The position numbers were made by a program, and so were the translations under genes. Below, one piece after another: positions 1 to 64,000 of a stretch of DNA of 64,000 nt. The notes below the pieces were generated by a model. That model saw only the letters and a list, made by a program, of their open reading frames with translations, was not told the DNA's origin and made no database searches. How positions within the stretch are numbered: position 1 is the first letter of the stretch; each line of letters opens with the position of its first letter. Origin of the DNA: Candidatus Accumulibacter cognatus (GTDB lineage Bacteria > Pseudomonadota > Gammaproteobacteria > Burkholderiales > Rhodocyclaceae). The stretch covers positions 2,723,553 to 2,787,552 of the forward strand of contig CP058708.1 of NCBI GenBank assembly GCA_013414765.1. Reading direction: 5' to 3'.

Positions 1-1
1 C

Positions 2-379
2 GAGATCCCGGGGTCGTCATCTCCGCATGTCGTGCCGGTGCCAATGTCCGACATCTTCGCAGTCGACCCCGAGGAGGCTTTTGTCTCGTCCCTGGCAAGC
101 TGTCACATGCTTTGGTTCCTGTCAATCGCAGCGAAGCGAAGGTATTGCGTCGATCGCTACTGCGACGCTGCCACTGGCATCATGGAGAGGAACGAAGCCG
201 GCAAACTGGTCATCTCGGTGGTCACCTTGCGTCCGGAGGTGCAATTTTCCGGTGCAAGCATGCCAACACACGCGCAATTGGATCAGATGCACCACCAGGC
301 CCATGACGAGTGTTTCATCGCCAATTCCGTCAGGACCGAGGTTCGTTGCATTCCGATCTACACGGCTCCTGAAGGGTAG
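2..379 (+). CDS. OsmC-family peroxiredoxin (5' end cut by window edge)
   Basis: This frame is open from the window edge to a TAG stop, so only the C-terminal 125 or so residues are present. OsmC/Ohr proteins reduce organic hydroperoxides in the cytoplasm using two cysteines. Both are visible: the first in SSLASCHM near the start and the second in AHDECF about 60 residues later, with the family spacing and the usual helix context. The fragment resembles the OsmC/YhfA branch more than Ohr. An internal GTG at 32 is probably not the true start, because the frame continues upstream with OsmC-like sequence. The true start and promoter lie outside the window. Confidence 0.8.
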   Translation, partial: EIPGSSSPHVVPVPMSDIFAVDPEEAFVSSLASCHMLWFLSIAAKRRYCVDRYCDAATGIMERNEAGKLVISVVTLRPEVQFSGASMPTHAQLDQMHHQAHDECFIANSVRTEVRCIPIYTAPEG

Positions 380-410
380 TGAATCCACGGAAGCTGCCAG
401 CTTGCACTGC

Positions 411-482
411 GGAATCTCGGAATCCCGGAATCCCGGAATCCCGGAATCCCGGAATCCCGGAATCCCGGAATCCCGGAATCCC
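411..482. repeat. 8-bp tandem repeat, nine units of GGAATCCC (first one imperfect)
   Basis: Nine consecutive 8-bp units follow the OsmC-like gene. The first is GGAATCTC and the next eight (419-482) are perfect GGAATCCC; the array ends in a degenerate GGCATGCC. Eight is not a multiple of three, so open frames crossing it encode a shifting Ser-Arg-Asn-Pro-Gly-Ile-Pro pattern and are not believable genes. The array lies between two genes, 31 bp after one stop and 81 bp before the next start. Such arrays change copy number by slippage; whether this one affects expression cannot be told. Confidence 0.95.
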
Positions 483-563
483 GGCATGCCGGCGCCCACG
501 CCGACTCTTGTCGTACGGAACCGTTCAAGCAATGATGGGCGACTGTATCAACTGGTGTGAACC

Positions 564-1169
564 ATGAAACTTCCCGTTGAGAGGGAGAATTTCCAGATTA
601 CTCCCGGCGCAGCTCCGGTCTCCCTGGGTGGACTGCTTGCCGTGCTGGTTTTTGGCGCGGTCTGCCTGGGTTTTCACTGGTTTGGCAGGGACGGCTGGGT
701 GCCTTTGCTCGACAGCGCCAACCTGGCCCTGCACGAAGCCGGTCACCCGCTGGTCGGCATTTTCAGCGCGCGGGCGACCGTCTATGGCGGGACGCTGTTT
801 CAGCTCGTTTTCCCGCTTGCGGCGGCCTGGCATTTTCGTCGCACCGGCAATCCGGTCGGTCTGGCGGCAGCCCTGGTCTGGCTGGGAGAAAATCTCTTCA
901 ATATTGCCCGCTACATGGCGGATGCACGCGTTCAGGAACTCCCCTTGGTCGGTAGCGGAGATCATGACTGGACCGAGATCTTCAGTCGCTGGGGCATACT
1001 GCATCTGGATGGCCGGATCGCGTCGCTGACGCGCGGCTGCGGCCTCCTGCTGACGGCCGGAGCCGTGCTATGGCTTTATCGACGTTGGCGGGCCGACAGC
1101 CAGGGAGGCCTCGCTCAGCCGACGAAAAAAATCTCGCCGCGCGACCGAAACGCCAGGAGCCGCCCCTGA
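564..1169 (+). CDS. membrane protein with HEAGH metalloprotease-like motif
   Basis: A 201-residue protein with hydrophobic stretches near residues 22-45, 70-95, 105-120 and 155-172. The second contains HEAGH, the zinc-binding HExxH signature of M50-type site-2 proteases, followed about 50 residues on by ENLFNIARYMADAR, which could supply a third ligand or be structural. Length and membrane content fit small M50-like or rhomboid-sized integral proteins, but I do not see the NPDG-type motif of true site-2 proteases, so activity is uncertain. It stands alone; the next gene is convergent. Function is not assigned. Confidence 0.7.
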   Translation: MKLPVERENFQITPGAAPVSLGGLLAVLVFGAVCLGFHWFGRDGWVPLLDSANLALHEAGHPLVGIFSARATVYGGTLFQLVFPLAAAWHFRRTGNPVGLAAALVWLGENLFNIARYMADARVQELPLVGSGDHDWTEIFSRWGILHLDGRIASLTRGCGLLLTAGAVLWLYRRWRADSQGGLAQPTKKISPRDRNARSRP

Positions 1170-1292
1170 GGCCACCAATAGGCAGGATCCATCGCTATCT
1201 CGATAGCGCCTCATTGGATATTTCCGGCAAGTGCGATGCGCGATGAGCCGGAATGCAGGGAGCCGAGCTGTCGGCAGCCCATGTGCCGGGGG

Positions 1293-1733
1293 CTACCGGT
1301 GTACGGCTTTCGGCCAGAGGATCATCTGCGTGCAGCGAAACAGGGCCAGCTTGCGCCCGCTCGCCTCGTCGCTTACCACCGCATCCCAGACCTGCGTGTT
1401 GCGTCCGAGGTGTTGGGCGGTCGCCGTGCAGGCGACGCTTCCCTCTTTGACGGTGCCGAGATGGTTGCTCTTCAGCTCGATGGTCGTGAAGGACTGTGCG
1501 CCTTCCGGCAAATGCGCGATGGTCGCGTAACCGCAGCTCGTGTCGGCCAGCGCGACGACGCTGGCCGCATGCAGGAAATCGTTGGGTGCGACGTGCAGCT
1601 TGTGGATCGGCATCCGGCTGCTGAGCGTGTTCGGTGCCAGCGACAGGATCACGATGCCCAGGTAGCCCGGTAAGTACTCGCTGCCTTGCTGGTTGAGGAG
1701 TTCGATGGTGATGTCGCTGCGTAGTAAGCTCAT
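1293..1733 (-). CDS. PaaI/YdiI-like hotdog thioesterase
   Basis: A 146-residue hotdog-fold protein. The segment ASVVALADTSCGYATIAH matches the PaaI/YdiI pattern in which the Asp before the small-residue patch acts in hydrolysis of acyl-CoA thioesters, and TIELKSNHLGTVKEG is the usual substrate-binding strand. I start at the ATG at 1733 (MSLLRSDITIE); the frame runs farther upstream only as an antisense-like reading inside the next gene. It lies 47 bp downstream of the MFS gene on the same strand, so the two may be cotranscribed. Its substrate is unknown. Confidence 0.8.
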   Translation of the reverse strand: MSLLRSDITIELLNQQGSEYLPGYLGIVILSLAPNTLSSRMPIHKLHVAPNDFLHAASVVALADTSCGYATIAHLPEGAQSFTTIELKSNHLGTVKEGSVACTATAQHLGRNTQVWDAVVSDEASGRKLALFRCTQMILWPKAVHR

Positions 1734-1780
1734 GGTCGGCGATCCAGGATGAAAGAGGAAGACGTTTTTCGAAGCCGCAC

Positions 1781-3001
1781 TCAGGCCGGAGCAAGCGCCC
1801 TGGTCATGGGCGCTTCGCGGATCGGCAGGTTGATCAGCGCAGCGGCGGTGGCCAGTGCCATGTCGGCGTACCACATCCAGCCGAAGTCGCCGAAACGGAC
1901 AATGACCAGGCCACCCAGCCAGGCGCCAAGGAAGCCGCCGATCTGGTGCGACAGCAGGGTCATGCCGAACAGCGTGGCCAGATAGCGAACGCCGAACAGC
2001 TTGCCGACGATGGCCGCCGTCGGTGGGACAGTCGCCAGCCAGGTAAACCCGAGACCGGCAGCGAAGACGTAGAAAGTCAGCTCCGTGCGCGGCGCCAGCA
2101 GGTAAGCGGCGACGAGCACGGCGCGCGAGCCGTACATGACCGCCAGTACGTACTTGCTGCGATAGCGGGAGACACAGGCACCGGCATAGAGGCTGCCCAG
2201 GATGTTGGCCAGGCCAATGATCGCCAGCGACCAACTGGCGACCTCGGGAGGCAGCCCGCACAGATTGACCTCGCCCGGCAGATGGGTGACCAGGAATGCG
2301 ATGTGGAAGCCGCAGGTGAAGAAGCCGGCATGCAGCAGCAGGTAGCTGCTGTCGCCGAATGCCTCGCGCAGGGCCGCCCGCAAACCCTGGTCGGCCCGCT
2401 CGACGGCATGGGCCGGCGCGGCCGGCAGCGGGCTGGCGACCTTCCGCACCAGGGGCAACGCCGCCAGGGTCATCACTGCCAGAACCCACATCGCGCCCAT
2501 CCAGCCGAGCGCCTGGATCGCCTTCTGGAGGATCGGAGCGAAGACGAATTGCCCAAAGGAACCGCCGGCGTTGATCACTCCCGATGCTGTACCGCGCACT
2601 TCCAGCGGCAGGCGCTGCGCAGCGGCGCCGATCAGCACTGAAAAGCTCCCGGCGCCTGAACCGATCGCTGCCAGCAGGCCGAGCGATACCACCAGACCGA
2701 AACCCGAAGTGGCGTATGGAGTAATCGCGCAACCCATTGCCAGCATGACGATGCCGCCGGTGAGGACAGCGCGCGGCCCGTAACGGTCAGCCAGGGCGCC
2801 GGCTACCGGCTGGATCGCTCCCCAGGTGAATTGGCCGATTGCAAGAGCCAGGCTGATGGTGGCAATTCCCAATCCGCTTGTGGAGTTGATCGGCGCGATG
2901 ATCAGGCCGAAGGACTGGCGCGTTCCCATTGTCACCATCAGGATGCCGGCCGCAGCCAGGGTGATGGCCATGACGCCGGGGTGGTTGAGCGAACGCAGCA
3001 T
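1781..3001 (-). CDS. MFS transporter
   Basis: A 406-residue major facilitator superfamily protein with about twelve hydrophobic segments. The loop between segments 2 and 3 carries the family signature (GALADRYGPRAVL). The overall layout, with an early GTRQSFGL helix and many small residues, is like the oxalate/formate antiporter-type and related monocarboxylate MFS carriers. Substrate is not readable from sequence. A LysR regulator is divergently transcribed 125 bp away, the usual arrangement for a substrate-induced exporter or importer, and the thioesterase gene follows on the same strand. Confidence 0.85.
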   Translation of the reverse strand: MLRSLNHPGVMAITLAAAGILMVTMGTRQSFGLIIAPINSTSGLGIATISLALAIGQFTWGAIQPVAGALADRYGPRAVLTGGIVMLAMGCAITPYATSGFGLVVSLGLLAAIGSGAGSFSVLIGAAAQRLPLEVRGTASGVINAGGSFGQFVFAPILQKAIQALGWMGAMWVLAVMTLAALPLVRKVASPLPAAPAHAVERADQGLRAALREAFGDSSYLLLHAGFFTCGFHIAFLVTHLPGEVNLCGLPPEVASWSLAIIGLANILGSLYAGACVSRYRSKYVLAVMYGSRAVLVAAYLLAPRTELTFYVFAAGLGFTWLATVPPTAAIVGKLFGVRYLATLFGMTLLSHQIGGFLGAWLGGLVIVRFGDFGWMWYADMALATAAALINLPIREAPMTRALAPA

Positions 3002-3126
3002 GGCAGGTACCTATGATCAGCAATTGGCCAGGCCAGAATTGGCGCTGGATCGAGCGAACTATAGTGCCAAAACTGGGCGACAAATAGCGGTAGAATCAAG
3101 CAGTCGTGTCAATGGATAATTGACAA

Positions 3127-4047
3127 ATGATCTGGTTGAGCAGTTGGGCAAGCTTTGTCAAGATTGTCGAAACCGGCAGCATGGCTGCAGCAGCCCGTCG
3201 TCTCGACTGTACGCGGGCACAGATCAGCAAGCAGGTCGGCGACCTCGAGCAAGCTTTTGCTGTCCGTCTCTTCGAGAGAACGACACGCAAACTACGCTTG
3301 ACACCGGCGGGCGAAATCTTCTACCAGCATGCGTTGCGTGCGCTGGAAGTCGTTGACCGTGCCGATCTGGCGGTCCGGATTGGCACCGAAGTGCCGTGTG
3401 GGATCATCCGCATCAGCGCCTCGTTGACCTTCGGACGGTTGTACATTGCCCCGCTGTTGCCGCATTTGACCGAATGCTATCCACAACTTGATTGTGAGCT
3501 GTTGTTGACCGACGATCTGGTCGACTTGATTGAGGACCGGATCGATCTGGCCTTGCGCCTGACCAATACGCCTCCTGAGGATGCAGTCGCCCGACCCCTG
3601 GCCGTGGTCAAGCGGGTGATCTGTGCCGCGCCGGCCTATCTCGATACCTACGGGCATCCCGCAACACCCGCGGAACTGACGAGGCACCAGTGTTTCGATT
3701 ATGCGCATCCCTCTGGAAAGGCGGTGTGGCGGCTGCTCGATCGTCAGGGAGAAGAAATGGCCATCCCGGTCAACAGCAGATTTCGCATCAACAACGTCGA
3801 TTGTGTTCTGGAAGCTGTTCTCGCGGGTCGCGGCATGGCAGTCCTGCCCACCTATCTCTGCGGCTCATACCTGGCCGACGGCAGGCTGTGCGCGGTGCTC
3901 GATGACCATGAGCCGCTGAGCAGCTTCGGTCGCCATGTCTACGCCTGTTATACCCCGAGCCGAGTCCGACTGGCCAAGGTCCGCGTCGTTCTCGACGAAC
4001 TCGATACGCTGTTTCGGCCCGTGCCGCCATGGGAGCGGGCTGTCTGA
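3127..4047 (+). CDS. LysR-family transcriptional regulator
   Basis: A 306-residue LysR-type regulator. The N-terminal winged helix-turn-helix is clear (FVKIVETGSMAAAARRLDC, then ISKQVGDLEQAFAVRLFERT), and the C-terminal half has the periplasmic-binding-protein-like effector domain. It is divergent from the MFS gene, so the 125-bp gap should hold both promoters and the operator. It probably controls the MFS-thioesterase pair. The ATG at 3127 places the helix-turn-helix at the usual distance from the N terminus. Confidence 0.88.
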   Translation: MIWLSSWASFVKIVETGSMAAAARRLDCTRAQISKQVGDLEQAFAVRLFERTTRKLRLTPAGEIFYQHALRALEVVDRADLAVRIGTEVPCGIIRISASLTFGRLYIAPLLPHLTECYPQLDCELLLTDDLVDLIEDRIDLALRLTNTPPEDAVARPLAVVKRVICAAPAYLDTYGHPATPAELTRHQCFDYAHPSGKAVWRLLDRQGEEMAIPVNSRFRINNVDCVLEAVLAGRGMAVLPTYLCGSYLADGRLCAVLDDHEPLSSFGRHVYACYTPSRVRLAKVRVVLDELDTLFRPVPPWERAV

Positions 4048-4306
4048 GTCGGGCGATGCGCGCGGTGTCGCAACCGCGCACGTCAAGTGCACCCGGATCA
4101 GCTCAATAAGGAGGGAGCAGGCGGCGCAGGCCGTGCATCAGTACCAGAAAAAAGAAGAAGACATTGAAGAAGACATTGCGCAGCAGCAGGCCGGGAAGTT
4201 CAGCGCCAGCGGTTGGGCCAGGGCCTGTAGTGGGTTGTGGACTGGTGATCATTGTCGTCTTCTTTTTGCCCGCGCGGAGACAGATGGAAAGTTTGCGCTC
4301 ACCCCC

Positions 4307-4334
4307 TTGCCCACCCGGCCAAATTCGCTATAAT
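4307..4334 (+). promoter_or_regulatory. sigma-70 promoter for tRNA-Asp
   Basis: TTGCCC at 4307-4312 and a perfect TATAAT at 4329-4334 are separated by 16 bp. The tRNA begins 84 bp after the -10 box, giving a leader of about 75 nt. The 260 bp before it, back to the LysR stop, show no convincing gene. Confidence 0.65.
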
Positions 4335-4418
4335 GCCCAGCTTGCACAGCGCAACGTCTTCTCCAGATGCCGGTTGTGGAGCGCAAACAACCGAAGAATG
4401 ATTCAGCAGCACGAGCAC

Positions 4419-4495
4419 GGAGTGGTAGTTCAGTTGGTTAGAATACCGGCCTGTCACGCCGGGGGTCGCGGGTTCGAGCCCCGTCCACTCCGCCA
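4419..4495 (+). tRNA. tRNA-Asp (GTC)
   Basis: A complete cloverleaf of 77 nt with encoded CCA. The acceptor arm pairs GGAGTGG with CCACTCC, the anticodon loop is CTGTCAC (anticodon GTC), and the T arm is CGGGTTCGAGCCCCG-like. It ends five bases before the stop of the convergent EamA gene. Confidence 0.97.
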
Positions 4496-4499
4496 ACAT

Positions 4500-5483
4500 T
4501 CACCGCAATAGTCCGCCAGATCCAGTCTGCGATCTGGCGCTTTGCGCGGTGCCTGCGTATCCTCTGCCAGAGTGACTGGTGGTCGCCCGGCGCACAACCA
4601 TCAGGACTCCGGCCAACACCAATCCGGCGCCCATCAGTTGGGGCAGCGACACCGGCTCATCCAGCAAGCCCCAGCCAAAAAATATCGTCAGGACCGGCCC
4701 CAGGGTACCGATCAACACCGCCTGTGCCGAACCAATCCGGCGAATTGCGGCCGACTGCCAGAACACTGGTAATGCTGTCGAGAATATCGCCATTCCGATC
4801 CCACAGAGATACACCGGCATGGGTTGAACCAGTGCAGAGAGGGGCTGGCTCACCAGAAAGTGAATTTGCGTTGCGACGGTCGAGACGGTCATCGCCAGAG
4901 CGGCGAATCGAATCGCCCCGAGTCGCCGGATGGCGGTTTCTGTGCCGGCGCTATACATGGCGTAGGACAAGGCCGATCCGAACACGAAAGCCGCTCCAAT
5001 CAGTACCGTGTGGACATCGCCAGCGACCTCGAGATCGTGGGCAAAGGCCAATCCGATGCCGGCGTAAGAGAGCACGAGTGCGGCCACTTGTCGCCGCTGC
5101 AGTCGTTTACCCATGAACAGCCAGCCGATCAGGACCGTCAGCGTCGGATAAATGAACAGGATCAGACGTTCCAGGGCCGCCGAGATGTACTGTAGCCCAA
5201 CAAAGTCCAGGATGCTGGCGCCGTAGTAGCCGAGCAGTCCCAGCAGGATGAGGAGTCCCCAGTCCGAACGGGCTAGCCGCGGCGTGGACCGGCCAACCCA
5301 GAGGCTGACGCAAAGCACGATCGGGAGTGTGAAGCTCATCCGCAGCGTCAACAGAGTGATCGCATGGACCGACGCGGCAGCATAGGCCAGCTTGACGAAG
5401 ATCGCCTTGAACGAAAACCCAAACGCAGCAAGAACGGCCAGGGCGATTCCGATGCGCTCGGCGGACCAGTGTTTCCAGGGCAT
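4500..5483 (-). CDS. EamA/DMT-family transporter
   Basis: A 327-residue drug/metabolite transporter with ten predicted membrane helices in two EamA repeats (about residues 10-140 and 155-295). Members export amino acids, nucleobases or other small metabolites; the substrate here is unknown. The C-terminal 30 residues are polar and probably cytoplasmic. A LysR gene starts 104 bp away in the opposite direction and is the likely regulator. The 3' end lies immediately against the tRNA-Asp gene. Confidence 0.85.
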   Translation of the reverse strand: MPWKHWSAERIGIALAVLAAFGFSFKAIFVKLAYAAASVHAITLLTLRMSFTLPIVLCVSLWVGRSTPRLARSDWGLLILLGLLGYYGASILDFVGLQYISAALERLILFIYPTLTVLIGWLFMGKRLQRRQVAALVLSYAGIGLAFAHDLEVAGDVHTVLIGAAFVFGSALSYAMYSAGTETAIRRLGAIRFAALAMTVSTVATQIHFLVSQPLSALVQPMPVYLCGIGMAIFSTALPVFWQSAAIRRIGSAQAVLIGTLGPVLTIFFGWGLLDEPVSLPQLMGAGLVLAGVLMVVRRATTSHSGRGYAGTAQSARSQTGSGGLLR

Positions 5484-5587
5484 GAGAGGTGAAATCCTTA
5501 GTGTTCTGATAGAACGAATGATAGATGGTAAATTTTCTGCTTAAAATTGACATTTTTAAAAGCAATCGTTCGTTTATAACTAATGCT

Positions 5588-6481
5588 ATGCATTATGGTC
5601 TGATCGATCTCCGGCTCTTTGTGGCCATTGCGGAGTTGAAGAATCTGACTCGCGGCGCCGAGCGGGTTCATTTGGCGCCCTCCTCGGCGAGTCATCGCAT
5701 CCGTCTGCTTGAAGCATCGATCGGCACACCGCTGCTGCTTCGCGAAGCGCGAGGGGTCAAGCTCACCCGTGCGGGCGAGTTGCTGCTTCGTCATGCACGA
5801 CAGGTTTTCGCCCAACTCGAACAGATGCATGCCGACCTTTCGCCCTATGCAAAGGGAGTCAGGGGTCATGTCAGACTGTGGGCCAATACGCATGCAACCC
5901 ATACATTTCTTCCTGACAGCCTCTCGGCCTTCTTGCGTTGTTACCCGCAGGTCAGCATCACGCTTGAAGAACATACGAGTCCCGAGGTCGTGATGGCCGT
6001 TGTTCGGGGAGAAGTTGAAGTCGGTGTCGTTGCGGAATCCGTCGAGGGGGTAGACGTGGAACTCATCCCTTACCGCGCCGACCGTCTGGTGCTGATCACG
6101 CCGGCTGATCATCCGCTGGCCGGGCGAACGAGCACCTCGTTTGTCGAGGTGCTGGATTTTCCCTTCGTGATGCTTCACTCGGGGTCGGCGATCCACACCT
6201 TCACGATGAACGCGGCAGCGGCGCTCGGGCGGCATCTCGAAGTCCGGATTCAGGTGCGAAGTTTCGAGGCGGTTTGTCGTATGGTGAGTGCTGGCGTAGG
6301 GCTTGGAATGGTTCCTGGAAGCGCGATTCCGGACGATACGACACGATCCTCGCTAGCCATTCTTGAGCTACAAGAGAGTTGGGCGCAGCGCGATCTCAAG
6401 GTTTGCGTGAAAAACAGGGAACTGTTGTCCGGATTTGCGGCAAGTCTGGTGGAGAGTCTGACGGGGAAACCCTTGACGTGA
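5588..6481 (+). CDS. LysR-family transcriptional regulator
   Basis: A 297-residue LysR-type regulator from the ATG at 5588 (MHYGLIDLRLFVAIAEL), which puts the helix-turn-helix (LTRGAERVHLAPSSASHRIR) at the usual place. The frame is open 63 bp further upstream, but that stretch is AT-rich and looks like promoter DNA. The effector-binding domain fills the C-terminal two thirds. It is divergent from the EamA transporter and probably regulates it; the AT-rich 104-bp gap should contain the operator. Confidence 0.88.
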   Translation: MHYGLIDLRLFVAIAELKNLTRGAERVHLAPSSASHRIRLLEASIGTPLLLREARGVKLTRAGELLLRHARQVFAQLEQMHADLSPYAKGVRGHVRLWANTHATHTFLPDSLSAFLRCYPQVSITLEEHTSPEVVMAVVRGEVEVGVVAESVEGVDVELIPYRADRLVLITPADHPLAGRTSTSFVEVLDFPFVMLHSGSAIHTFTMNAAAALGRHLEVRIQVRSFEAVCRMVSAGVGLGMVPGSAIPDDTTRSSLAILELQESWAQRDLKVCVKNRELLSGFAASLVESLTGKPLT

Positions 6482-6633
6482 GTCGCTGACGTCATGGCGC
6501 GGCACGGAAATCAAGGCGTGACAGGATCAGTCTTCTGAACTCCGGTTTGATCGACCGACCGGATTGCCGCCGGTCTCCGCCGAAGGCTCCCGCTGATCCG
6601 GAAGACCCATGGCCATTTCCCCGCCATTCCGGC

Positions 6634-7449
6634 TCAGACGCTCGCCATGCGCTTGCGCAGACGGTCGCTCAGCGCGTCTACAGCCAGCACCAGGATGAAC
6701 ATTGCGATCAGTACCGTCGCCGCCTGCGCCTGCTGAAAGATCGACAGGTGGTAATAGAGCATCTGGCCGAGGCCGCCGGCGCCGACGAAGCCGAGTACGG
6801 CAGCCATGCGGATGTTCATTTCCAGCCGGTAGAGCCCGTAGGCCACGCATTGCGGCCAGACCAGCGGTTGCGTTCCGTACAGGAAGGCCGGCACGCCGCC
6901 GCTGCCGGCTTCGCGCAGGCTTTGCTCGGGCTGCCGTGGCGCGTTCTCGATCGCTTCGGCGAACAGCCGGCCGAGCACTCCGGTGGTGTGCAGCGCCAGC
7001 GCCAACGCACCGGCGAAAGGTCCGAGGCCAGCGACGAGCACCATCAGCGTTGCCCAGACCAGTTCCGGCACGCTGCGCAGCAGATTGAGGAGAAAGCGCG
7101 ACAGCCTGGCGGTGGCGACCCCTTGCCGCCCGGCCGCGGGCAAGGACAGCAACAGTCCCGCCAGCGTCGCCAGCAGCGTGCCGACCATGGCCACCGAGAA
7201 GGTCTGCAAGGCGCCCCAGGCGGTCTTGCGCACGAATTCAGGGTCGAGATCGGGTGGCAGGAAGGAGATGGCAAATTTTCCCATTGCGGCTGCCGAATCG
7301 GCCGAAAACAGTGCCCCGAAATCGATCGCGAGATAGGCGAAGCTGGCCACCACGGCAGCAATCAGCAGGCCGCTGGTGAGCACGCAGGACAGGCAGAAAT
7401 CAGCGGCGCCGCGTGCCGCACAGGGCTCCTGAACGTCATTCGCGTTCAT
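6634..7449 (-). CDS. phnE2: PhnE-like ABC permease (second permease)
   Basis: A 271-residue inner-membrane permease with about six helices and the EAA-type loop (GFVGAGGLGQML) shared with PhnE/PtxC permeases. It starts at the ATG at 7449, overlapping the stop of the first permease by 4 bp (ATGA), so translation is coupled. The frame continues upstream inside the other permease but only as a shadow. Last gene of a binding protein-ATPase-permease-permease set; the neighbouring SelD fusion suggests a selenium oxyanion rather than phosphonate as substrate. Confidence 0.85.
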   Translation of the reverse strand: MNANDVQEPCAARGAADFCLSCVLTSGLLIAAVVASFAYLAIDFGALFSADSAAAMGKFAISFLPPDLDPEFVRKTAWGALQTFSVAMVGTLLATLAGLLLSLPAAGRQGVATARLSRFLLNLLRSVPELVWATLMVLVAGLGPFAGALALALHTTGVLGRLFAEAIENAPRQPEQSLREAGSGGVPAFLYGTQPLVWPQCVAYGLYRLEMNIRMAAVLGFVGAGGLGQMLYYHLSIFQQAQAATVLIAMFILVLAVDALSDRLRKRMASV

Positions 7450-8285
7450 GCCAACGCCCGGCGCAATGTCGCGCTCAGCGCGTCGGCGAGCAGCACCAGC
7501 AACAGGAAGACGAGGAGGATCAGGGCGGCCTCGCCGCCGTTCAGCATCTTCATCGACTGATCCATCAACTGCCCGAGCCCGCCGGCGCCGACGAAGCCCA
7601 TGATTACCGACGAGCGGACCGCACACTCCCAGCGATAGACGGTGTAGGAGGTCAGTTCCTGCGCCGCGTTGGGGAGCAGTCCGTAGGCCAGCGCCGCGCA
7701 GCGGCCACTGCCCGCTTCGAGCAGCGAGCGGGCAGGGCGAGTGTCGGTCGATTCGAGGATCTCGGTGTACACCTTGCCGAGCATGCCGCCGTAGGTGACC
7801 GCCAGCGCCAGCACGCCGGCGGCTGGCCCGAGTCCGAAGACGCGCACCAGCATCAGCGCCCAGACAATCTCGGGGATCGCGCGCAATAAGGTCAGCAGCG
7901 CGCGCCCGGCGAGACGTAGCATGCTGCCACCGTGGTGGCCGGGTCCCGGCCCGATCAGCGATACCGCCAGCGGGCGTGTGCACAGGATCGCCAATGGCAC
8001 CGCGATGAGCAGGGCCAGCGCGATGCCGGCGGTGGCCATTGCCAGAGTTTCCAGTGTTGCCTTGAGAAGGATGCCGAGAAAATCGGTCGACGTTTCGGGT
8101 GGCAGAAAGCCTGCAAGAAAAGCGCCCATCACCTGCAGATTATTGCCCTCGAACAGCGCCCAGGGGCGGAACTCGGCGAGCTGCAGGAGCGGCCACAGAA
8201 ATCCCAGGGCGAGTACCGTCCAGCCGAGACGCGCGCGCGCGTCCGGGTCCCGGGTCGGCGGCAGGGTGCTGGTGAGCGTCTTCAA
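7446..8285 (-). CDS. phnE1: PhnE-like ABC permease (first permease)
   Basis: A 279-residue PhnE-type permease if the TTG at 8285 is used, right after the ATPase stop at 8287-8289. No ATG occurs in this frame near the ATPase stop, and the longer upstream reading is a shadow of the ATPase gene. It has about six hydrophobic helices and the conserved loop GFVGAGGLGQLMDQS. PhnE1 and PhnE2 would form a heterodimeric channel. The ATGA overlap with the next gene shows a tight operon. The start codon is the least certain part. Confidence 0.82.
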   Translation of the reverse strand: MKTLTSTLPPTRDPDARARLGWTVLALGFLWPLLQLAEFRPWALFEGNNLQVMGAFLAGFLPPETSTDFLGILLKATLETLAMATAGIALALLIAVPLAILCTRPLAVSLIGPGPGHHGGSMLRLAGRALLTLLRAIPEIVWALMLVRVFGLGPAAGVLALAVTYGGMLGKVYTEILESTDTRPARSLLEAGSGRCAALAYGLLPNAAQELTSYTVYRWECAVRSSVIMGFVGAGGLGQLMDQSMKMLNGGEAALILLVFLLLVLLADALSATLRRALA

Positions 8286-8286
8286 T

Positions 8287-9159
8287 TCAGCGTCCGCGGC
8301 AGGTATCGAAGCGCACGACGGGGATCTCCACCTGGCCGTCGGTGGCTGTAACCCCAGGGTCAACGGCGGCGCCGTCGCGCGGAGATACCGGAGCCCGGGC
8401 CTGTATCGGCAAGACGCCGCCCTCGGCGGCGTATAGGTCGCGCAACATCGTCTCGCTGACGCGTGCCGTCGGCAGGTCGAAGACGATTTCGCCGGCGCGC
8501 AGACCAACGATGCGCGGAAACCACTTGAGCGCCAGGTCTACTGCATGCAGCGAAGCGAACAGGCTGGCGCCGCGACGCTCGGAGTCGGCGACCAGTTCGC
8601 AGAGCGCGGCATCGGCGAGCGTCGGGTCGAGGGCCGAGACCGGTTCGTCGGCCAGGATCAGGTCGGGTTGCTGGTAGAGGACGCGGGCGATCCCGACGCG
8701 CTGCAACTGTCCTCCCGAGAGCCGGTCGCAGCGATCGAACAGGCGGTCGGCGAGGTCGAAGCGCGCCAGTACCGCCCGCGCACCGTCGATGTCGACCGGA
8801 TAGAGCAGCGAGCAAAGCCCCTTCCATGCCGGCCAGTGGCCGAGCCGGCCGGCGAGGATCGCGGTAATCACGCGCTGGCGGGGCGGAATCGGTGGCGCTT
8901 GGTGGATGGTGCCGATGCGCGCGCGCAGGCGACGCAATTCGCCGGCCGACGCCTGCCAGGGGTTGACGCCGAGGATCTCCAGGCGTCCGTCACTGGGCCG
9001 CAAGGCACTGCCGAGGAGCCGCGAGAGGCTGGTCTTGCCAGCGCCCGACGGACCGATCACCGCCACCTGCTCGCCGCGCGCAAGACGCAGCGAGATTCGC
9101 TGCAGCGCGCGAAAACCATTGCCGTGCGTCAGTCCGACGCCGGTCAGTTCGCTTGCCAT
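8287..9159 (-). CDS. phnC: PhnC-like ABC transporter ATPase
   Basis: A 290-residue ABC ATPase. Walker A ([13 protein letters not shown], near residue 38), the signature [15 protein letters not shown] and Walker B (LILADEP) are intact, followed by SALDPT. It is closest in layout to PhnC, which powers phosphonate/phosphite/selenium-oxyanion importers. The C-terminal 40 residues beyond the ATPase core are Arg/Pro-rich and unusual. It lies between the binding protein gene (71 bp upstream) and two permeases. Confidence 0.88.
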
Positions 9160-9229
9160 GCCCTTGCCCTCCTTGCTCCCTGTCGCCGCGACGCCTGCCG
9201 ACTCGGCGTCTGCGGAAGTCGCAGCATCC

Positions 9230-10096
9230 TTACTTGATCAGCCCGGCGCTGCGCGCCGCCCGTTCGATGCCATCATAGTTGGCCGCCGTGGTCGGCACGA
9301 ACTTCGACGCGCGCTGCAGTTCCATCAGTTCGCGCTGCGCCGGGTCGGCCCGGTCGAGCTTGAGGAATGCCTGGGTGATCTTCTGGCGCAGCGCCGGGTC
9401 AAGACCGGGGCGCACCGTCCAGTTGTAGTCGAAGTAGGACGGCGTCGTGGCGATGACCTTGACCCGCCTGGCGTTGGCATCGCCCTTTTCGAGCAGTTTG
9501 TCCATTACCGAAGCATTGAGCACGCCTGCCTCGACCTTGCCGGAAGCAACGAAGGCTACGGTCGCGTCATGCGCACCGGAGAAGGCGACGTTCTTGAAAT
9601 CCTTGTCAGGATCAATGCCATCCTTGAGCAGGTAGAAACGCGGCATCAGGTGTCCCGAGGTGGACGACGGCGAGCCAAAGGCGAAGGTCTTGCCCTTCAG
9701 TTCGACGAGCGACGTCACCGGGCTGTTCGCCGGCACAATGAATTTGCTGGTGAACACCTCGTCCTCTGCGCGCTGGACGATCGGGATCGCCTCGCCGCCA
9801 GTCCGCAGCTTTGCCTGTACAAAGGTGAACCCGCCGAGCCAGGCGAGATCGATCTTCTTCGCCGCAAGGCCCTCGACTACCGCGGCATAGTCGCTGACCG
9901 GCGTGAACTGCACCTTGTAGCCGGTTTCCTTCTCGAGATACTCGCCGAGCGGTCTGAACTTGCGCTGCAGTTCGGTGGGCGCCTCGTCGGGGATTGCCGA
10001 GACCCGTAACAGGTTTTCGGCGTAACTTGCAACGCTGCCGAGCATCAGGGCGAGCGCCAGGGCGCTGCGGGAAATCAGGCGGGGCAAAAGCATCAT
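9230..10096 (-). CDS. phnD: PhnD-like periplasmic binding protein, putative selenium-oxyanion ABC importer
   Basis: A 288-residue protein with an N-terminal signal peptide (cleavage likely after SVASYA) and the PhnD fold: early [18 protein letters not shown], the ligand-binding [13 protein letters not shown], and [13 protein letters not shown]. In phosphonate-binding PhnD the equivalent SSTSG segment contacts the oxyanion. Families annotated as putative selenate/selenite binding proteins belong here and are often next to selD, as in this window. That substrate is an inference from the neighbour. First gene of the transporter set, 81 bp after selD on the same strand. Confidence 0.85.
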
Positions 10097-10177
10097 GGTC
10101 GGTTCTCCGTGAGTGGCAGGTTGGTGCGGGGCAGGGCGGTGTGCCGCCAGGGCGTGCAGGCTTTGTGCATCCCTTGG

Positions 10178-12457
10178 TCAGGTGCGCAGTGTAATTGGTT
10201 CCACTGCCTCGCTGGCCGGCAGCACGCGTCCGATGCAGATCGCTCGCGCATAGCCCAGGCCGCGCAGCGCGGCGATGCAGTCCGCTGCCTTTTCCGCCGG
10301 CACGCTGGCGAGTAGTCCGCCGGCGGTCTGCGGATCGAAGAGTAGTGGGTAGTTCGGGTGATGCAGGGATTCGGGCTGGTTGCGCAGCGCGCGGCGCAGG
10401 CGCACGTTGGCCGGCTGCAGCGAGCTGACGATTCCCGCTGCAATCGTTTCGGCAGCCCCCTCGAGGAGTGGCAGCGCAGCCAGGTCGATCTCGGCGTCTA
10501 CCCCAGACGAGCGAGTCATCTCGACCAGATGTCCGAGCAGACCGAAGCCGGTGAGGTCGGTGCACGCGCTCGCGCCGTGCGCGATCAAGCACGGCACTGC
10601 CGCCTGGTTCGACTGTTGCATCGATTCCAAAGCCGCATCGATCCAGCGGCCGCGCGCCTGCAGCCGCGCCTGCGCCGCGAACAGGGTACCGGTGCCGAGC
10701 GGTTTGCTGAGGATCAGTGCATCGCCGGGACGCATGCCGTCCTTGCGCAGGATGCAGGCCAGGGTTGCGTCGATCAGCCCGTTGATCGCGAAACCGAGCG
10801 CCAGTTCGCGACCCTCGCCGGTATGACCGCCGACCAGCGCACAGCCGGCCTCGTTGAGCACTGCAGTGGCGCCCGCCATCATCTGGAAGACGGTGTCCTC
10901 GACCTTGCTCTCCAGTCCTGGCGGAACGGTGGCGATCGCCGTTGCCGACTGCGGCGCGCCACCCATCGCGAAGATGTCGCCGAGCGCATGATTGGCGGCG
11001 ATCCTGCCGAAAAGCCAGGGGTCGTCGATGAAGGCACGAAAGAAATCGACCGTATGCACCAGCGCACTGCCCAGCGGCACCCGCAGCACCGCTGCATCGT
11101 CGGGCGCGTACAGGCCGATCAGCACATCGTCGCGTGCGATCGGGTGAACCCTTGCCAGCGCCCGTGACAGGACCGTGGCGCCGACCTTGGCGCCACAGCC
11201 GCCGCAGCGCATGGCAATAGCCGAGATCGCCTGTGTCTGCTCGGCCGCGTCGAGTGGAATCGCCTCGGACGGCGCAGGCGAGGCATTCTCGTCCATTGGC
11301 GCGAATTCGCTGAAACGGCGCATGAAGCGCCGGTCGATCCAGTCCTTCCAGCGCCACACCCAGTCACCACGCGCAAATAGCCAGCCGCGCGAGGCGACCG
11401 CGTGCCGGTCGCCGGTGCTGATCAGCGCCAGCCAGCGTCGCTGTGGGCGATACGCGAGCAGTGGCTGGCACAGGACGATTCGCCGAAGGTTTTCGGCCAG
11501 CGGTTTGCCCATCCGCACCGCGAAGACACCAGCCTTTTCCAGCGGCCGGTCGGTCAGCGATGCGCAATCACCGGCGGCGAAGATCAGCGGATCAGTCTCG
11601 CTCTGCAGGGTGTTGCGGACCCGGATGAAACCCTCGCCATCGAGCGCCAGTCCGGTCTCACGCAGCCACGGCGCGCCGCCGGCCTGCGTCACCCAGACGA
11701 TCTCGTCGGCGGCGAACATCTCGCCGCTGCGCACCCGTAGATGGCCGGCGGCAACTTCGACGACTTCGCAATGGCGATGGAGAATCACGCCGCGCTCGCT
11801 CAGGACGCGCTCGAAGACGCCACGCACCGCCGCGTTGTGTGTCGGCAGAATGCTCGCGCTGGCCGAGAAGAGGTGAAAACGAAGTTCGTCGGGATCGCGA
11901 CCGAGCGCAGCGAGTTCACCGCGCAGTCGGTACTGCATGGCCAGCGTCAGCTCGACGCCGCCGGCACCGGCACCGACTACGGCGATCGTTGTTGTCCCAG
12001 CGTGCGCACGCACGCGCCCAAGCAGAGCCAGCCAGCGTTCGTTGAAGCGGCGGATCGGTTTCACCGGTACCGCCTGCTCGGCAGCGCCTTCGACGCGCGC
12101 AAGCTGTGGCGTCGAGCCGATGTTGATCGACAGCACATCGTAGGGCACTGGCGGCCGCTGGCGGCACAGTACCTGGCGTGCGGCGCGGTTGATGCCGATC
12201 ACTTCGTCGCGGAAATAGCGCGTGCCGGCGAATTCGGCCAGCCGCCGCAGATCGATATGCACTGCGTCGAAATCGTAGTGTCCGGCGATGTAGCCGGGCA
12301 GCATTCCCGAGTACGGCGTGTCCGTATCGGTGCAGATCACGGTCAGGCGCAGACCCGGCAACCGCTGCATGGCAAACATTCGCAGCACGCCGACGTGGCT
12401 GTGACCACCGCCAATCAGGACAATATCGCGGAGGATCGGAGTGCTTGCCGCGCGCAT
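10178..12457 (-). CDS. selD: FAD/NAD(P)-oxidoreductase fused to selenide, water dikinase
   Basis: A 759-residue fusion. Residues 1 to about 375 are a pyridine-nucleotide-disulfide oxidoreductase of the NDH-2 type (dinucleotide sites VLIGGGHSHVG near 13 and VVGAGAGGVELTLA near 160; FAAGDCASL near 293). Residues from about 410 are SelD, which makes selenophosphate from selenide and ATP. The catalytic segment RCGGCGAKVG (417-426) has Cys rather than Sec, with the conserved Lys at 424. The fused oxidoreductase may deliver reduced selenium. It precedes a PhnCDE-like importer on the same strand; no selA, selB or selU is in the window. Confidence 0.93.
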   Translation of the reverse strand: MRAASTPILRDIVLIGGGHSHVGVLRMFAMQRLPGLRLTVICTDTDTPYSGMLPGYIAGHYDFDAVHIDLRRLAEFAGTRYFRDEVIGINRAARQVLCRQRPPVPYDVLSINIGSTPQLARVEGAAEQAVPVKPIRRFNERWLALLGRVRAHAGTTTIAVVGAGAGGVELTLAMQYRLRGELAALGRDPDELRFHLFSASASILPTHNAAVRGVFERVLSERGVILHRHCEVVEVAAGHLRVRSGEMFAADEIVWVTQAGGAPWLRETGLALDGEGFIRVRNTLQSETDPLIFAAGDCASLTDRPLEKAGVFAVRMGKPLAENLRRIVLCQPLLAYRPQRRWLALISTGDRHAVASRGWLFARGDWVWRWKDWIDRRFMRRFSEFAPMDENASPAPSEAIPLDAAEQTQAISAIAMRCGGCGAKVGATVLSRALARVHPIARDDVLIGLYAPDDAAVLRVPLGSALVHTVDFFRAFIDDPWLFGRIAANHALGDIFAMGGAPQSATAIATVPPGLESKVEDTVFQMMAGATAVLNEAGCALVGGHTGEGRELALGFAINGLIDATLACILRKDGMRPGDALILSKPLGTGTLFAAQARLQARGRWIDAALESMQQSNQAAVPCLIAHGASACTDLTGFGLLGHLVEMTRSSGVDAEIDLAALPLLEGAAETIAAGIVSSLQPANVRLRRALRNQPESLHHPNYPLLFDPQTAGGLLASVPAEKAADCIAALRGLGYARAICIGRVLPASEAVEPITLRT

Positions 12458-12575
12458 TCAGCTTTCCTTGACGTCGTACAGCAGACGTTTCGACACTTCC
12501 AATAATCGCTCCATCGGCAGCTTCTTCAGCCACTCGTCGTTTCTCTGGAAAAGGTCTTGTTTGCTCAGGTGCATC
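12458..12575 (-). pseudogene. remnant of a transposase N terminus (IS66/DUF6444-like)
   Basis: Read on the minus strand, ATG at 12575 gives MHLSKQDLFQR and, after skipping one extra base in a run of T at about 12540-12543, continues NDEWLKKLPMERLLEVSKR to a TGA that touches the selD start. This resembles the N-terminal region of IS66-like transposases carrying a DUF6444 domain. Only about 39 codons remain. An insertion scar directly upstream of selD means the selD promoter was probably displaced or rebuilt. Family assignment is from memory of the motif only. Confidence 0.45.
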
Positions 12576-12844
12576 GCGCCGCTTCTGTCAGGTCGTCCGA
12601 AAGTTCAGCAATTATGTCATACAGATTATCGCGCGGGTGGCTTTCTTAAGGGGGTGAATGATGACGACTGTCCGGTTTGCCATGGAATACGCATCCCCCG
12701 CCGGAATGACTGAACATTTCTGGTTGGCTGGGGCGGGTTACCGGCATGTTTGACAGAAAGCGGTGGGGGCCACAGAGGGTATTGATTCGAAGTTCGCCAG
12801 CAACTGATAACCTCTATGGCGAAATTGTCTATCCCCTATGTCAA
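12576..12844. other. intergenic stretch upstream of feoA, no gene seen
   Basis: No convincing coding frame. A 30-codon frame near 12660-12752 has no recognisable features. The right part leads into the Fur-box promoter region of feoA. Confidence 0.5.
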
Positions 12845-12859
12845 TGCGAATAGTTCTCA
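12845..12859 (+). promoter_or_regulatory. probable Fur box upstream of feoA
   Basis: TGCGAATAGTTCTCA matches the 7-1-7 Fur consensus TGATAATNATTATCA at 10 of 14 informative positions. It is followed at once by TATAGT, a plausible -10 box, so bound Fur would block the promoter. It lies about 170 bp before feoA, the expected target of iron repression. Confidence 0.6.
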
Positions 12860-13014
12860 TGTATAGTGCAATGGTAATGAGCAGGGTGGCGAGCATGCCT
12901 CCGGAACAGTCACGCTGACGGTGTCTGACGGAGCAGTCGCCACTTTCCCGCGGCGCCTTGTCACCCGCAACTCGATGAAGATTGCAGATACGCATGAAGA
13001 AAGATACCGGTTCC

Positions 13015-13296
13015 ATGAATCCCCAAGAATTGATTCCTCTATTTGACCTTCCGCTGGGTCAGGAAGGCATCGTCAGCAGCCGGCCCAACGCCATCAACGG
13101 CGAAGCGGCTGACGTGGCGCTGGCGTTGCGGCTATTCGAGATCGGCTTTTTCGACGGAGAGCGGGTGCGCGTCGTGGCGCGCGGACATCCGGGTGGTGAT
13201 CCGGTTGCGGTGCGGGTCGGCAATACGATGTTTGCCTTGCGAAAATTTGAAGCCGAGCGCGTTCTGGTCGCTCCGCTGGGAGGAAAAGAACCATGA
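13015..13296 (+). CDS. feoA: FeoA ferrous iron transport accessory protein
   Basis: A 93-residue SH3-like FeoA domain (LPLGQEGIVSS..., RLFEIGFFDGERVRVVARG, GDPVAVRVGNTMFALR). FeoA binds the cytoplasmic face of FeoB and supports ferrous iron uptake. I use the ATG at 13015; another in-frame ATG at 12994 would add seven residues and cannot be ruled out. The stop overlaps the feoB start by 4 bp (ATGA), so the two are translationally coupled. A Fur box lies upstream. Confidence 0.9.
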   Translation: MNPQELIPLFDLPLGQEGIVSSRPNAINGEAADVALALRLFEIGFFDGERVRVVARGHPGGDPVAVRVGNTMFALRKFEAERVLVAPLGGKEP

Positions 13297-15173
13297 GCAC
13301 AGCCCATGCAACCTGTAACCTGGCCCTGCTGGGCAACCCGAATTGCGGCAAGACGGCACTGTTCAATCTGCTGACCGGCAGCCGGCAGAAGGTCGCCAAC
13401 TATCCCGGCGTGACGGTCGACCGCAAGGAGGGACAACTCATCACGCCGTCGGGCAAACAGTTTCGCATCCTCGATTTGCCGGGCGCCTACAGTCTCAACG
13501 CGGTCAGCATCGACGAAGAAATCACCCGCGATGTGGTCCTCGGAACGCGCGCCGATGAGCGGCGCCCCGACCTGATCGTCTGTGTCAGCGACGCCACCAA
13601 CCTCAAGCTCAACCTGCGGCTGGTTCTCGAAGTCAAGCGTCTGGGTCTGCCGATGGTCCTGGCGTTGAACATGACCGACCTGGCGGCGAAACGCGGCATC
13701 GTCATCGACGTTTCCGCGCTCGAGCGCGAACTGGGCATGCCGGTGGTCAGCACCGTCGCCGTCAAGCGCAGCGGTGCCAGCGAGCTGATTGCCCGGCTCG
13801 AAGCCATCCAGCCAGATACGGCCGCTCACCCGGCGTCCTGGCTGCCGCCCGATGTAGCCGATGTCACCGCCACCCAGCGCGAAGTCAGGCGCATTCTCGC
13901 GGCCACCGTCCGCGAACCGGCGATCGACATCCGTCTCGACGAGCACATCGATCGCATCGTGCTGCACCCGTTATGGGGCATGCTCATTCTGGCGGGTACG
14001 CTGTTCCTGATGTTTCAGGCGGTATTCAGTTGGGCGAGCCTGCCGATGGAGTGGATCAAGGCGGGGGTCGAAGCCGGTGGCGAGTTTCTCGTGGCTCGGA
14101 TGCCGGAGGGCATCCTGCGTAGCCTGCTGGTCGACGGGATCATTGCCGGTGTTGGCAGTGTGCTGGTGTTCCTGCCGCAAATCCTGATCCTCTTCCTGTT
14201 CATTCTTGCCCTTGAAGACTCGGGCTATCTGCCACGCGCAGCGTTTCTGCTCGACCGCCTGATGGGCACTGTCGGCCTCTCGGGCCGCTCGTTCATTCCG
14301 CTGTTGTCGAGCTTTGCCTGCGCCGTCCCAGGCATCATGGCGGCGCGTACCATCTCCAATTGGCGTGACCGTCTGGTGACGATCATGATCGCGCCGCTGA
14401 TGACCTGCTCGGCGCGTTTGCCGGTGTACGCGCTGATCATCGGCGCCTTCATCCCGGAAACCACGGTCGCTGGCGTATTCAACCTGCAGGGACTGGTGCT
14501 GTTCGTCCTCTACGTTGCCGGCATCGTCAGTGCGATGGCCGTCGCCGGCGCCCTCAAATTGACGGTTGGCCGTGGCCAGCAACATCCGCTGATGCTCGAA
14601 TTGCCGTCGTACCGTTGGCCGCATGCTCGCAACCTGCTGCTTGGCCTGGTCGAACGCGCGCAGATATTCCTCATGCGTGTCGGCAACATCATCCTGGCGC
14701 TGATGGTGATACTCTGGTTCCTGTCGTCTTTCCCTGCGGCGCCGGAAGGCGCCAGCGGCCCGGCGATCTATTACAGTTATGCCGGCATGCTCGGTCGGGC
14801 GCTGGCAGTGATCTTTGCTCCGGTCGGCTTCAACTGGGAAATCTCGATCGCCCTGGTGCCCGGCATGGCGGCGCGCGAGGTCGCGGTCGGCGCCCTCGGC
14901 ACGGTCTATGCGCTGTCGGCGGCCGGCGACGACGTCGCGACAGAGCTGGTACCCATGTTGGCGGCGGGATGGTCACTGCCGACGGCATTCTCGCTGCTCG
15001 CCTGGTACGTCTTCTCGCCACAGTGCCTGTCCACGCTTGCCGTGGTCAAGCGCGAAACCGGCTCGTGGCGTTATTCGCTGCTGATGGCCGGCTACCTGTT
15101 CGCTCTGGCGTATGGTGCGGCTTTCGTGACTTACCGGATTGCCCTTGTTCTGACCGGAGTTGGCCATGCTTGA
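13293..15173 (+). CDS. feoB: FeoB ferrous iron transporter
   Basis: A 626-residue FeoB. The N-terminal G domain has G1 (LLGNPNCGKTALFN), G3 (DLPG) and G4 (NMTD); the C-terminal half holds the two gate motifs of membrane helices, including PLLSSFACAVPGIMAAR and PLMTCSARLPVYALI, whose cysteines are the conserved ones thought to contact iron. It is shorter than the 773-residue E. coli protein, as in many betaproteobacteria. It imports Fe2+ across the inner membrane. feoA precedes it with a 4-bp overlap and a Cys-rich small gene overlaps its end. Confidence 0.96.
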   Translation: MSTAHATCNLALLGNPNCGKTALFNLLTGSRQKVANYPGVTVDRKEGQLITPSGKQFRILDLPGAYSLNAVSIDEEITRDVVLGTRADERRPDLIVCVSDATNLKLNLRLVLEVKRLGLPMVLALNMTDLAAKRGIVIDVSALERELGMPVVSTVAVKRSGASELIARLEAIQPDTAAHPASWLPPDVADVTATQREVRRILAATVREPAIDIRLDEHIDRIVLHPLWGMLILAGTLFLMFQAVFSWASLPMEWIKAGVEAGGEFLVARMPEGILRSLLVDGIIAGVGSVLVFLPQILILFLFILALEDSGYLPRAAFLLDRLMGTVGLSGRSFIPLLSSFACAVPGIMAARTISNWRDRLVTIMIAPLMTCSARLPVYALIIGAFIPETTVAGVFNLQGLVLFVLYVAGIVSAMAVAGALKLTVGRGQQHPLMLELPSYRWPHARNLLLGLVERAQIFLMRVGNIILALMVILWFLSSFPAAPEGASGPAIYYSYAGMLGRALAVIFAPVGFNWEISIALVPGMAAREVAVGALGTVYALSAAGDDVATELVPMLAAGWSLPTAFSLLAWYVFSPQCLSTLAVVKRETGSWRYSLLMAGYLFALAYGAAFVTYRIALVLTGVGHA

Positions 15174-15438
15174 AGAATGGATTGTCTATGGTGCGGTCAT
15201 TTGCGCTACCATCTACGCGGCGCGGCGATTGCTGCCCGGCGTTCTGCGTGCGGCGCTTGTCGAATGCTATGTGACCTTGGCACAGCGTTTCGGACTGGCG
15301 CCGGCCGACGCCGGATCGTCAGGTCGGGAGGCCAGTGACAAGGCAGGCAACGCCTGCGGCGGCTGCACTGGATGCTCCGGTTGTGGCACGAAGCAGGAGC
15401 ATCGCCATGTAATGATCATCAAATCCCCTGGGAAATAA
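15166..15438 (+). CDS. small Cys-rich membrane protein of the feo operon (DUF6587-like)
   Basis: A 90-residue protein from the ATG at 15166 (MLEEWIVYGAVICATIY), overlapping feoB by 8 bp. One membrane helix spans about residues 7-25, and the tail has a Cys/Gly cluster (NACGGCTGCSGCG) that looks metal-binding. It occupies the place of FeoC or FeoB-associated Cys-rich proteins and may modulate FeoB or bind iron. Family naming is tentative; the operon position and Cys cluster are what the sequence shows. Confidence 0.78.
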   Translation: MLEEWIVYGAVICATIYAARRLLPGVLRAALVECYVTLAQRFGLAPADAGSSGREASDKAGNACGGCTGCSGCGTKQEHRHVMIIKSPGK

Positions 15439-15445
15439 TAGGTTC

Positions 15446-16867
15446 ATGTCGATACCCGTCAAACAGCTCGCATCCGGGATCAGCGTGTTGCTGTTCTTTT
15501 TTCTTCTGGTACAGCCGGTTGGCGCCAGTGCCGCGACCCTTGAAGGTGCTGTCGAGCCGGCGGCCAGCGAAATATCTCCGACAGCCGATACCGCGGACAC
15601 CGTCGCCGGCGAAGCCGCTGCCAACGACGACTCCCCCAACTGGGCGGAGAGCACGCTCACCGGTGACTGGGGCGGCAAACGCAAACAACTCCACGCTGCC
15701 GGGGTTCAGGCCGATCTGCTGTACACCGCCGATTTTCTGCACAACTCCAGCGGCGGCCTGAAGAGCGGCGGCACCTATGTGGGGCACGTCGACCTGATCC
15801 TGCAGCTCGATGGGGAGAAGCTCATCGGTTGGCAAGGCGGATCAGCCTATCTGCAGTTGATCAGCAACGGTGGCGGGCGGTTCAACCTCAACTACCTGGG
15901 CAGCCTGATGGGCGCCGACAACTTCGAAGCGCCGGTCAACCGCACTGGCCTGTTCAAGGCCTGGCTGCAGCAGTCCTTTCTGGACGACAAGGCTTCGATC
16001 CGGATCGGCCTCTACCCTATCGACAGCGAGTTCTACGTTACCGATTCGTCTGGTGTCTTTCTGCATCCCTCGTTCGGAATGGCTGCCGAAGCGGCCAGTT
16101 TCGGCAGCCTCGCCGGCCCCTCGATCTACCGGACGAGTGCTTATGGCGCGCGCTTCAGGATCGACCCCGATCCGGCCTGGTACGCCATGTTGGCCATCAC
16201 TCGCGGTATTCCAAGCGATCGGGTGGCCAGCGCCGGTCCCAACATCAGTTGGCACAACAGCAGCGGCAGCATGCTGATCGGCGAGTTTGGCTTTAGTCCG
16301 GTCAAGGCCGGGCTGTTCAACGATCGTCCGAGCGAGCCAGCGAAGCAGGGCGACGACTTTGCCCCGATCAGCAAGGTCGCCCTGGGTCTCTGGCGCTTCA
16401 GCCCGCAGTATCCGCAACTCATCGCCGTCGATGCCGCCGGAGAAGCCCTGTCGGCGACGCACTGGGGCGCCTATCTGCTTGCCGAACAGTCGGTATATCG
16501 GATCCCGGAGTCGAATCGGGATGTCGCGCTGTTCGTGCGTTACGGTTTTACCGACGGGACGACCAGCCTCCTTGCTTATTCGGTCAGCGCCGGTCTCAGC
16601 TACCGGGGGCCGTTCTCCGGTCGCGAGAAGGATGCCTTCGGCATTGCTGCGACACGCGCGCATGTTGGCCCGCAGGGGCGGATTCAGTTGGCCAGCGACG
16701 CAGGCACGGCCCTGTCATCGACCAATGAAACCGTGCTTGAAATGACTTACCGGGCGCAACTCGCCCCCGGAATGGTGCTGCAGCCGGTCGTTCAGCGCGT
16801 CCTCAACCCGGCGCTTCATCTTGCCAACGCGATCGTTGCCGGAGTCCGCCTGCAGCTTTCGTTTTAA
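15446..16867 (+). CDS. OprB-like carbohydrate-selective porin
   Basis: A 473-residue outer-membrane protein with a signal peptide (about residues 1-30, ending GASAATLEG) and the OprB pattern: LTGDWGGKRKQLHAAGVQ at the start of the barrel, alternating beta-strand character throughout, and a C-terminal phenylalanine (RLQLSF) needed for barrel assembly. OprB porins pass sugars. The gene begins 7 bp after the feo operon's third gene, so it may share Fur control, and then its solute could be iron-related; this is inference from position. Confidence 0.85.
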   Translation: MSIPVKQLASGISVLLFFFLLVQPVGASAATLEGAVEPAASEISPTADTADTVAGEAAANDDSPNWAESTLTGDWGGKRKQLHAAGVQADLLYTADFLHNSSGGLKSGGTYVGHVDLILQLDGEKLIGWQGGSAYLQLISNGGGRFNLNYLGSLMGADNFEAPVNRTGLFKAWLQQSFLDDKASIRIGLYPIDSEFYVTDSSGVFLHPSFGMAAEAASFGSLAGPSIYRTSAYGARFRIDPDPAWYAMLAITRGIPSDRVASAGPNISWHNSSGSMLIGEFGFSPVKAGLFNDRPSEPAKQGDDFAPISKVALGLWRFSPQYPQLIAVDAAGEALSATHWGAYLLAEQSVYRIPESNRDVALFVRYGFTDGTTSLLAYSVSAGLSYRGPFSGREKDAFGIAATRAHVGPQGRIQLASDAGTALSSTNETVLEMTYRAQLAPGMVLQPVVQRVLNPALHLANAIVAGVRLQLSF

Positions 16868-16894
16868 TCACCGGATCACCCACTCCGGAACGTC

Positions 16895-17215
16895 CTACCC
16901 GACCAGCGAAATGGTCTCGCCGGCCTGCTGCGAAACGATTCTTGACAGCGCCGCCATCAGCTCCTCGTGATGGCGCGTGTCTTGCCAGCAACTGCCGTCC
17001 CAACGGTAATGGAAGCCCCCCGTTCTGGCGGCCACCCAGATCTCCTGCGCCGCGTCGTGCCGATTGACGATGATCTTGCTACCGTCGGAGCACTCGATTT
17101 CGAGCACGCCGTCGCTGACCATCGCATAATCGAGATCGGCGCCGCTACGTTCCAGTGCGCCTTCGACCCGCTTGAGCGCTGCATCAGCGAGTGTGTTGAA
17201 TTCCCTGTCATTCAT
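16895..17215 (-). CDS. cyaY: CyaY, bacterial frataxin
   Basis: A 106-residue frataxin homologue of normal length. The N-terminal acidic helix (EFNTLADAALKRVEGALE) binds iron, and the beta-sheet signature is present (VLEIECSDGSKIIVNRHDAA, EIWVAARTGGFHYRWDG). CyaY regulates iron supply to IscU/IscS in Fe-S cluster assembly in the cytoplasm. It is divergent from lptM-lysA with only 35 bp between starts, an arrangement common in beta- and gammaproteobacteria. Confidence 0.95.
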   Translation of the reverse strand: MNDREFNTLADAALKRVEGALERSGADLDYAMVSDGVLEIECSDGSKIIVNRHDAAQEIWVAARTGGFHYRWDGSCWQDTRHHEELMAALSRIVSQQAGETISLVG

Positions 17216-17250
17216 CCTGTGCTACCATCTCCAATTTTTGACACTGACCG

Positions 17251-17442
17251 ATGCGCCAACCTCTTGCGCTGGCTTTGCTGGCAATTCTCGTGCTGGGCGC
17301 CTGTGGCACCAAGGGCAGTCTGACCTTGCCACCGGTCCCGGCGACACCGGTTGCGGCAGCGACCCCTCAGCCCGCCGCAAACACGAAAAGCGACACCGCG
17401 ACTGCCAAGGATTCTAGCACGCCTGTGGAACCTGTCCGATGA
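17251..17442 (+). CDS. lptM: LptM, small outer-membrane lipoprotein of the LPS translocon
   Basis: A 63-residue lipoprotein: signal peptide with lipobox LGACG (Cys at about residue 18), then GTKGSLTLPP, the hallmark of LptM/YifL, and a Pro/Ala/Thr-rich tail. LptM assists disulfide maturation of LptD. Its stop overlaps the lysA start by 4 bp. The conserved neighbours lysA and divergent cyaY support the name. Confidence 0.9.
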   Translation: MRQPLALALLAILVLGACGTKGSLTLPPVPATPVAAATPQPAANTKSDTATAKDSSTPVEPVR

Positions 17443-18683
17443 GCCCCTTCGCCCGCCAGAACGGCGTACTGCACGCCGAATCCGTCTCCCTGATCGACAT
17501 CGCCAGTCACTTCGGCACGCCCTGCTGGGTCTACTCGCGGCACGCGCTCGAAACGGCGTTCGACGAGTTCCAGCAGGAACTGATCGGCCTCGATTCGCTG
17601 ATCTGCTATGCCGTCAAGGCCAACTCCAACCTTGCTGTGCTGGACATCTTTGCGCGTCGAGGCGCCGGCTTCGACATCGTATCGGCTGGTGAGCTCAAGC
17701 GGGTGTTGGCCGCCGGCGCCAATCCCCGGAAAATCGTCTTCTCCGGCGTTGGCAAGACGGCCGCCGAGATGGAACTGGCCCTTGGCATCGGCATCCTCTG
17801 CTTCAACGTCGAATCTGCTGCCGAGCTTGAACGTCTCGATGCGGTCGCCGGAAGGGCCGGCAAGAAAGCGCCGATCAGCCTGCGCGTCAATCCGGACGTC
17901 GACGCTAAGACTCACCCCTATATCTCGACCGGCCTCAAGGAAAACAAGTTCGGCGTCGCTTGCGCCGACGCACGGGCGCTGTACCGGCACGCCGCCACCC
18001 TGGCGAACCTCGAAATCACCGGTATCGATTGCCACATCGGTTCACAGTTGCTGCATCCGGCGCCCTTTGACGAAGCGCTCGACAAGCTGCTGCTGCTGAT
18101 CGATCAGCTCACGGCGGACGGCATTGTGCTGCATCACATCGACCTTGGCGGCGGCTTGGGCATCCGCTATCGTGACGAAGAGGCGCCGACCGTCAAGGCC
18201 TACCTGCAACCGATGCTCGAGAAGCTCAAGGAGCGCCAACTGCAGGTCCTGCTCGAACCCGGACGTCGCCTGGTCGGCAATGCGGGTCTGCTGTTGACCC
18301 GGGTGGAATATCTGAAGCCTGGCGAAATCAGGAACTTCGCGATCGTCGACGCGGCGATGAACGACCTCGCCCGTCCGGCCCTGTACGGATCCTGGCACGA
18401 CATCGTTCCGGTCGCTCCCCGGAGCGGGATCGCCAGCTTATGGGACATCGTCGGCCCGGTTTGCGAATCGGGCGATTTCCTCGGCCACGGCCGTCCACTG
18501 GCTCTCGCTGCTGGTGATCTCCTGGCGATCCTGTCGGCCGGCGCCTACGGCATGGTCATGAGTTCGAATTACAACACCCGACCGCGTGCTGCCGAAGTGA
18601 TGGTCGACGGCGCTGCCGCCAATCTCGTCCGCCGCCGCGAAACGGTCGAGGAGCTTTATGCGCTGGAACAGCGGCTGCCGTGA
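17439..18683 (+). CDS. lysA: diaminopimelate decarboxylase
   Basis: A 414-residue PLP enzyme of fold type III that makes lysine from meso-diaminopimelate, the last step of lysine synthesis. The PLP lysine is in ICYAVKANSN (about residue 65); also visible are DIVSAGELKRVL, DCHIGSQL, the phosphate-binding DLGGGLGIRY and the second active-site segment GPVCESGDFLG with the catalytic Cys. Length is standard. Translation is coupled to lptM through an ATGA overlap. Confidence 0.97.
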   Translation: MSPFARQNGVLHAESVSLIDIASHFGTPCWVYSRHALETAFDEFQQELIGLDSLICYAVKANSNLAVLDIFARRGAGFDIVSAGELKRVLAAGANPRKIVFSGVGKTAAEMELALGIGILCFNVESAAELERLDAVAGRAGKKAPISLRVNPDVDAKTHPYISTGLKENKFGVACADARALYRHAATLANLEITGIDCHIGSQLLHPAPFDEALDKLLLLIDQLTADGIVLHHIDLGGGLGIRYRDEEAPTVKAYLQPMLEKLKERQLQVLLEPGRRLVGNAGLLLTRVEYLKPGEIRNFAIVDAAMNDLARPALYGSWHDIVPVAPRSGIASLWDIVGPVCESGDFLGHGRPLALAAGDLLAILSAGAYGMVMSSNYNTRPRAAEVMVDGAAANLVRRRETVEELYALEQRLP

Positions 18684-18941
18684 CCGCGAGGGCTGCTTGA
18701 CCAGCCGTCGTTTGACACCCAAACAGGCTGTCTACTGTGATGGAATTCACCCAGACGCCACCCACCCAGACGTACTTTACTGTTTTTGCAGATCCCTGCG
18801 ATCCCCTGGGCAGCGCTCAACAGGACAGCAATGTTGCGCATCATGCTGCCATGGCCACGCCAAATGCCTTACCAAGGCTGACAAGGTTTCGGCAATCGGT
18901 GCCTGGAAAACACAAAAACCCTGTTCGGCCGATCAAGCCTT

Positions 18942-19169
18942 TTACTGAAAGTGGCAGGCGCCAGGACCGTCAGGGTGACCGCAACTTCCGCATGGGCCAG
19001 GAAGATCAGCGGTGCCCGCAGACGAACCTGTTAAGGCCGAAAAGGCCGACAGTTTTTTGCGCAGGTCGGTGCTATGGCAATCCGGGCACTCTGGAGCAGG
19101 CGAAGACTGGCGTACCAGCTTCTCGAACTCCTTGCCACAGGCGGCACACGCGTATTCGTAGATGGGCAT
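18942..19169 (-). CDS. FmdB-family zinc ribbon protein
   Basis: A 75-residue FmdB-type zinc ribbon: MPIYEYACAACGKEFEKLV, then CPDCHSTDLRKKLSAF, giving two CxxC pairs. A further Cys cluster near the end (CGSCGHPDGPGAC) is typical of many members. FmdB-like proteins are presumed regulatory or metal-carrying and their role is mostly unknown. The 258 bp to lysA hold no gene. Just upstream of it lies the inverted repeat of a decayed ISKra4 element. Confidence 0.88.
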   Translation of the reverse strand: MPIYEYACAACGKEFEKLVRQSSPAPECPDCHSTDLRKKLSAFSALTGSSAGTADLPGPCGSCGHPDGPGACHFQ

Positions 19170-19429
19170 GATGTCGATACTCCAAATGATCCTTCAAACC
19201 CGGCTATTCGCCGAAGTCGCAAACAGGACGTGATCCGTGCAAGCGTGGCGATTACCGCCAAGGCGTCATTTTCCCACTTTTGCTTTGGTGGTGCGAAAGC
19301 ATTCTGGCCATGGAGGTGCGAATGAAAGTGTTGGGCAAGTCCCGCTCTGACAATTGTCAGCGACCTGAGCAAACGTCAGCAAATGCTGCCGGGTACGTTG
19401 CCGGAGCCATTCTCTGCCCCTGGAGCGCG

Positions 19430-20264
19430 CCGTGACGGACTTGGGTGCCGACCTCCCCTTTGGACAGGTTGCGGCAAAATCAAGGAGCACTACGGTATTG
19501 ACCTGGCGGTCAATGCGCCCGGGACGCTCAACGAACGGGTGGCCTGTGAATGAACGGAGGCAGATTGCCTGCCGGTGGCGGGCCCATCGAACACCGCGAA
19601 GCTGCTGATGGTGGAGACGGACGGTGGTACCCATTGTCGAGACCGTGGCGGGCGCTGCGGACGCCCGCAAGGCGAAGCGCACGCACTGGCGAGAAGCGAA
19701 GGTCTGTATCGCACAGCGGCAGGGCGAGGCAGTTCCGAAGGCCGGCGTGACGATGGAGGGTCCCCGGGAAGCGGGGGCCATCCTGAAGCGGTTGGTCGAT
19801 GCGCTGGGATTGGGCCCCAAGACCCAGGTTCACTGTGTTGGCGACGGAGCGACCTGGATCAGCCGCCAAATCGAAGAACTGTTCGGTGATCAGGGAATCA
19901 TCCTGGTCGACTGGTTCCACGTCTGCGAATATCTGACCCCCGCCAGCAAGGTCTGCGCGCCGGATTCTGCCCAGGATTGGGTGGCCTCCCAGAAGGCGCG
20001 ATTCCTCCTGGGACAGGCCCGCGAGGTGGTTGCAGAGATGAAACGGCACCTCGAACCCGCATCGGTCGATGACCCGCAGGCTCCGGTGCGCGTCGCCTGT
20101 CGCGATTTCTCCAACCGACTCGACCAGTTGGACTACCCCCGCGCACTGGCGCTGAATCCACCCGTCTGTTCTGGCGAGGTCGAAAGTCCTCATCGCGACC
20201 TCGTGCAGACCCACCTCAAGCGCCCAGGGGCTTGGTGGCGTGCGGACAGGACTCAAGCCATGAT
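19430..20264 (+). pseudogene. ISKra4-family transposase, 5' piece, frameshifted
   Basis: Three frames must be joined. MTDLGADLPFGQVAAKIKEH begins at about 19433, a second frame gives AGPSNTAKLLMVETDGG near 19578-19625, and the frame from 19624 carries VPIVETVAGAADARKAKRTH, CVGDGATWISRQIEELF, LVDWFHVCEYL and SGEVESPHRDLVQTHLKRPG. The last block is the DDE-like core and C-terminal signature of ISKra4 transposases. At 20264 the frame is broken by the composite element; it resumes at 28007. Confidence 0.8.
20260..20264. repeat. target-site duplication ATGAT, left copy
   Basis: ATGAT precedes the left IS end (CCTATTTTCC). The same five bases follow the right end at 28007-28011. Joining the flanks with one copy restores the ISKra4 frame as TQAMINQRLMRHNPLWETYW. 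Confidence 0.85.
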
Positions 20265-20347
20265 CCTATTTTCCTCAGTTGAACCTTCCAGAATTGGTGC
20301 AAACTGAGTATTGATGAGGGGTTGCGGCCAAGAGGGAGGGTCACCCG

Positions 20348-21769
20348 ATGGGTGAGATGGAGTTTGCGCGAAAGGGGCTGGTCAAGGCGGTCGATGCCGC
20401 CTTACAGGCACAGATTCTCGGCATGAAGAAGATCATCCGCGACGAAAGCCTGCGCCGCGCGCTGGCGCATCTGGCCCCGAACCAACCCAAGCTCTGCAGC
20501 GACAAAGAACGCGCCGCGCGCAGGGCCCAACTGGCCAGGAGTACGGCCTGGATGGATACAGCGCTGTCGGAGAGCACGCGCGAAGCCCTGCGCACGCCCT
20601 GGATTCTCGACGCCGACACCAGCGTCAAGGTGCTCTATGGCCACCAGGCGGGTGCCGAGATCGGGTACAACCCCACCAAGCCGGGACGTCCCAGCCATAC
20701 CCTGCCTACCTACTGGATTGGCAACCTGCGCTTGGTGCTTGATGTGGAAGTACAAGGCGGCAAAGCCAATGCAGCCAAACATAGCCTGCCTCGTCTGCGG
20801 GAGCTGATCGAGGGGCTCGCCCCCGAGGAACGTCCCGTCCTGGTGCGCGGCGACCTTGGTTTCGGCAATGAACGCGTGATGGCCGAGATGGAAGCGATTA
20901 GGCAACGCTATCTCTTCAAGCTCAAGCAAACGCCCGGCGTCAAGCGTCTGATCGAGCGGCTCTGGCGGCAAGGCGACTGGCAGGGCGTCGGCCAAGGCTT
21001 TGAGGCGGTCGAAGGCGAGCTCCGGTTGGCGGGTTGGCGTGGCACGCGGCGTGTGGTGGTGCTGCGGCAGCCAGTCAAGTCCAGTCTGGTCGCCCAGACA
21101 AGCCGCAAGAGCCGACAGCCAGAACTGCAGTTCCTTGACCCTTCGGAGACGACCAAAGTCTGGGAATACGCCGTCCTGGTGACCAACGCGGACTACTCGC
21201 TGGAGGCCATGGGCCAGCTCTACCGGGATCGGGCCGATTGCGAGAACGGTTTCGACGAACTGAAGAATCAATGGGGCTGGGGCGGCTACACCACGCAAGA
21301 CCTGGAGCGCTGCAACCTCTCGGCGCGGGCGGTGGCCCTGATTTACAACTGGTGGAGTTGGTATGTCCGCCTGGCGCATCCAAAGGCCCGCCTGGAGGCG
21401 ATCACCAGCCGCCCCCTACTGCTCGCTGGTATCGCCCGCCTAACTCAGCACGCCGGCAAATCCCGCCTGCTGCTCACACTCTCCCATGCGGCGGGAGATC
21501 AGATCAAGGCGATGATCGTAAGTATCCGCAAGGGTCTTGACCATGTTCGGGCAACTGCGCCTCAGTTGCCGAAAGCCACCCGCTGGCCTGCACTGGTCCA
21601 CTACATCGTCGACAAAATCATCGCCGCCAAACCGCAAAATGCCGCGGCACACGGCGCTTGCTCCACCTGGTTTGGCTGCCGCAATGGGCTAACTGGCCAT
21701 CATCGCCAAGAATCATCGACAGGTGCGCATAGCGCGGCAATTGTGCGCCGAGCGCCCGCAGGATGTTGA
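20348..21769 (+). CDS. IS1380-like transposase, probably altered at the 3' end
   Basis: A 473-residue frame. The body is an IS1380-type DDE transposase: [43 protein letters not shown], and the C-terminal catalytic region [20 protein letters not shown]. The last 30 or so codons read into foreign DNA: near 21694 the sequence switches to antisense gltX, so the natural end and the right IS repeat are missing. An identical N-terminal portion lies at 27477-27923 in reverse. Whether this copy is active is doubtful. Confidence 0.85.
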
Positions 21770-22353
21770 TCTGACGTGGGGTGTTGTTGACTGACGTGGT
21801 CGTCACCGCGGATGACGTGCGTGATGCCCATATCCCAGTCATCGACGACGACGCAGAAGTTGTAGGTCGGCGTGCCATCAGCGCGCGCAATGACCAGGTC
21901 GTCAAGTTCATCATTGGCAATCTCGACCCGCCCCTTGACGATGTCATCCCAGGCGACCACCCCGTCGGTCGGATTTCTGAAGCGGATCACCGGCTGCACC
22001 CCCACCGGCGGCGTCGGCAAGGTCTTGCCCGGCTCCGGACGCCAGCGACCATCGTAACGTGGCTTGAGGCCTGCGGCACGCTGCTCCTCACGCAGGCGAT
22101 CGAGTTCTGCCGGCGTCATGTAACAGGGGTAGGCGCTCCCGGTCAGGAGCATTTCTTCGATGACCGCCCGGTAGCGAGACATCCGTTGCGTCTGGTAGAA
22201 GGGCCCCTCGTCGTGCTTGAGCCCCAGCCAGTGCATGCCATCCAGCATCGCCTGCATGGCTTCCGGAGTCGAACGTACCAGGTCGGTGTCCTCGATGCGC
22301 AGGATGAAACAGCCGGCATGGTGGCGGGCGTAAGCCCACGAGAAAAGAGCCGT
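21694..22353 (-). pseudogene. gltX: fragment of glutamyl-tRNA synthetase gene
   Basis: About 220 codons of GluRS on the minus strand, from [20 protein letters not shown] and [17 protein letters not shown] through [20 protein letters not shown] and [21 protein letters not shown] frameshift follows RGDDHV, after which the other frame gives [20 protein letters not shown] and SMILGDDG. The first 20 or so codons (with the HIGH motif) and everything from KLSKR on are missing, so it cannot be functional. It was evidently captured from a complete gltX elsewhere. Confidence 0.88.
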
Positions 22354-22480
22354 GATAGACCAGATGCTCGGGATCGCTTTGGCGTAGAGGTTCGAGGGCG
22401 AAGGGCGGCCGGGCGCCATAACGGAGCAGCCGTTCCCGTCCTGCCCGGTCGTTGCCTTCGATGCGCACCGCGGCATCCAG
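22352..22480 (-). pseudogene. fragment of an IS91-family (Y2) transposase
   Basis: A minus-strand frame reads [31 protein letters not shown] and DPEHLVYH, the stretch conserved in IS91-like transposases before the C-terminal domain. A related stretch occurs in the IS91 remnant at 46905-47496. The fragment abuts the gltX piece at 22352 and the RnfD-like piece at about 22481. Confidence 0.7.
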
Positions 22481-22711
22481 TCGCGCGGCGTCGACCTGGC
22501 GCAGTCGCTGCTGCATGCGCCGATCCAGCTCTGGTACGGCAGCCGCGCCGGCAGTCTTGGCGAAACAGCCACCTGGTTGATTGCCGCCGGCGGCGTGGTG
22601 ATGATCTTCCTGCGCACCATCAACTGGCACATCCCGCTGGTGATGTTGCTCGGCATTGCCATACTGTCCGATCACCTGCGACCCGCAAACCGTGCCGCGC
22701 CGGGACGGTAG
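22481..22711 (+). pseudogene. rnfD: fragment of an RnfD/NqrB-like membrane protein gene
   Basis: The plus strand reads [40 protein letters not shown] and [19 protein letters not shown] before a stop at 22709. GSLGET followed by a helix and a second helix starting W.IPL is the pattern of RnfD of the electron-transport Rnf complex. The 5' part and the natural C terminus are missing; the last 12 codons after LSD look unrelated. Identification rests on this short stretch. Confidence 0.6.
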
Positions 22712-22847
22712 CGATTAGCCGCGCGGACAGCACCGATTCGGCGGCAAGACGCTGGTGGTGAGGCAGGCGAAGACTTCGGTTTTCCTCCCGACCTCTGAGA
22801 AGATCCCTTACCGGCTGTCCCAACCCCTGTGAGGGTGCAGAAGGCGA

Positions 22848-22866
22848 GTGTCGGAATTTTTGACAC
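22848..22866. promoter_or_regulatory. inverted repeat GTGTC-N9-GACAC, candidate activator site
   Basis: A perfect 5-bp inverted repeat with a 9-bp AT-rich centre lies about 63 bp upstream of the sigma-54-type promoter. Sigma-54 promoters need an upstream-bound AAA+ activator, and the PrsR regulator of exosortase systems is of that class, so this is a plausible binding site. No activator gene is in the window. Confidence 0.45.
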
Positions 22867-22928
22867 CGCCAAGAGAATCTCCCCGGTGAAATTTCGCAGG
22901 CAATTGAAAAATATGAGAAATAATTATT

Positions 22929-22945
22929 TGGCACAAAACGTGCTT
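22929..22945 (+). promoter_or_regulatory. sigma-54-type -24/-12 promoter
   Basis: TGGCAC-AAAAC-GTGCTT has the invariant GG and GC dinucleotides exactly 10 bp apart and matches the TGGCAC-N5-TTGCW consensus except for one base (G for T in TTGC). It is 97 bp before the PEP-CTERM start. RpoN/PrsKR control of PEP-CTERM genes is known in floc-forming Zoogloea and relatives, which fits. Confidence 0.6.
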
Positions 22946-23041
22946 AAGCCGCTGCGCAGTTCAAGAATGCTGTACGGACGGGGAAAACCCCTATCCAATG
23001 CGCAGAATCGACACAACACTTTCCATACGGAGATCAAGAAC

Positions 23042-23587
23042 ATGAACCTTTCCAAGTCCCTCCGCGGCATTGCAGCCGCCGCCACGCTGGTCGCCGCCGG
23101 CGCCGCCCAGGCTGCCGCCATCACCACCGATACGTGGTACTTCTTCGGCTTCGGCGACACCGGGACCCCGTTGACCGGCAGTACCGCTGACACCTATCAG
23201 TCCGGCCCCATCGTCGGCGTCGGCTCTCCCGAAGGCTCCTGGACCATCCACCTCAACCGGGCAGCCCAACTGTTCTGGACCGATCTGCAAATTTCCGGCG
23301 ACCGCTTCGAGTTTTTCGCCAACGCCGTTTCCGTAGGCACGTCTGGCACTGATTGCGTTGGTTGCAGTTCCACTGGCACCGACATCGCCGCCGCCCTCGC
23401 CGACGCCAATTACGGCAAGGGTTCGGCCACTCTCGGCGCCGGTGATTACACCCTGACCGGCACCTTCCTCGGCGATGTCAAGTTCGGCGACGGCGCCTTC
23501 ATCGTGCGCGATCTTCCCGCTCCGGGCTCCCTGGCGCTTGCTGCTCTGGGCCTGTCCCTGCTGGGCTTCGCCCGCCGCCGCGCCTAA
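23042..23587 (+). CDS. PEP-CTERM sorting-domain protein
   Basis: A 181-residue exported protein. The signal peptide covers about residues 1-25 (MNLSKSLRGIAAAATLVAAG). The C terminus is a sorting signal: LPAPGSLALAALGLSLLGFA then Arg-Arg-Arg-Ala, here with PAP in place of PEP. Exosortase EpsH/XrtA would cleave it and pass the protein to the surface or extracellular polymer. The start at 23042 has GGAG nearby; a longer open frame upstream is promoter DNA. It has its own sigma-54-type promoter and terminator, so it works as a single-gene unit inside the composite element. Confidence 0.88.
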   Translation: MNLSKSLRGIAAAATLVAAGAAQAAAITTDTWYFFGFGDTGTPLTGSTADTYQSGPIVGVGSPEGSWTIHLNRAAQLFWTDLQISGDRFEFFANAVSVGTSGTDCVGCSSTGTDIAAALADANYGKGSATLGAGDYTLTGTFLGDVKFGDGAFIVRDLPAPGSLALAALGLSLLGFARRRA

Positions 23588-23627
23588 ATCAGGATTGTCG
23601 CGCTTCGGCGCGTGACCTGAAGATCGA

Positions 23628-23661
23628 GGGGAACCGCCCCAGGGCCGTTCCCCTTCGTTTT
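23628..23661 (+). terminator. rho-independent terminator of the PEP-CTERM gene
   Basis: GGGGAAC at 23628-23634 pairs with GTTCCCC at 23647-23653 around a 12-nt GC-rich loop, followed by TTCGTTTTG. It lies 41 bp after the stop codon. Confidence 0.7.
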
Positions 23662-24046
23662 GCCCCCTTTTTCGTCTCACTCCGCCCTTGCGCCCACCTC
23701 AGGACCGCTGCTCCGGAGGTCAAAGCGCATTGAAACCACGGTTCCCGCGCCGGGTGTCAATGGCGGTGAAGAATCGCCGATAGCTGGCTGAGAGCGGTCG
23801 AGAATGTGATCGGGACCGATTGGGGTTTCGGGGTGGCTGGGCGACCTATTGTGCGGCAGGAGCGCAAAATAGGGGACACGGTTATATCTTGTTTCTTCTG
23901 TTTTGAAAACTAGGAAACCGTGGCCCCGAGAAGATCCTGGCGTACTTGACGATGGGGTTTCCTTGACGGCGGCGACCGCTCAAGCCGCAATCTCGCGCGA
24001 AGTGATCTTGTAGCGAAAGTTGTCCGGATCAAGGCTGTCGCATTTT
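23662..24046. other. non-coding stretch, remnants only
   Basis: No intact gene. The motif AAATAGGGGACACGGTTA near 23866 resembles sequence often found beside REP-associated and other transposases. A minus-strand frame ending DPDNFRYKITSREIAA (about 23980-24030) looks like the tail of a lost gene that I cannot name. Confidence 0.4.
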
Positions 24047-24150
24047 TCTTGGGTAGAGGACAGGCTTGCACCTGCCCTCTCTCATCAAACCGTGCATGCG
24101 ATTTTCCCGCACACGGCTTTCCGATGTTCTTCATGCCAAGGCATGCGCCG
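24047..24150 (-). ncRNA. possible group II intron remnant (structured RNA scrap)
   Basis: On the minus strand GCCGTGTGCGGGAAAATC is followed by GCATGCACGGTTTGATGA, a hairpin with a GAAA-like loop very similar to the stretch preceding the reverse-transcriptase gene of many group II introns. No reverse transcriptase is present, so at most a scrap remains. The identification is from motif memory. Confidence 0.35.
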
Positions 24151-24449
24151 AGTTGTCGAGATGTCGTCGTAGGTGACACCGTAGCGGGGTGCAGGGCCGT
24201 GGGTAGGAACGTTGTCGAGGACGTAAGCGTAGATGTTGAGGTCGTAAGCAGGGTTTGCTGCAAGCTCGCGACGCACATTCTCCGCCGTGACATCCTTGCG
24301 CCCAACGGCCTTCACAGACCTGGTATAGCGATACAGCTCCCCATCCTTGGGATCAAACTCTTACCGGTATCCCGGTCAATCAGGAAGGCTTCCGCGGCCA
24401 TCTGCGGATGGCCGAACTTGAGAAGAGTGGCAATCGGCTTCGCTGGCAT
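24085..24449 (-). pseudogene. unrecognised small gene, frameshifted
   Basis: ATG at 24449 opens MPAKPIATLLKFGHPQMAAE followed by FLIDRDTGK, then stops after a frameshift near 24355. The other frame continues DPKDGELYRYTRSVKAVGRK, DVTAENVRRELAANPAYDLN and IYAYVLDNVPTHGPAPRYG, and its last 20 codons run into the intron-like hairpin. The combined product looks like one real protein of about 115 residues. I do not recognise the family. It starts 4 bp after the stop of the preceding minus-strand frame, suggesting an old operon. Confidence 0.5.
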
Positions 24450-24450
24450 G

Positions 24451-24702
24451 TCAGTCCTTCAGAGCCTTTTCCGCAAGCGACACGGCCGGGCAAGCCCCGC
24501 TTGTCCTCGGCATGCTCGCGGGGTAGTGAATTTCAGGACAACCGAGGAAGAATGGCGGCAACGGCGGGCGATGCCGACGGGCACACCTGTGCTTGCTGAT
24601 CCGGTTCAACCGCTTCACAGGTGACGGAGTCGCCGCCTGGGAACGGACGGCATTGACGAACCTGCCGAAAAGCGCAGCAAACGAGTCCATGGCGTGCCTC
24701 AT
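24451..24702 (-). CDS. hypothetical small protein, weak
   Basis: An 83-residue frame starting MRHAMDSFAALFGRFVNAVR, rich in Arg and Pro later. No domain is recognised. The only support is its position one base upstream of the next ATG on the same strand (TGACATG). It may be a scrap of a lost mobile element. Confidence 0.3.
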   Translation of the reverse strand: MRHAMDSFAALFGRFVNAVRSQAATPSPVKRLNRISKHRCARRHRPPLPPFFLGCPEIHYPASMPRTSGACPAVSLAEKALKD

Positions 24703-24975
24703 GGTCTTGGGTGTTTTCGGAAACTGTACATAAGTTCAGCGTCAGAAAAAAGTCAAGGCGTCAAGCGAGATAGCCGCTTGCTGCCATACGATCCGTGATG
24801 CCGACGGGCAAGCAGCCACTGCGGCTGTCGCCCACCGATGCGCCGGACGCCGTTCCGTGACGACACGAGCACTCATTGCCGGCGCTTTATACTGAAATAG
24901 GTCACAAACGACTTTAACTGTTTAGTGTAACGGGCTGTAGAATTCGAGCATTGCTTTCTGCAGGGACAGGCTGCG

Positions 24976-26011
24976 ATGCTGAGACTGACCTTTACTCCGG
25001 CGGAGGCGGACGCCTTAGAGCACGAGCGATTTCACCATCCGCATCCCCACGTGCGACGCAAGATGGAAGCGCTGTGGCTGAAAAGCCAGGGACTTGCGCA
25101 CCAAGATATCGCGCGGCTCGCGGGCGTGAGCGGCAAGACGCTTCGCACCTACCTCCAGCAGTATGTGGAGGGCGGCGTCGCCGGGCTGAAGGAACTGCAT
25201 TTCCGTCGGCCGCAGAGCGAACTGGTGGCGCATCAGGAGACAATAGGGGCTTATTTTCTCACCCATCCGCCGGCTTCGATCAATGAGGCAGTGGATGCGA
25301 TCAGAAAGCTCACGGGTTTGAGCCGCTCGCCGACTCAGGTGCGGCTTTTCTTGCGAGAGAAGTGCGGGATGAAACGCCTGAAGACCGGCACCCTGCCGGC
25401 CAAGGCGGATCCCGAGGCCCAGGAAGTGTTTAAAAAAACACCTCGAACCGCGCCTGGCTCAAGCGCAAGAGGGCCAACGTGCCGTGTTCTTCGTAGACGC
25501 GGCACACTTTGTCTTGGCAGCCTTCCTGTCGATGGTGTGGTGCCTTACGCGGGTCTGGATCAGGGCGCCCTCGGGCCGGCAGCGCTTCAACGTACTGGGT
25601 GCGCTCGACGCCGTCACCAAAGAGGTCGTCACCGTCGTCAATTCCACCTACATCAATTCGCTCAGCGTCTGTGCTTTGCTGGAAAAACTGGTTACCCTAC
25701 GGCCCACGCTGCCCATTACGGTCGTATTGGACAACGCCCGCTATCAGCGTTGTGCGTTGGTGAAAACCTGCGCCGAGAAACTGAAGATCGAGTTGCTCTT
25801 TTTACCCACCTACTCCCCAAATTTGAACCTCATCGAGCGTTTGTGGAAGTTCGTCAAAAAGCAGTGCCTCTACGCCAAGTACTACCCCGACTTCCATTCC
25901 TTCACGACGGCCATCGAACGCTGCTTGCAAGATACCCACACCATCCACGCCAAGGCGCTACAGTCCCTATTGACCCTGAACTTCCAAACCTTCCAGAAAA
26001 TTCAATCGTGA
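24976..26011 (+). pseudogene. IS630-family transposase in two frames
   Basis: The first frame (24976 to about 25437) holds the helix-turn-helix region: IARLAGVSGKTLRTYLQQYV, ELHFRRPQSELVAHQETIGA, and LTGLSRSPTQVRLFLREKCG. After TTTAAAAAAACACC at 25428 the frame must move by one base, giving HLEPRLAQAQEGQRAVFFVD and the DDE core: VFFVDAAHF, VVLDNARYQ and LPTYSPNLNLIERLWKFVKK. Either a homopolymer indel or programmed frameshifting explains it. Possible ends share GGTCAC near 24901 and its complement near 26008-26013. The end overlaps the ABC transporter's stop. Confidence 0.82.
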
Positions 26012-27476
26012 CCGCGCACGGTATATTTGACCGACACTGCGCCCGGCGTGACCTGAAAAGCGAATACCTCATCGACCTGCAGGCCGGCCGGAATCTGGTG
26101 GGTGATGAAGATCATCGTCACCCTCCCCTTCAGCTGGTTGATCGTTGACGCGAGGTGTCCGGCCGTTTGCGGGTCGAGGTTGGACACGGCTTCGTCGAAA
26201 ATCAGGATGCGCGGGCGCTTGAGCAGTGCCCGTGCAATGGCGATGCGCTGCCGCTGTCCGCCGGAAAGCCCGGTCCCGCGTTCGCCAATCTCGGTCTGAT
26301 AGCCTTTCGGCAACTGTTCGATGACTTCGTGGATCTCGGCGGCCTTGCAGGCGGCAACGATCTCCTCGAATCCGGCATGCGGGTGCGCCATGCGCAGATT
26401 GTCGTAGAGCGTGCCGGAGAACAGCACGGTCTCCTGCGGTACCACGCCGAAAGCCGCTCTCAGTTCGTTGGCGGCGAGATGACGGATGTCCTTGCCGTCA
26501 AGCGAAATGCAACCTTCCACAGGCTGATAGAAGCCGAGCAGCAGTTTTGCCAGCGTGCTCTTGCCACAGCCTGAGGGACCCGTGACGACGGTCAGCTGAC
26601 CCGGGGTGAAAACCAGGTCGAGATTTCTGAACAGCCAGGGATGCTGTTCGGAGTAGCGGAAAGCAAGCTTGTCGACGGTCAGCAGACCTTCATCGAGCTT
26701 CTGGCGATGCGGAACCAGCGTGTGCGGCTCGCGTGGCATGTCGAGGATGTCGCCGAGCCGCTTGACGGCGATGCTGGCTTGCTGGAACTCCTGCCATAGA
26801 CCGACGATTCGCAGCAGGGGCTGGCTCATGCGGCTGGCGAACATCTGGAAGGCGACCAGCATGCCGACGGTGAAGCCGTCGTTCTGCATCACCAGCAGCG
26901 CGCCGACGATCAGGATGGCGAGGGTCATCAACTGTTCGAGTCCGTTGGCCGCCACGTTGTAGGTATTGCCAACCTGTCGGGTCGCGAAGTCGGCAGCAAG
27001 GTACTGGGCCAGATAGTCGCCATATTTACGATCGATGTCGGGTTCCATCTGCAGCGACTTGACGGTCGCCATGCCCGCAAGGTACTCGGTCAGGAACGCT
27101 TGGTTGCGGGCGCCGAGCAGGAATTGCCGGTTGAGCCTGTTGCGGAACAGCGGTGCAACCAGGAGACTGATGGCGGCGATCGCCCCGAGCAGGACGATGG
27201 CGATCAGCGAGAGCTGCCAGCTGTAGGCGAACATCACCACCAGAAACAACAGCAGAAAGGGAAGATCGAGAATCAGGGTGACGGCCGCGCCCGAGACGAA
27301 CTCGCGAATGGTTTCGATCCCCTGCAGGCGCGCGACCAGTGTGCCGGTCGAGCGATGTTCGAAGTAGGGAAGCGGCAGTTGCAGCAGATGCCGGAAGACC
27401 TGGGCGCCGAGGACGGCATCGATGCGGTTGCCGGTGTGCAGGATGAGATACTGGCGCAACCACGTCATGCTGCAAA
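26002..27476 (-). pseudogene. type I secretion ABC transporter (HlyB/LapB-like), 5' truncated by the IS
   Basis: About 490 codons remain. The membrane domain begins at once (TWLRQYLILHTGNRIDAVLG), and the ATPase is complete: GPSGCGKSTLAKLL, LSGGQRQRIAIARAL, LIFDEAVSNLDPQ and the H-loop FITHQI. Normal members have about 200 more N-terminal residues with a C39-like domain and the first helices; these are replaced at 27477 by IS DNA. An ATG at 27468 could open translation but would lack a full membrane domain. The last residues (VSVKYTVRGHD) read into the IS630 end. The exported substrate is unknown. Confidence 0.85.
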
Positions 27477-28006
27477 ACGAGGCAGGCTATGTTTGGCTGC
27501 ATTGGCTTTGCCGCCTTGTACTTCCACATCAAGCACCAAGCGCAGGTTGCCAATCCAGTAGGTAGGCAGGGTATGGCTGGGACGTCCCGGCTTGGTGGGG
27601 TTGTACCCGATCTCGGCACCCGCCTGGTGGCCATAGAGCACCTTGACGCTGGTGTCGGCGTCGAGAATCCAGGGCGTGCGCAGGGCTTCGCGCGTGCTCT
27701 CCGACAGCGCTGTATCCATCCAGGCCGTACTCCTGGCCAGTTGGGCCCTGCGCGCGGCGCGTTCTTTGTCGCTGCAGAGCTTGGGTTGGTTCGGGGCCAG
27801 ATGCGCCAGCGCGCGGCGCAGGCTTTCGTCGCGGATGATCTTCTTCATGCCGAGAATCTGTGCCTGTAAGGCGGCATCGACCGCCTTGACCAGCCCCTTT
27901 CGCGCAAACTCCATCTCACCCATCGGGTGACCCTCCCTCTTGGCCGCAACCCCTCATCAATGCTCAGTTTGCACCAATTCTGGAAGGTTCAACTGAGGAA
28001 AATAGG
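27477..28006 (-). mobile_element. IS1380-like element, left 530 bp only
   Basis: This matches 20265-20794 in reverse orientation. It encodes residues 1 to about 150 of the same transposase (start 27923, [20 protein letters not shown]) up to AAKHSLPR, then breaks into the secretion ABC gene. The outer end CCTATTTTCC faces right. The transposase fragment cannot be active. Confidence 0.92.
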
Positions 28007-28096
28007 ATGATCAACCAGCGTCTCATGCGACATAACCCGCTGTGGGAAACCTATTGGGAAAAGCGCTGGGTGGAGCCTCTACGCAGGGCGGCTTAA
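28007..28096 (+). pseudogene. ISKra4-family transposase, 3' piece
   Basis: Right of the composite, the frame INQRLMRHNPLWETYWEKRW ends in PLRRAA and TAA at 28094-28096. It is the natural C terminus of the transposase begun at 19430. The first five bases (28007-28011, ATGAT) are the right copy of the target duplication. Confidence 0.8.
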
Positions 28097-28150
28097 AACC
28101 GAGACTTCCCGTCCAACACTTTCGTTCGCATCCCAAGCAATCGCCGTGGC

Positions 28151-28180
28151 TTGACCACAAGCAGTAGATGACTCTATAAT
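28151..28180 (+). promoter_or_regulatory. promoter of tRNA-Met
   Basis: TTGACC at 28151 and a perfect TATAAT at 28175-28180, 18 bp apart, 12 bp before the tRNA. Confidence 0.75.
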
Positions 28181-28192
28181 CAGCGCCCCCAA

Positions 28193-28269
28193 GGTGATGT
28201 AGCTCAGTCGGTTAGAGCGATGGATTCATAACCCATAGGTCGGTGGTTCAATTCCACCCATCACCACCA
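28193..28269 (+). tRNA. tRNA-Met (CAT), elongator type
   Basis: A 77-nt cloverleaf with acceptor GGTGATG/CATCACC, loop TTCATAA and encoded CCA. The last anticodon-stem pair is A-C (ATGGA against CCCAT). The paired 1-72 G-C end shows it is not the initiator. Its 3' half is the attachment site of the adjacent integrative element. Confidence 0.95.
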
Positions 28270-28271
28270 AA
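28222..28271 (+). repeat. attL, 50-bp direct repeat within tRNA-Met
   Basis: Runs from the anticodon stem (GGATTCATAACCC) to two bases past the CCA end. The identical 50 bp recur at 36175-36224, bracketing an integrase gene. Confidence 0.95.
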
Positions 28272-28954
28272 GAAACAAGCACTTAGCTCAGGCAGCCGGT
28301 TATGATTTTCAGATACCGGCCTTCGTGTAGCCACCATGTAGCCAGATTCGGGCAATCCGAATCAACGCCAGCCGACAGCAAGTATCGCGTTCCTTCGGCC
28401 GCCTCATGATTTGTTCCAATCGATTGGAACAGGGCGATAGCCTACAGATATTTGCGCCTTCGCCCAGTCCTGAGTGCTCGCTACGATCGCCGCTGACACC
28501 TTGAACCTTGCCTTGAACCATCGCGGCTTGAACCATCGGCGGGCAAGGTTTCATCTCCGGTGACTGATACCTTGCCTGATACCATCGCCGCTGAAACCAT
28601 CACCGCACCCAAGAAAAACCCGGCGCTTGGCCGGGTCTGGTTCTGGTGTCAATCAAGTTGCCTTCGATCTGGAGAAAGAATCCCGATCTCCTGCAGCCCG
28701 TTCAGAACTTGCGCAATCGCGCCAGGACGAACGATCTGCCTCGCGGCAATACCATCCCAACCACTGCACCGCAGAAACGCGCCTGAGCGTCGCCGCAGGC
28801 ATCTTGCCGTCAGCATTGCGCAGTGCAACCTCTGCACTTTTCGCGCCAGTAGTGATCTGTACCCGCTGAACGTCAGGCAGTGCATAGCGAGGAACGATTC
28901 ATGCTTTGCATTGCTGTCAGCATGGTGCAGCGCGATTTTTTTCAGGCGATCGAC
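28272..28954. other. left end of the integrative element, no certain gene
   Basis: Holds the left copy of the arm-type repeat (28324-28344) and, near 28480-28620, imperfect repeats of CCTTGAACCATCG / CCTTGATACCATCG type. Two minus-strand frames (28309-28554, 28649-28885) are open, but neither has recognisable features. The 28650-28880 stretch can be read in two frames equally well, so I call no gene. It could hold sites for integration or transfer. Confidence 0.5.
28324..28344 (+). promoter_or_regulatory. arm-type integrase site candidate, left
   Basis: A 21-bp stretch ending CCATGTAGCCA is identical at 36037-36057 near the other end. Within it GTAGCCA occurs twice. Paired copies near both ends of an integrase-bounded element suggest binding sites for the integrase arm domain. 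Confidence 0.6.
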
Positions 28955-29218
28955 TCATTGCGGTACCTGCTCGGGAAGCAGAATCACGCGGCACGGACGG
29001 TGGCCAGTGCCGGCCAGTGCCTCGGCCTTTGATCGTTCCATAAAGGCGTCTTCGGTTTCGTGGGCGCCTCGTTCCAGAATCCTGTCACCGATGACCGCGC
29101 GGACAATCTCATCGCCGACTGTCCGGATGATGCGGCGGAAAATGATGTCGACGTGATCCGCGTCAGGGTATGCGGCCTGTTCGAGCTTGGCCGTGCGACG
29201 TTCCAGTGCTGTGCTCAT
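28955..29218 (-). CDS. hypothetical protein of the integrative element
   Basis: An 87-residue protein, MSTALERRTAKLEQAAYPD..., with a short N-terminal helix, an acidic middle and a basic end. I do not recognise a family. Its ATG at 29218 overlaps the stop of the DUF5681 gene by 4 bp (ATGA), strongly suggesting it is translated. Small partners of DUF5681 proteins often resemble phage packaging accessory proteins, but nothing in the sequence proves that here. Confidence 0.7.
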   Translation of the reverse strand: MSTALERRTAKLEQAAYPDADHVDIIFRRIIRTVGDEIVRAVIGDRILERGAHETEDAFMERSKAEALAGTGHRPCRVILLPEQVPQ

Positions 29219-29616
29219 TTCTTTGTCTCCAGTGCGGTGATTCGTTGTTCAAGCTGCAGTGTCTCAACTGCCTTTCTGCGCGCTTCCACGATACTGGACA
29301 GCGCCGTACCCTCTCCCAGCAGGAGGTCGCCGGCAGCCACCGCTTGTAGGATGGCTTGCTGCGCCTCGGCGATGCCGCCAGCCGTATCGGTACCCGGCAG
29401 CGCCAAGCTGATCGGGCGCTCCTTCACTGGCGGCAGCAATCGTTCGAGCACCAACCGTGCAGCCGACAAGTCGCCTTCCTTGGCCAGGCCGACGACCGCA
29501 TCCGTGATTTCCTTTGCGCCTCGCTCCATGATGGACTGCACCATGACCGTCGCCTTGTTCCGTACTCCGGCGGGCTTCCCGGTCGGGTTGCCGCTTTGAC
29601 CTTTTTTCCAAACCAT
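29215..29616 (-). CDS. DUF5681 protein, terminase-small-subunit-like
   Basis: A 133-residue protein with the DUF5681 start KKGQSGNPTGKPAGVRNKA, the GQSGNPxGRP-type motif seen at the N terminus of many phage terminase small subunits and mobile-element proteins, followed by a helical region and a C-terminal coiled coil (LEQRITALE). It may bind DNA for packaging or regulation. The next gene overlaps by 4 bp. About 190 bp separate it from the iteron region upstream. Confidence 0.8.
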   Translation of the reverse strand: MVWKKGQSGNPTGKPAGVRNKATVMVQSIMERGAKEITDAVVGLAKEGDLSAARLVLERLLPPVKERPISLALPGTDTAGGIAEAQQAILQAVAAGDLLLGEGTALSSIVEARRKAVETLQLEQRITALETKK

Positions 29617-29805
29617 CCTGAACCGCTCCTGCTAATTCAATTGTTGATGCCCGGCAAGTGCACAGAATCGCGCCAGGCTGACCGATCTACCCTTGACCGA
29701 TACCTTTTCTTACCAGAGAAGGACGGTTTTTTTCCGCCCTCGACTCCCGCGAAGGGGAAGAGATTTCCGGTACTGCGCCGGAATCTCTATCCCCCTTTAG
29801 GGGGG

Positions 29806-30002
29806 GCGCAGTTGCGCAGTTCTAAAAACTCTTTTGAATCAAATGATTGCAAACTGCGCAGGGCTTTGGCGCAGTTCGATCTTGGCGCAGTTCCAATGTC
29901 ATAAAAACGGGCTGCAAACCCTTGCCATTGCTGGATTCTTCTTTTGGCGCGAACTGCGCAGACGCCTGAACTGCGCGGCGCAGTTTGAAAACCTGCGCAG
30001 TT
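29806..30002. other. iteron cluster, probable replication origin
   Basis: Nine exact copies of GCGCAGTT in either orientation: plus strand at 29806, 29814, 29869, 29885, 29978 and 29995; minus strand at 29852, 29952 and 29969 (leftmost bases). Several starts are 16-17 bp apart. An AT-rich patch (TTCTAAAAACTCTTTTGAAT) sits between the second and third copies. The cluster ends 21 bp from the stop of the primase-helicase gene. P4-like elements and iteron plasmids place origins of this type beside the initiator gene. Confidence 0.8.
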
Positions 30003-30022
30003 CCACGTCATATTTCGGGCGC

Positions 30023-32194
30023 TCATGCCGCCACCTCTTCGGCATATTCCGCTTCTGTCGGTACGCTTTCGGCATCCGTTTCTGGAACGGGTTTCGGTAC
30101 GGCGGCGGTTGCGTCGGGCGGGCACAGGCGGCTGCCACCTCTGTAGCTCAATCGTCTGATACTGCCACCGGCCACCAGCTTGCCGGTAATATCGTCGAAC
30201 CATGCGCGCGTCTTTTCGTGGAACGCCTCGGGCAATTCGGTTCGGCGAGCGTGCAGTCCGTTATCCGCTTTGCCACTGGCGGCGAAAGATTGCCCCTCCT
30301 GCCACTTCTCCCGGATGGCCTTCAGCAGATCGGCGCGCAGCGTGTCGCTGTCGTCGGTGCCAGAAAGCGCGTTGTATTGCTGCGTCCGGTCCTGCAGGAT
30401 GCCGCGCACGTCGCGCACGAACACGGTGCGGTCGCGGCGGGCGTCGCCGTACCTCTTCGCCACAATGCCGAATGCAACTTTGCCCTCTTCGTACTGCTCG
30501 CCAAAGACATCGCAGACTTCCCGGCCGCCGTCAGCAGGGGGCCACATCACATAGGCGGCGCGCGCGGTGCCGGCAATCGCCCCACTCCCGCGAATCGCCT
30601 CCATCGCATCAAGAGATGTCCGGATTTCCTTGGTCGAACCCTTGGCGACATGATGCACCAACAGCACACAGGCGCCTGTCGCCGATGCCAGGGCAGTTGC
30701 CTCGTTCATCAGAGGTTGAGTCGCATCGACCGTGTTCGTGTCGCCAGTCGTCAGCGCTTGCATCGTGTCCAGAATAATCAGTTTCACGTCGGGCAGCTCG
30801 CGGATCTCCGTAACGAGGTCGCGCCATGCCTCGGTAGGCCGGTACTCCTTCGTCAGCCGGTCGGCTTCGATGATGCCGAAGTGCCCCACGTCAGGCAGAC
30901 TCAGCACATGCAGGCGCTCGGGCATACGGCCATTGCACAGGCTCCAGAGTCGGCGGTGAATCTCGGGCAAGTCATCCTCGGCACTGACATAGACGGCCCG
31001 GCCATGCGCGGCCACTTCGGCACCAAAGGCATAATCAGGTTCTGCCCCAGGCCAGCCCGCCACCTTCGCGGTCAGGTCGAGAGACAGAAAGCTCTTCCCG
31101 ACATTCGGCGGCGATGCGACGAGACAGCACACGCCAAGCGGAAAGATTCGGCGAACCAGCCAATTGACCGGCGGCGGCTCGCCGATGAATAGGCGGTCGG
31201 CCGTGCGCTGTGCCAGGCCGAACCGGGTCGGCGGCGCTTTGCAGCGCTCCAGCAGCCGGCGCACGGCGTCGAGACCGTGCGCCTTTTGAAAATCGTTCAG
31301 GTCGAAGTTACTCGGGCTGCCTTCGGGCATTTCCACCCAGGCGCCGCGCACGTTCTTGGCGATTGCAGAGCACTGGTTTTCCTTGCCGGCGTCGGGCACC
31401 AGCACCAGCCGGATCGCTGGATAGCGCTCGCGTAGGGCTCTGGCGACACCTGCCATTCGGCCAACCCCAAAGGCCACCACGGCGGGCTGGCGCGTTGCCT
31501 GGTGCGCGGACCATGCTTGGCCGATGCCCTCTGTGATGTGGACCGCCTCATCGGATTTGATCGGCCCACCGACAATCAGGCATGCATCAGGCCACCGTGA
31601 TACTCGCACGCCGGGCAAGAGCATCTTGTCCGATTTGCCCGGCAATATGTTGGCCTTGAGAATGACGAACTGAAGATCCACGAGGTTACCTGCCAGCGTG
31701 CGGAGCGGTAGCACCAGAGCGCCCTCGCAGGCCATGCCATCAATCTTGAGCGGACCGCGATAGATGCGCAGTCCATCGGGCAGGCCCAGCTTGCGGTCGA
31801 CGTACTCTTGGGCGCCGGTCGCCGGCTCGCAGTCGGCTTCCCACAAGGCGCTCGGGTCATGCAATGGGGATTTGCTTGCCTCGGGCTGCTTCGGTCCTTC
31901 CTGGTGCGACTGCATGCGCTTGGCGGGCGCTTCGGCGGCGTCAGTCCAGCCAGCGGCGCGGGCGGCATGGAACAGCGATGCATCGGTGACGGCGCCGGGC
32001 TTGATGCTCTGCCAGACCGATCGGCAATCAGCCTCGTTCCTGTAGTTGCCGCCGGCCGCAGACCATTCGTGCCAGGCGTCGAAGTCCAGACCGGCAGCTT
32101 TCGCGGCCATCGCGGTTCGTACCCAGGTATCGCGGTCGGTGCCGGCGTCGAGGGTCCATAGCGCTGACCGGGCGCGATCGATCGAGGTCATCAT
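30023..32194 (-). CDS. primase-helicase / RepA-type replication protein
   Basis: A 723-residue replication protein. Residues about 10-75 are a PriCT_2-like primase C-terminal domain (DAWHEWSAAGGNYRNEADCR). A Toprim-like middle follows (VVAFGVGRMAGVARALRERY, then LVLVPDAGKEN). Residues about 350-560 are a RepA/AAA_25 helicase with Walker A ASPPNVGKSFLSLDL, Walker B LIILDTMQAL and VLLVHHVAKGS. The C terminus is acidic. It should prime and unwind DNA at the nearby iteron cluster. Its start overlaps the preceding small gene by 4 bp. Confidence 0.9.
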   Translation of the reverse strand: MMTSIDRARSALWTLDAGTDRDTWVRTAMAAKAAGLDFDAWHEWSAAGGNYRNEADCRSVWQSIKPGAVTDASLFHAARAAGWTDAAEAPAKRMQSHQEGPKQPEASKSPLHDPSALWEADCEPATGAQEYVDRKLGLPDGLRIYRGPLKIDGMACEGALVLPLRTLAGNLVDLQFVILKANILPGKSDKMLLPGVRVSRWPDACLIVGGPIKSDEAVHITEGIGQAWSAHQATRQPAVVAFGVGRMAGVARALRERYPAIRLVLVPDAGKENQCSAIAKNVRGAWVEMPEGSPSNFDLNDFQKAHGLDAVRRLLERCKAPPTRFGLAQRTADRLFIGEPPPVNWLVRRIFPLGVCCLVASPPNVGKSFLSLDLTAKVAGWPGAEPDYAFGAEVAAHGRAVYVSAEDDLPEIHRRLWSLCNGRMPERLHVLSLPDVGHFGIIEADRLTKEYRPTEAWRDLVTEIRELPDVKLIILDTMQALTTGDTNTVDATQPLMNEATALASATGACVLLVHHVAKGSTKEIRTSLDAMEAIRGSGAIAGTARAAYVMWPPADGGREVCDVFGEQYEEGKVAFGIVAKRYGDARRDRTVFVRDVRGILQDRTQQYNALSGTDDSDTLRADLLKAIREKWQEGQSFAASGKADNGLHARRTELPEAFHEKTRAWFDDITGKLVAGGSIRRLSYRGGSRLCPPDATAAVPKPVPETDAESVPTEAEYAEEVAA

Positions 32195-32331
32195 GATGAC
32201 GTCGTCTTCAAAAGATCGAGCAGCAGCGCCAGCAACGCGGAAATTACTTTGTGCTTCGCGCTGCCGGAGCAGTTCGGAACATTCTGCGCCAGTTGATTTG
32301 CGATCAACCAGCCGCTCGGTGCGCGGTTCAT
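32191..32331 (-). CDS. 46-residue protein in the replication operon
   Basis: A small gene joined at both ends by ATGA overlaps: its ATG (32331) overlaps the upstream stop and its TGA overlaps the primase-helicase start. The product begins MNRAPSGWLIANQLAQNV and ends in a hydrophobic stretch (VISALLALLLDLLKTTSS) that may be a membrane or packing helix. No family recognised. The double overlap is the evidence that it is real; it may also serve mainly to couple translation of the replication gene. Confidence 0.6.
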   Translation of the reverse strand: MNRAPSGWLIANQLAQNVPNCSGSAKHKVISALLALLLDLLKTTSS

Positions 32332-32687
32332 AGCGGCCACCTCGCGCAAATTAACGCCAGGCACGTCGCGGCCAGGGCGACCAAACCGATCAGCGTTGGG
32401 TCCGTGTCCCCTTTCTGGCGCGGGAACATCTTGAACAGCTTTTGCCGGACTCGCGTACCAGCAACGTGCTGCTCGTCGGTCGTCTGCCAGAACGGGCGGA
32501 CGCGCGGCATGTCATCCTGGACGATGGCGATTGCAGCCCAGAACAGCGGCCTATCGGATTCGGGATAGTCGGTCGCTCCGACGATTTCGCCGGCCAGGAT
32601 GCGGGCCTTGATCGATTCAACCGTGATAGGATCTGCCTTGTCGCGGGCGCTCGTCTCTGCGGTTTGGGGGCGGGCGTGTTTTCTCAT
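32328..32687 (-). CDS. hypothetical membrane-anchored protein of the replication operon
   Basis: A 119-residue protein from the ATG at 32687 (MRKHARPQTAETSARDKADP), overlapping the preceding gene by 4 bp. The central part (ARILAGEIVGATDYPESDRP) is soluble, and the C terminus has one membrane helix (LIGLVALAATCLALICARW). A longer open frame upstream is a shadow of the helix-turn-helix gene. Family unknown. A membrane anchor inside a replication operon is unusual and might tether the replication complex. Confidence 0.7.
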   Translation of the reverse strand: MRKHARPQTAETSARDKADPITVESIKARILAGEIVGATDYPESDRPLFWAAIAIVQDDMPRVRPFWQTTDEQHVAGTRVRQKLFKMFPRQKGDTDPTLIGLVALAATCLALICARWPL

Positions 32688-33088
32688 TTTGCGATCTCGC
32701 CGGAAGTCAGGCGCTTTTCGGCCTTGGCGCGAAGATGTGCAGGCACCTTCGATGCGTCGGCGGCCTTGCGCTCGAAGTGCGCGGCGATCTTCGCGGCGTC
32801 GGCTTTCACAGTCTGGCCAGCGATCAGCGCGTCGACTTCGTTGGAATCCCATAGCAAGCGCCTTGACGGCAATTTCGTCGGAGTAATTCCGTGAAAATGT
32901 CCGTCGCGGCAATACGCGGCGCGCCATGTCTGCGGACGATTCCGCATTCTCTCAGCGGCTTCTTCGGTCGTGATTTTGAGGGGGGTTGTTGGAGCAATGG
33001 GTCTTGCTGCGGCCAAGGCGTCAAGTACAGTGGCGCCAGGCCGGGGTGCAGTCGGGCTAATGCTCGCTGCGATATGATTTCTTTGCAT
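32684..33088 (-). CDS. DNA-binding protein with MerR/AlpA-like helix-turn-helix
   Basis: A 134-residue protein. The central stretch KITTEEAAERMRNRPQTWR followed by RRLLWDSNEVDALIAGQ has the layout of AlpA/excisionase-type winged helix domains (helix-turn-helix, wing, then an Asp-Val-x-x-hydrophobic end). The C terminus is charged and helical. First gene of the four-gene replication operon; it probably regulates the operon or aids excision. It lacks the exact AlpA signature, so the role is inferred. Confidence 0.7.
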   Translation of the reverse strand: MQRNHIAASISPTAPRPGATVLDALAAARPIAPTTPLKITTEEAAERMRNRPQTWRAAYCRDGHFHGITPTKLPSRRLLWDSNEVDALIAGQTVKADAAKIAAHFERKAADASKVPAHLRAKAEKRLTSGEIAK

Positions 33089-33191
33089 AGCTGACTCCTT
33101 GTGTAGAAGTCAGCCATTCAATTTCAATGCATGTTTTAACTTCGATCGCTTGATGCGCCCCAAAATCGGGGCCTGTACTACGATAGCATAA

Positions 33192-33878
33192 TCATGGTTG
33201 CCTTGTCGCTTCCGCCAGGGTATCGCGCCATGTCGATTCCGCCAACACAAGACCAACGTCATCTGCAATGATCTTGAGTATTTTCACGGCGCAAGACACG
33301 TACTCCGAAGTATCTTCAATGCCATAATTTTTGTCTTGGGTAATGTCCACCATCCGGGTATAGGTGCTCGCGGTCGCCGAGGGCTTGATTTCGTAATCCC
33401 GGAGAACGATGGCGATTCTGCCGGCAAAGTCCAGAGCGACGTAATGCTTCCATTCCACAGGCTTCCGTGCCTGATCCTTTTTCAGGTCGATGTTGCACCG
33501 CGCAGATTCTGCGCACTTAATCATCAGCGTAATCGAATCAGCACATCCTCTCGGGTCAGCATCCTCTCCAAGTAATCTGTCAAAATCACCCGATAGGTTT
33601 TGCAATTTCGTGCGCGTGCTACGAAGGTCTTTCAGCAATGCGTCGCACTCGGCGCGGGCCTCTTCCTTCGTGAGGAATTGCTTAGTTACTCCCAGTTCGG
33701 CGGCGAGCCCATAACCCCACCTCAGCAAGGCGTCCACAAACTCATCGGCCGCATCCCCGAATGTCGGGCATGTTTCGGCTTGGTGCGGATAAAGCTCGCG
33801 CAGTTTTGCTCTCGTGTCGTCGGAAAAATCGTGTGTCGTTGGATAATGGTATCCGTTGAATTTTGCCTTGGGCCTCAT
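33192..33878 (-). CDS. unknown 228-residue protein, possible cargo
   Basis: A soluble protein beginning MRPKAKFNGYHYPTTHDFSD with a helical N-terminal half (FVDALLRWGYGLAAELGVTK) and a C-terminal half rich in Ile/Asp. No family recognised and no catalytic motif seen. It stands alone between the replication operon and the toxin-antitoxin pair, the place where small integrative elements often carry anti-phage or anti-helper genes. That is a suggestion from position only. Confidence 0.75.
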   Translation of the reverse strand: MRPKAKFNGYHYPTTHDFSDDTRAKLRELYPHQAETCPTFGDAADEFVDALLRWGYGLAAELGVTKQFLTKEEARAECDALLKDLRSTRTKLQNLSGDFDRLLGEDADPRGCADSITLMIKCAESARCNIDLKKDQARKPVEWKHYVALDFAGRIAIVLRDYEIKPSATASTYTRMVDITQDKNYGIEDTSEYVSCAVKILKIIADDVGLVLAESTWRDTLAEATRQP

Positions 33879-33988
33879 GCGGGCATTCCTTCAAATGCTC
33901 CTTCGTTTGGGATGCCGCGCCAGCCGGGTGAAGGTGCCCGGTTTTCTCCCTCGGTGATCAGCCTCGGGATAGGCGCGGCAAAACTCGG

Positions 33989-34306
33989 TCAGGCCGGATG
34001 TTCTTCTCTTCGAGCTACGGCCAAGCGCAGACCGGCGGCAGACAGGACCGCCAGCAAGGTTTCGAGTGTCGGGTTGCCTTTGGGGGAAAGTGCACGGGAA
34101 AGGCTTTCGCGGCGCATGCCAGCGCGTGCAGCTACCTCTTGCATTCCTTGGGCATGGGCGACGTGGCGCAAGGCGCGCAACAGGGCTTGCCTGCCGCCGG
34201 GTTCCTCTGCTTCCTCCAGTGCTGCGGCGAGGTATTCATCAGCAAACGCCGGGTCTTCGCGCAGCAGTTCCACCATTGCATCATCGTGGGGGCGGGCGGC
34301 TTTCAT
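33989..34306 (-). CDS. HigA-type antitoxin, XRE-like DNA-binding
   Basis: A 105-residue addiction-module antidote from the ATG at 34306 (MKAARPHDDAMVELLREDPA). The helix-turn-helix is MQEVAARAGMRRESLSRALS followed by GNPTLETLLAVLSAAGLRL, as in HigA2/addiction-module antidotes paired with RelE-like toxins. The ATG overlaps the toxin stop by 4 bp. It should neutralise the toxin and repress the operon at the palindrome upstream. Confidence 0.88.
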   Translation of the reverse strand: MKAARPHDDAMVELLREDPAFADEYLAAALEEAEEPGGRQALLRALRHVAHAQGMQEVAARAGMRRESLSRALSPKGNPTLETLLAVLSAAGLRLAVARREEHPA

Positions 34307-34629
34307 GGTGCATTCCTCCTTTGCCAGTCCTGCCAATAGCGGACGGCAGTTTCAATATCGGCTTGCTGGCGGCGCTTGTCGCCACCGATCAGGAGCAACA
34401 GCACTCGCCGGCCGGCTTGGGCGTAATACACGCGGTAGCCGGGACCGTGGTCTATCCTCAATTCCCATACGCCATCGTTTAAGGGCTTGTGGTCACCAAA
34501 ATTGCCGGCAGCCATTCGTTGCACCCGGACGGCCACCCGTGCGCGGGCATTCCTGTCCGCCAGCTTTGCCAGCCATTCCTGGAACGGGTCACGTCCATCT
34601 GCCGTCTGATAGTCGAAAAGATCGAACAC
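34303..34629 (-). CDS. RelE/HigB-type toxin (addiction module killer)
   Basis: A 108-residue toxin: FQEWLAKLADRNARARVAVR, then GVWELRIDHGPGYRVYYAQA and LLLLIGGDKRRQQADIETA, the pattern of the putative addiction-module killer family related to RelE mRNA interferases. Toxin precedes antitoxin, as in HigBA. The ATG is 6 bp from a perfect 16-bp palindrome, so expression is probably autoregulated. The pair would stabilise the integrative element. Confidence 0.9.
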   Translation of the reverse strand: MFDLFDYQTADGRDPFQEWLAKLADRNARARVAVRVQRMAAGNFGDHKPLNDGVWELRIDHGPGYRVYYAQAGRRVLLLLIGGDKRRQQADIETAVRYWQDWQRRNAP

Positions 34630-34635
34630 AGGTTC

Positions 34636-34651
34636 GTAACGTATACGTTAC
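34636..34651. promoter_or_regulatory. palindromic operator of the toxin-antitoxin operon
   Basis: GTAACGTATACGTTAC is a perfect 16-bp palindrome 6 bp upstream of the toxin start, overlapping the expected promoter or leader. It is the likely binding site of the HigA-like antitoxin. The integrase stop is 25 bp further on. Confidence 0.75.
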
Positions 34652-34675
34652 AAAAGTTCCGCAGTGGAGTAAAGC

Positions 34676-36001
34676 TCAAACCACGACACGTAAGCGCGCC
34701 TCGGCTTCGGCGGGCTGCTCGATACCTGCCTCGTTGAGAATCCATGCCTCAATCTTGGTGTGCCACATGCGCAGCAGATCGAGCGGACGCACGCGGTAGT
34801 GCTTCTCGGCGGTTGCGCTCGGCTTGTGGCCCATGATCTGCGCGCTGACTCCAGTAGGACATTCAACCCATTCCGCCAAGGTGCCGAAGGAACGGCGCAG
34901 ACCGTGGATAGACAGCGCCGGAAGTCCGGCAGCAACAAGGCATTTGTTGTGCATGATGCGCGGCTCCTGAAGCCTTCCAGACGCTGCTGTGGGGCTGCTG
35001 AATACCCACTCGTTGCGACGTGGAAGGGCGGCGAGCAACGACGCGACGTAGGGCGTCAGCGGAATCGTGCGCTCGCCGTCGACCTTGTCCTTGATGGTCA
35101 TCGACTTCCACTGAAAGTCCACATCTTCCCACTGCAGGCCGGCCACCTCTTCACGGCGCGCACCAATCAGCAGCGCAGTCTGGAGATAGGCGGCGATGAC
35201 GGGATTCTGAATCTGACGCACGGACGCGAACCACGCCGGCAACTGCTCGCGTTGCAGGCAATCGTCCTTGGCGATCTTCTTCGGCAATTCGTCGCGGGCC
35301 ATGCGGGTGATGCAGGCGTCGGCGTGCGCTTGGTTGCGATACTCGGGGCGATCGGCGCACCAGTTGAGGAAAGCGCGCAGCAGGCCGAAGGCTAGGCGGG
35401 TATGGGTCGGGCGCTTGGCGGATTCATCTTGCAGCCAAACGCGCACGCGGTCAGCGTCGATCTGTTCCAGAGGAAGGGCCAGTAGCGGGCGCAGGATGCC
35501 CGGCAGCGTCTTGTCACTCTCGCCGGGTCGGCGCCCTTGGGTGCGGTGCTCGCCCCCTTCTTTGCTCACGGTCGCATGGTCGGCAAGATGGCTTTGACTC
35601 CACTTGGGGGCGCGGGCCTCGATGTACTTCTGCCAGGCTTCGAGTGCCGGCGTAGCGATACGCTCTGCCTCGATGCGCTTGGCTTCGGCTTCGGCGCGCT
35701 TGGCCTCGGCGGCGGCGATGCGGTCGGCTTTCTCTTGGCGCGGGTCGATGCCCTGGTCGATCATGGTTTGCAGCCGGCGCGCTTCGTCGCGGGCGGCGGC
35801 GAGTGTCCATGCTCGAACGTCGCCGATGGTCACGCGGACAGTTTGCCGGTTCAGCTTGGCCTCGAAGATAAACGCCTTCGCGCCAGCGGTCACACGGACA
35901 GCCAGGCGGGGCGCGTCGGTGTCCCAGAGGAATGATTGCGCCACCCCAGCGGGCAGTGTGAGTCGGCGGATTCGGTCGGGGGTCAGGCGTTCGCGGTTCA
36001 T
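34676..36001 (-). CDS. int: P4-type tyrosine integrase
   Basis: A 441-residue integrase from the ATG at 36001 (MNRERLTPDRIRRLTLPAGV). The N-terminal arm-binding DUF4102-like domain (AKLNRQTVRVTIGDVRAWTL) is followed by a long Ala/Glu-rich helix and the catalytic domain with the first Arg in LLIGARREEVAGL, HxxR in HGLRRSFG and the Tyr in KHYRVRPLDLLR. It would recombine the 50-bp tRNA-Met repeats. It lies 174 bp from attR with arm-type repeats between. Length is typical. Confidence 0.95.
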   Translation of the reverse strand: MNRERLTPDRIRRLTLPAGVAQSFLWDTDAPRLAVRVTAGAKAFIFEAKLNRQTVRVTIGDVRAWTLAAARDEARRLQTMIDQGIDPRQEKADRIAAAEAKRAEAEAKRIEAERIATPALEAWQKYIEARAPKWSQSHLADHATVSKEGGEHRTQGRRPGESDKTLPGILRPLLALPLEQIDADRVRVWLQDESAKRPTHTRLAFGLLRAFLNWCADRPEYRNQAHADACITRMARDELPKKIAKDDCLQREQLPAWFASVRQIQNPVIAAYLQTALLIGARREEVAGLQWEDVDFQWKSMTIKDKVDGERTIPLTPYVASLLAALPRRNEWVFSSPTAASGRLQEPRIMHNKCLVAAGLPALSIHGLRRSFGTLAEWVECPTGVSAQIMGHKPSATAEKHYRVRPLDLLRMWHTKIEAWILNEAGIEQPAEAEARLRVVV

Positions 36002-36036
36002 GGTGTCGGCTCCGGTTTTGGCTACATGGGTGATTC

Positions 36037-36057
36037 CGTGTAGCCACCATGTAGCCA
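36037..36057 (+). promoter_or_regulatory. arm-type integrase site candidate, right
   Basis: Identical in 21 bp to 28324-28344. An inverted partial copy (TGGCTACATG) lies at 36019-36028, so three related sites flank the two att repeats. It also sits in the integrase promoter region, so it may double as an autoregulatory site. Confidence 0.6.
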
Positions 36058-36174
36058 TTTTACAGCAATCCGGTTCAACGTCAAGCAACGCCTATTTACC
36101 TAATATGCTTGTTTTTCAATGATTTTACTACCTGCCATGCATACCATTCAACGCCGAAAAATGCCTAGAAGTTG

Positions 36175-36224
36175 GGATTCATAACCCATAGGTCGGTGGT
36201 TCAATTCCACCCATCACCACCAAA
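36175..36224 (+). repeat. attR, 50-bp copy of the tRNA-Met 3' part
   Basis: Perfect repeat of 28222-28271. Right of it the sequence AAGCTGGGGCTTTTTTG probably held the original tRNA terminator. Confidence 0.95.
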
Positions 36225-36693
36225 TAAACAAAGAGTTAGCCTCGGTCGGAAGCTGGGGCTTTTTTGTTGGGGTTACGCCGGGGTTACATTTGCCGTAATC
36301 AAACGGGGTTCCTGGCCACCCAACGCACCCAGAAAAGAACCATGCGCTCGGCCTGGTTTCGGCGGTGAACTCTCTGCGCTGTGTGTTGCCTGCCTCCTCG
36401 CGATCTGGCAACCGCCAGAAAGATTGGGCTCCCTTGGTCACCACCCGGTCGCTACGCTGTAACGCTTGACGCGCTGCCTGCGGCTTGCCCCGGCGATGGG
36501 TGATTTCGGTCGCATTGATCCGACAAGTTCAGCCTCTCCTAACGGCCATGACTTTTCCAGGCACCCCGATCATGAAAGTCATGACCGTTTCCCTCTCCCC
36601 CCAACTTCTCCCTCGCGAGTGAGGGGGAGGTTCGCGAGTCGCTGACGCGACTTTCATGGTAACGAATAACGACGGATCGTGCGAAGCCACGAT
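36225..36693. other. intergenic stretch right of the integrative element
   Basis: No gene seen. It has a T-run terminator-like spot (36255-36262), a hairpin CTCCCTCGCGAGTGAGGGGG near 36607 and a small palindrome around GAGTCGCTGACGCGACT at about 36636. It ends in the stop of the metalloprotease gene. Confidence 0.5.
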
Positions 36694-37437
36694 CTATCCC
36701 GTCGGTTGGTCGAGCTCGGTTGGGGAAACACCTGGCCAGTCTGCCAGCGGCAACTCGTTCAACATTGCCCGCGACTCCCGCCAGGTCGGGTAGTGCAGTC
36801 CAAGCAATGCCATGAAGCGATCGCTGTGCGTCGGCTCAAGGAGATGAAGCATTTCGTGCACGACCACATACTCGAGGCACTCCTTCGGCTTCTTCGCCAG
36901 CTCCGTGTTCAAGCGGATCGTGCAGGCCGACGGATTGCAGCTACCCCACTTGGTCTTCATCTGCTGCACGTAGAACCCGCTCACCTCGACCTCCAGCCGT
37001 GGTCCCCACGCCGTGATCAGAGGCGCCACCTCGGCCTTCAGGATCTGGCGATACCAGTTCGCCACGATCGCTTTTCTGCCCGCTTCATCGGTGCCAGGGC
37101 GAACGGTCAGCAGCAGCGTGGAGTGACGTAGCTGCACAGTTGCTGGCTCATCCGCCTCGACCAGCTTCATCAGCACCCGCCGGCCCCAGACGTGGTGACT
37201 TTCACGGTCGATGAACTCGCGCCGGCTCTCCCGTTCCTGCTCGCGCAGCTTCTTCTGCTGCTGCCTGATCCAGGCGAGCTTGGAGATCGCGAACAACCGG
37301 ATCGTGTCGAGTTTCATCCGTTCGGGGACGACCAGCCGCACGCGGCCGGTCGGCGGGTAGACGCTCAGGTGAATGTTCCGGATGTCCTTCTTGAGCACCT
37401 CCAGAACGACATCACCGAGCTCGATCTGCGTGACCAT
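36694..37437 (-). CDS. YgjP/M48-like metal-dependent hydrolase of the RM operon
   Basis: A 247-residue DUF45/YgjP-type protein from the ATG at 37437. The zinc site is complete: VVHEMLHLLEPTHSDRFMAL, the HExxH plus downstream His of the WLM clan, preceded by MKTKWGSCNPSACTIRLNTE. The ATG shares one base with the hsdR stop (TGATG), so it is cotranslated with the restriction subunit. Such proteins often follow hsdR; they are presumed peptidases that could trim or regulate the restriction complex, but this is not shown. Confidence 0.87.
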   Translation of the reverse strand: MVTQIELGDVVLEVLKKDIRNIHLSVYPPTGRVRLVVPERMKLDTIRLFAISKLAWIRQQQKKLREQERESRREFIDRESHHVWGRRVLMKLVEADEPATVQLRHSTLLLTVRPGTDEAGRKAIVANWYRQILKAEVAPLITAWGPRLEVEVSGFYVQQMKTKWGSCNPSACTIRLNTELAKKPKECLEYVVVHEMLHLLEPTHSDRFMALLGLHYPTWRESRAMLNELPLADWPGVSPTELDQPTG

Positions 37438-40400
37438 CAGTACTCCCGCTGCGCCTTGATGATCAGGAAGAGGCGCTCGACCTCCTGAGGGTCGTTGCGC
37501 AGCAAGGGCAGCAGGGCGCGCTTGATTTCGTTTTCCTTCGCCTGGTGTCCACGCCAGTCGTCGGGCCGCACCCGTCGCACGGTCTCGTCGATGGCCAGCG
37601 CGAGTGTCAGCGTCGGGTTGTCCGGGGCGCCCAATGCCTCGGGTAGGGGCTGATGGACGGCAAGCGCCACGGTCGTGCTGGCCGTTGCGACGAGATTGTC
37701 GTACAGCGCGCGCAGCCACGGCCGGGTTCTCAGGACCTCGGGGGTGTCGGGCGCCTGGCCGAGCAGCACGCGCCTGGCCAGATCGGCCAGGCGCTTCAGG
37801 TACGCCTCGTAATCCACGCGCCTGGCCCGCAGGTCGGCCAGGATCTCTGCCAGCAACTTCGACATCCGGTCATAGTAGGCCGGGTTGTTCAGGTGCTCCT
37901 GCAGGATGCGGCTGCGCACGTTGTTGGCGATCGTCTCGGCCACGGCGTCCTTGTTGGCCTTGATGCCATTGGGCAGGCTGTCCACCGCGCTGGCGATGCC
38001 TGCCTTGACGATCAGCTCCAGCAGCGGCATGTCGCCGAATGTCGAGATCCGCCGCGGCTCGTCGGCCTCGATGTAGGTATCGATCAGGTGGCGCATGTCG
38101 GCCTCATAGGCCTTGAGGTCGATCGTCTCGCCGCTGGCCTTGCGGATGATCTCGCGCAGGGCCAGGGTGCGCTGCACGTCCTGCTTGATGCGGGCGATGT
38201 CCTCGGCGCTGTACTTCGCCGCCTCCAGGTCATCGGCGATCGCCGCGTAGGCCCTCACCAGCGACACCGTTGCGGTGTACAGCGCCACCCGCTGCGGCTC
38301 GTGCTCGGCCAGGTCGGCGGCGATCTCGACGTTGCCGCAGAAGTAGTGGATGTACTCCAGCTCTCCCTTGGGCGGCTGCACCGGTTCGCAGATCAGTGCC
38401 AGGGCTTCGAGCGCGTTGTCCAGCCGCTCGCGGCCCTTGGTCAGCCGGTCCTGCAGCAGCACATCGGGGCTGACGCCGGGCGCACTGTGGTCCAGATCCG
38501 ACGTATAGACCTGTAGTGCCCCAGTTCCCTTGTCGTTGACCAGCTTCCTGAACAGGTCCTTGTAGTCGACGATGTAGCCCACGGACTTGTCGTCGCCGTC
38601 GAGCCGGTTCACGCGGCAGATGGCCTGGAACAGGCCGTGGTCCTGCATGCTCTTGTCGATGTAGAGGTAGGTGCAGCCTGGCGCGTCGAAGCCCGTCAGC
38701 AGCTTGTCCACCACCACCAGCAGCTTCATGTTGGCCGGCTGCTCCTTGAAGAGCTTCTTGGCGTGGTCCTCGTAGGTCTCGGTCCTGGACTTGCCAGGCT
38801 GCGCGTCCACGCCCTTCAGCAGCGCGGTGTAGGTGTCGTAGAGGAACTGCTTGTCGGTCTGCGTGTTGGCGCCGGTCTCCTCCAGCGTCACGTCCCTGGC
38901 GAGCGGGTTGTACGAGGTGACCACCGCGCATTGGCCCTTGAAGGCGGTCTTCTGGAACTGCTCGAAGTACTTGCACGCCTCGTAGATGCTCGACGCCACG
39001 AGGATGGCGTTGCCGCGCTGGCTCGAAAGGCGCGGCTTCACGCCGAAGTCGAACACGATGTCCTCGACCACGCGCTCCATGCGCGAGCGCGAGCTCAGCA
39101 CGTTCTGCATCGTGCCCCACTGCTCGCGCAGCGCGGCCTTCTGCCAGGAATTCAAGCCCGTGGTCTTGGCGTCGAACCACTGGTCGATCTTGGCCTGCGA
39201 GCCCAGGCTCTGCTCGATGTCGCGCGCCTCGTACACCAGGTCGAGCACCACGCCGTCTTCCACGCCCTCGCTGAACTTGTAGGTGTGGATGTAATCGCCA
39301 AAGACCTCGCGGCTGGTCTGCGCGTCCTGCTTCAGCAACGGCGTGCCGGTGAAGCCGATGAACGCCGCGCCGGGCATCAGCGCCTTCATCGTCCTGTGCA
39401 GCTTGCCGCTCTGCGTGCGGTGGCACTCGTCGACGAAGACGAACACTTCGCCCACGGTGGGGCTGGGCCGCGCGGCCAGCTCCTTGATGAAGGCGTCGAA
39501 GTCATCCACCCCCTGACGGCCGAACTTGTGGATCAGCGAGCACAGCAGCCGCGGCTTGGCCTGGCCGAGCTGGTTCATCAGGTCCTGGCCGCTGCTGGTG
39601 CGCTTGATGGGTTCGCCGGCTTCGGTGAACACGCCCTCGATCTGCTTGTCCAGTTCATCGCGGTCGGTGACGATCACCACGCGCGCGTGGGGCCGGTTCT
39701 CCAGGATCCACCTGGCCAGCAGCACCATCACGATGCTCTTGCCGCTGCCCTGCGTGTGCCAGAGGATGCCGCCCCGGCCGCCCGTGCTGGCGCTGACGCG
39801 CTCCTGCGCCGCCTTGATGCCGAAGTACTGGTGCACGCGCGGCAGCTTCTTCACGCCGCCGTCGAAGAGCACGAAGTCGTGCATCAGCTCGACCAGCCGC
39901 GCCTTGGCGCACATCTTCAACAGGTACTTGTCGAGCTTGAAGCGGCGGTTGTCGGCCTCGTCTTCCTTCCATTTCAGGAAGTACTTCTCTGGCGTGCCGA
40001 CGGTGCCGTACTGCAGCCCTTCGGAATCGTTGCCCGCGAAGACGAACTGCACCGTGCTGAAGAACCAGGCGTTGAACTCCGGGGACTGGTTCGACAGGTT
40101 CTGCCGGATGCCGTTGCCGATGGAGGTGCGGCTGTTCTTCAGCTCGACCACGCCCACCGCAATGCCGTTGACGTACAGCACCAGGTCGGGCCGCCGCTCG
40201 TGCCCGCCCAGCCCGCCGCGCAGCGTCACCTCCTCGGCGATGGCGAAGTCGTTGGCCAGCGGCTGCGCCCAGTCGATGAGCCTGACCGTCTCGGTCGCCT
40301 TACCGGCCTCGGTCTTCACCGGCACGCCGTAGCGCAGCAGGCTGTAGACGGCCTTGTTGTTGTCGTAGAGGCTGCGGTTGGGGTTGTCGGCCTCGGTGCG

Positions 40401-40598
40401 CAGCAGATAGAGGGCGCGGCCGATCTGGTCCGGCGAGTGGCCCGATCTGCGCAGCCAGGCGGTCAGCAGGCCCTCCTCGATGTTGCTGTTGCCGGCGCGG
40501 TCGGTCCAGTCGCCCAGCGCGCGATAGCCCAGTTCGTCGCGGAACAGGGCGAGCACGCGGTTCTGCGTGGCGCACTCGGGGGCACCGATACCGTTCAT
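37437..40598 (-). CDS. hsdR: type I restriction enzyme, endonuclease/translocase subunit
   Basis: A 1053-residue HsdR. Near residue 110 is the PD-(D/E)xK nuclease (RRPDLVLYVNGIAVGVVELK). The SF2 motor has Walker A in LWHTQGSGKSIVMVLLARW, DECH box in FVFVDECHRTQSG, motif III GFTGTPLL and later helicase motifs. The C-terminal region is helical for HsdM contact. I start at 40598 (MNGIGAPECATQNRV) because GGAG lies 5 bp before it; a frame-start at 40622 would overlap hsdS. It cleaves unmodified DNA after translocation. Confidence 0.95.
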   Translation of the reverse strand: MNGIGAPECATQNRVLALFRDELGYRALGDWTDRAGNSNIEEGLLTAWLRRSGHSPDQIGRALYLLRTEADNPNRSLYDNNKAVYSLLRYGVPVKTEAGKATETVRLIDWAQPLANDFAIAEEVTLRGGLGGHERRPDLVLYVNGIAVGVVELKNSRTSIGNGIRQNLSNQSPEFNAWFFSTVQFVFAGNDSEGLQYGTVGTPEKYFLKWKEDEADNRRFKLDKYLLKMCAKARLVELMHDFVLFDGGVKKLPRVHQYFGIKAAQERVSASTGGRGGILWHTQGSGKSIVMVLLARWILENRPHARVVIVTDRDELDKQIEGVFTEAGEPIKRTSSGQDLMNQLGQAKPRLLCSLIHKFGRQGVDDFDAFIKELAARPSPTVGEVFVFVDECHRTQSGKLHRTMKALMPGAAFIGFTGTPLLKQDAQTSREVFGDYIHTYKFSEGVEDGVVLDLVYEARDIEQSLGSQAKIDQWFDAKTTGLNSWQKAALREQWGTMQNVLSSRSRMERVVEDIVFDFGVKPRLSSQRGNAILVASSIYEACKYFEQFQKTAFKGQCAVVTSYNPLARDVTLEETGANTQTDKQFLYDTYTALLKGVDAQPGKSRTETYEDHAKKLFKEQPANMKLLVVVDKLLTGFDAPGCTYLYIDKSMQDHGLFQAICRVNRLDGDDKSVGYIVDYKDLFRKLVNDKGTGALQVYTSDLDHSAPGVSPDVLLQDRLTKGRERLDNALEALALICEPVQPPKGELEYIHYFCGNVEIAADLAEHEPQRVALYTATVSLVRAYAAIADDLEAAKYSAEDIARIKQDVQRTLALREIIRKASGETIDLKAYEADMRHLIDTYIEADEPRRISTFGDMPLLELIVKAGIASAVDSLPNGIKANKDAVAETIANNVRSRILQEHLNNPAYYDRMSKLLAEILADLRARRVDYEAYLKRLADLARRVLLGQAPDTPEVLRTRPWLRALYDNLVATASTTVALAVHQPLPEALGAPDNPTLTLALAIDETVRRVRPDDWRGHQAKENEIKRALLPLLRNDPQEVERLFLIIKAQREY

Positions 40599-40606
40599 GA
40601 CGGCTC

Positions 40607-41818
40607 CTACGCTGTCGCGCATACGAGGCGCGTCCTGCCGGTGAGCAGTTCCTGCATCATGGCCTGCTTTAGGGCGCGGGTCTTTTCGCGGCGCTGCTCC
40701 AGGGCGACTATCTCGGCTTCCATATCCCCGAGGACGTCAGCAATTGCGGTTTGTTCGGGCAGGGGTGGAAGCTGGACAACATACTCATTGCGGACGACGC
40801 TTGGATGTGCCTTGCTTTGGTAGTCGAAGCTCTTGCGACTGTGCAGCAGTTGAAGCTCTGCCGCCAAGAAACGGTAGTTGATTCGTGAAGGCTCTGCGCG
40901 CATGAAGCCACAGACGTTCGTAACGGAGAACTTGTGCTTTGGACGATAGAAAAAGTTGCCGCCTCCATCGACCGACCACGTGATCAACTCCTCATCGAAC
41001 ATGAAGTCGCCATATCGACCGAATAGGCCGTTGTTGTGAATTGACGACGAGTAGATTGGGAAGTCGCCTGGCGCCCCGTCAATGTGCCTTTTTGAGATAA
41101 CCTGGCCTCGGGAAAGCCGCACCAGTCTCAACCGCTCTAGTTCCGCAATCGTCTTCACCTCCCACTCGCCGTGGAAGCCGGGGAGGCGGGTTTGGCCGGT
41201 GAGGAGTTGCTGCATGGCGGCCTGTTTGAGGTCGCGCTTCTTGGCGATGAGCCGGTCCAGCGCGCCCAGCAGCGCATCCACATCGCTCAACGCCTCCGCG
41301 ATGGCGCGTTGTTCGGGGAGGGGTGGGAGCGGACAGGCCAGTCGTTCAATATGGTTGAGAAAGAGGTTTGGCTGCGCACCTTGGTTGACGCTGTTGGCGA
41401 TCTGTTTCTGAGCCCTGCGACCTTGCAACCAATACTGGATGAAGACGCCGTTGGCAGAGGAGCAGTTGATCTTGGCAAGCGCAGCACTTCGTACCAAGAC
41501 GCACTCAAAGTCGGCAGGAACAACAGCGACGCGGCCGATGGTGCCCGAGCACGAAATCAGGATGTCGCCCGCTTCGGGGCCGCACCGCTGCTTCATCCTC
41601 CAATACTCGTCCGCGCCAACATAGTCCACGTCCGACACATCGATCCGCCCGTTCAATACATTGCGGGCGGACAGCAAGTAGTAGCCTTGGGATTCGCGCT
41701 TGGGCGTCACATGATCGCCGTCAGTGATCTTTCGTGAAACCTCCGCGAGTTGCCGGACCTGCCACTCGTCCGGGATCACGCCCACGTCGGTCTTCTTGTA
41801 GCCGAGCCTCACGCCCAT
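40607..41818 (-). CDS. hsdS: type I restriction enzyme, specificity subunit
   Basis: A 403-residue HsdS with two target-recognition domains (about 15-150 and 220-340), each followed by a similar conserved helix: PPLPEQRAIAEALSDVDALL and PPLPEQTAIADVLGDMEAEI, then QQLLTGQTRL and QELLTGRTRL. The two halves read different parts of a bipartite site, which cannot be predicted from sequence alone. Its ATG (41818) lies within the end of hsdM (10-bp overlap). A longer frame through hsdM is a shadow. Confidence 0.93.
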   Translation of the reverse strand: MGVRLGYKKTDVGVIPDEWQVRQLAEVSRKITDGDHVTPKRESQGYYLLSARNVLNGRIDVSDVDYVGADEYWRMKQRCGPEAGDILISCSGTIGRVAVVPADFECVLVRSAALAKINCSSANGVFIQYWLQGRRAQKQIANSVNQGAQPNLFLNHIERLACPLPPLPEQRAIAEALSDVDALLGALDRLIAKKRDLKQAAMQQLLTGQTRLPGFHGEWEVKTIAELERLRLVRLSRGQVISKRHIDGAPGDFPIYSSSIHNNGLFGRYGDFMFDEELITWSVDGGGNFFYRPKHKFSVTNVCGFMRAEPSRINYRFLAAELQLLHSRKSFDYQSKAHPSVVRNEYVVQLPPLPEQTAIADVLGDMEAEIVALEQRREKTRALKQAMMQELLTGRTRLVCATA

Positions 41819-44274
41819 ACCGCCCCCATCTTCTTGAGGTGCTCGTCCACCTTGGCGGCAAGCGTGGCGACTTCGCTGGTGAGCTTCGGCAGCGGCGTCG
41901 CGTAGCGATCGGCGAGTTGCCGAATTCTGCCGGTGAGCGTCTGCGAAACGCGGTCCAGCTCGCTCTGGACGGCTGCGGCCAACGTGGCCAGCCACTTGTC
42001 GTCCACGACGAGAGTCTTGATCTCGTCCTCGGTGAGCTGGCCGTACTTGGCAGCGACCTTGGCCATCAGCGCGTCCTGCGCGGCTTTGTGCTTGGCGCCG
42101 GTGTCGGCCTCCTGTTCGATGAGGATCAGATACTTCTGCAGCACCTGGCGCTCGTCGGCAGTGTCGGAGTCGCCCTTGCCGATCTCTTTCAGCCGGGCGG
42201 CAACGCTGGCCTTGGTGATCTTGTCCTTGTCGTTCCTGGCGTCTTCGAGCAGGCCGCCTTCGCCACCGTGTTCCTCGGCCATTTCCTCCATCTGCTGCGC
42301 CAGGGTGGCAAGCTGCGCCTCCAGCGCGTCGATCGCGGCCTGCTCCTGGGCGAAGTAGCGGGCGATGATGAGCGCGGGCGGGATCAGTTCGGCGGCGTAC
42401 TTCTTCCTGCCCAGTGCGAAGTCGGGGCGGGTCTTCGTCTTGCTGGTCCTGTCTTCGATGATCAGCCGGGGTTGGGCGGCGGCCACCCAGCCGTCGGCGG
42501 CGATGAGGTAGCAGTCGTCCTGCATCGTCTCGCCCCAGTAGTCCATCAGGTGCTGGTAGATGTCGTAGGCGTCGAGCAGCGGGGCGTGCTCGAAGGCAAG
42601 CAGCAACGCCTCGGAGATGGTCCCGATCAGGGCCTTGGGGTGGCCGTCCTTCGCGAAGCCGCGTAGGTGCGGGGTGTTGGCGGCCTTCCATTGCTCGAAG
42701 AGATCGGTGGCAGCGGCGATGAAGGCGGTGAACTCGGCGTGGCTGAAGATGGTAGGCTTGATGTCGGCGGGTGCGACGCGGAGCTGGCTGTAGCCGGGGC
42801 GGCCGGCCGGCTCGAAGAGCGCGGCGCGCACGGCGGGGAAGACTTGCCAGTAGGGCGCCAGCGCATCCAGTTCGCGGTCGGGGATGCCGCCGCGCAGGTG
42901 GGCGTCGATGTCCTGCAGGTCCTCGGGTTCGGTGCTGTCGATGTAGCGCGGCAGATTGAGGTTGAAGTCGTTCTTCGCGTCGCTGATCTCGGCCAGCGGC
43001 ACCCGGCGCGCGTAGCCGGGGATGTCCACCTGGCGGGTGAAGGTGTCGACGATGCGGTGGATGTCCTGCTCGCGCAGGCGGTTCTTCGGGCCGTCCTTGC
43101 GGAAGCCCTTGCTGGCGTCGATCATGAAGATGCCGCCTTCGGCCGATGCGCGCGCCTGGGCCTGCGCCTTGTCGAGCACGATGATGCAGGCCGGGATGCC
43201 GGTGCCGTAGAACAGGTTGGCCGGCAGGCCGATGATGCCCAGGATGTAGCCGCGCTGGACGAGGTTCCTGCGGATCAGCCCTTCCGCGTTGCCGCGGAAC
43301 AGCACGCCGTGCGGCAGGATGCAGGCGCCCCTGCCGGTGCTCTTGAGCGAGCGCAGGATGTGCAGCAGGTAGGCGTAGTCGCCCTGCTTGGCGGGCGGCG
43401 TGCCGTAGTGCTTGAAGCGTTCGTGCGGGTCGTTGGCGGGGTCGAGGCCGGTGCTCCAGCGCTTGTCGCTGAAGGGCGGATTGGCGACGACATAGTCGAA
43501 GGTCTTGAGCTGGCCGGCGGCGTCGGTGAACAGCGGGTTGGCCAGCGTGTTGCCCTGCTTGACGAGCGCCGTCGGGTTGTCGTGCAGGATCATGTTCATG
43601 CGCGCCAGGCCGGCGGTGGCGGAGTCCTTCTCCTGCCCGTAGAGCGTGACCTTGGCCTTGGCGGCATCGCCCACCTTGAGCAGCAGCGAGCCCGAGCCGC
43701 AGGTGGGGTCGTAGACCGTCGTGGCGCTGGTGGTCTCGGCGCGGCCGATGCCCAGGATGCTGGCCATGACGCGGCTGACCTCGGCCGGTGTGTAGAACTG
43801 GCCCTTGCTCTTGCCACTCTCGGTGGCGAAGTGGCGCATGAGGTACTCGTAGGCGTCGCCGAGGATGTCGTCGCCGTCGGCGCGGTTCTTCGAGAAGTCG
43901 AGCGCCGGGTTCTCGAAGATCGCGATCAGGTTGGTGAGCCGGTCGACCAGTTCCTTGCCGCTGCCGAGCTTGGTGGCATCGGCGAAGTCCGGCATCTCCG
44001 AGAGCTTGTTGGCCACGGCCAGCGGCCCGAGGATCTTCTTGTTGATCTGGTCGCCGATGTCGCTCTTGCCCTTGAGCGCCACCATGTCGGCAAAGCTGGC
44101 ACCCGGCGGGATGGTGATCGGCGCAAAGAATTGGCCGGCGTACTTGTCGCTGACGTACTTCACGAACAGCAGCACCAGCACGTAGTCCTTGTACTGGCTG
44201 GCGTCCATGCCGCCGCGCAGTTCGTCGCAGCTTTGCCAGAGGGAGGAGTAGAGTCCGGATTTCTTGAGAGCCAT
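41809..44274 (-). CDS. hsdM: type I restriction enzyme, DNA methyltransferase subunit
   Basis: An 821-residue N6-adenine methyltransferase. An HsdM N-terminal helical domain leads to GQFYTPAEVSRVMA, the SAM site DPTCGSGSLLLKVGD and the catalytic NPPF in YVVANPPFSDKRWS. The C terminus, beyond about residue 520, is long and coiled-coil-rich, making it larger than EcoKI HsdM (529) and like the longer HsdM proteins of other subfamilies. First gene of hsdM-hsdS-hsdR-metalloprotease. The methylase protects host DNA and the complex restricts foreign DNA. Confidence 0.95.
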   Translation of the reverse strand: MALKKSGLYSSLWQSCDELRGGMDASQYKDYVLVLLFVKYVSDKYAGQFFAPITIPPGASFADMVALKGKSDIGDQINKKILGPLAVANKLSEMPDFADATKLGSGKELVDRLTNLIAIFENPALDFSKNRADGDDILGDAYEYLMRHFATESGKSKGQFYTPAEVSRVMASILGIGRAETTSATTVYDPTCGSGSLLLKVGDAAKAKVTLYGQEKDSATAGLARMNMILHDNPTALVKQGNTLANPLFTDAAGQLKTFDYVVANPPFSDKRWSTGLDPANDPHERFKHYGTPPAKQGDYAYLLHILRSLKSTGRGACILPHGVLFRGNAEGLIRRNLVQRGYILGIIGLPANLFYGTGIPACIIVLDKAQAQARASAEGGIFMIDASKGFRKDGPKNRLREQDIHRIVDTFTRQVDIPGYARRVPLAEISDAKNDFNLNLPRYIDSTEPEDLQDIDAHLRGGIPDRELDALAPYWQVFPAVRAALFEPAGRPGYSQLRVAPADIKPTIFSHAEFTAFIAAATDLFEQWKAANTPHLRGFAKDGHPKALIGTISEALLLAFEHAPLLDAYDIYQHLMDYWGETMQDDCYLIAADGWVAAAQPRLIIEDRTSKTKTRPDFALGRKKYAAELIPPALIIARYFAQEQAAIDALEAQLATLAQQMEEMAEEHGGEGGLLEDARNDKDKITKASVAARLKEIGKGDSDTADERQVLQKYLILIEQEADTGAKHKAAQDALMAKVAAKYGQLTEDEIKTLVVDDKWLATLAAAVQSELDRVSQTLTGRIRQLADRYATPLPKLTSEVATLAAKVDEHLKKMGAVWA

Positions 44275-44578
44275 GAACGGTCAGGTTCCGTTTTGATGCC
44301 GACTGGCACGAGCCCTGCACTTTACCTCACGGGCAGCGGCGAACAAAGGGAAACCCGTCGAGGCGGACCATGATCCCGCCGACTTCTACTGTTGCCACAC
44401 AGATTCAGCCACCTCGGCTCAAGTCATTCACCCGTCCGACGGTGCGCCAGCCCATCGTCCTGGGCTTCCCGCCTTCGCAGTTCAGCAGGCCGGCTCCCAT
44501 CCATGCCTCGGGCGCTGCCTTTCTCGCAGTCTGTCGGACTTGAAGTCCGGGGAAACCGCCAAATTTCACCAGGTGTCT

Positions 44579-45469
44579 GCATGCAATGCGACAGGGCCTG
44601 CACGGGTGTCGCATGTTCCGGTAGCGCTGCCGGTTCGCTGTGCCGCTGCCGCCAGTCAGGAGGATGCTCGTCGCGAGCCACCGCGATCAAGAGGACGATG
44701 CCGGCTGCCTCACACGCCTTGATGTTCTTCTCGCTGCAGAAGCCACTGTCGGCAATCAGACTTTCCACGGGGCCGAGTACCTCGGCTGGTGCCTCGAGCA
44801 TTGCCAGCATCGGCTCGACCTGCTCTTTGTCATGGGAGGCCTGTGTCATGCCGGCCACCACCACCAGCCGTGTGGCGGCATCCACTCCAGCCTGGGCGTT
44901 TTACGCTGGTTCGAAGCCGCCGCCGGCCACCGGCAGCATGATGCGCGATTCTTCGTCGGTCAGATTGATCTGGTCACTGTCCCGTGCGCCGGGCGCGGGG
45001 GCTTTCGGCAGCTTCCCGCCCAACTTCTTGCCGGCCGCTTCTTCCTTGGCTACCCGCCGCGCCATCTTGTCGTCGTACTCGGCTTTCTCTCTTTGATTGT
45101 ACTCCTCGGCTCGGTCAGCCATCTTCGCTTTGGCCACGGCCATTGCCGCCAGCCGATCTTCACGGCGCTTGATTTCGTCCGGAAGGCTGACACCGTCAGG
45201 AACGTCGGCTTGATTCCCTGTTCGGCCAGGGCAAACAGTTCCTGCACCTTGGCCTTGATCTGGGCTTCCCGCTTTTCGATGTGTCCGTGCGAGAGCGCGC
45301 TGCGCCTTGAGGCGTTGGCTTGGATCTTCGTGCCGTCAAGACAGACATTGCCTAGCTTGAGCAGCTTCATTTCCTTGGCCATCTCCCGGATCTGGACGAA
45401 CAGGTCGCTCAATTCGTCAAGAGAACGTCGGCGGAACGTCGCCAGGTTATCGTGATCGGGATCGGTCAT
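44579..45469 (-). pseudogene. IS1182-family transposase, frameshifted and truncated
   Basis: Pieces in different frames: DPDHDNLATFRRRSLDELSD and GNVCLDGTKIQANASRRSAL from 45469, then AMAVAKAKMADRAEEYNQRE and LTDEESRIMLPVAGGGFEPA from about 45150, then VDAATRLVVVAGMTQASHDK and LIADSGFCSEKNIKACEAAG. This is the IS1182 order. The first 100 or so codons and the C terminus are missing and two frame changes are needed. It lies directly upstream of hsdM. Confidence 0.85.
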
Positions 45470-45580
45470 GGCTCTGACGAGCGAAACACATTAGGAATTC
45501 GTTCAGGTCCGCGACACCGCAATCGAACGCCTCGCGATCATGAGCACTCGCGATCGGCGATTCCCGCCATTCGGGCAGGT

Positions 45581-45769
45581 TCACCCGCCGCGCGGCAGCT
45601 TGTGTGATGCCGCCAGCAATTTGGCAGTGGGCGCGGGCGGATTTCCCAGCACATCCAGCACTCGCAGACTGTCCCGTTCCGACAATTTCAAGGGTTCGTC
45701 ATCCTCAATGACCTGACGCGTAGCAGCAAGCGCATGCCGGCTGCTGTCTTCAACGAGGGCACGAGGCAT
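45581..45769 (-). pseudogene. C-terminal part of a DUF1778/TacA-type antitoxin
   Basis: The frame from about 45735 down reads ATRQVIEDDEPLKLSERDSL, RVLDVLGNPPAPTAKLLAAS and HKLPRGG, the C-terminal toxin-neutralising tail of DUF1778 antitoxins. The N-terminal ribbon-helix-helix is missing and the first 17 codons are unrelated. A GNAT toxin is expected right after it but is not present; the IS1182 remnant takes its place. Likely a toxin-antitoxin scar. Confidence 0.65.
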
Positions 45770-46256
45770 GGCAAGCCTCCGTTATGTAGGCATTCAAAGC
45801 CTACACACAGCAACCCGCCATCGCAAGTGCGCCCGAGGTCGATGCGTGATCGCCCAAGCATTCGATTCGGATTCTTACCGTATCGAAAGGGGGGTGGATA
45901 GCACGGAATTAGTGGACAGACGACGGTTATTGCGCACAAACGCTGGGGTTCGCAAGCTCACCCCAGTCTATGGCCCTCAAGCAAAAGGGCGTTGAAATTC
46001 CTATCCGTGGTAGTCCCCTTGCACCGGGCCTGCGCGTGTCCTGCCGGCAACGTGCCGTCATTCAATCGCCGAGCATCCAGCAGCCACATCCCGGCCGGAT
46101 TGCAGGGGGGCATTACAATACCGACCACATTTCCAGAGCGCCACAGCTTATTGACCCACAGGTGAATTTGTTCCTGTTCTTGATCCAGAGAAGCCGGAAT
46201 ACTCCACAGCAGGCTGGCAATCCATTTGAGCCGGCAAACCACTCAGGGAACTTTTC
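45770..46256. other. non-coding stretch upstream of the second PEP-CTERM gene
   Basis: Contains a small hairpin TGTAGGCATTCAAAGCCTACA at about 45785, and one partial copy (45981-46008) of the dispersed repeat described below. No gene and no convincing -24/-12 promoter seen. Confidence 0.45.
45981..46008 (+). repeat. dispersed repeat, short copy
   Basis: Shares AAAAGGGCGTTGAAATTCCT and ATCCGT with the longer copies at 47585-47711 and 51998-52123. Confidence 0.75.
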
Positions 46257-46853
46257 ATGAAATCAACTCTATCCTCAAGCTGCCTGGCCCTCGTGCTCGC
46301 TGCGCTATCCATTGGAACAGCGGCTGCATCGCCGGTCACGTTCGTCAATACCTATACCCCTGCCAGCCCTGTTCTTCTGAACTCGGCCAACACCACCTAC
46401 AGCTTCACGCAAAGCATCCTGTCTCAGGGGTTCAACACCGCCACCGACACCATCACTGCCGTTTCGCTGGAGCTGTTCTTGCACGACGATGGTGGCCCTG
46501 GTGACCGTGCCGAGAAAGTCGACATCTACCTCGACAATCAACTTGTCTCGGACAAATTTCAGGTAAACGGCAGTTTTGTCTATGACTTCATTTCCCCGTT
46601 CACTGCGATGACCGATGGCGAACTCGTCAGCAAGCTGATCGACAGCCGTATCGGCAACGGCAACGGCTCATACATTGGGGATTTCTATTTCGGCGAGTCC
46701 GTGCTAACGGTCACCGTCGAGCGCTTCGAACCCCAGGCCATCGCGCGCCTGGCGGTCAATGATGTCCCCGAACCGGCCACTTTTTCGCTGGCTGCCCTGG
46801 CGCTGGCTGGCCTCGGATTCCCCCGCAGGAACACCAAGGCAAGGTCCACCTGA
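46257..46853 (+). CDS. PEP-CTERM sorting-domain protein
   Basis: A 198-residue exported protein. Signal peptide to about residue 25 (SIGTAAASP). The body is Ser/Thr/Asp-rich beta structure (SLELFLHDDGGPGDRAEKVD). The C terminus VPEPATFSLAALALAGLGFP followed by Arg-Arg is a canonical PEP-CTERM signal. Such proteins are cut by exosortase and end in the extracellular matrix. Unlike the first PEP-CTERM gene in the window, no sigma-54 promoter is evident. No exosortase or EPS genes are nearby. Confidence 0.9.
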   Translation: MKSTLSSSCLALVLAALSIGTAAASPVTFVNTYTPASPVLLNSANTTYSFTQSILSQGFNTATDTITAVSLELFLHDDGGPGDRAEKVDIYLDNQLVSDKFQVNGSFVYDFISPFTAMTDGELVSKLIDSRIGNGNGSYIGDFYFGESVLTVTVERFEPQAIARLAVNDVPEPATFSLAALALAGLGFPRRNTKARST

Positions 46854-46904
46854 GCGGATAACGCACCCTGACGGCGCGTCGTTAGGCGCGTCGCCAGGCA
46901 TCCG

Positions 46905-47496
46905 ATGCTGTTTTCAACATTTGTAGGCGTCGTCGTCGATGGCGTATTTGATGCCGAGACCAGCGCTGATGTGTTGTTTCTCGAGGCCCTCTGCCTCGAC
47001 CCGTCGGCGCTCACGGCGGTTCAGACATCGGTGCGGCGGCGCTTGCAGCGGGTGCTGCAACGCCTAGGGTTTCTGACCGAGGACGAGGCGCAGGCCATGG
47101 CCGACTGGGCGCACGGCGGCGATTTTTCGGTCGACGCTGAGGTACCCCTCGAAGCCAACGATCGCCGCGGCCTGGAACGTCTGCTCCGCTACTGCGCGTG
47201 GCCGGCGTTCGCACCGGAGCGCTTGCGCAAGATCAACGCCGAATATCTGTCAAGCCCGGCCCCGGCGTCAGCATCAGCTGATTCTGACGCCGAGGGAACT
47301 GTTGGACCGTCTGGCGGCGCTGATGCCGCCACCGCGAAGATACCGGCATCGCGACGTCTGGGTACGGGCACCGAACGCGCCAATGCGGGCCGTGGTGACG
47401 GCGCTGGCGCCGCCGGAAGGCGGGGAGCGAGTCGCCCCCTCGGCAGGTCAGCAGGCCGCACCGGATGACGAGCGCGCTCAGCGGATCACGGGGTAA
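46905..47496 (+). pseudogene. IS91-family (Y2) transposase remnant, frameshifted
   Basis: The first frame reads RRLQRVLQRLGFLTEDEAQA, then ADWAHGGDFSVDAEVPLEAN and GLERLLRYCAWPAFAPERL. After about 47300 another frame gives MDRLAALMPPPRRYRHRDVW and MRAVVTALAPPE. This is the middle of IS91-like transposases; the N-terminal zinc finger and the C-terminal Tyr domain are absent. A related fragment lies at 22352-22480. Confidence 0.75.
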
Positions 47497-47584
47497 CCAG
47501 GCGCCAACCGACGCGTGCTCGTCACCTGTCCGGTGGAACTCGTGTCTGAGGCCGTGCCGGCGACAAGAAACGTCGTCGGCACAC

Positions 47585-47711
47585 GGCCTCAGGCGGGATG
47601 CAGCAGGCTTCTGTACGGGGACTTAAAGGCGTTTCGCTCGTCAATTCGGCAGTTGACCAAGACTCAACGGCCCCGACACTCAAGGAAAAGGGCGTTGAAA
47701 TTCCTATCCGT
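47585..47711 (+). repeat. dispersed repeat, 127-bp copy
   Basis: From GGCCTCAGGCGGGATGCAGC to ATTCCTATCCGT. The copy at 51998-52123 is similar along its full length, with scattered substitutions and small gaps, and shares the block GCTCGTCAATT.GGCAGTT. Both sit in decayed DNA. Possibly a non-autonomous element or an IS end. Confidence 0.75.
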
Positions 47712-47721
47712 GCCTGAGGAG

Positions 47722-48146
47722 TCACTTGGCCTTGGCGACAAACGACACCTCGGCCTAGTTTCCGGGCGCGCCGGCTTGGACATGCTGGCTCTGCCAAATC
47801 CCGTCGATCTGGGCAGCGATCTGGTAGGACCCCGGAGGCAACTTCAGGTACAGCAGCGGACCGTCGCTGACCGCCGAAAAGTTCTGCTGCTGATTTGATT
47901 TCCGCTTGCCAGTCGGGCCACGGTAAACGGTATTCCAGCGAGGTAGTTGCCACTCGGTTTACTGAATACGACGCGTACGTTGTAGGCTTCCGCAACCTTG
48001 CGCATATCTGCAAGCGCCTCGTCGCCGATGCCGCCACTCATCCAGGCAATCTGTGTCTGCGGGGCGCTGGCGGTGTTGGCTCGCTTCACGTCGCCCGCTG
48101 TCCCGGCCAGCAGTGGCGCGCACGGCAGAGGGATGACGAGGGCCAA
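47722..48146 (-). pseudogene. exported carboxypeptidase-regulatory-like protein, disabled
   Basis: ATG at 48146 opens a signal-peptide-like start, then QIAWMSGGIGDEALADMRKV and NYLAGIPFTVARLASGNQIS. After a frameshift near 47880 the product goes on SDGPLLYLKLPPGSYQIAAQ and IDGIWQSQHVQAGAPGN, meets a TAG, and ends AEVSFVAKAK with TGA at 47722. The signal region may carry another frameshift. The SYQIAAQIDG beta-sandwich type is common in Rhodocyclales secreted proteins of unknown role. Confidence 0.75.
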
Positions 48147-48375
48147 CAGGCCTCTGCGAAGGGAAACGCGGCAAGACTGCCAAAAAGTCTGTATCGCTGG
48201 CGTTGATGGGAGGGATGATGGCTCATGATCTGCTCCAGAAATTAACCTTGAGCAGGCGCAAGGGAGTCATTCGCCAGCCCCTGCACGGGGATCTGCCGAA
48301 CCCTCTGATTGTCTGGCGATAATCAGTCCTGTCGACCGCTGTCGTCTGTACGTCAGTGTACCCAGCACCAGTCGT

Positions 48376-48825
48376 TCAGTCACGGTGACCGTGATCCCGA
48401 CCGCCACCGTGGTGCATGTTCCACTTCCCGTGACCATGCTTACCCCGGTACTCGTCGTGACGCTCGGGTCGCCGGTCATACTGGTATTCCTGGTAGCGAG
48501 GGACATACACGCGTTCATACCAGCTGTTGCGCACGAAATAGACCCGCTCGCCACAGGCCTCATACGCGCCGCAATACCGCCGCCAACGTCTGACTTGGCT
48601 AGGCGGAACGTTCAGATAGATCGGCGGACGCACAACCGGCACCCGCTCGACGAGCACCGGCTGCCGGTAGATGAGTTGTGGTGGCGGATAGCCACCGATG
48701 TTCAGGTGACCATAGAAACCGGGCTGGCCGATGCTGACCGATACGCCAACCTCGGCGGCACATACTGGCAAGCTGCCGGCGACAGTGACGGCTGCCAGTA
48801 CAAGAACGAATAGTGAACGTTGCAT
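48376..48825 (-). CDS. exported Tyr/Arg/His-rich protein
   Basis: A 149-residue protein from the ATG at 48825, preceded by AGGAG. Signal peptide to about residue 23 (LPVCAAEVG). The middle has YPPPQLIYRQPVLVERVPVV and VRRWRRYCGAYEACGERVYF with two Cys that may pair; the tail is packed with His, Gly and Arg (GKHGHGKWNMHHGGG) and looks metal-binding. Similar YXXXPVV-type periplasmic proteins are frequent in betaproteobacteria, function unknown. No partner gene nearby. Confidence 0.8.
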   Translation of the reverse strand: MQRSLFVLVLAAVTVAGSLPVCAAEVGVSVSIGQPGFYGHLNIGGYPPPQLIYRQPVLVERVPVVRPPIYLNVPPSQVRRWRRYCGAYEACGERVYFVRNSWYERVYVPRYQEYQYDRRPERHDEYRGKHGHGKWNMHHGGGRDHGHRD

Positions 48826-49376
48826 GGTGGACTCCTTTATTGTCTGTATTTCTAGGTAACGCGCCGGCGCATGGACAGGACGACCGTCTTGTTGTGACAT
48901 CCTGTCACGCTCTGTGAGCAGGCTGAAGCGAGCACTGGCGTAAGCATGCGAGCGCCACCTGACAGGCGGCGGCTGAAGGGGTGTCCGCCTCTCCCACGAC
49001 CGCGGCGGACCGTCGCGGCGGGACGGGCGCCCGGCCAATGCTGCCAGTACGCTTCCTCAGCGGCCCGGCTCCACTACCAGTGTTCCGTTGCTTGTCGTCC
49101 CGCGCGCTCCGGTGGCGCCCGCCGCCAAATCAGCTCCCAGTAATCCTGGTCAGCGGAGCGATTCCCGTTTCCCGGGCGGGCAGGCGCCCCGGCATAAAAG
49201 CGGTAGCCGGGGGCGCTGATCGCCTTGGGTTGGTGAGCGGGCATTGCGCTCAAGGCCGGATCCGTGAGCGTCTCCAGCCGTCTCGCGATGGAGAACGCCG
49301 AGTGGCCTGCACTTTGCGGGAACCTTTATTGGCGACTATGGATCAGTAAAGTGGACAACTCGGCAATCCGATCAGA
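48826..49376. other. intergenic stretch before the AsmA-like gene
   Basis: 551 bp with no convincing gene on either strand. It is GC-rich and holds the promoter regions of the divergent exported-protein and AsmA genes. Confidence 0.5.
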
Positions 49377-51272
49377 ATGCCAATACCCTTGCCACGTCGC
49401 CTTGCCTGGATTCTTCTGGCCTGTGCGGCGGTGGGCCTGGGGGCAGCCCTCTTCGACTGGAACTGGCTGCGCCGGCCCCTCGAACATATCGTAAGCAATC
49501 GGCTGCACCGCGAGATCCGCTTCGACGGGCCTCTCGAGGTGCATCCCTGGAGCGCTTGGCCTACCTTCTCAGCCGAGAGGGTCCGAATTGCCAATTTTCC
49601 GGGGGGGCGCGCCGAATCGTTCGCGGATATCGGCCGCGTTTCGATTGCGCTCGATGTGGCTGCGGCCCTGCGCGGCGAATGGGGCCTGCCTTCCCTTCAG
49701 GTCGAAGACGCGCGGATTCATATCGAGGAGGATGCCGCTGGGCAGGGCAATTGGCCGCAGGGCGGGTACGGGTCCGAGGCGGCTTCGTTGCGCTTCGAGA
49801 GTGTGCGCATCCACAATGGCCGGGTTCAGGTCGATCTGCCCTCGCGCAGGAGCGAGGGGATCCTGGTCATCGACACCGAAGACGCGACGGGGCGCCTGCA
49901 TTGGCAAGCGAGTGGGCGCTGGCAGGACCAACGCCTGGAAGTCTCCGGCGAGTCGGGCAGCGTTCGCGACGTGACTGCGGCGGGATCGCCCTATCCTATT
50001 GCCATGCAAGGGCGCATCGGCGAGACCCGGTTTGCAATCGAAGGCAAGGTAACCGATCTGGTTCGCCTGGAGGACATGAATGTCCGTTTCGATCTGCGCG
50101 GGCGCAGTCTGGCGGAATTGTATCCGCTGACCGGAGTGCCTTTTCCGCCGACTTCGGCCTATCGTCTGCAGGCCCAGCTTTCTCGCCGTGGTGGCCTGTG
50201 GCGATTTGACCATATCGATGGCGTTCTGGGTAAAAGCGACGTCGCAGGTGAACTTGCCATCGACCGCACCGGCGAGAAACAACAACTGCGGGCCGACTTG
50301 CGGTCCCGCCGCCTGGACCTCGCTGAACTCTCAGGGTTCATCGGGGGGCGCGCAGAAAGTGGTCGTGCCGTCCCGCCACCTCCTGGCAGAGTTCTTCCCG
50401 TGCTGTCGCTGGGGTTCGAGAAGATTGCCGCGGCCGATGTGGACCTGAATTTCGCGGTCGGTACGATCCGTGGCTCCCGCGTTCCCTTCGAAGCTGCCAG
50501 TGGCCGCTTGCGCATCGACGACCGTAGGGTCAGCCTAGACGGGCTCAAGGTCGGCTTGGCCAAGGGTGAGATTGCCGGCAGTCTCCAGCTCGACGCCCGG
50601 CGACAACCTGCCGAGGCCCTTGTCGATCTTCAGGCGAGCCGTCTTCACTTGCGCGAACTCATGCCGCCGCAGGCCGAGTCGCAGAACTTCACTAGCGGCT
50701 CTCTGGACGGGCGCATAAGACTTGTCATGGCAGGAAATTCCGTCGCCCAGTTGCTGGCGAGCGCGGAAGGCGAGGTAGCCGTTGCCATGGATGGGGGCAG
50801 TACCAGCCGGCTTCTCATGCGCCTCGCGAACCTGGATATCGCCAATGGGCTCATCGCTTGGCTGGCGGGCGGACAGAAGGAGCAGATTCGCTGTCTGGTG
50901 GGCGACCTTGATGCACGCAGAGGGGTGCTGCGGCCGCGGACCCTCTTTCTCGATACCGAGCACATGGTGGTTCGGGCTGAAGGCCAGGTGGATTTCCGCG
51001 ATGAGACGCTGGATTTGCACTTGCGCTCGTCGCCAAAGGATGGGAGCCTGGTCGCTCTACGCGGACCGATCCTGATCAGCGGAACCTTCGCAAGACCGTC
51101 CCTCGCACCGGAACCTCTGCCCCTGACTGCGAGAGTCGCTGGCTCGGTTGTTCTGGGCTTGGTCGCGCCGCCTCTCGCCTTGCTACCCCTCATCGAAACC
51201 GGTGGCGCAAAAGACTCTCCCTGCGGGAAGGCTTTACGGCAAACGCGCAAGGTCATTGGAGCCAGCGGATGA
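49377..51272 (+). CDS. AsmA-family protein
   Basis: A 631-residue AsmA-like protein: one N-terminal membrane helix (ILLACAAVGLGAALFDWNWL), then a long periplasmic beta-rich domain starting IVSNRLHREIRFDGPLEVHP with the AsmA pattern of repeated beta-strands, and the AsmA C-terminal block (MDGGSTSRLLMRLANLDIAN, RGVLRPRTLFLDTEHMVVRA). AsmA-like proteins are thought to bridge the periplasm and carry phospholipids outward. A small membrane gene follows 130 bp on. Confidence 0.85.
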   Translation: MPIPLPRRLAWILLACAAVGLGAALFDWNWLRRPLEHIVSNRLHREIRFDGPLEVHPWSAWPTFSAERVRIANFPGGRAESFADIGRVSIALDVAAALRGEWGLPSLQVEDARIHIEEDAAGQGNWPQGGYGSEAASLRFESVRIHNGRVQVDLPSRRSEGILVIDTEDATGRLHWQASGRWQDQRLEVSGESGSVRDVTAAGSPYPIAMQGRIGETRFAIEGKVTDLVRLEDMNVRFDLRGRSLAELYPLTGVPFPPTSAYRLQAQLSRRGGLWRFDHIDGVLGKSDVAGELAIDRTGEKQQLRADLRSRRLDLAELSGFIGGRAESGRAVPPPPGRVLPVLSLGFEKIAAADVDLNFAVGTIRGSRVPFEAASGRLRIDDRRVSLDGLKVGLAKGEIAGSLQLDARRQPAEALVDLQASRLHLRELMPPQAESQNFTSGSLDGRIRLVMAGNSVAQLLASAEGEVAVAMDGGSTSRLLMRLANLDIANGLIAWLAGGQKEQIRCLVGDLDARRGVLRPRTLFLDTEHMVVRAEGQVDFRDETLDLHLRSSPKDGSLVALRGPILISGTFARPSLAPEPLPLTARVAGSVVLGLVAPPLALLPLIETGGAKDSPCGKALRQTRKVIGASG

Positions 51273-51402
51273 ACGGCGTAGCCCGCGTCGACCCGGGCGG
51301 ACCGACCCCTGCGGCCTCGTCGGCAATGCCCGGTTTGATGGGCCGATCTGGAATTGCCTTCAGGGCAGGGATCTGCGCTTTCCCTCAAAGGAGAATGACA
51401 CC

Positions 51403-51669
51403 ATGAACAAGTCAGTTCGCACCGGACTCATCGCGCTTGCCATTCTCGTTGCCGCTGTCGTCCTCAATCCCTCTCCCGAGCGGCACCGCCAGCGCATCGC
51501 CGACGTGATCGCAGAGCGCAGCGAACTTGCCGGCCTTCTGGGCATAGGCCGGCTGGCCTCGTTCATTTCCAACTACCATTCGCTCGGAATTGCGTCGTAC
51601 ACCAAGGTGGGCGACCGGGTGGCCTCAATCGGCTTGCTTGGTTTCGTGTTCGTGCGGGAAACCGATTGA
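51403..51669 (+). CDS. small membrane-anchored protein (DUF4359-like)
   Basis: An 88-residue protein from the ATG at 51403, with AAAGGAG 10 bp before it. N-terminal helix TGLIALAILVAAVVLNPSPE, then RHRQRIADVIAERSELAGLL and SNYHSLGIASYTKVGDRVAS. The NPS...H...I layout and the end GFVFVRE match DUF4359-like proteins of unknown function. The 130 bp upstream continue an open frame without recognisable content. Confidence 0.72.
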   Translation: MNKSVRTGLIALAILVAAVVLNPSPERHRQRIADVIAERSELAGLLGIGRLASFISNYHSLGIASYTKVGDRVASIGLLGFVFVRETD

Positions 51670-51997
51670 GTGTCTAGGAATGCCGCCACCGCGGCCAAGA
51701 GATTCGAACTTTCCGGACTGGCCGAATGCTCCTGCTCGCCTGACTCTCACCCCGGCAGGCGGCGCCGAGGTGCCGCCTGGTCCCAGGTGAGGCTGGCATC
51801 GGCAAGGGTTGCCAACTCGGCGGGCTCGATCTGACGACCGCCCACGATGGCACGGCGGGCCACACGATCGATTTCGATCGAAGGCGCGGGCGGCATGTGG
51901 TTACCTGGGTATTGCGCACACTCAGGCGAACCCGGGTTGACATTACCGCCGCTTGCCGCATCACCGAACAAACCCTGATCCTCGCCCTCGCCGGCAT

Positions 51998-52123
51998 GGC
52001 CTCAGGCATGATGCAGCAGGCTTTCATAGTCGGACTTCAGGATTCTCGCTCGTCAATTTGGCAGTTAACCAAGACTCAACTGCCCCGACACCCAACAAAA
52101 AAAGCGTTGAAATTCCTATCCGT
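51998..52123 (+). repeat. dispersed repeat, 126-bp copy
   Basis: Aligns with 47585-47711 from GGCCTCAGGC through GACTCAACTGCCCCGACAC to TTCCTATCCGT, with scattered differences. Confidence 0.75.
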
Positions 52124-52314
52124 CGAAGTCTGGGTGGCACCCTACGGAGGATTACGCATTCGGCTCCTCCGCCCTACGAATGCTGAAGAACGACCGAAAA
52201 GCCGGAAATCCTTCCGACCAAGTTCTAACTGCCACGTGTGTCTTCACCCGTCCGACGAAACAGTTGGATTGCACCGGGTCGCGCAGCGAAAGTGCGGCGT
52301 CGGATTCCCCTCCA

Positions 52315-52423
52315 CCGTTCGCCCTGAGCCTGTCGAAGGGCGTTTGTAAGGCACTATTGGTCGAGCATCGACAGGTGCTGCGCTGAATATCCGTTCAGGG
52401 TTCGACAGGCTCACCATGAACGG
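52315..52423. repeat. REP-like inverted pair
   Basis: CCGTTCGCCCTGAGCCTGTC at 52315 and, inverted, GGTTCGACAGGCTCACCATG at 52399 are two facing copies of the short palindromic unit around TTCGACAGGCTCA that is widespread in proteobacterial intergenic DNA. The spacing of about 50 bp is that of a REP doublet. Confidence 0.7.
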
Positions 52424-52579
52424 ATTTTCCGGGATGCGTGAATTGGAGTGTGCAGGAACCCCGGATGACTGACACGACACAATGCAAATTTTCCCTAATC
52501 TGACTATCACCATATGCATCGAGGTACGTCACAGCGTAAACATCAATTTAGGCAGGTGCGAACTCCATGTTTCAGCGGA

Positions 52580-53480
52580 CTAGCCGCGCCCGGCCAGGAG
52601 GAAAGGAAGCACAGCGGCAAGCAGGGCCAGCGACGCTTCTTCGGGTATGTAGTGCCCGCAAGGCAGGCTGTGGCCCCTGTATGTCGTCGGCCACCTTGCG
52701 CCATTCGGCCAGTGCGTCGAAACAGAGCTCTATGATGCCCAGTTCGCCCCACAGCACCAGTAGCGGCATGACCAAGCGGTGACCGGCCGCGCGGTCGGCG
52801 CGGTCGTGTTCGAGGTCTATACCGGCGGCGCGGTAGTCCTCGCACAGCGAGTGGGCCGCGCCCGGCAGGGCCATGCAGCGTTCGTATTCGGCCAGCGCGC
52901 GGGGGTCGAAGGGCGCCATGCCGGCGCGCCGGCTGACCATCACGTTGCGCAAGTAGGCTTCCGGGTCAGCTTCGATCAGGCGCTCCGGCATGGGCGCGCG
53001 CTGGATCAGGAAAAACCAGTGCCACTAGGCGCGCGCGAAGGTTTCGTTGGTCTGTTCGTACATCGCCAGTGTGGGCGCGATATCCAGTAGCACCATGCGG
53101 CCCACCGCCTCGGCGTGATCGGCTGCGAGGCGGTGCGCCACGCGCGCGCCGTGGTCGTGCGCCAGCACGTCGAAGCGCTCGTGGCCCAACTGCCGCATCG
53201 GGTGCAACACGTCCAGCGCCATCGCACGCTTGGCGTAATCGGAATGGTCCGGCAGCCTGGGCGGACGCGATGAATCGCCATAGCCGCGCAAATCGGGCGC
53301 CACGAGCGTGTAGCGGCGCGCCAGTTCCAATGCCACCTCGTGCCATATGGCGTGAGTTTGCGGGTGGCCGTGCAGCAGCAGGAGCGGCGGCCCGGAGCCG
53401 TCCGTGCGCACGCGCAGGCGCATGCCCTCGCCGACTTCCATGTCGCGCAATTCAAACCCCGGGAACAAGTTCTGATCCAT
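52580..53480 (-). pseudogene. haloacetate dehalogenase-like alpha/beta hydrolase, disabled
   Basis: ATG at 53480 opens MDQNLFPGFELRDMEVGEGM, with LLLHGHPQTHAIW, DLRGYGDSSRPP and the nucleophile elbow AHDHGARVAHR. An in-frame TAG at 53025 follows ETFARA, after which the same frame continues WHWFFLIQRAPMPERLIEAD. A frameshift near 52660 shifts the end to GHSLPCGHYIPEEASLALLA. Two lesions make it a pseudogene. The family includes fluoroacetate dehalogenases with Asp as nucleophile. It neighbours a tartrate dehydrogenase-like gene and may once have been in the same catabolic set. Confidence 0.85.
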
Positions 53481-53544
53481 GACCTCTCCCCGTTGTTCAA
53501 TGGCCCCTCTGCCAGTCGCTAAATATTGTGGCACCCCACCGCAA

Positions 53545-53594
53545 GCCCCATGCCGCAGGGCTTGAGCAAGCCCCATGCCGCAGGGCTTGCGCGA
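53545..53594. repeat. tandem pair of hairpins between two minus-strand genes
   Basis: CAAGCCCCATGCCGCAGGGC followed by TTG occurs twice in a row. Each unit folds as CAAGCCC/GGGCTTG with a 9-nt loop. The position after the tartrate dehydrogenase-like gene suggests transcript termination or stabilisation. Confidence 0.65.
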
Positions 53595-53643
53595 GGTTTT
53601 CCACAGGTCTGTCCACCTTTTTTGTGAATTTACACTTACAGAA

Positions 53644-54705
53644 TTATATGGTTCCGGCGATTGCCCGTCCCATATCTGTGGTACTGGCCTTGCCGCCCAT
53701 GTCCGGCGTGCGCGGACCTTCCACCAGCACGGTTTCGACGGCGCGCAATATGGCGTCGTGCGCGTCGCGGTGGCCAAGAAAATCCAGCATCATGGCGCCG
53801 GACCATATCATGGCGACCGGGTTCGCGATATTGCGCCCGTTAATGTCCGGTGCCGAACCATGCACGGGTTCGAAAAGCGAAGGAAAATCCCGCTCCGGGT
53901 TCAGATTGGCCGAAGGCGCGATGCCTATGGTGCCAGCGCAGGCCGGTCCCAGGTCGGACAGAATGTCGCCGAACAGGTTGGACGCCACCACTACGTCGAA
54001 ACGTTCCGGGCTGAGCACGAAGCGCGCGGTCAGGATGTCGATATGGTACTTGTCCCACACTACGTCCGGGTAGGACAGTGCCAGCGCTTCCACGCACTCG
54101 TCCCAGAACGGCATGCTGATGGCAATGCCGTTGGATTTGGTGGCCGAAGTCAGGTGCTTTTTCGGGCGGCTGGCGGCCAGTTCGAAGGCGTACTTCAGAA
54201 TGCGATCCACGCCCTTGCGCGTGAATATGGATTCCTGCAGCACGGTTTCGCGCTCCGTGCCTTCGAACATGCGCCCGCCCACGGACGAATATTCGCCTTC
54301 GGTGTTTTCGCGCACCACGTAAAAATCGATGTCGCCCACCTTGCGGTTGGCCAGTGGGCAGGGCACGCCGGGCATGAGCCGCACCGGCCGCAAGTTCACG
54401 TACTGGTCGAATTCGCGCCGGAAACGCAGCAACGAACCCCATAGCGAAATATGGTCCGGCACCTTGTCCGGCCAGCCCACGGCGCCGAAAAAGATGGCGT
54501 CGAACGGCTTCAGTTGCGCGAACCAGTCGTCCGGCATCATTTTGCCGTGCGCGAGGTAATAGTCGCAGTGCGCCCAGTCGAAATGCGTGAATTCGATCGT
54601 TATGCCGAACTTGCGCGCGGCGGCTTCGACCACGCGCAGCCCTTCGGGCATGACTTCACGGCCTATGCCGTCTCCGGCGACCACGGCGATGCGATATGCG
54701 GCCAT
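53644..54705 (-). CDS. ttuC: tartrate dehydrogenase/decarboxylase-like beta-decarboxylating dehydrogenase
   Basis: A 353-residue isocitrate/isopropylmalate dehydrogenase-family enzyme. VVAGDGIGREVMPEGLRV at the start, the substrate site FYVVRENTEGEYSSVGGRMF, Lys-Asp region TSATKSNGIAISMPFWDECV, and the metal and NAD site SNLFGDILSDLGP with EPVHGSAPDI. The VRENTEGEYS signature and length favour the tartrate/D-malate dehydrogenase (TtuC/DmlA) branch. It is intact although both neighbours are broken; the divergent LysR remnant was probably its regulator. Confidence 0.88.
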   Translation of the reverse strand: MAAYRIAVVAGDGIGREVMPEGLRVVEAAARKFGITIEFTHFDWAHCDYYLAHGKMMPDDWFAQLKPFDAIFFGAVGWPDKVPDHISLWGSLLRFRREFDQYVNLRPVRLMPGVPCPLANRKVGDIDFYVVRENTEGEYSSVGGRMFEGTERETVLQESIFTRKGVDRILKYAFELAASRPKKHLTSATKSNGIAISMPFWDECVEALALSYPDVVWDKYHIDILTARFVLSPERFDVVVASNLFGDILSDLGPACAGTIGIAPSANLNPERDFPSLFEPVHGSAPDINGRNIANPVAMIWSGAMMLDFLGHRDAHDAILRAVETVLVEGPRTPDMGGKASTTDMGRAIAGTI

Positions 54706-54799
54706 TGCGATTTCCTCCTCAATTTCGATGATAGGTGTAGATTAGCGGACACGATGCTTTTAGCAATCCCCAATATCGTTGCCATGACGAAGGCATTTC

Positions 54800-55137
54800 T
54801 TGAACGATAAATCTCTGCTCGAAGATTTGCGTCTGTTTTGCGCCGTGCTGAAACAGCGCAGCCTAGCCGCCACCGCGCGCGAACTGGGCGTATCCAACCC
54901 CTTTGTCAGCAAGCGCTTGTCCAGGCTGGAGAATAGCCTGAACGCGCGCCTCCTGCATTGCACGACGCGCCGACTGGTCGCCACCAAACACGGCGACATC
55001 GTGCACGCCTAGGCCGAATGCATACTTGAAGACGTAGACCAGATGGGCGCCGAAGTGTCCCAGGTCGCGATCGCGCTCGCGGGGGCGCTCCGCATCTGCA
55101 GCAGCCACGGCTTCAGCCGCCGCTACCTGGCGCCGTG
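54800..55137 (+). pseudogene. LysR-family regulator, truncated with a stop
   Basis: From a TTG at 54800: EDLRLFCAVLKQRSLAATAR, ELGVSNPFVSKRLSRLENSL and LLHCTTRRLVATKHGDIVHA, an intact helix-turn-helix, then TAG at 55010. The frame goes on AECILEDVDQMGAEVSQVAI and GFSRRYLAPC before foreign DNA at about 55137. Only the DNA-binding third of the gene exists. It is divergent from the tartrate dehydrogenase-like gene, which it likely once controlled. Confidence 0.82.
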
Positions 55138-55141
55138 CGCA

Positions 55142-55941
55142 CTTCCCTGTCAATGATCTTTGCCGCGGTGTTGCCCACGGCCGCGTAGTCAATACGTCGG
55201 TACTGGCTGCGCCGATAGCGCTGTCCTTCCGCCTTCGTCCGGCGTCGCCATTTCTGCCATCGGCCGCCTCCTGATGCGTTCTGATTACCACGCCCGCCGA
55301 TGGCCATTGCTTCGCCAGCCGCCAGGTGAGATTCTCCGGCGTCTCGTCGCCGAGTAACAGCCGTGGCACGCTCGGCGCTTCGGGCTTGTCGTGTTGCGGT
55401 TGCGCGAGACTGGCGCGCAGATCGTCAGTCGACTTGCCAGATTTTCCCGCCGCCTTGATCGCCTCAAGAATTCCGTTGCGCTCCGCTGACCACGTGTCCA
55501 TTTCGGCATCGTGGCGCTCAAGATCCGGTTTTATCGCCTTGGCTTGCCGCTCTTGATACTCGCGAACTGCCGTCACGAAGAACCCGTCACACGTCGTCTT
55601 GCGCTCTCCGCTATCGCCAATCACGAGGATAAACAAGCTGACAGGCCAGGTCAGCTTTTCAGCGCGCTTGACATCCGCATGTGCCTGACAGACCAGCGAC
55701 AGCGCGCCGAATGCAGACGATGCGACTATGGCCAAGGTGCCTTGACGACTCCTGCAACCTCTTCCATCGTTGCCCGGATGGTTTTGGGCAGTGCGTCAAT
55801 CGGGTAGGGTTCCGGCTCGATCTTGGCAGACAGCTGTTGCGGTTCAGGCCATGGCAGGGCTTGCAGAATCGCCCGTTGGCGATGATTCTTCGGCCGGCCG
55901 ATACTTCTGGGCCTTTGCCCGGATCGTGGTGCCGCCTGCAT
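55142..55941 (-). pseudogene. DUF3987 (YfjI-like) protein, fragment
   Basis: Frames QALPWPEPQQLSAKIEPEPY, DALPKTIRATMEEVAGVVKA (55941 to about 55735) and ASSAFGALSLVCQAHADVKR, LFILVIGDSGERKTTCDGFF, PRLLLGDETPENLTWRLAKQ (from 55735) join across a frameshift to form a DUF3987 core, including a Walker-like GDSGERKTT. After WPSAGVV the sequence changes and no longer fits. DUF3987 proteins are plasmid or phage-satellite replication proteins. Downstream at 55142-55300 is unrelated basic coding scrap. Confidence 0.78.
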
Positions 55942-56004
55942 AGCCTGCGAGCACTCACCCTGCTGGTCGCGTCGTCAAGAAACGATTCGCCTCGTCCGAC
56001 GCCT

Positions 56005-56373
56005 TTATCCGTGGGACACTCCCGCCACCGTCATCGCCGCCTGAATTCGCGAGGCGGCCAGGATCAGCCGCTCGCGGTCCTGTTGGCTGAAGGGCTTGCC
56101 TGCGAACACGGCCACCGCAGACGCGCAGACCACAAGCGCCTCGAACCCGATCGCGCGAAGTACATCAGTTGCGGGGAATGGTTGGTGCTCCGGCTGGACC
56201 AAGTGATCCACCGCGCGAGGGAGGAACAGGTCGGAAAAAGTCAGGCCAACAGCGGCAAGAACCTCCTCGACTGAGCATCCAGAAAAGCAATGCACGAGTT
56301 TCCGGCCGTCGTCCGTGGCCCGAATCGTGAGACTTGGCCAGCGGTCGTCATGCGCGGGGCAACATGCCAGCAT
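56005..56373 (-). pseudogene. CHC2-zinc-finger primase-like protein, 5' end frameshifted
   Basis: Starts in frame at MLACCPAHDDRWPSLTIRAT, then GRKLVHCFSGCSVEEVLAAV and GLTFSDLF: the C-x2-C type CHC2 finger of primase-like proteins. Upstream another frame supplies MSNVDNRFSS and the same frame supplies QPILQYLDKLKPTGSDT, so the true N terminus is broken by a frameshift at about 56440. Its C-terminal half (LRAIGFEALVVCASAVAVFA) is helical. It accompanies the DUF3987 remnant as in integrated plasmid-like elements. Confidence 0.65.
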
Positions 56374-56586
56374 TGTGTCGGAGCCGGTGGGCTTCAGCTT
56401 GTCGAGATACTGGAGAATCGGTTGTCGACGTTGCTCATCGCATCGATCCTCTTTTCCAGCCCGGTTTCTGCGGTTGATGGCGCGAAGCCTTCCACGCTTC
56501 GCCTTTGGTTCAGGTTGCCGCGCCAGCCGGGCAAGGGTTCCCGGTTTTCTCTCCGTCGAGATAGGCGCGGCAAAACTCAGGTTTGC

Positions 56587-57027
56587 TCAGTTGCCTTCAG
56601 GCAGGTAGTCATCCGCCATCGTCTGTTCGATGGTGTATGGCGATTGCTTGGGAAAGGTCGCTTCATCCATGCCCGTTTCGTTCGCCGCCAGCAGTCGCGC
56701 CTTGCGATATGCCTTCTCGAACGCTTGGGGAATCTCGGGAATCAAGCCCGGCTCATCGTTGAGCAAGTCGGCAATGTCCATGCGTTGCACACGGATGGTC
56801 AGCGTCCAAGACGCGCCTTGCCTCGATGGTTGAAACTGCCACTTCAGCAGGTGCGTCAGAAGAACCGTCAACCTGTTCGCCAGTTCGCGCCGTTCACGTG
56901 ATCCCATCGCTTCGAGTTCCTCAATCAAGTGTTCCGCATCGAGAGTATCAAAACGCCCTTCGCGCAGCAGGTCAGCTTGTTGGCGTGCCCATGTGTAGAA
57001 ATCAGACTGGTATAGCGTTGCTTGCAT
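56587..57027 (-). CDS. DUF29 domain protein
   Basis: A 146-residue DUF29 protein: YQSDFYTWARQQADLLREGR, DAEHLIEELEAMGSRERREL, NRLTVLLTHLLKWQFQPSRQ. The family is widespread in cyanobacteria and proteobacteria, often many copies, with unknown function and frequent proximity to toxin-antitoxin-like genes. Frame is intact and the start (57027) is well placed. It may be the only functional gene of this decayed patch. Confidence 0.85.
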   Translation of the reverse strand: MQATLYQSDFYTWARQQADLLREGRFDTLDAEHLIEELEAMGSRERRELANRLTVLLTHLLKWQFQPSRQGASWTLTIRVQRMDIADLLNDEPGLIPEIPQAFEKAYRKARLLAANETGMDEATFPKQSPYTIEQTMADDYLPEGN

Positions 57028-57073
57028 CGTTGGTTCCTCATGTCAGGTCGCTGCTTTCTTGATTCTCACGTTC

Positions 57074-57295
57074 TCATGCAGCCCGGTTGCCTTGCTGCGC
57101 CTCCATCAGATCGAGCAGGAATTCGGGCGCAAGCTCCGAGCCGTTTGCCCATGCCGCCGTGCGCATGACCGGATGCTGGCTGGCCGTGGCGAACAGCAGC
57201 GGATCGCGTAGCGCCTCGAACACTTCGCCGTTGCTGAAGCGCAGGAACAGGCGATAACTCGGCAGCGAGGTTACTTCCGTGGTGTGCAGGATCAC
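57074..57295 (-). CDS. DUF2442 domain protein
   Basis: A 73-residue DUF2442-like protein (SYRLFLRFSNGEVFEALRDP, then LPSYRLF earlier). A GTG start at 57295 overlaps the YgiT-like stop by 3 bases. DUF2442 proteins commonly accompany DUF4160 or other toxin-like partners. Intact. Confidence 0.75.
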   Translation of the reverse strand: MILHTTEVTSLPSYRLFLRFSNGEVFEALRDPLLFATASQHPVMRTAAWANGSELAPEFLLDLMEAQQGNRAA

Positions 57296-57521
57296 GCGGC
57301 CACCGCGAAGCGCCGCACGTCGATTTCCACGCCTGCCAGGGCCGCCTGTTCGGCTTGTTTCAGCAAGGCCGCGGTAACAACCTCGTCATGGAAGGCTTCG
57401 CCGCAGTTCTCGCACAGCAGCGCCGGGACTTGGCGGAAAACAATGGTCATGCCGTGCGTTCAAGTGGAACAGTTACAGCACCGGGTCGGGTTTCGCCGTG
57501 TCGGCAGATAGGGCATTTCAT
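57292..57521 (-). pseudogene. YgiT-type zinc-finger (MqsA-like) protein, frameshifted
   Basis: ATG at 57521 gives MKCPICRHGETRPGAVTVPL then ERTA and TGA; one base over, the product goes on MTIVFRQVPALLCENCGEAF and LLKQAEQAALAGVEIDVRRF. The CxxC...CxxC zinc ribbon is complete once the frames are joined, so a single-base lesion disables it. It follows a DUF4258 gene, the normal toxin partner. Confidence 0.8.
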
Positions 57522-57796
57522 GGGTTTTTCCTCGTTGCGGTCCGCCAGCCACAGGGCGGGATCGGGTTCATGGACGGTAATGATGATGCGTTCACCATCG
57601 GGGCGGGGTTGTCGGCATACACCAGATGCAAGGGGCAGTTGCCGGCAAAGCCCAGCCATAGGCAGCTTAGGTAAGGGGTATCGGTCGGGTAGTCTTCGAT
57701 CACGCGGCCCGATACCTGTGCCGAGGAAACGTCGGCAGTCGATATGCCGAGCTCAAACATTCGCCGCACGGCATGTTGACGATAGATCAGTTTCAA
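57518..57796 (-). pseudogene. DUF4258 toxin-like protein, frameshifted
   Basis: From a TTG at 57796: MKLIYRQHAVRRMFELGIST, GRVIEDYPTDTPYLSCLWLG and CPLHLVYADN, then a frameshift near 57610; the other frame supplies DGERIIITVHEPDPALWLAD, the normal end of DUF4258. DUF4258 with a YgiT-like partner forms a proposed toxin-antitoxin pair. The start overlaps the stop of a preceding frame. Confidence 0.75.
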
Positions 57797-58258
57797 GCTG
57801 CGCCCCGCTTCGGCAACTGCACTACTTCCGCCGCCTCTTTCACGTCGCCAGCTTCCATCATCGCCGCAGTTGCCGAGTTGACGGCTGCCTGCACCGGGTC
57901 AAGGTCGAGTCGCGCACAGATCGTCAGCGAGGTAAGCCCCGGCAGCAGCAAGCTTGACGATGCGTGGCGCGCAGTTGTCGCCTTCGGCTTCTCACCGGAA
58001 ACTGGCCAGAATCTCATGTAGCCGGCCGAAGCTTTTCCGAGCCATCTTGGCGGGAACCTGTGCGGGTTATTGCGGGCGATGGTTCGCCTAGGACTGAAGG
58101 CGGTTTTTTTGCGCTTGCTGTGGCTGACGCTGTTGGCGGCGATTCCAGAGAACGAGGCGTGCCGACATGCCCCTCGCGCGCCGGAAGTGGTGTTGCTAGG
58201 CAGCTCAACGAATGTTGCAGGGTCGACTAATTCGATCCGTGCTTCGCTTTCTATTTGC
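57797..58258. other. unresolved stretch, tail of an unknown minus-strand gene
   Basis: A minus-strand frame ends LTICARLDLDPVQAAVNSAT, AAMMEAGDVKEAAEVVQLPK before a stop at 57793 that overlaps the DUF4258 start. It looks like the tail of a real gene whose front is lost or scrambled. The part near 58014-58208 is not recognised. Confidence 0.45.
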
Positions 58259-58768
58259 CTATTTTCCGTTCCTTCGCGGCAGCACCCAGTTGGGGCGCGG
58301 ATAGTGGCAAGTATATCCGTTTGGATAGCGTTCCAGATAGTCTTGGTGTTCCGGTTCAGCCTCCCAGAAACTGCCGACGGGTTTGAGCTCTGTAACCACC
58401 TTGCCAGGCCAGAGGCCGGATGCATTGACATCAGCGATGGTGTCCAGGGCGATTTGCCGCTGCGCTTCGTTTTCATAGTAGATGGCAGAGCGGTAGGATG
58501 AACCGATGTCGTTGCCCTGGCGATTGCGCGTGGTTGGATCGTGGATCTGGAAGAAGAATTCTAGCAGGCGTCGATAGCTGATCTGCTCCGGGTCAAAGAA
58601 TATTTCGATGCCTTCCGCGTGGGAACCGTGGTTGCGGTAGGTTGCGTGAGGCAAGTCGCCGCCGGTGTATCCGACGCGGGTGGCGACAACGCCGGGTAGG
58701 CGGCGGATGAGTCCCTGCATGCCCCAGAAGCAGCCGCCGGCAAGCATTGCGCGTTCGGTGTTTATCAT
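58259..58768 (-). CDS. msrA: peptide-methionine (S)-S-oxide reductase
   Basis: A 169-residue MsrA with the catalytic [17 protein letters not shown] near the N terminus and the conserved [20 protein letters not shown]. It reduces Met-S-sulfoxide in proteins. No resolving Cys pair is seen at the C terminus (ends [12 protein letters not shown]), so recycling may use a thioredoxin directly. Its ATG shares one base with the msrB stop (TAATG). Confidence 0.95.
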
Positions 58769-59226
58769 TATTTCACCTCCACTTGATCGATATATTCTGC
58801 GTAGCCTTCGGTTGCCATCCGTTCCAGGGCGATGAAGCGTAAGGACGCGGAATCGATGCAGCAGCGCAAGCCTCCCCGGCCCTGCGGATCGTCGGGAAAG
58901 ACGTGACCAGGATGGCTGTCGCCATGGGCGGAATGGACTTCCGCACGGATCATGCCGTGGCTCATGTTGTTCATCATGTTGTTCAGTTTGAGCAGGTGAG
59001 AAGAAATCATGGGCTTGGGGAAGCTCGGCCAGCCGCAGCCGAATTCGAGCTTGTCACTGGAGGCGGACAGGAGCTTGCCAGAGACGATGTCGACAGATAT
59101 GCCCGGCGCGTGGTTGGGCATATATTCGCCGGTGCCGGGATATTCCGTGCCGTTCTGCTGAGTGACCCGATACTGTTCAGCGTTCAGTTCGGCGATAGCA
59201 GCTTCATTTCGACTGTAGCGATTCAT
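58768..59226 (-). CDS. msrB: peptide-methionine (R)-S-oxide reductase
   Basis: A 152-residue MsrB from the ATG at 59226, with GGAG 9 bp before. [10 protein letters not shown] and [17 protein letters not shown] are the MsrB core and the catalytic Cys is in [13 protein letters not shown]. Two features are unusual: a Met/Asn-rich insert ([12 protein letters not shown]) and Cys-Cys where most have Tyr-Cys. The CxxC zinc pairs of many MsrB are absent. It is upstream of msrA in one operon. Confidence 0.9.
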
Positions 59227-59732
59227 GGGGTTGTTCTCCAGTTGGTGAGTTGGACAGTTTCCTTGAATGGTCGTTTCTGGCATGAGATCCTTACCGTCCT
59301 TGATGTTGTTGACCGCGAGGTGTTCAAGGATCAGGTCGGTGTTGTGGGCCTTCTCGGTGCCGACAGAGTCTGGATGCCAGTTTTGTAGTAACGGCGGTGC
59401 TGGTGGACTATCGCCGGCCTGTCTTCCGGTGAGTCGAAAGCGGGCGAGTAAACCGAGCCCTTCAAGCAGGGCGTGAATCTTCGTGCTCAGCAGGCCATAG
59501 ACTACGAAGTGAAAAAATTCGTCGACTTCGTTACCAGTTGGGTATATGGAATGTCAGGAATGTCCGCCGCCAGCTTCCCGATTTGCTTAGCGACAGCTAT
59601 GCCAAAGAGAACGATCAGGTAGACCTGCGCTACGCGATCTGCAACTGTCATGGCTGGGTGCGGAGCGACGAGCCCCGGGTAGTCGTGCGCTGCGAACCAC
59701 TGCAATACAACCTGCGCGTCGTTATGCCCAGG
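59227..59732. other. IS5-like remnant and decayed DNA
   Basis: Minus strand, about 59490 down to 59290, reads LSTKIHALLEGLGLLARFRL then TGRQAGDSP, the catalytic stretch of IS427/IS5-type transposases, followed by unrelated residues that run to the msrB leader. The right part (59540-59730) has open frames in both directions with no recognised content. Confidence 0.6.
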
Positions 59733-60971
59733 TTAGCTGCGATAGTCCGCATTGATCTTCACGTAATCGTAGGTGAGATCACAGGTATAGACGGTGGCGC
59801 TGGCGGTGCCGCGGCCGAGTGCGACGCGGATGCCAATCTCGGCTTGTTGCATGATGGCGGCGCCGTCTTCTTCGTGGTAGGAGGCCGCCCGTCCGCCTCT
59901 TTCGGCAACCAGAATCTCCGTTTGGCCGCTGCTCAACCAGACGCTGACTGGCCCCACATCGAGAGCATCAAGCTCGGCGTAGCCGATCGCGGCCAGGATG
60001 CGGCCGAGGTTGGGATCGGAAGCGAAGAAAGCGGTCTTGACCAGCGGCGAGTGCGCGATCGCATAGCCAACGCGCTTGCATTCTGCACGGTCGCGGCCCT
60101 CTTCAACGGCGATGCTGATGAACTTGCTGGCGCCTTCGCCGTCGCGAATGATTGCCTGCGCCAGTTCGACGGCAACGGCGACCACTGCCTCGCACAGCGC
60201 CGCGTAGCCGGGTGCAGCCGCGTCGGCAAACTCGACGCCGGCCTCGCCCGTCGCAATCAGGAGGAAGGAATCATTGGTCGAGGTGTCTCCATCGACGGTG
60301 ATGCTGTTGAATGAGGCGTCGGCGGCTGTCCACAAGAGCTGCTGCAGCAGGGGCGTGGCGATGCCGGCGTCGGTAGCGATGAAACCGAGCATGGTTGCCA
60401 TGTTTGGCCGGATCATTCCGGCACCCTTGCTGATGCCGGTGATCGTCACCGTCCGGCCGGAGACATTGAGGCGCCGCGAGGCGGCTTTGGCGACCGTATC
60501 GGTGGTCATGATGGCGTGCGCTGCGGCGTGCCAGTGGTTCTCCTGGAGATCGGCGACGCAGAGCGGCAGGCCGGCCACCAGACGATCGACCGGCAAGGGT
60601 TCGAGGATGACGCCGGTCGAGAAGGGCAGCACCTGCCGGTCCTCGATGCCCAGCAAGTGAGCGGTAGCGGCACAGGTGTGCACCGCCGCCTGCCAGCCCT
60701 GCTCACCGGTACCAGCATTCGCAACGCCAGTATTGATCACCAGCGCGCGGATATCGCTGCCGAGCTCGAGATGACGACGGCAGACCTGTACCGGTGCGGC
60801 ACAGAAGCGGTTGGTGGTAAACACACCAGCGACTCGGGACCCTTCTGCCAGCGACAGCAAGGTCAAGTCGCGCCGGTCAGGCTTGCGGATGCCCGCTTCG
60901 GCGACACCCAGGCGAACGCCGGTGACCGGGAACAGTTGAGAGGGGGAAGGGGTGCGGTAATTGACGGGCAT
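59733..60971 (-). CDS. argJ: bifunctional ornithine acetyltransferase / N-acetylglutamate synthase
   Basis: A 412-residue ArgJ from the ATG at 60971. The self-cleavage site is in [20 protein letters not shown] (Ala-Thr), producing alpha and beta chains, and [11 protein letters not shown] is the conserved active-site segment. It recycles acetyl groups in arginine synthesis and, in bifunctional forms, makes N-acetylglutamate. It lies 103 bp after secA on the same strand, a conserved order in Rhodocyclales. Confidence 0.96.
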
Positions 60972-61074
60972 TGCAACCTCGCGGGCGGAGAAGGTCAGCA
61001 CGGCCAGGGGATCTGTCAGGGAACCGTTTTTGCACCCTGGCGCTTCGGTTCAGTTCACTCCGGACAACTACAAA

Positions 61075-63795
61075 CTACGACAACTTGCCATGGCAGTATT
61101 TGTACTTCTTTCCCGAGCCGCAGGGGCAAGGTTCATTGCGGCCTACCTTGGCACCGGTATGCATCGGTTTCTGCACGTGCGTTGCCGCCGTGTCGCTGCC
61201 TCCCTCCTGCCCCAAGGCTTCATCATAGTCCGCATGGTGGTAGCGGACGTTCTGCACATCCGCATGCGGGAGGGTTTCCTCGACATCCTGAGTGCGCACC
61301 TGCACGGTGACCAGGAGACGCGTCACGTCGACGCGAATGTTGTCGAGCATGCGCTCGAACAGCTCGAAAGCTTCGCGTTTGTACTCCTGTTTCGGGTTCT
61401 TCTGTGCGTAGCCACGCAGATGGATGCCCTGGCGCAGGTGGTCCAGCGCCGCCAGATGTTCTCGCCAGTGCGTATCGAGGCTCTGCAGCATGACGTTACG
61501 CTCGAACGGATGGAAGGCATCGGCGCCCACGAGTTCGATCTTGGCCGCATAGGAAGCGGCAGCCGTATCGATCAGCCGCCGCAGCATGTCATCGCTGCTC
61601 AGGTTCGGTTCATTCCTTGACCACTCGGCCATCGGCATCTGCAACTGGAGTTCGGCGGCCAGTGCTCTTTCGAGCCCGTGCAGATCCCATTGTTCCTCGA
61701 CACTGTCAGCCGGGACGTAAAGCCTGAAGGTATCATGCAACACGCCTTCACGCATCGCCGTCACGGTTTCGGAGATATCGTCAGTTTCCAGCAACTCGTT
61801 CCTTTGCGCGTAGATGACTTTGCGCTGATCATTGGCGACATCGTCGTATTCGAGAAGTTGCTTGCGGATATCGAAGTTGCGCGCCTCGACCTTGCGCTGC
61901 GCTGATTCCAGTGAGCGCGAGACAAGCGGATGCTCGATCGCCTCGCCATCAGGCATTTTCAGTCGCTCCATGATCGCCTTGAGGCGATCGCCGGCAAAAA
62001 TGCGCAGCAGCGAGTCATCGAGGGCGAGATAGAAGCGTGAGGAACCGGGATCGCCCTGGCGACCCGAACGGCCGCGCAACTGATTGTCGATCCGCCGCGA
62101 CTCATGACGTTCCGAGCCGATGATGTGCAGGCCGCCGGCGGCGACGACCTGATCGTGCAGCTTTTGCCAATCCGCACGGATCACGCTGATGCGCGCCTCG
62201 CGGTCCGCATCGGTAAGCGCCTCGTCGTCGCGGAGTTGCGTGATCAGTTTCTCGATACTGCCGCCGAGGACGATGTCGGTTCCACGACCGGCCATGTTGG
62301 TGGCAATGGTGATCATCCCCGGCCGTCCGGCCTCGCGGACGATTTCGGCTTCGCGCGCATGCTGCTTGGCGTTGAGAACCTGATGCGGCAGTTTTTCGTG
62401 GTCCAGCAGGGCCGAGAGCAACTCGGAATTCTCGATCGAGGTGGTGCCGACCAGCACCGGCTGGCCGCGTTCGCGGCAGCCACGAATATCGGCAACGATC
62501 GCCGCGTGTTTCTCCTTGGCGGTACGGAAGACCTGGTCGTTGTGGTCGGTCCGGCGCATGGGCTGGTTGGTCGGGATGACCACAGTTTCCAGACCATAGA
62601 TTTGCTGAAACTCGTAGGCTTCGGTATCCGCAGTGCCGGTCATTCCGGACAGCTTGCTGTACATTCGGAAGTAGTTCTGGAAGGTGATCGATGCCAGGGT
62701 CTGATTCTCGTTCTGAATCCGGACACCTTCCTTGGCCTCGACCGCTTGGTGCAGACCATCGGACCAGCGACGACCGGACATCAGGCGACCGGTGAACTCG
62801 TCTACTATGATCACCTCACCATTCTGCACTACATACTGCTGATCCCGTAGGAACAGGTTGTGGGCGCGCAGTGCAGCGTACAGATGGTGAATCATCAGGA
62901 TGTTGGAGGCATCGTAGAGACTGCCGCCGTCAGGAAGCAGGCCAGCTTGTGCCAGGATCTCTTCGGCGTGCTCGTGACCCTCCTCGGTCATCAGGATCTG
63001 ATGGCCTTTTTCGTCTACCCAGTAATCTCCCGGACCATCCTCGACCTCGCAGCGCTTGAGCAGCGGAGCGACCTTGTTCATGCGCACGTACAGTTCGGTA
63101 TGGTCTTCAGCCTGGCCTGAAATGATCAGGGGTGTGCGCGCTTCGTCGATGAGGATCGAATCCACTTCGTCGACGATGGCGAAGTTGAGCTTGCGTTGGA
63201 CTCGCTCGGTGCCGGAATAGACCATGTTGTCGCGCAAGTAATCGAAGCCGAACTCGTTGTTGGTCCCGTAGGTGATGTCGGCAGCGTAGGCCGCCTGTTT
63301 GTCCCCGTGGGCCATTTGCGACAGGTTCACGCCGACGCTGAGGCCGAGAAAACGATGCAGGCGCCCCATCCACTCAGCGTCGCGGTTGGCCAGGTAATCG
63401 TTGACCGTTACCACATGTACACCGTTCCCGGAGAGTGCATTCAGATAGGACGCCAGCGTCGCCACCAGCGTTTTTCCCTCACCAGTACGCATTTCCGCGA
63501 TCTTGCCGTCGTGCAGGACCATGCCACCGATCAGCTGGACGTCGAAGTGACGCATGCCCAGCGTACGCTTGCCGGCCTCGCGAACCACGGCGAAAGCCTC
63601 CGGTAGCAAGGCGTCGAGTGTCTCGCCGTTGGCAACGCGCGACTTGAAATCGGCGGTCTTGCCGCGCAGGGCGTCGTCAGAAAGCGTACTGGTTCCCGCT
63701 TCCAGCGCATTGATCTTGCGGACAACCTGCATGTACTGCTTGATCAGCCGATCATTGCGGCTGCCGAAAATCTTCTTGAGTAGGCCGGAAATCAT
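61075..63795 (-). CDS. secA: protein translocase ATPase SecA
   Basis: A 906-residue SecA from the ATG at 63795 ([20 protein letters not shown]). Walker A is [27 protein letters not shown] is the DEAD-type box, [20 protein letters not shown] and the IRA region follow, and the C terminus is the zinc-binding SEC-C motif ([14 protein letters not shown]). It drives preproteins through SecYEG. The upstream open frame adds 17 doubtful residues. The 205 bp to the window edge show no gene. Confidence 0.97.
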
Positions 63796-64000
63796 TCTGG
63801 GAACGATAAAGAAATGCGAAGTTGATATGAGGACCCGGGCCAACAAGCAGAGCCGGTTCCACTGTGAACAACTGGATCACGGTTCGGGTTGGGCCGCCGG
63901 ACCGGTAGGGTGACGGGATATCTACATCAGCATGTGTTGCGCGGCATGGATACTACCTTCAAGACTCGATTGACGCAATTCTGACGTTGTCTGCAGGTAC

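Follow-up and report, generated by a model that had tools for sequence, protein, structure and literature searches.

Introduction

Classical iteron plasmids carry long direct repeats in one orientation, and the alpha protein of P4, which recognises the ori/crr repeats, has an SF3 helicase. Several described systems are closer to the locus studied here. In P4 alpha, primase and helicase are fused in one protein (PMC7145576). In PICIs, the origin is described as directly following rep on its 3' side and as having an AT-rich region flanked by two sets of iterons (PMC6092414). For RepA of the PLEs, satellites of Vibrio cholerae, it has been reported that the DNA-binding domain and the origin covary and are exchanged as a module, and that cognate pairs are required for replication (PMC8263062); this RepA is assigned to the RepA_N family and described as having no predicted helicase or primase activity (PMC7145576). 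The origin of the IncQ plasmid RSF1010 contains iterons and short priming stem-loops, and in the crenarchaeal plasmid pRN1 the origin is located downstream of the gene for a fused replication protein that ends in a winged helix, and a stem-loop is needed (both described in PMC4234260). PICMI satellites of Vibrionaceae are small and carry int, alpA and prim genes (PMC10803314). In geminiviruses, closely related members often have different iterons, which interact with the cognate Rep (PMC12548392).

Here we describe an array of short repeats next to a primase-helicase gene within a 64-kb stretch of DNA, which as a whole is called the window, and the corresponding arrays of related elements. Very probably, a small integrated mobile element uses the array as its replication origin, and the C-terminal domain of the replication protein Rep appears to form one specificity module with it. 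The layout and the covariation of initiator and origin are already known from PICIs and PLEs, and this array with its Rep family is a new instance; in the open-licence literature, no description of such an array or of a code was found for this Rep family.

Results

A small element integrated in a tRNA-Met gene

The array is part of an element that resides in a tRNA-Met gene and is flanked by exact 50-bp direct repeats. As this repeat, which corresponds to the tRNA-Met end, occurs at 28222 and again at 36175, the length of the element amounts to 7,953 bp (7.95 kb). The first att copy (28222-28271) overlaps the 3' end of the tRNA-Met gene (28193-28269) and the second copy (36175-36224) is identical to it at 50 of 50 positions. 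The minus strand encodes a tyrosine integrase (34676-36088), a toxin-antitoxin pair consisting of a Gp49-like toxin and an HI1420-type antidote (33989-34629), an AlpA-like regulator with a weak match to PHROG 66 (32684-33088; E 0.0036), Rep (30023-32194) and a DUF5681 protein (29215-29616), which is the next recognised gene past the array. An int-alpA RNA (Rfam RF02996) on the same strand (33900-33979) scored 65.1 bits, above the gathering score of 35.8, and is located between the antidote gene (33989-34336) and an uncharacterised frame (33192-33878). No phage structural genes were recognised among the ten and eight proteins searched, which are a part of all frames, and the element looks like a phage satellite or an integrative element of a related kind. 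Compared by description, it resembles the PICMI satellites as a small element with int, alpA and prim-type genes; a difference is that the word iteron does not occur in the PICMI report (PMC10803314).

Nine exact 8-bp units lie 3' of rep

Between positions 29806 and 30002, nine exact copies of GCGCAGTT are present, six on the plus strand (starting at 29806, 29814, 29869, 29885, 29978 and 29995) and three on the minus strand (29852, 29952 and 29969). These GCGCAGTT/AACTGCGC units, the proposed origin iterons, show recurrent start spacings of 16-17 bp (29852-29869-29885, 29952-29969 and 29978-29995), and two further matches have one mismatch, one at 29771-29778 and one at 29991-29998 that overlaps a full copy. 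The units are grouped as two and seven on the two sides of an AT-rich patch (29822-29851; 27% GC), a candidate melting site for which a similar stretch is found in the relatives. The first-pass annotation had described the copy number, both orientations, the spacing and the AT-rich patch correctly, whereas the distance between the array end and the rep stop (30023), given there as 21 bp, is 20 bp.

This layout resembles that of the PICIs, including SaPIs, since the array begins 20 bp after the rep stop, with an array just 3' of rep in all seven close elements, and since seven and two units flank the AT-rich region. In contrast to PICIs, the helicase is of the RepA type (RecA fold), the units of 8 bp occur in both orientations and a unit-bearing hairpin follows. 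Short units in both orientations also distinguish the array from the repeats of classical iteron plasmids.

In 2,000 dinucleotide shuffles of the 197 bp, the maximum for any 8-mer was four copies and never more, and the window as a whole contains 14 copies of GCGCAGTT where 4.6 are expected. Both results bear out the earlier claim of a density far above chance. When 250-bp windows were slid over the 64 kb, at least five copies of an 8-mer were encountered elsewhere only near position 410, where a tandem array (410-492) comprises about 10 copies of CGGAATCC with a 96% match. A genome-wide count, which had been suggested as a check, gave 505 copies of GCGCAGTT in 5.17 Mb, about one per 10 kb, and pair counts indicate that a comparable density is absent elsewhere: of the six places in the genome where two same-strand copies are separated by 30 bp or less, four are in the array, as are three of the four distinct close converging pairs. 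A GC-skew minimum, also suggested, was not seen at the array, this being a weak test for an integrated 8-kb element.

Rep combines a primase-like part, a RepA-type helicase and a predicted C-terminal winged helix

Rep consists of 723 residues with PriCT_2, a primase-like part, a RepA-type helicase and a C-terminal winged-helix-like domain. Pfam searches at E 0.01 gave only AAA_25 and PriCT_2 for Rep, hence no RepA_N assignment, and left the C-terminal domain unrecognised. PHROG searches matched Rep to phage primases and a structure search among viral models returned phage primase-helicases. An AlphaFold model of the last 410 residues, based on 24 sequences, had a mean pLDDT of 80.5 and a pTM of 0.69, compared to a pLDDT of 45.8 for an earlier single-sequence model. 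Foldseek with this model gave RSF1010 RepA (1g8y) as best match (E 1.5e-13), the matches listed being helicases and RecA-fold ATPases, and phmmer with the full Rep sequence also placed RSF1010 RepA first (E 6.3e-12). The first-pass comparison with the P4 ori/crr sites is therefore valid for the layout, that is, repeats beside the gene for a fused primase-helicase, but not for the helicase, which has the AAA_25/RSF1010 RepA (RecA) fold and not the SF3 type, and membership in the P4 group was rejected. By analogy of layout, the PICI origin is a closer precedent than P4.

Past the helicase, the model shows a long helix, a short strand, two helical turns, a helix and two strands in this order. Judged from the secondary structure of this one AlphaFold model, residues of about 615-691 (30122-30352) probably form a winged helix, which we propose as the reader of the units; its loop residues 641-644 (GKAD; 30263-30274) are the best tracker of unit type. 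Rep thus resembles RSF1010 RepA in its hexameric helicase fold, whereas RSF1010 employs three proteins (RepA, RepB' and RepC) and here the helicase, the primase-like part and the proposed reader are present in one 723-residue frame. Similarly, pRN1 also has its origin just downstream of the gene for a fused Rep with a C-terminal winged helix, which in our case is predicted, but pRN1 has an SF3 helicase, an archaeal-type primase and no iterons.

Related elements keep the array and change the word

Searches of 61 and 395 genomes, together with genome contigs, led to six further elements in which the Rep match reaches at least residue 707. In all seven elements with a homologous Rep C-terminus, the array is located just 3' of rep and contains seven to nine copies of one word each. 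The word is AACTGCGC in the window (nine copies), L031 (seven) and L055 (nine), AACTGTGC in L056, L057 and L058 (nine each) and AACTTGGC in L059 (nine), where the counts for L055-L058 include the unit in hairpin 2 (see below). Inside each array the other two words are absent, and within 700 bp the sole foreign word is one AACTTGGC at +268 of L031, outside the array. Loss of the repeats in related elements, which would have spoken against an origin, was thus not observed among these seven; the array is kept and the word is changed.

The order and spacing of sites, for which a comparison had been suggested as a check, are largely conserved, with exceptions in L056-L058 (the first site pair is placed differently and two sites are degenerate), in L055 (a deletion of about 20 bp) and in L031 (two sites lost). 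One genome holds both the window element and L059, and another one holds L055 and L056, with different words in each case. In the comparison of the window with L059, the nine sites correspond one-to-one and all of them show the same two-base change, while 26 of the 125 non-site columns differ; the alignment shifts two sites by one base. A different word in much the same places, combined with a changed DNA-binding end of Rep, looks like a co-evolving lock and key. The nearest relative with a named source, L031, comes from a Rhodocyclaceae metagenome-assembled genome. In L058, rep is split (about 124085-128823), with matches to residues 157-492 and 487-713 about 3 kb apart, and the array and the C-terminal frame are intact.

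The same comparison bears on the idea that the array is a protein-coding gene, starting at the ATGA that overlaps the rep stop, in which the repeats are codons. Such a frame is present in all seven elements and extends 68-200 codons into or through the array. However, differences between the window and L059 outside the units amount to 14, 9 and 10 at codon positions 1, 2 and 3, as opposed to 59, 54 and 146 in rep. Moreover, three of the seven pairs compared have 81-133 columns in which the two frames do not coincide. No coding signal was found in the array, and this reading, which we consider extremely unlikely, was rejected.

Hardly more credible is a DNA-packaging site whose reader would be the protein encoded by the adjacent DUF5681 gene. 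In the window and in L031, no other recognised gene comes between the array and DUF5681. In L059, DUF5681 is located further downstream, and an extra frame between array and DUF5681 (about 3962-4375 of L024), absent from the window, resembles a VRR-NUC nuclease. However, tblastn at E 1e-3 gave no match to DUF5681 in the fetched loci of L055-L058, all of which retain the array, and the word follows the Rep C-terminus. DUF5681 was consequently rejected as a partner of the array.

The word follows the C-terminal domain of Rep

L055 and L056, which have different words, share 98% identity in the helicase (292 of 297 residues), 87% in the C-terminal domain (65 of 75 residues) and 70-77% in the array at the nucleotide level. 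For L055 and L031, which have the same word, the values are 77% for the helicase and 83% for the C-terminal domain (amino acids) and 79-81% for the array (nucleotides). With an array nearer to L031 and a helicase nearer to L056, L055 looks mosaic, although the complete domain remains marginally nearer to that of L056 (87%) than to that of L031 (83%). L056 and L058 have the same word and C-terminal domains that are 97% identical, and the domains of L056-L058 are near-identical throughout (97-100%).

We also considered that the units are operators of a transcription regulator, for instance the AlpA-like protein, controlling genes after rep. Indeed, rep and the DUF5681 gene flank the array, which contains inverted pairs as operators do, and the AlpA-like proteins of L055 and L031, two elements with a common word, are 81% identical. 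However, L056 and L058 share the word with AlpA-like proteins of only 43% and integrases of only 62% identity, and in L071 seven copies of another word follow a Rep relative with no AlpA-like match in the 13-kb locus (E 1e-3). Moreover, a set of nine units that extends over 200 bp and encloses an AT-rich patch would be unusual for an operator. Operator function is an improbable explanation of the array, and neither the AlpA-like protein nor the integrase was retained as the reader of the word, which appears to follow the C-terminal domain of Rep better than either of them.

Among 412 C-terminal columns, seven separate the AACTGCGC elements from the rest and five of these are within the 76-column domain; because the L058 frame does not extend over the first 165 columns, L058 was excluded for these. 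Three of the separating columns are in one loop of the domain, and there the AACTGCGC types are one residue longer. The covariation is carried by the seven close elements and perhaps two or three independent switches, and with so few events it is good evidence for a module of domain and array and only suggestive for single residues. Like in the PLEs, then, the DNA-binding domain and the origin would covary, which is proposed here from sequence comparison; the PLE iterons differ in being about 30 bp, as compared to 8 bp here.

Another element, L060, resembles the window in its integrase (83% identity), its toxin-antitoxin pair (90-97%) and residues 4-378 of Rep (68%), whereas there is no Rep match past residue 545 and the array is of the AACGGGAAA type. 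Its integrase and toxin-antitoxin pair are closely related to those of the window, but its Rep C-terminus is unrelated and its array differs, so that L060 reads as a module exchange. In phages with GTTCCC- versus ATTTCC-type arrays, 31 separating columns are spread over the protein, nine of them in the domain, and as the domain makes up 76 of 403 columns about six of the 31 would be expected there. These phage columns neither support nor refute a code, and common descent alone could produce the spread.

One of two hairpins beside the array covaries

Hairpin 1 (CCCCC-TTTA-GGGGG; 29791-29804) adjoins the last two units. Hairpin 2 (29759-29788) has one bulged base, and its loop is formed by most of a tenth unit, the copy with one mismatch at 29771-29778. 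In five close elements (L057 and L058 excluded), 9 of 17 pairs of hairpin 2 kept their pairing although both bases had changed in one or more of the elements, the pairs having been predicted on the same five sequences. In 15 phage sequences, 10 cells were changed on both sides and 97.0% of the cells pair, a percentage that is biased upward, as in the five-row case, because the alignments were hand-picked from loci with a visible hairpin. None of 500 shuffles of the phage sequences reached the observed pairing, both-side cell count or covariation score. Two other measures did not stand out, as 233 of the 500 shuffles reached the observed number of further pair types and 19 reached that of pairs with changes on both sides. 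A generic hairpin scan returned mostly the array units themselves, and a second scan, run with no shuffled control, gave spurious matches too (for example in L115, L160 and L187). Since these generic scans are weak, hairpin 2 rests on the two covariation tests.

Hairpin 2 forms its outer stem with the G-rich arm that hairpin 1 also uses, and for this reason the two hairpins may be mutually exclusive. In L106, L136-L139, L144-L146 and others, the arrays end in a C/G-rich hairpin followed by another one whose loop contains a unit, and the shared arm of these loci is possibly a two-state switch. Compared with the ssi hairpins of RSF1010, two hairpins are present here, one of them covarying, and a role in priming is putative.

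Such folds could also point to a function in RNA, in which case the rep transcript would end in a structured RNA or terminator formed by the array, with units pairing in the RNA. The strand folds better than 200 of 200 shuffles (z -4.26, DNA parameters), which together with the covariation of hairpin 2 would be in agreement with this view. However, with six units in one orientation and three in the other not all of them can pair, yet all change together. Furthermore, only one of 133 stem cells of hairpin 2 is a G-U pair, which suits DNA at least as well, and the array had no Rfam match at E 1. As an explanation for the array, an RNA is very improbable, and the two hairpins themselves may have a regulatory role.

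Arrays after rep in a wider set of loci

A set of 52 rep loci, a part of all matches, was fetched; two without downstream DNA were dropped and the remaining 50 have 350 bp. The densest repeat window was strictly just 3' of rep in 21 of these 50 loci, with 0.8 expected, and elsewhere in the other 29. At least four copies of one 8-mer just after rep occurred in 26 of 50 loci, as compared to 57 of 3,343 other windows, counts that are not independent because the loci are related. For viruses, 53 loci were taken from 83, some of them on the same contig, and 32 of the 53, including many near-duplicates, had at least four copies of an 8-mer in the 320 bp around and after the stop. An exact-repeat array was absent in the viral contigs L116, L118, L119, L125 and L132, though their C-terminus is similar. 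The same layout was encountered in phage RHph_Y3_1 (L106) and, weakly, in plasmid pSU2 (L107), and it was absent from the Wolbachia phage relatives L105 and L108. Scanning viral contigs with a pattern for tandem units gave no matches, and two protein-query scans of viral contigs gave no relative in one case and five weak ones in the other.

At the order level, 9 of 399 genomes matched at E 1e-40, own genome included, and past residue 538 no match was obtained except for the two elements of the own genome. Searches at the class and phylum levels matched 1 of 369 and 2 of 398 genomes, again including the own genome, and provided one new relative, L194. In L194, CGTTCCC occurs 15 times in 333 bp from the rep stop, and this relative is too distant to test the code.

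Discussion

An iteron origin beside the primase-helicase gene, as initially proposed, is supported by a repeat density that, by the pair counts, is not matched elsewhere in the genome and by the presence of the array in seven of seven close elements. From this we infer a possible course of replication. After excision, the C-terminal winged-helix-like domain of Rep, encoded just upstream, would bind to the 8-bp units, and the RepA-type helicase ring of Rep would be loaded at the AT-rich stretch, once melted, between the two unit groups. The primase part of Rep would then begin DNA synthesis, perhaps at the hairpin that exposes one unit in its loop. A change of the domain would be accompanied by a change of the unit, with domain and array acting as a module, and the reason for such switching might be that the joint change keeps an element from reading the origin of another one in the same cell.

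More tentatively, and with considerable doubt, we suggest that the Rep loop of residues 641-644 sets the two central bases of the unit and that the unit in the hairpin loop is a second, single-stranded contact for Rep or for priming. If the loop code were true, the Rep sequence would allow origins to be predicted for phages, satellites or plasmids of this widespread Rep family that are yet to be seen.

The array would locate the origin for integrative elements and phages whose replication proteins often bear only primase or AAA labels. In addition, the close elements provide a natural series of joint changes in the proposed binding domain and its sites, and two genomes offer such a change even within a single cell. 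Such a series makes it directly testable, with natural proteins and DNA, how the specificity of an initiator may change without loss of the origin.
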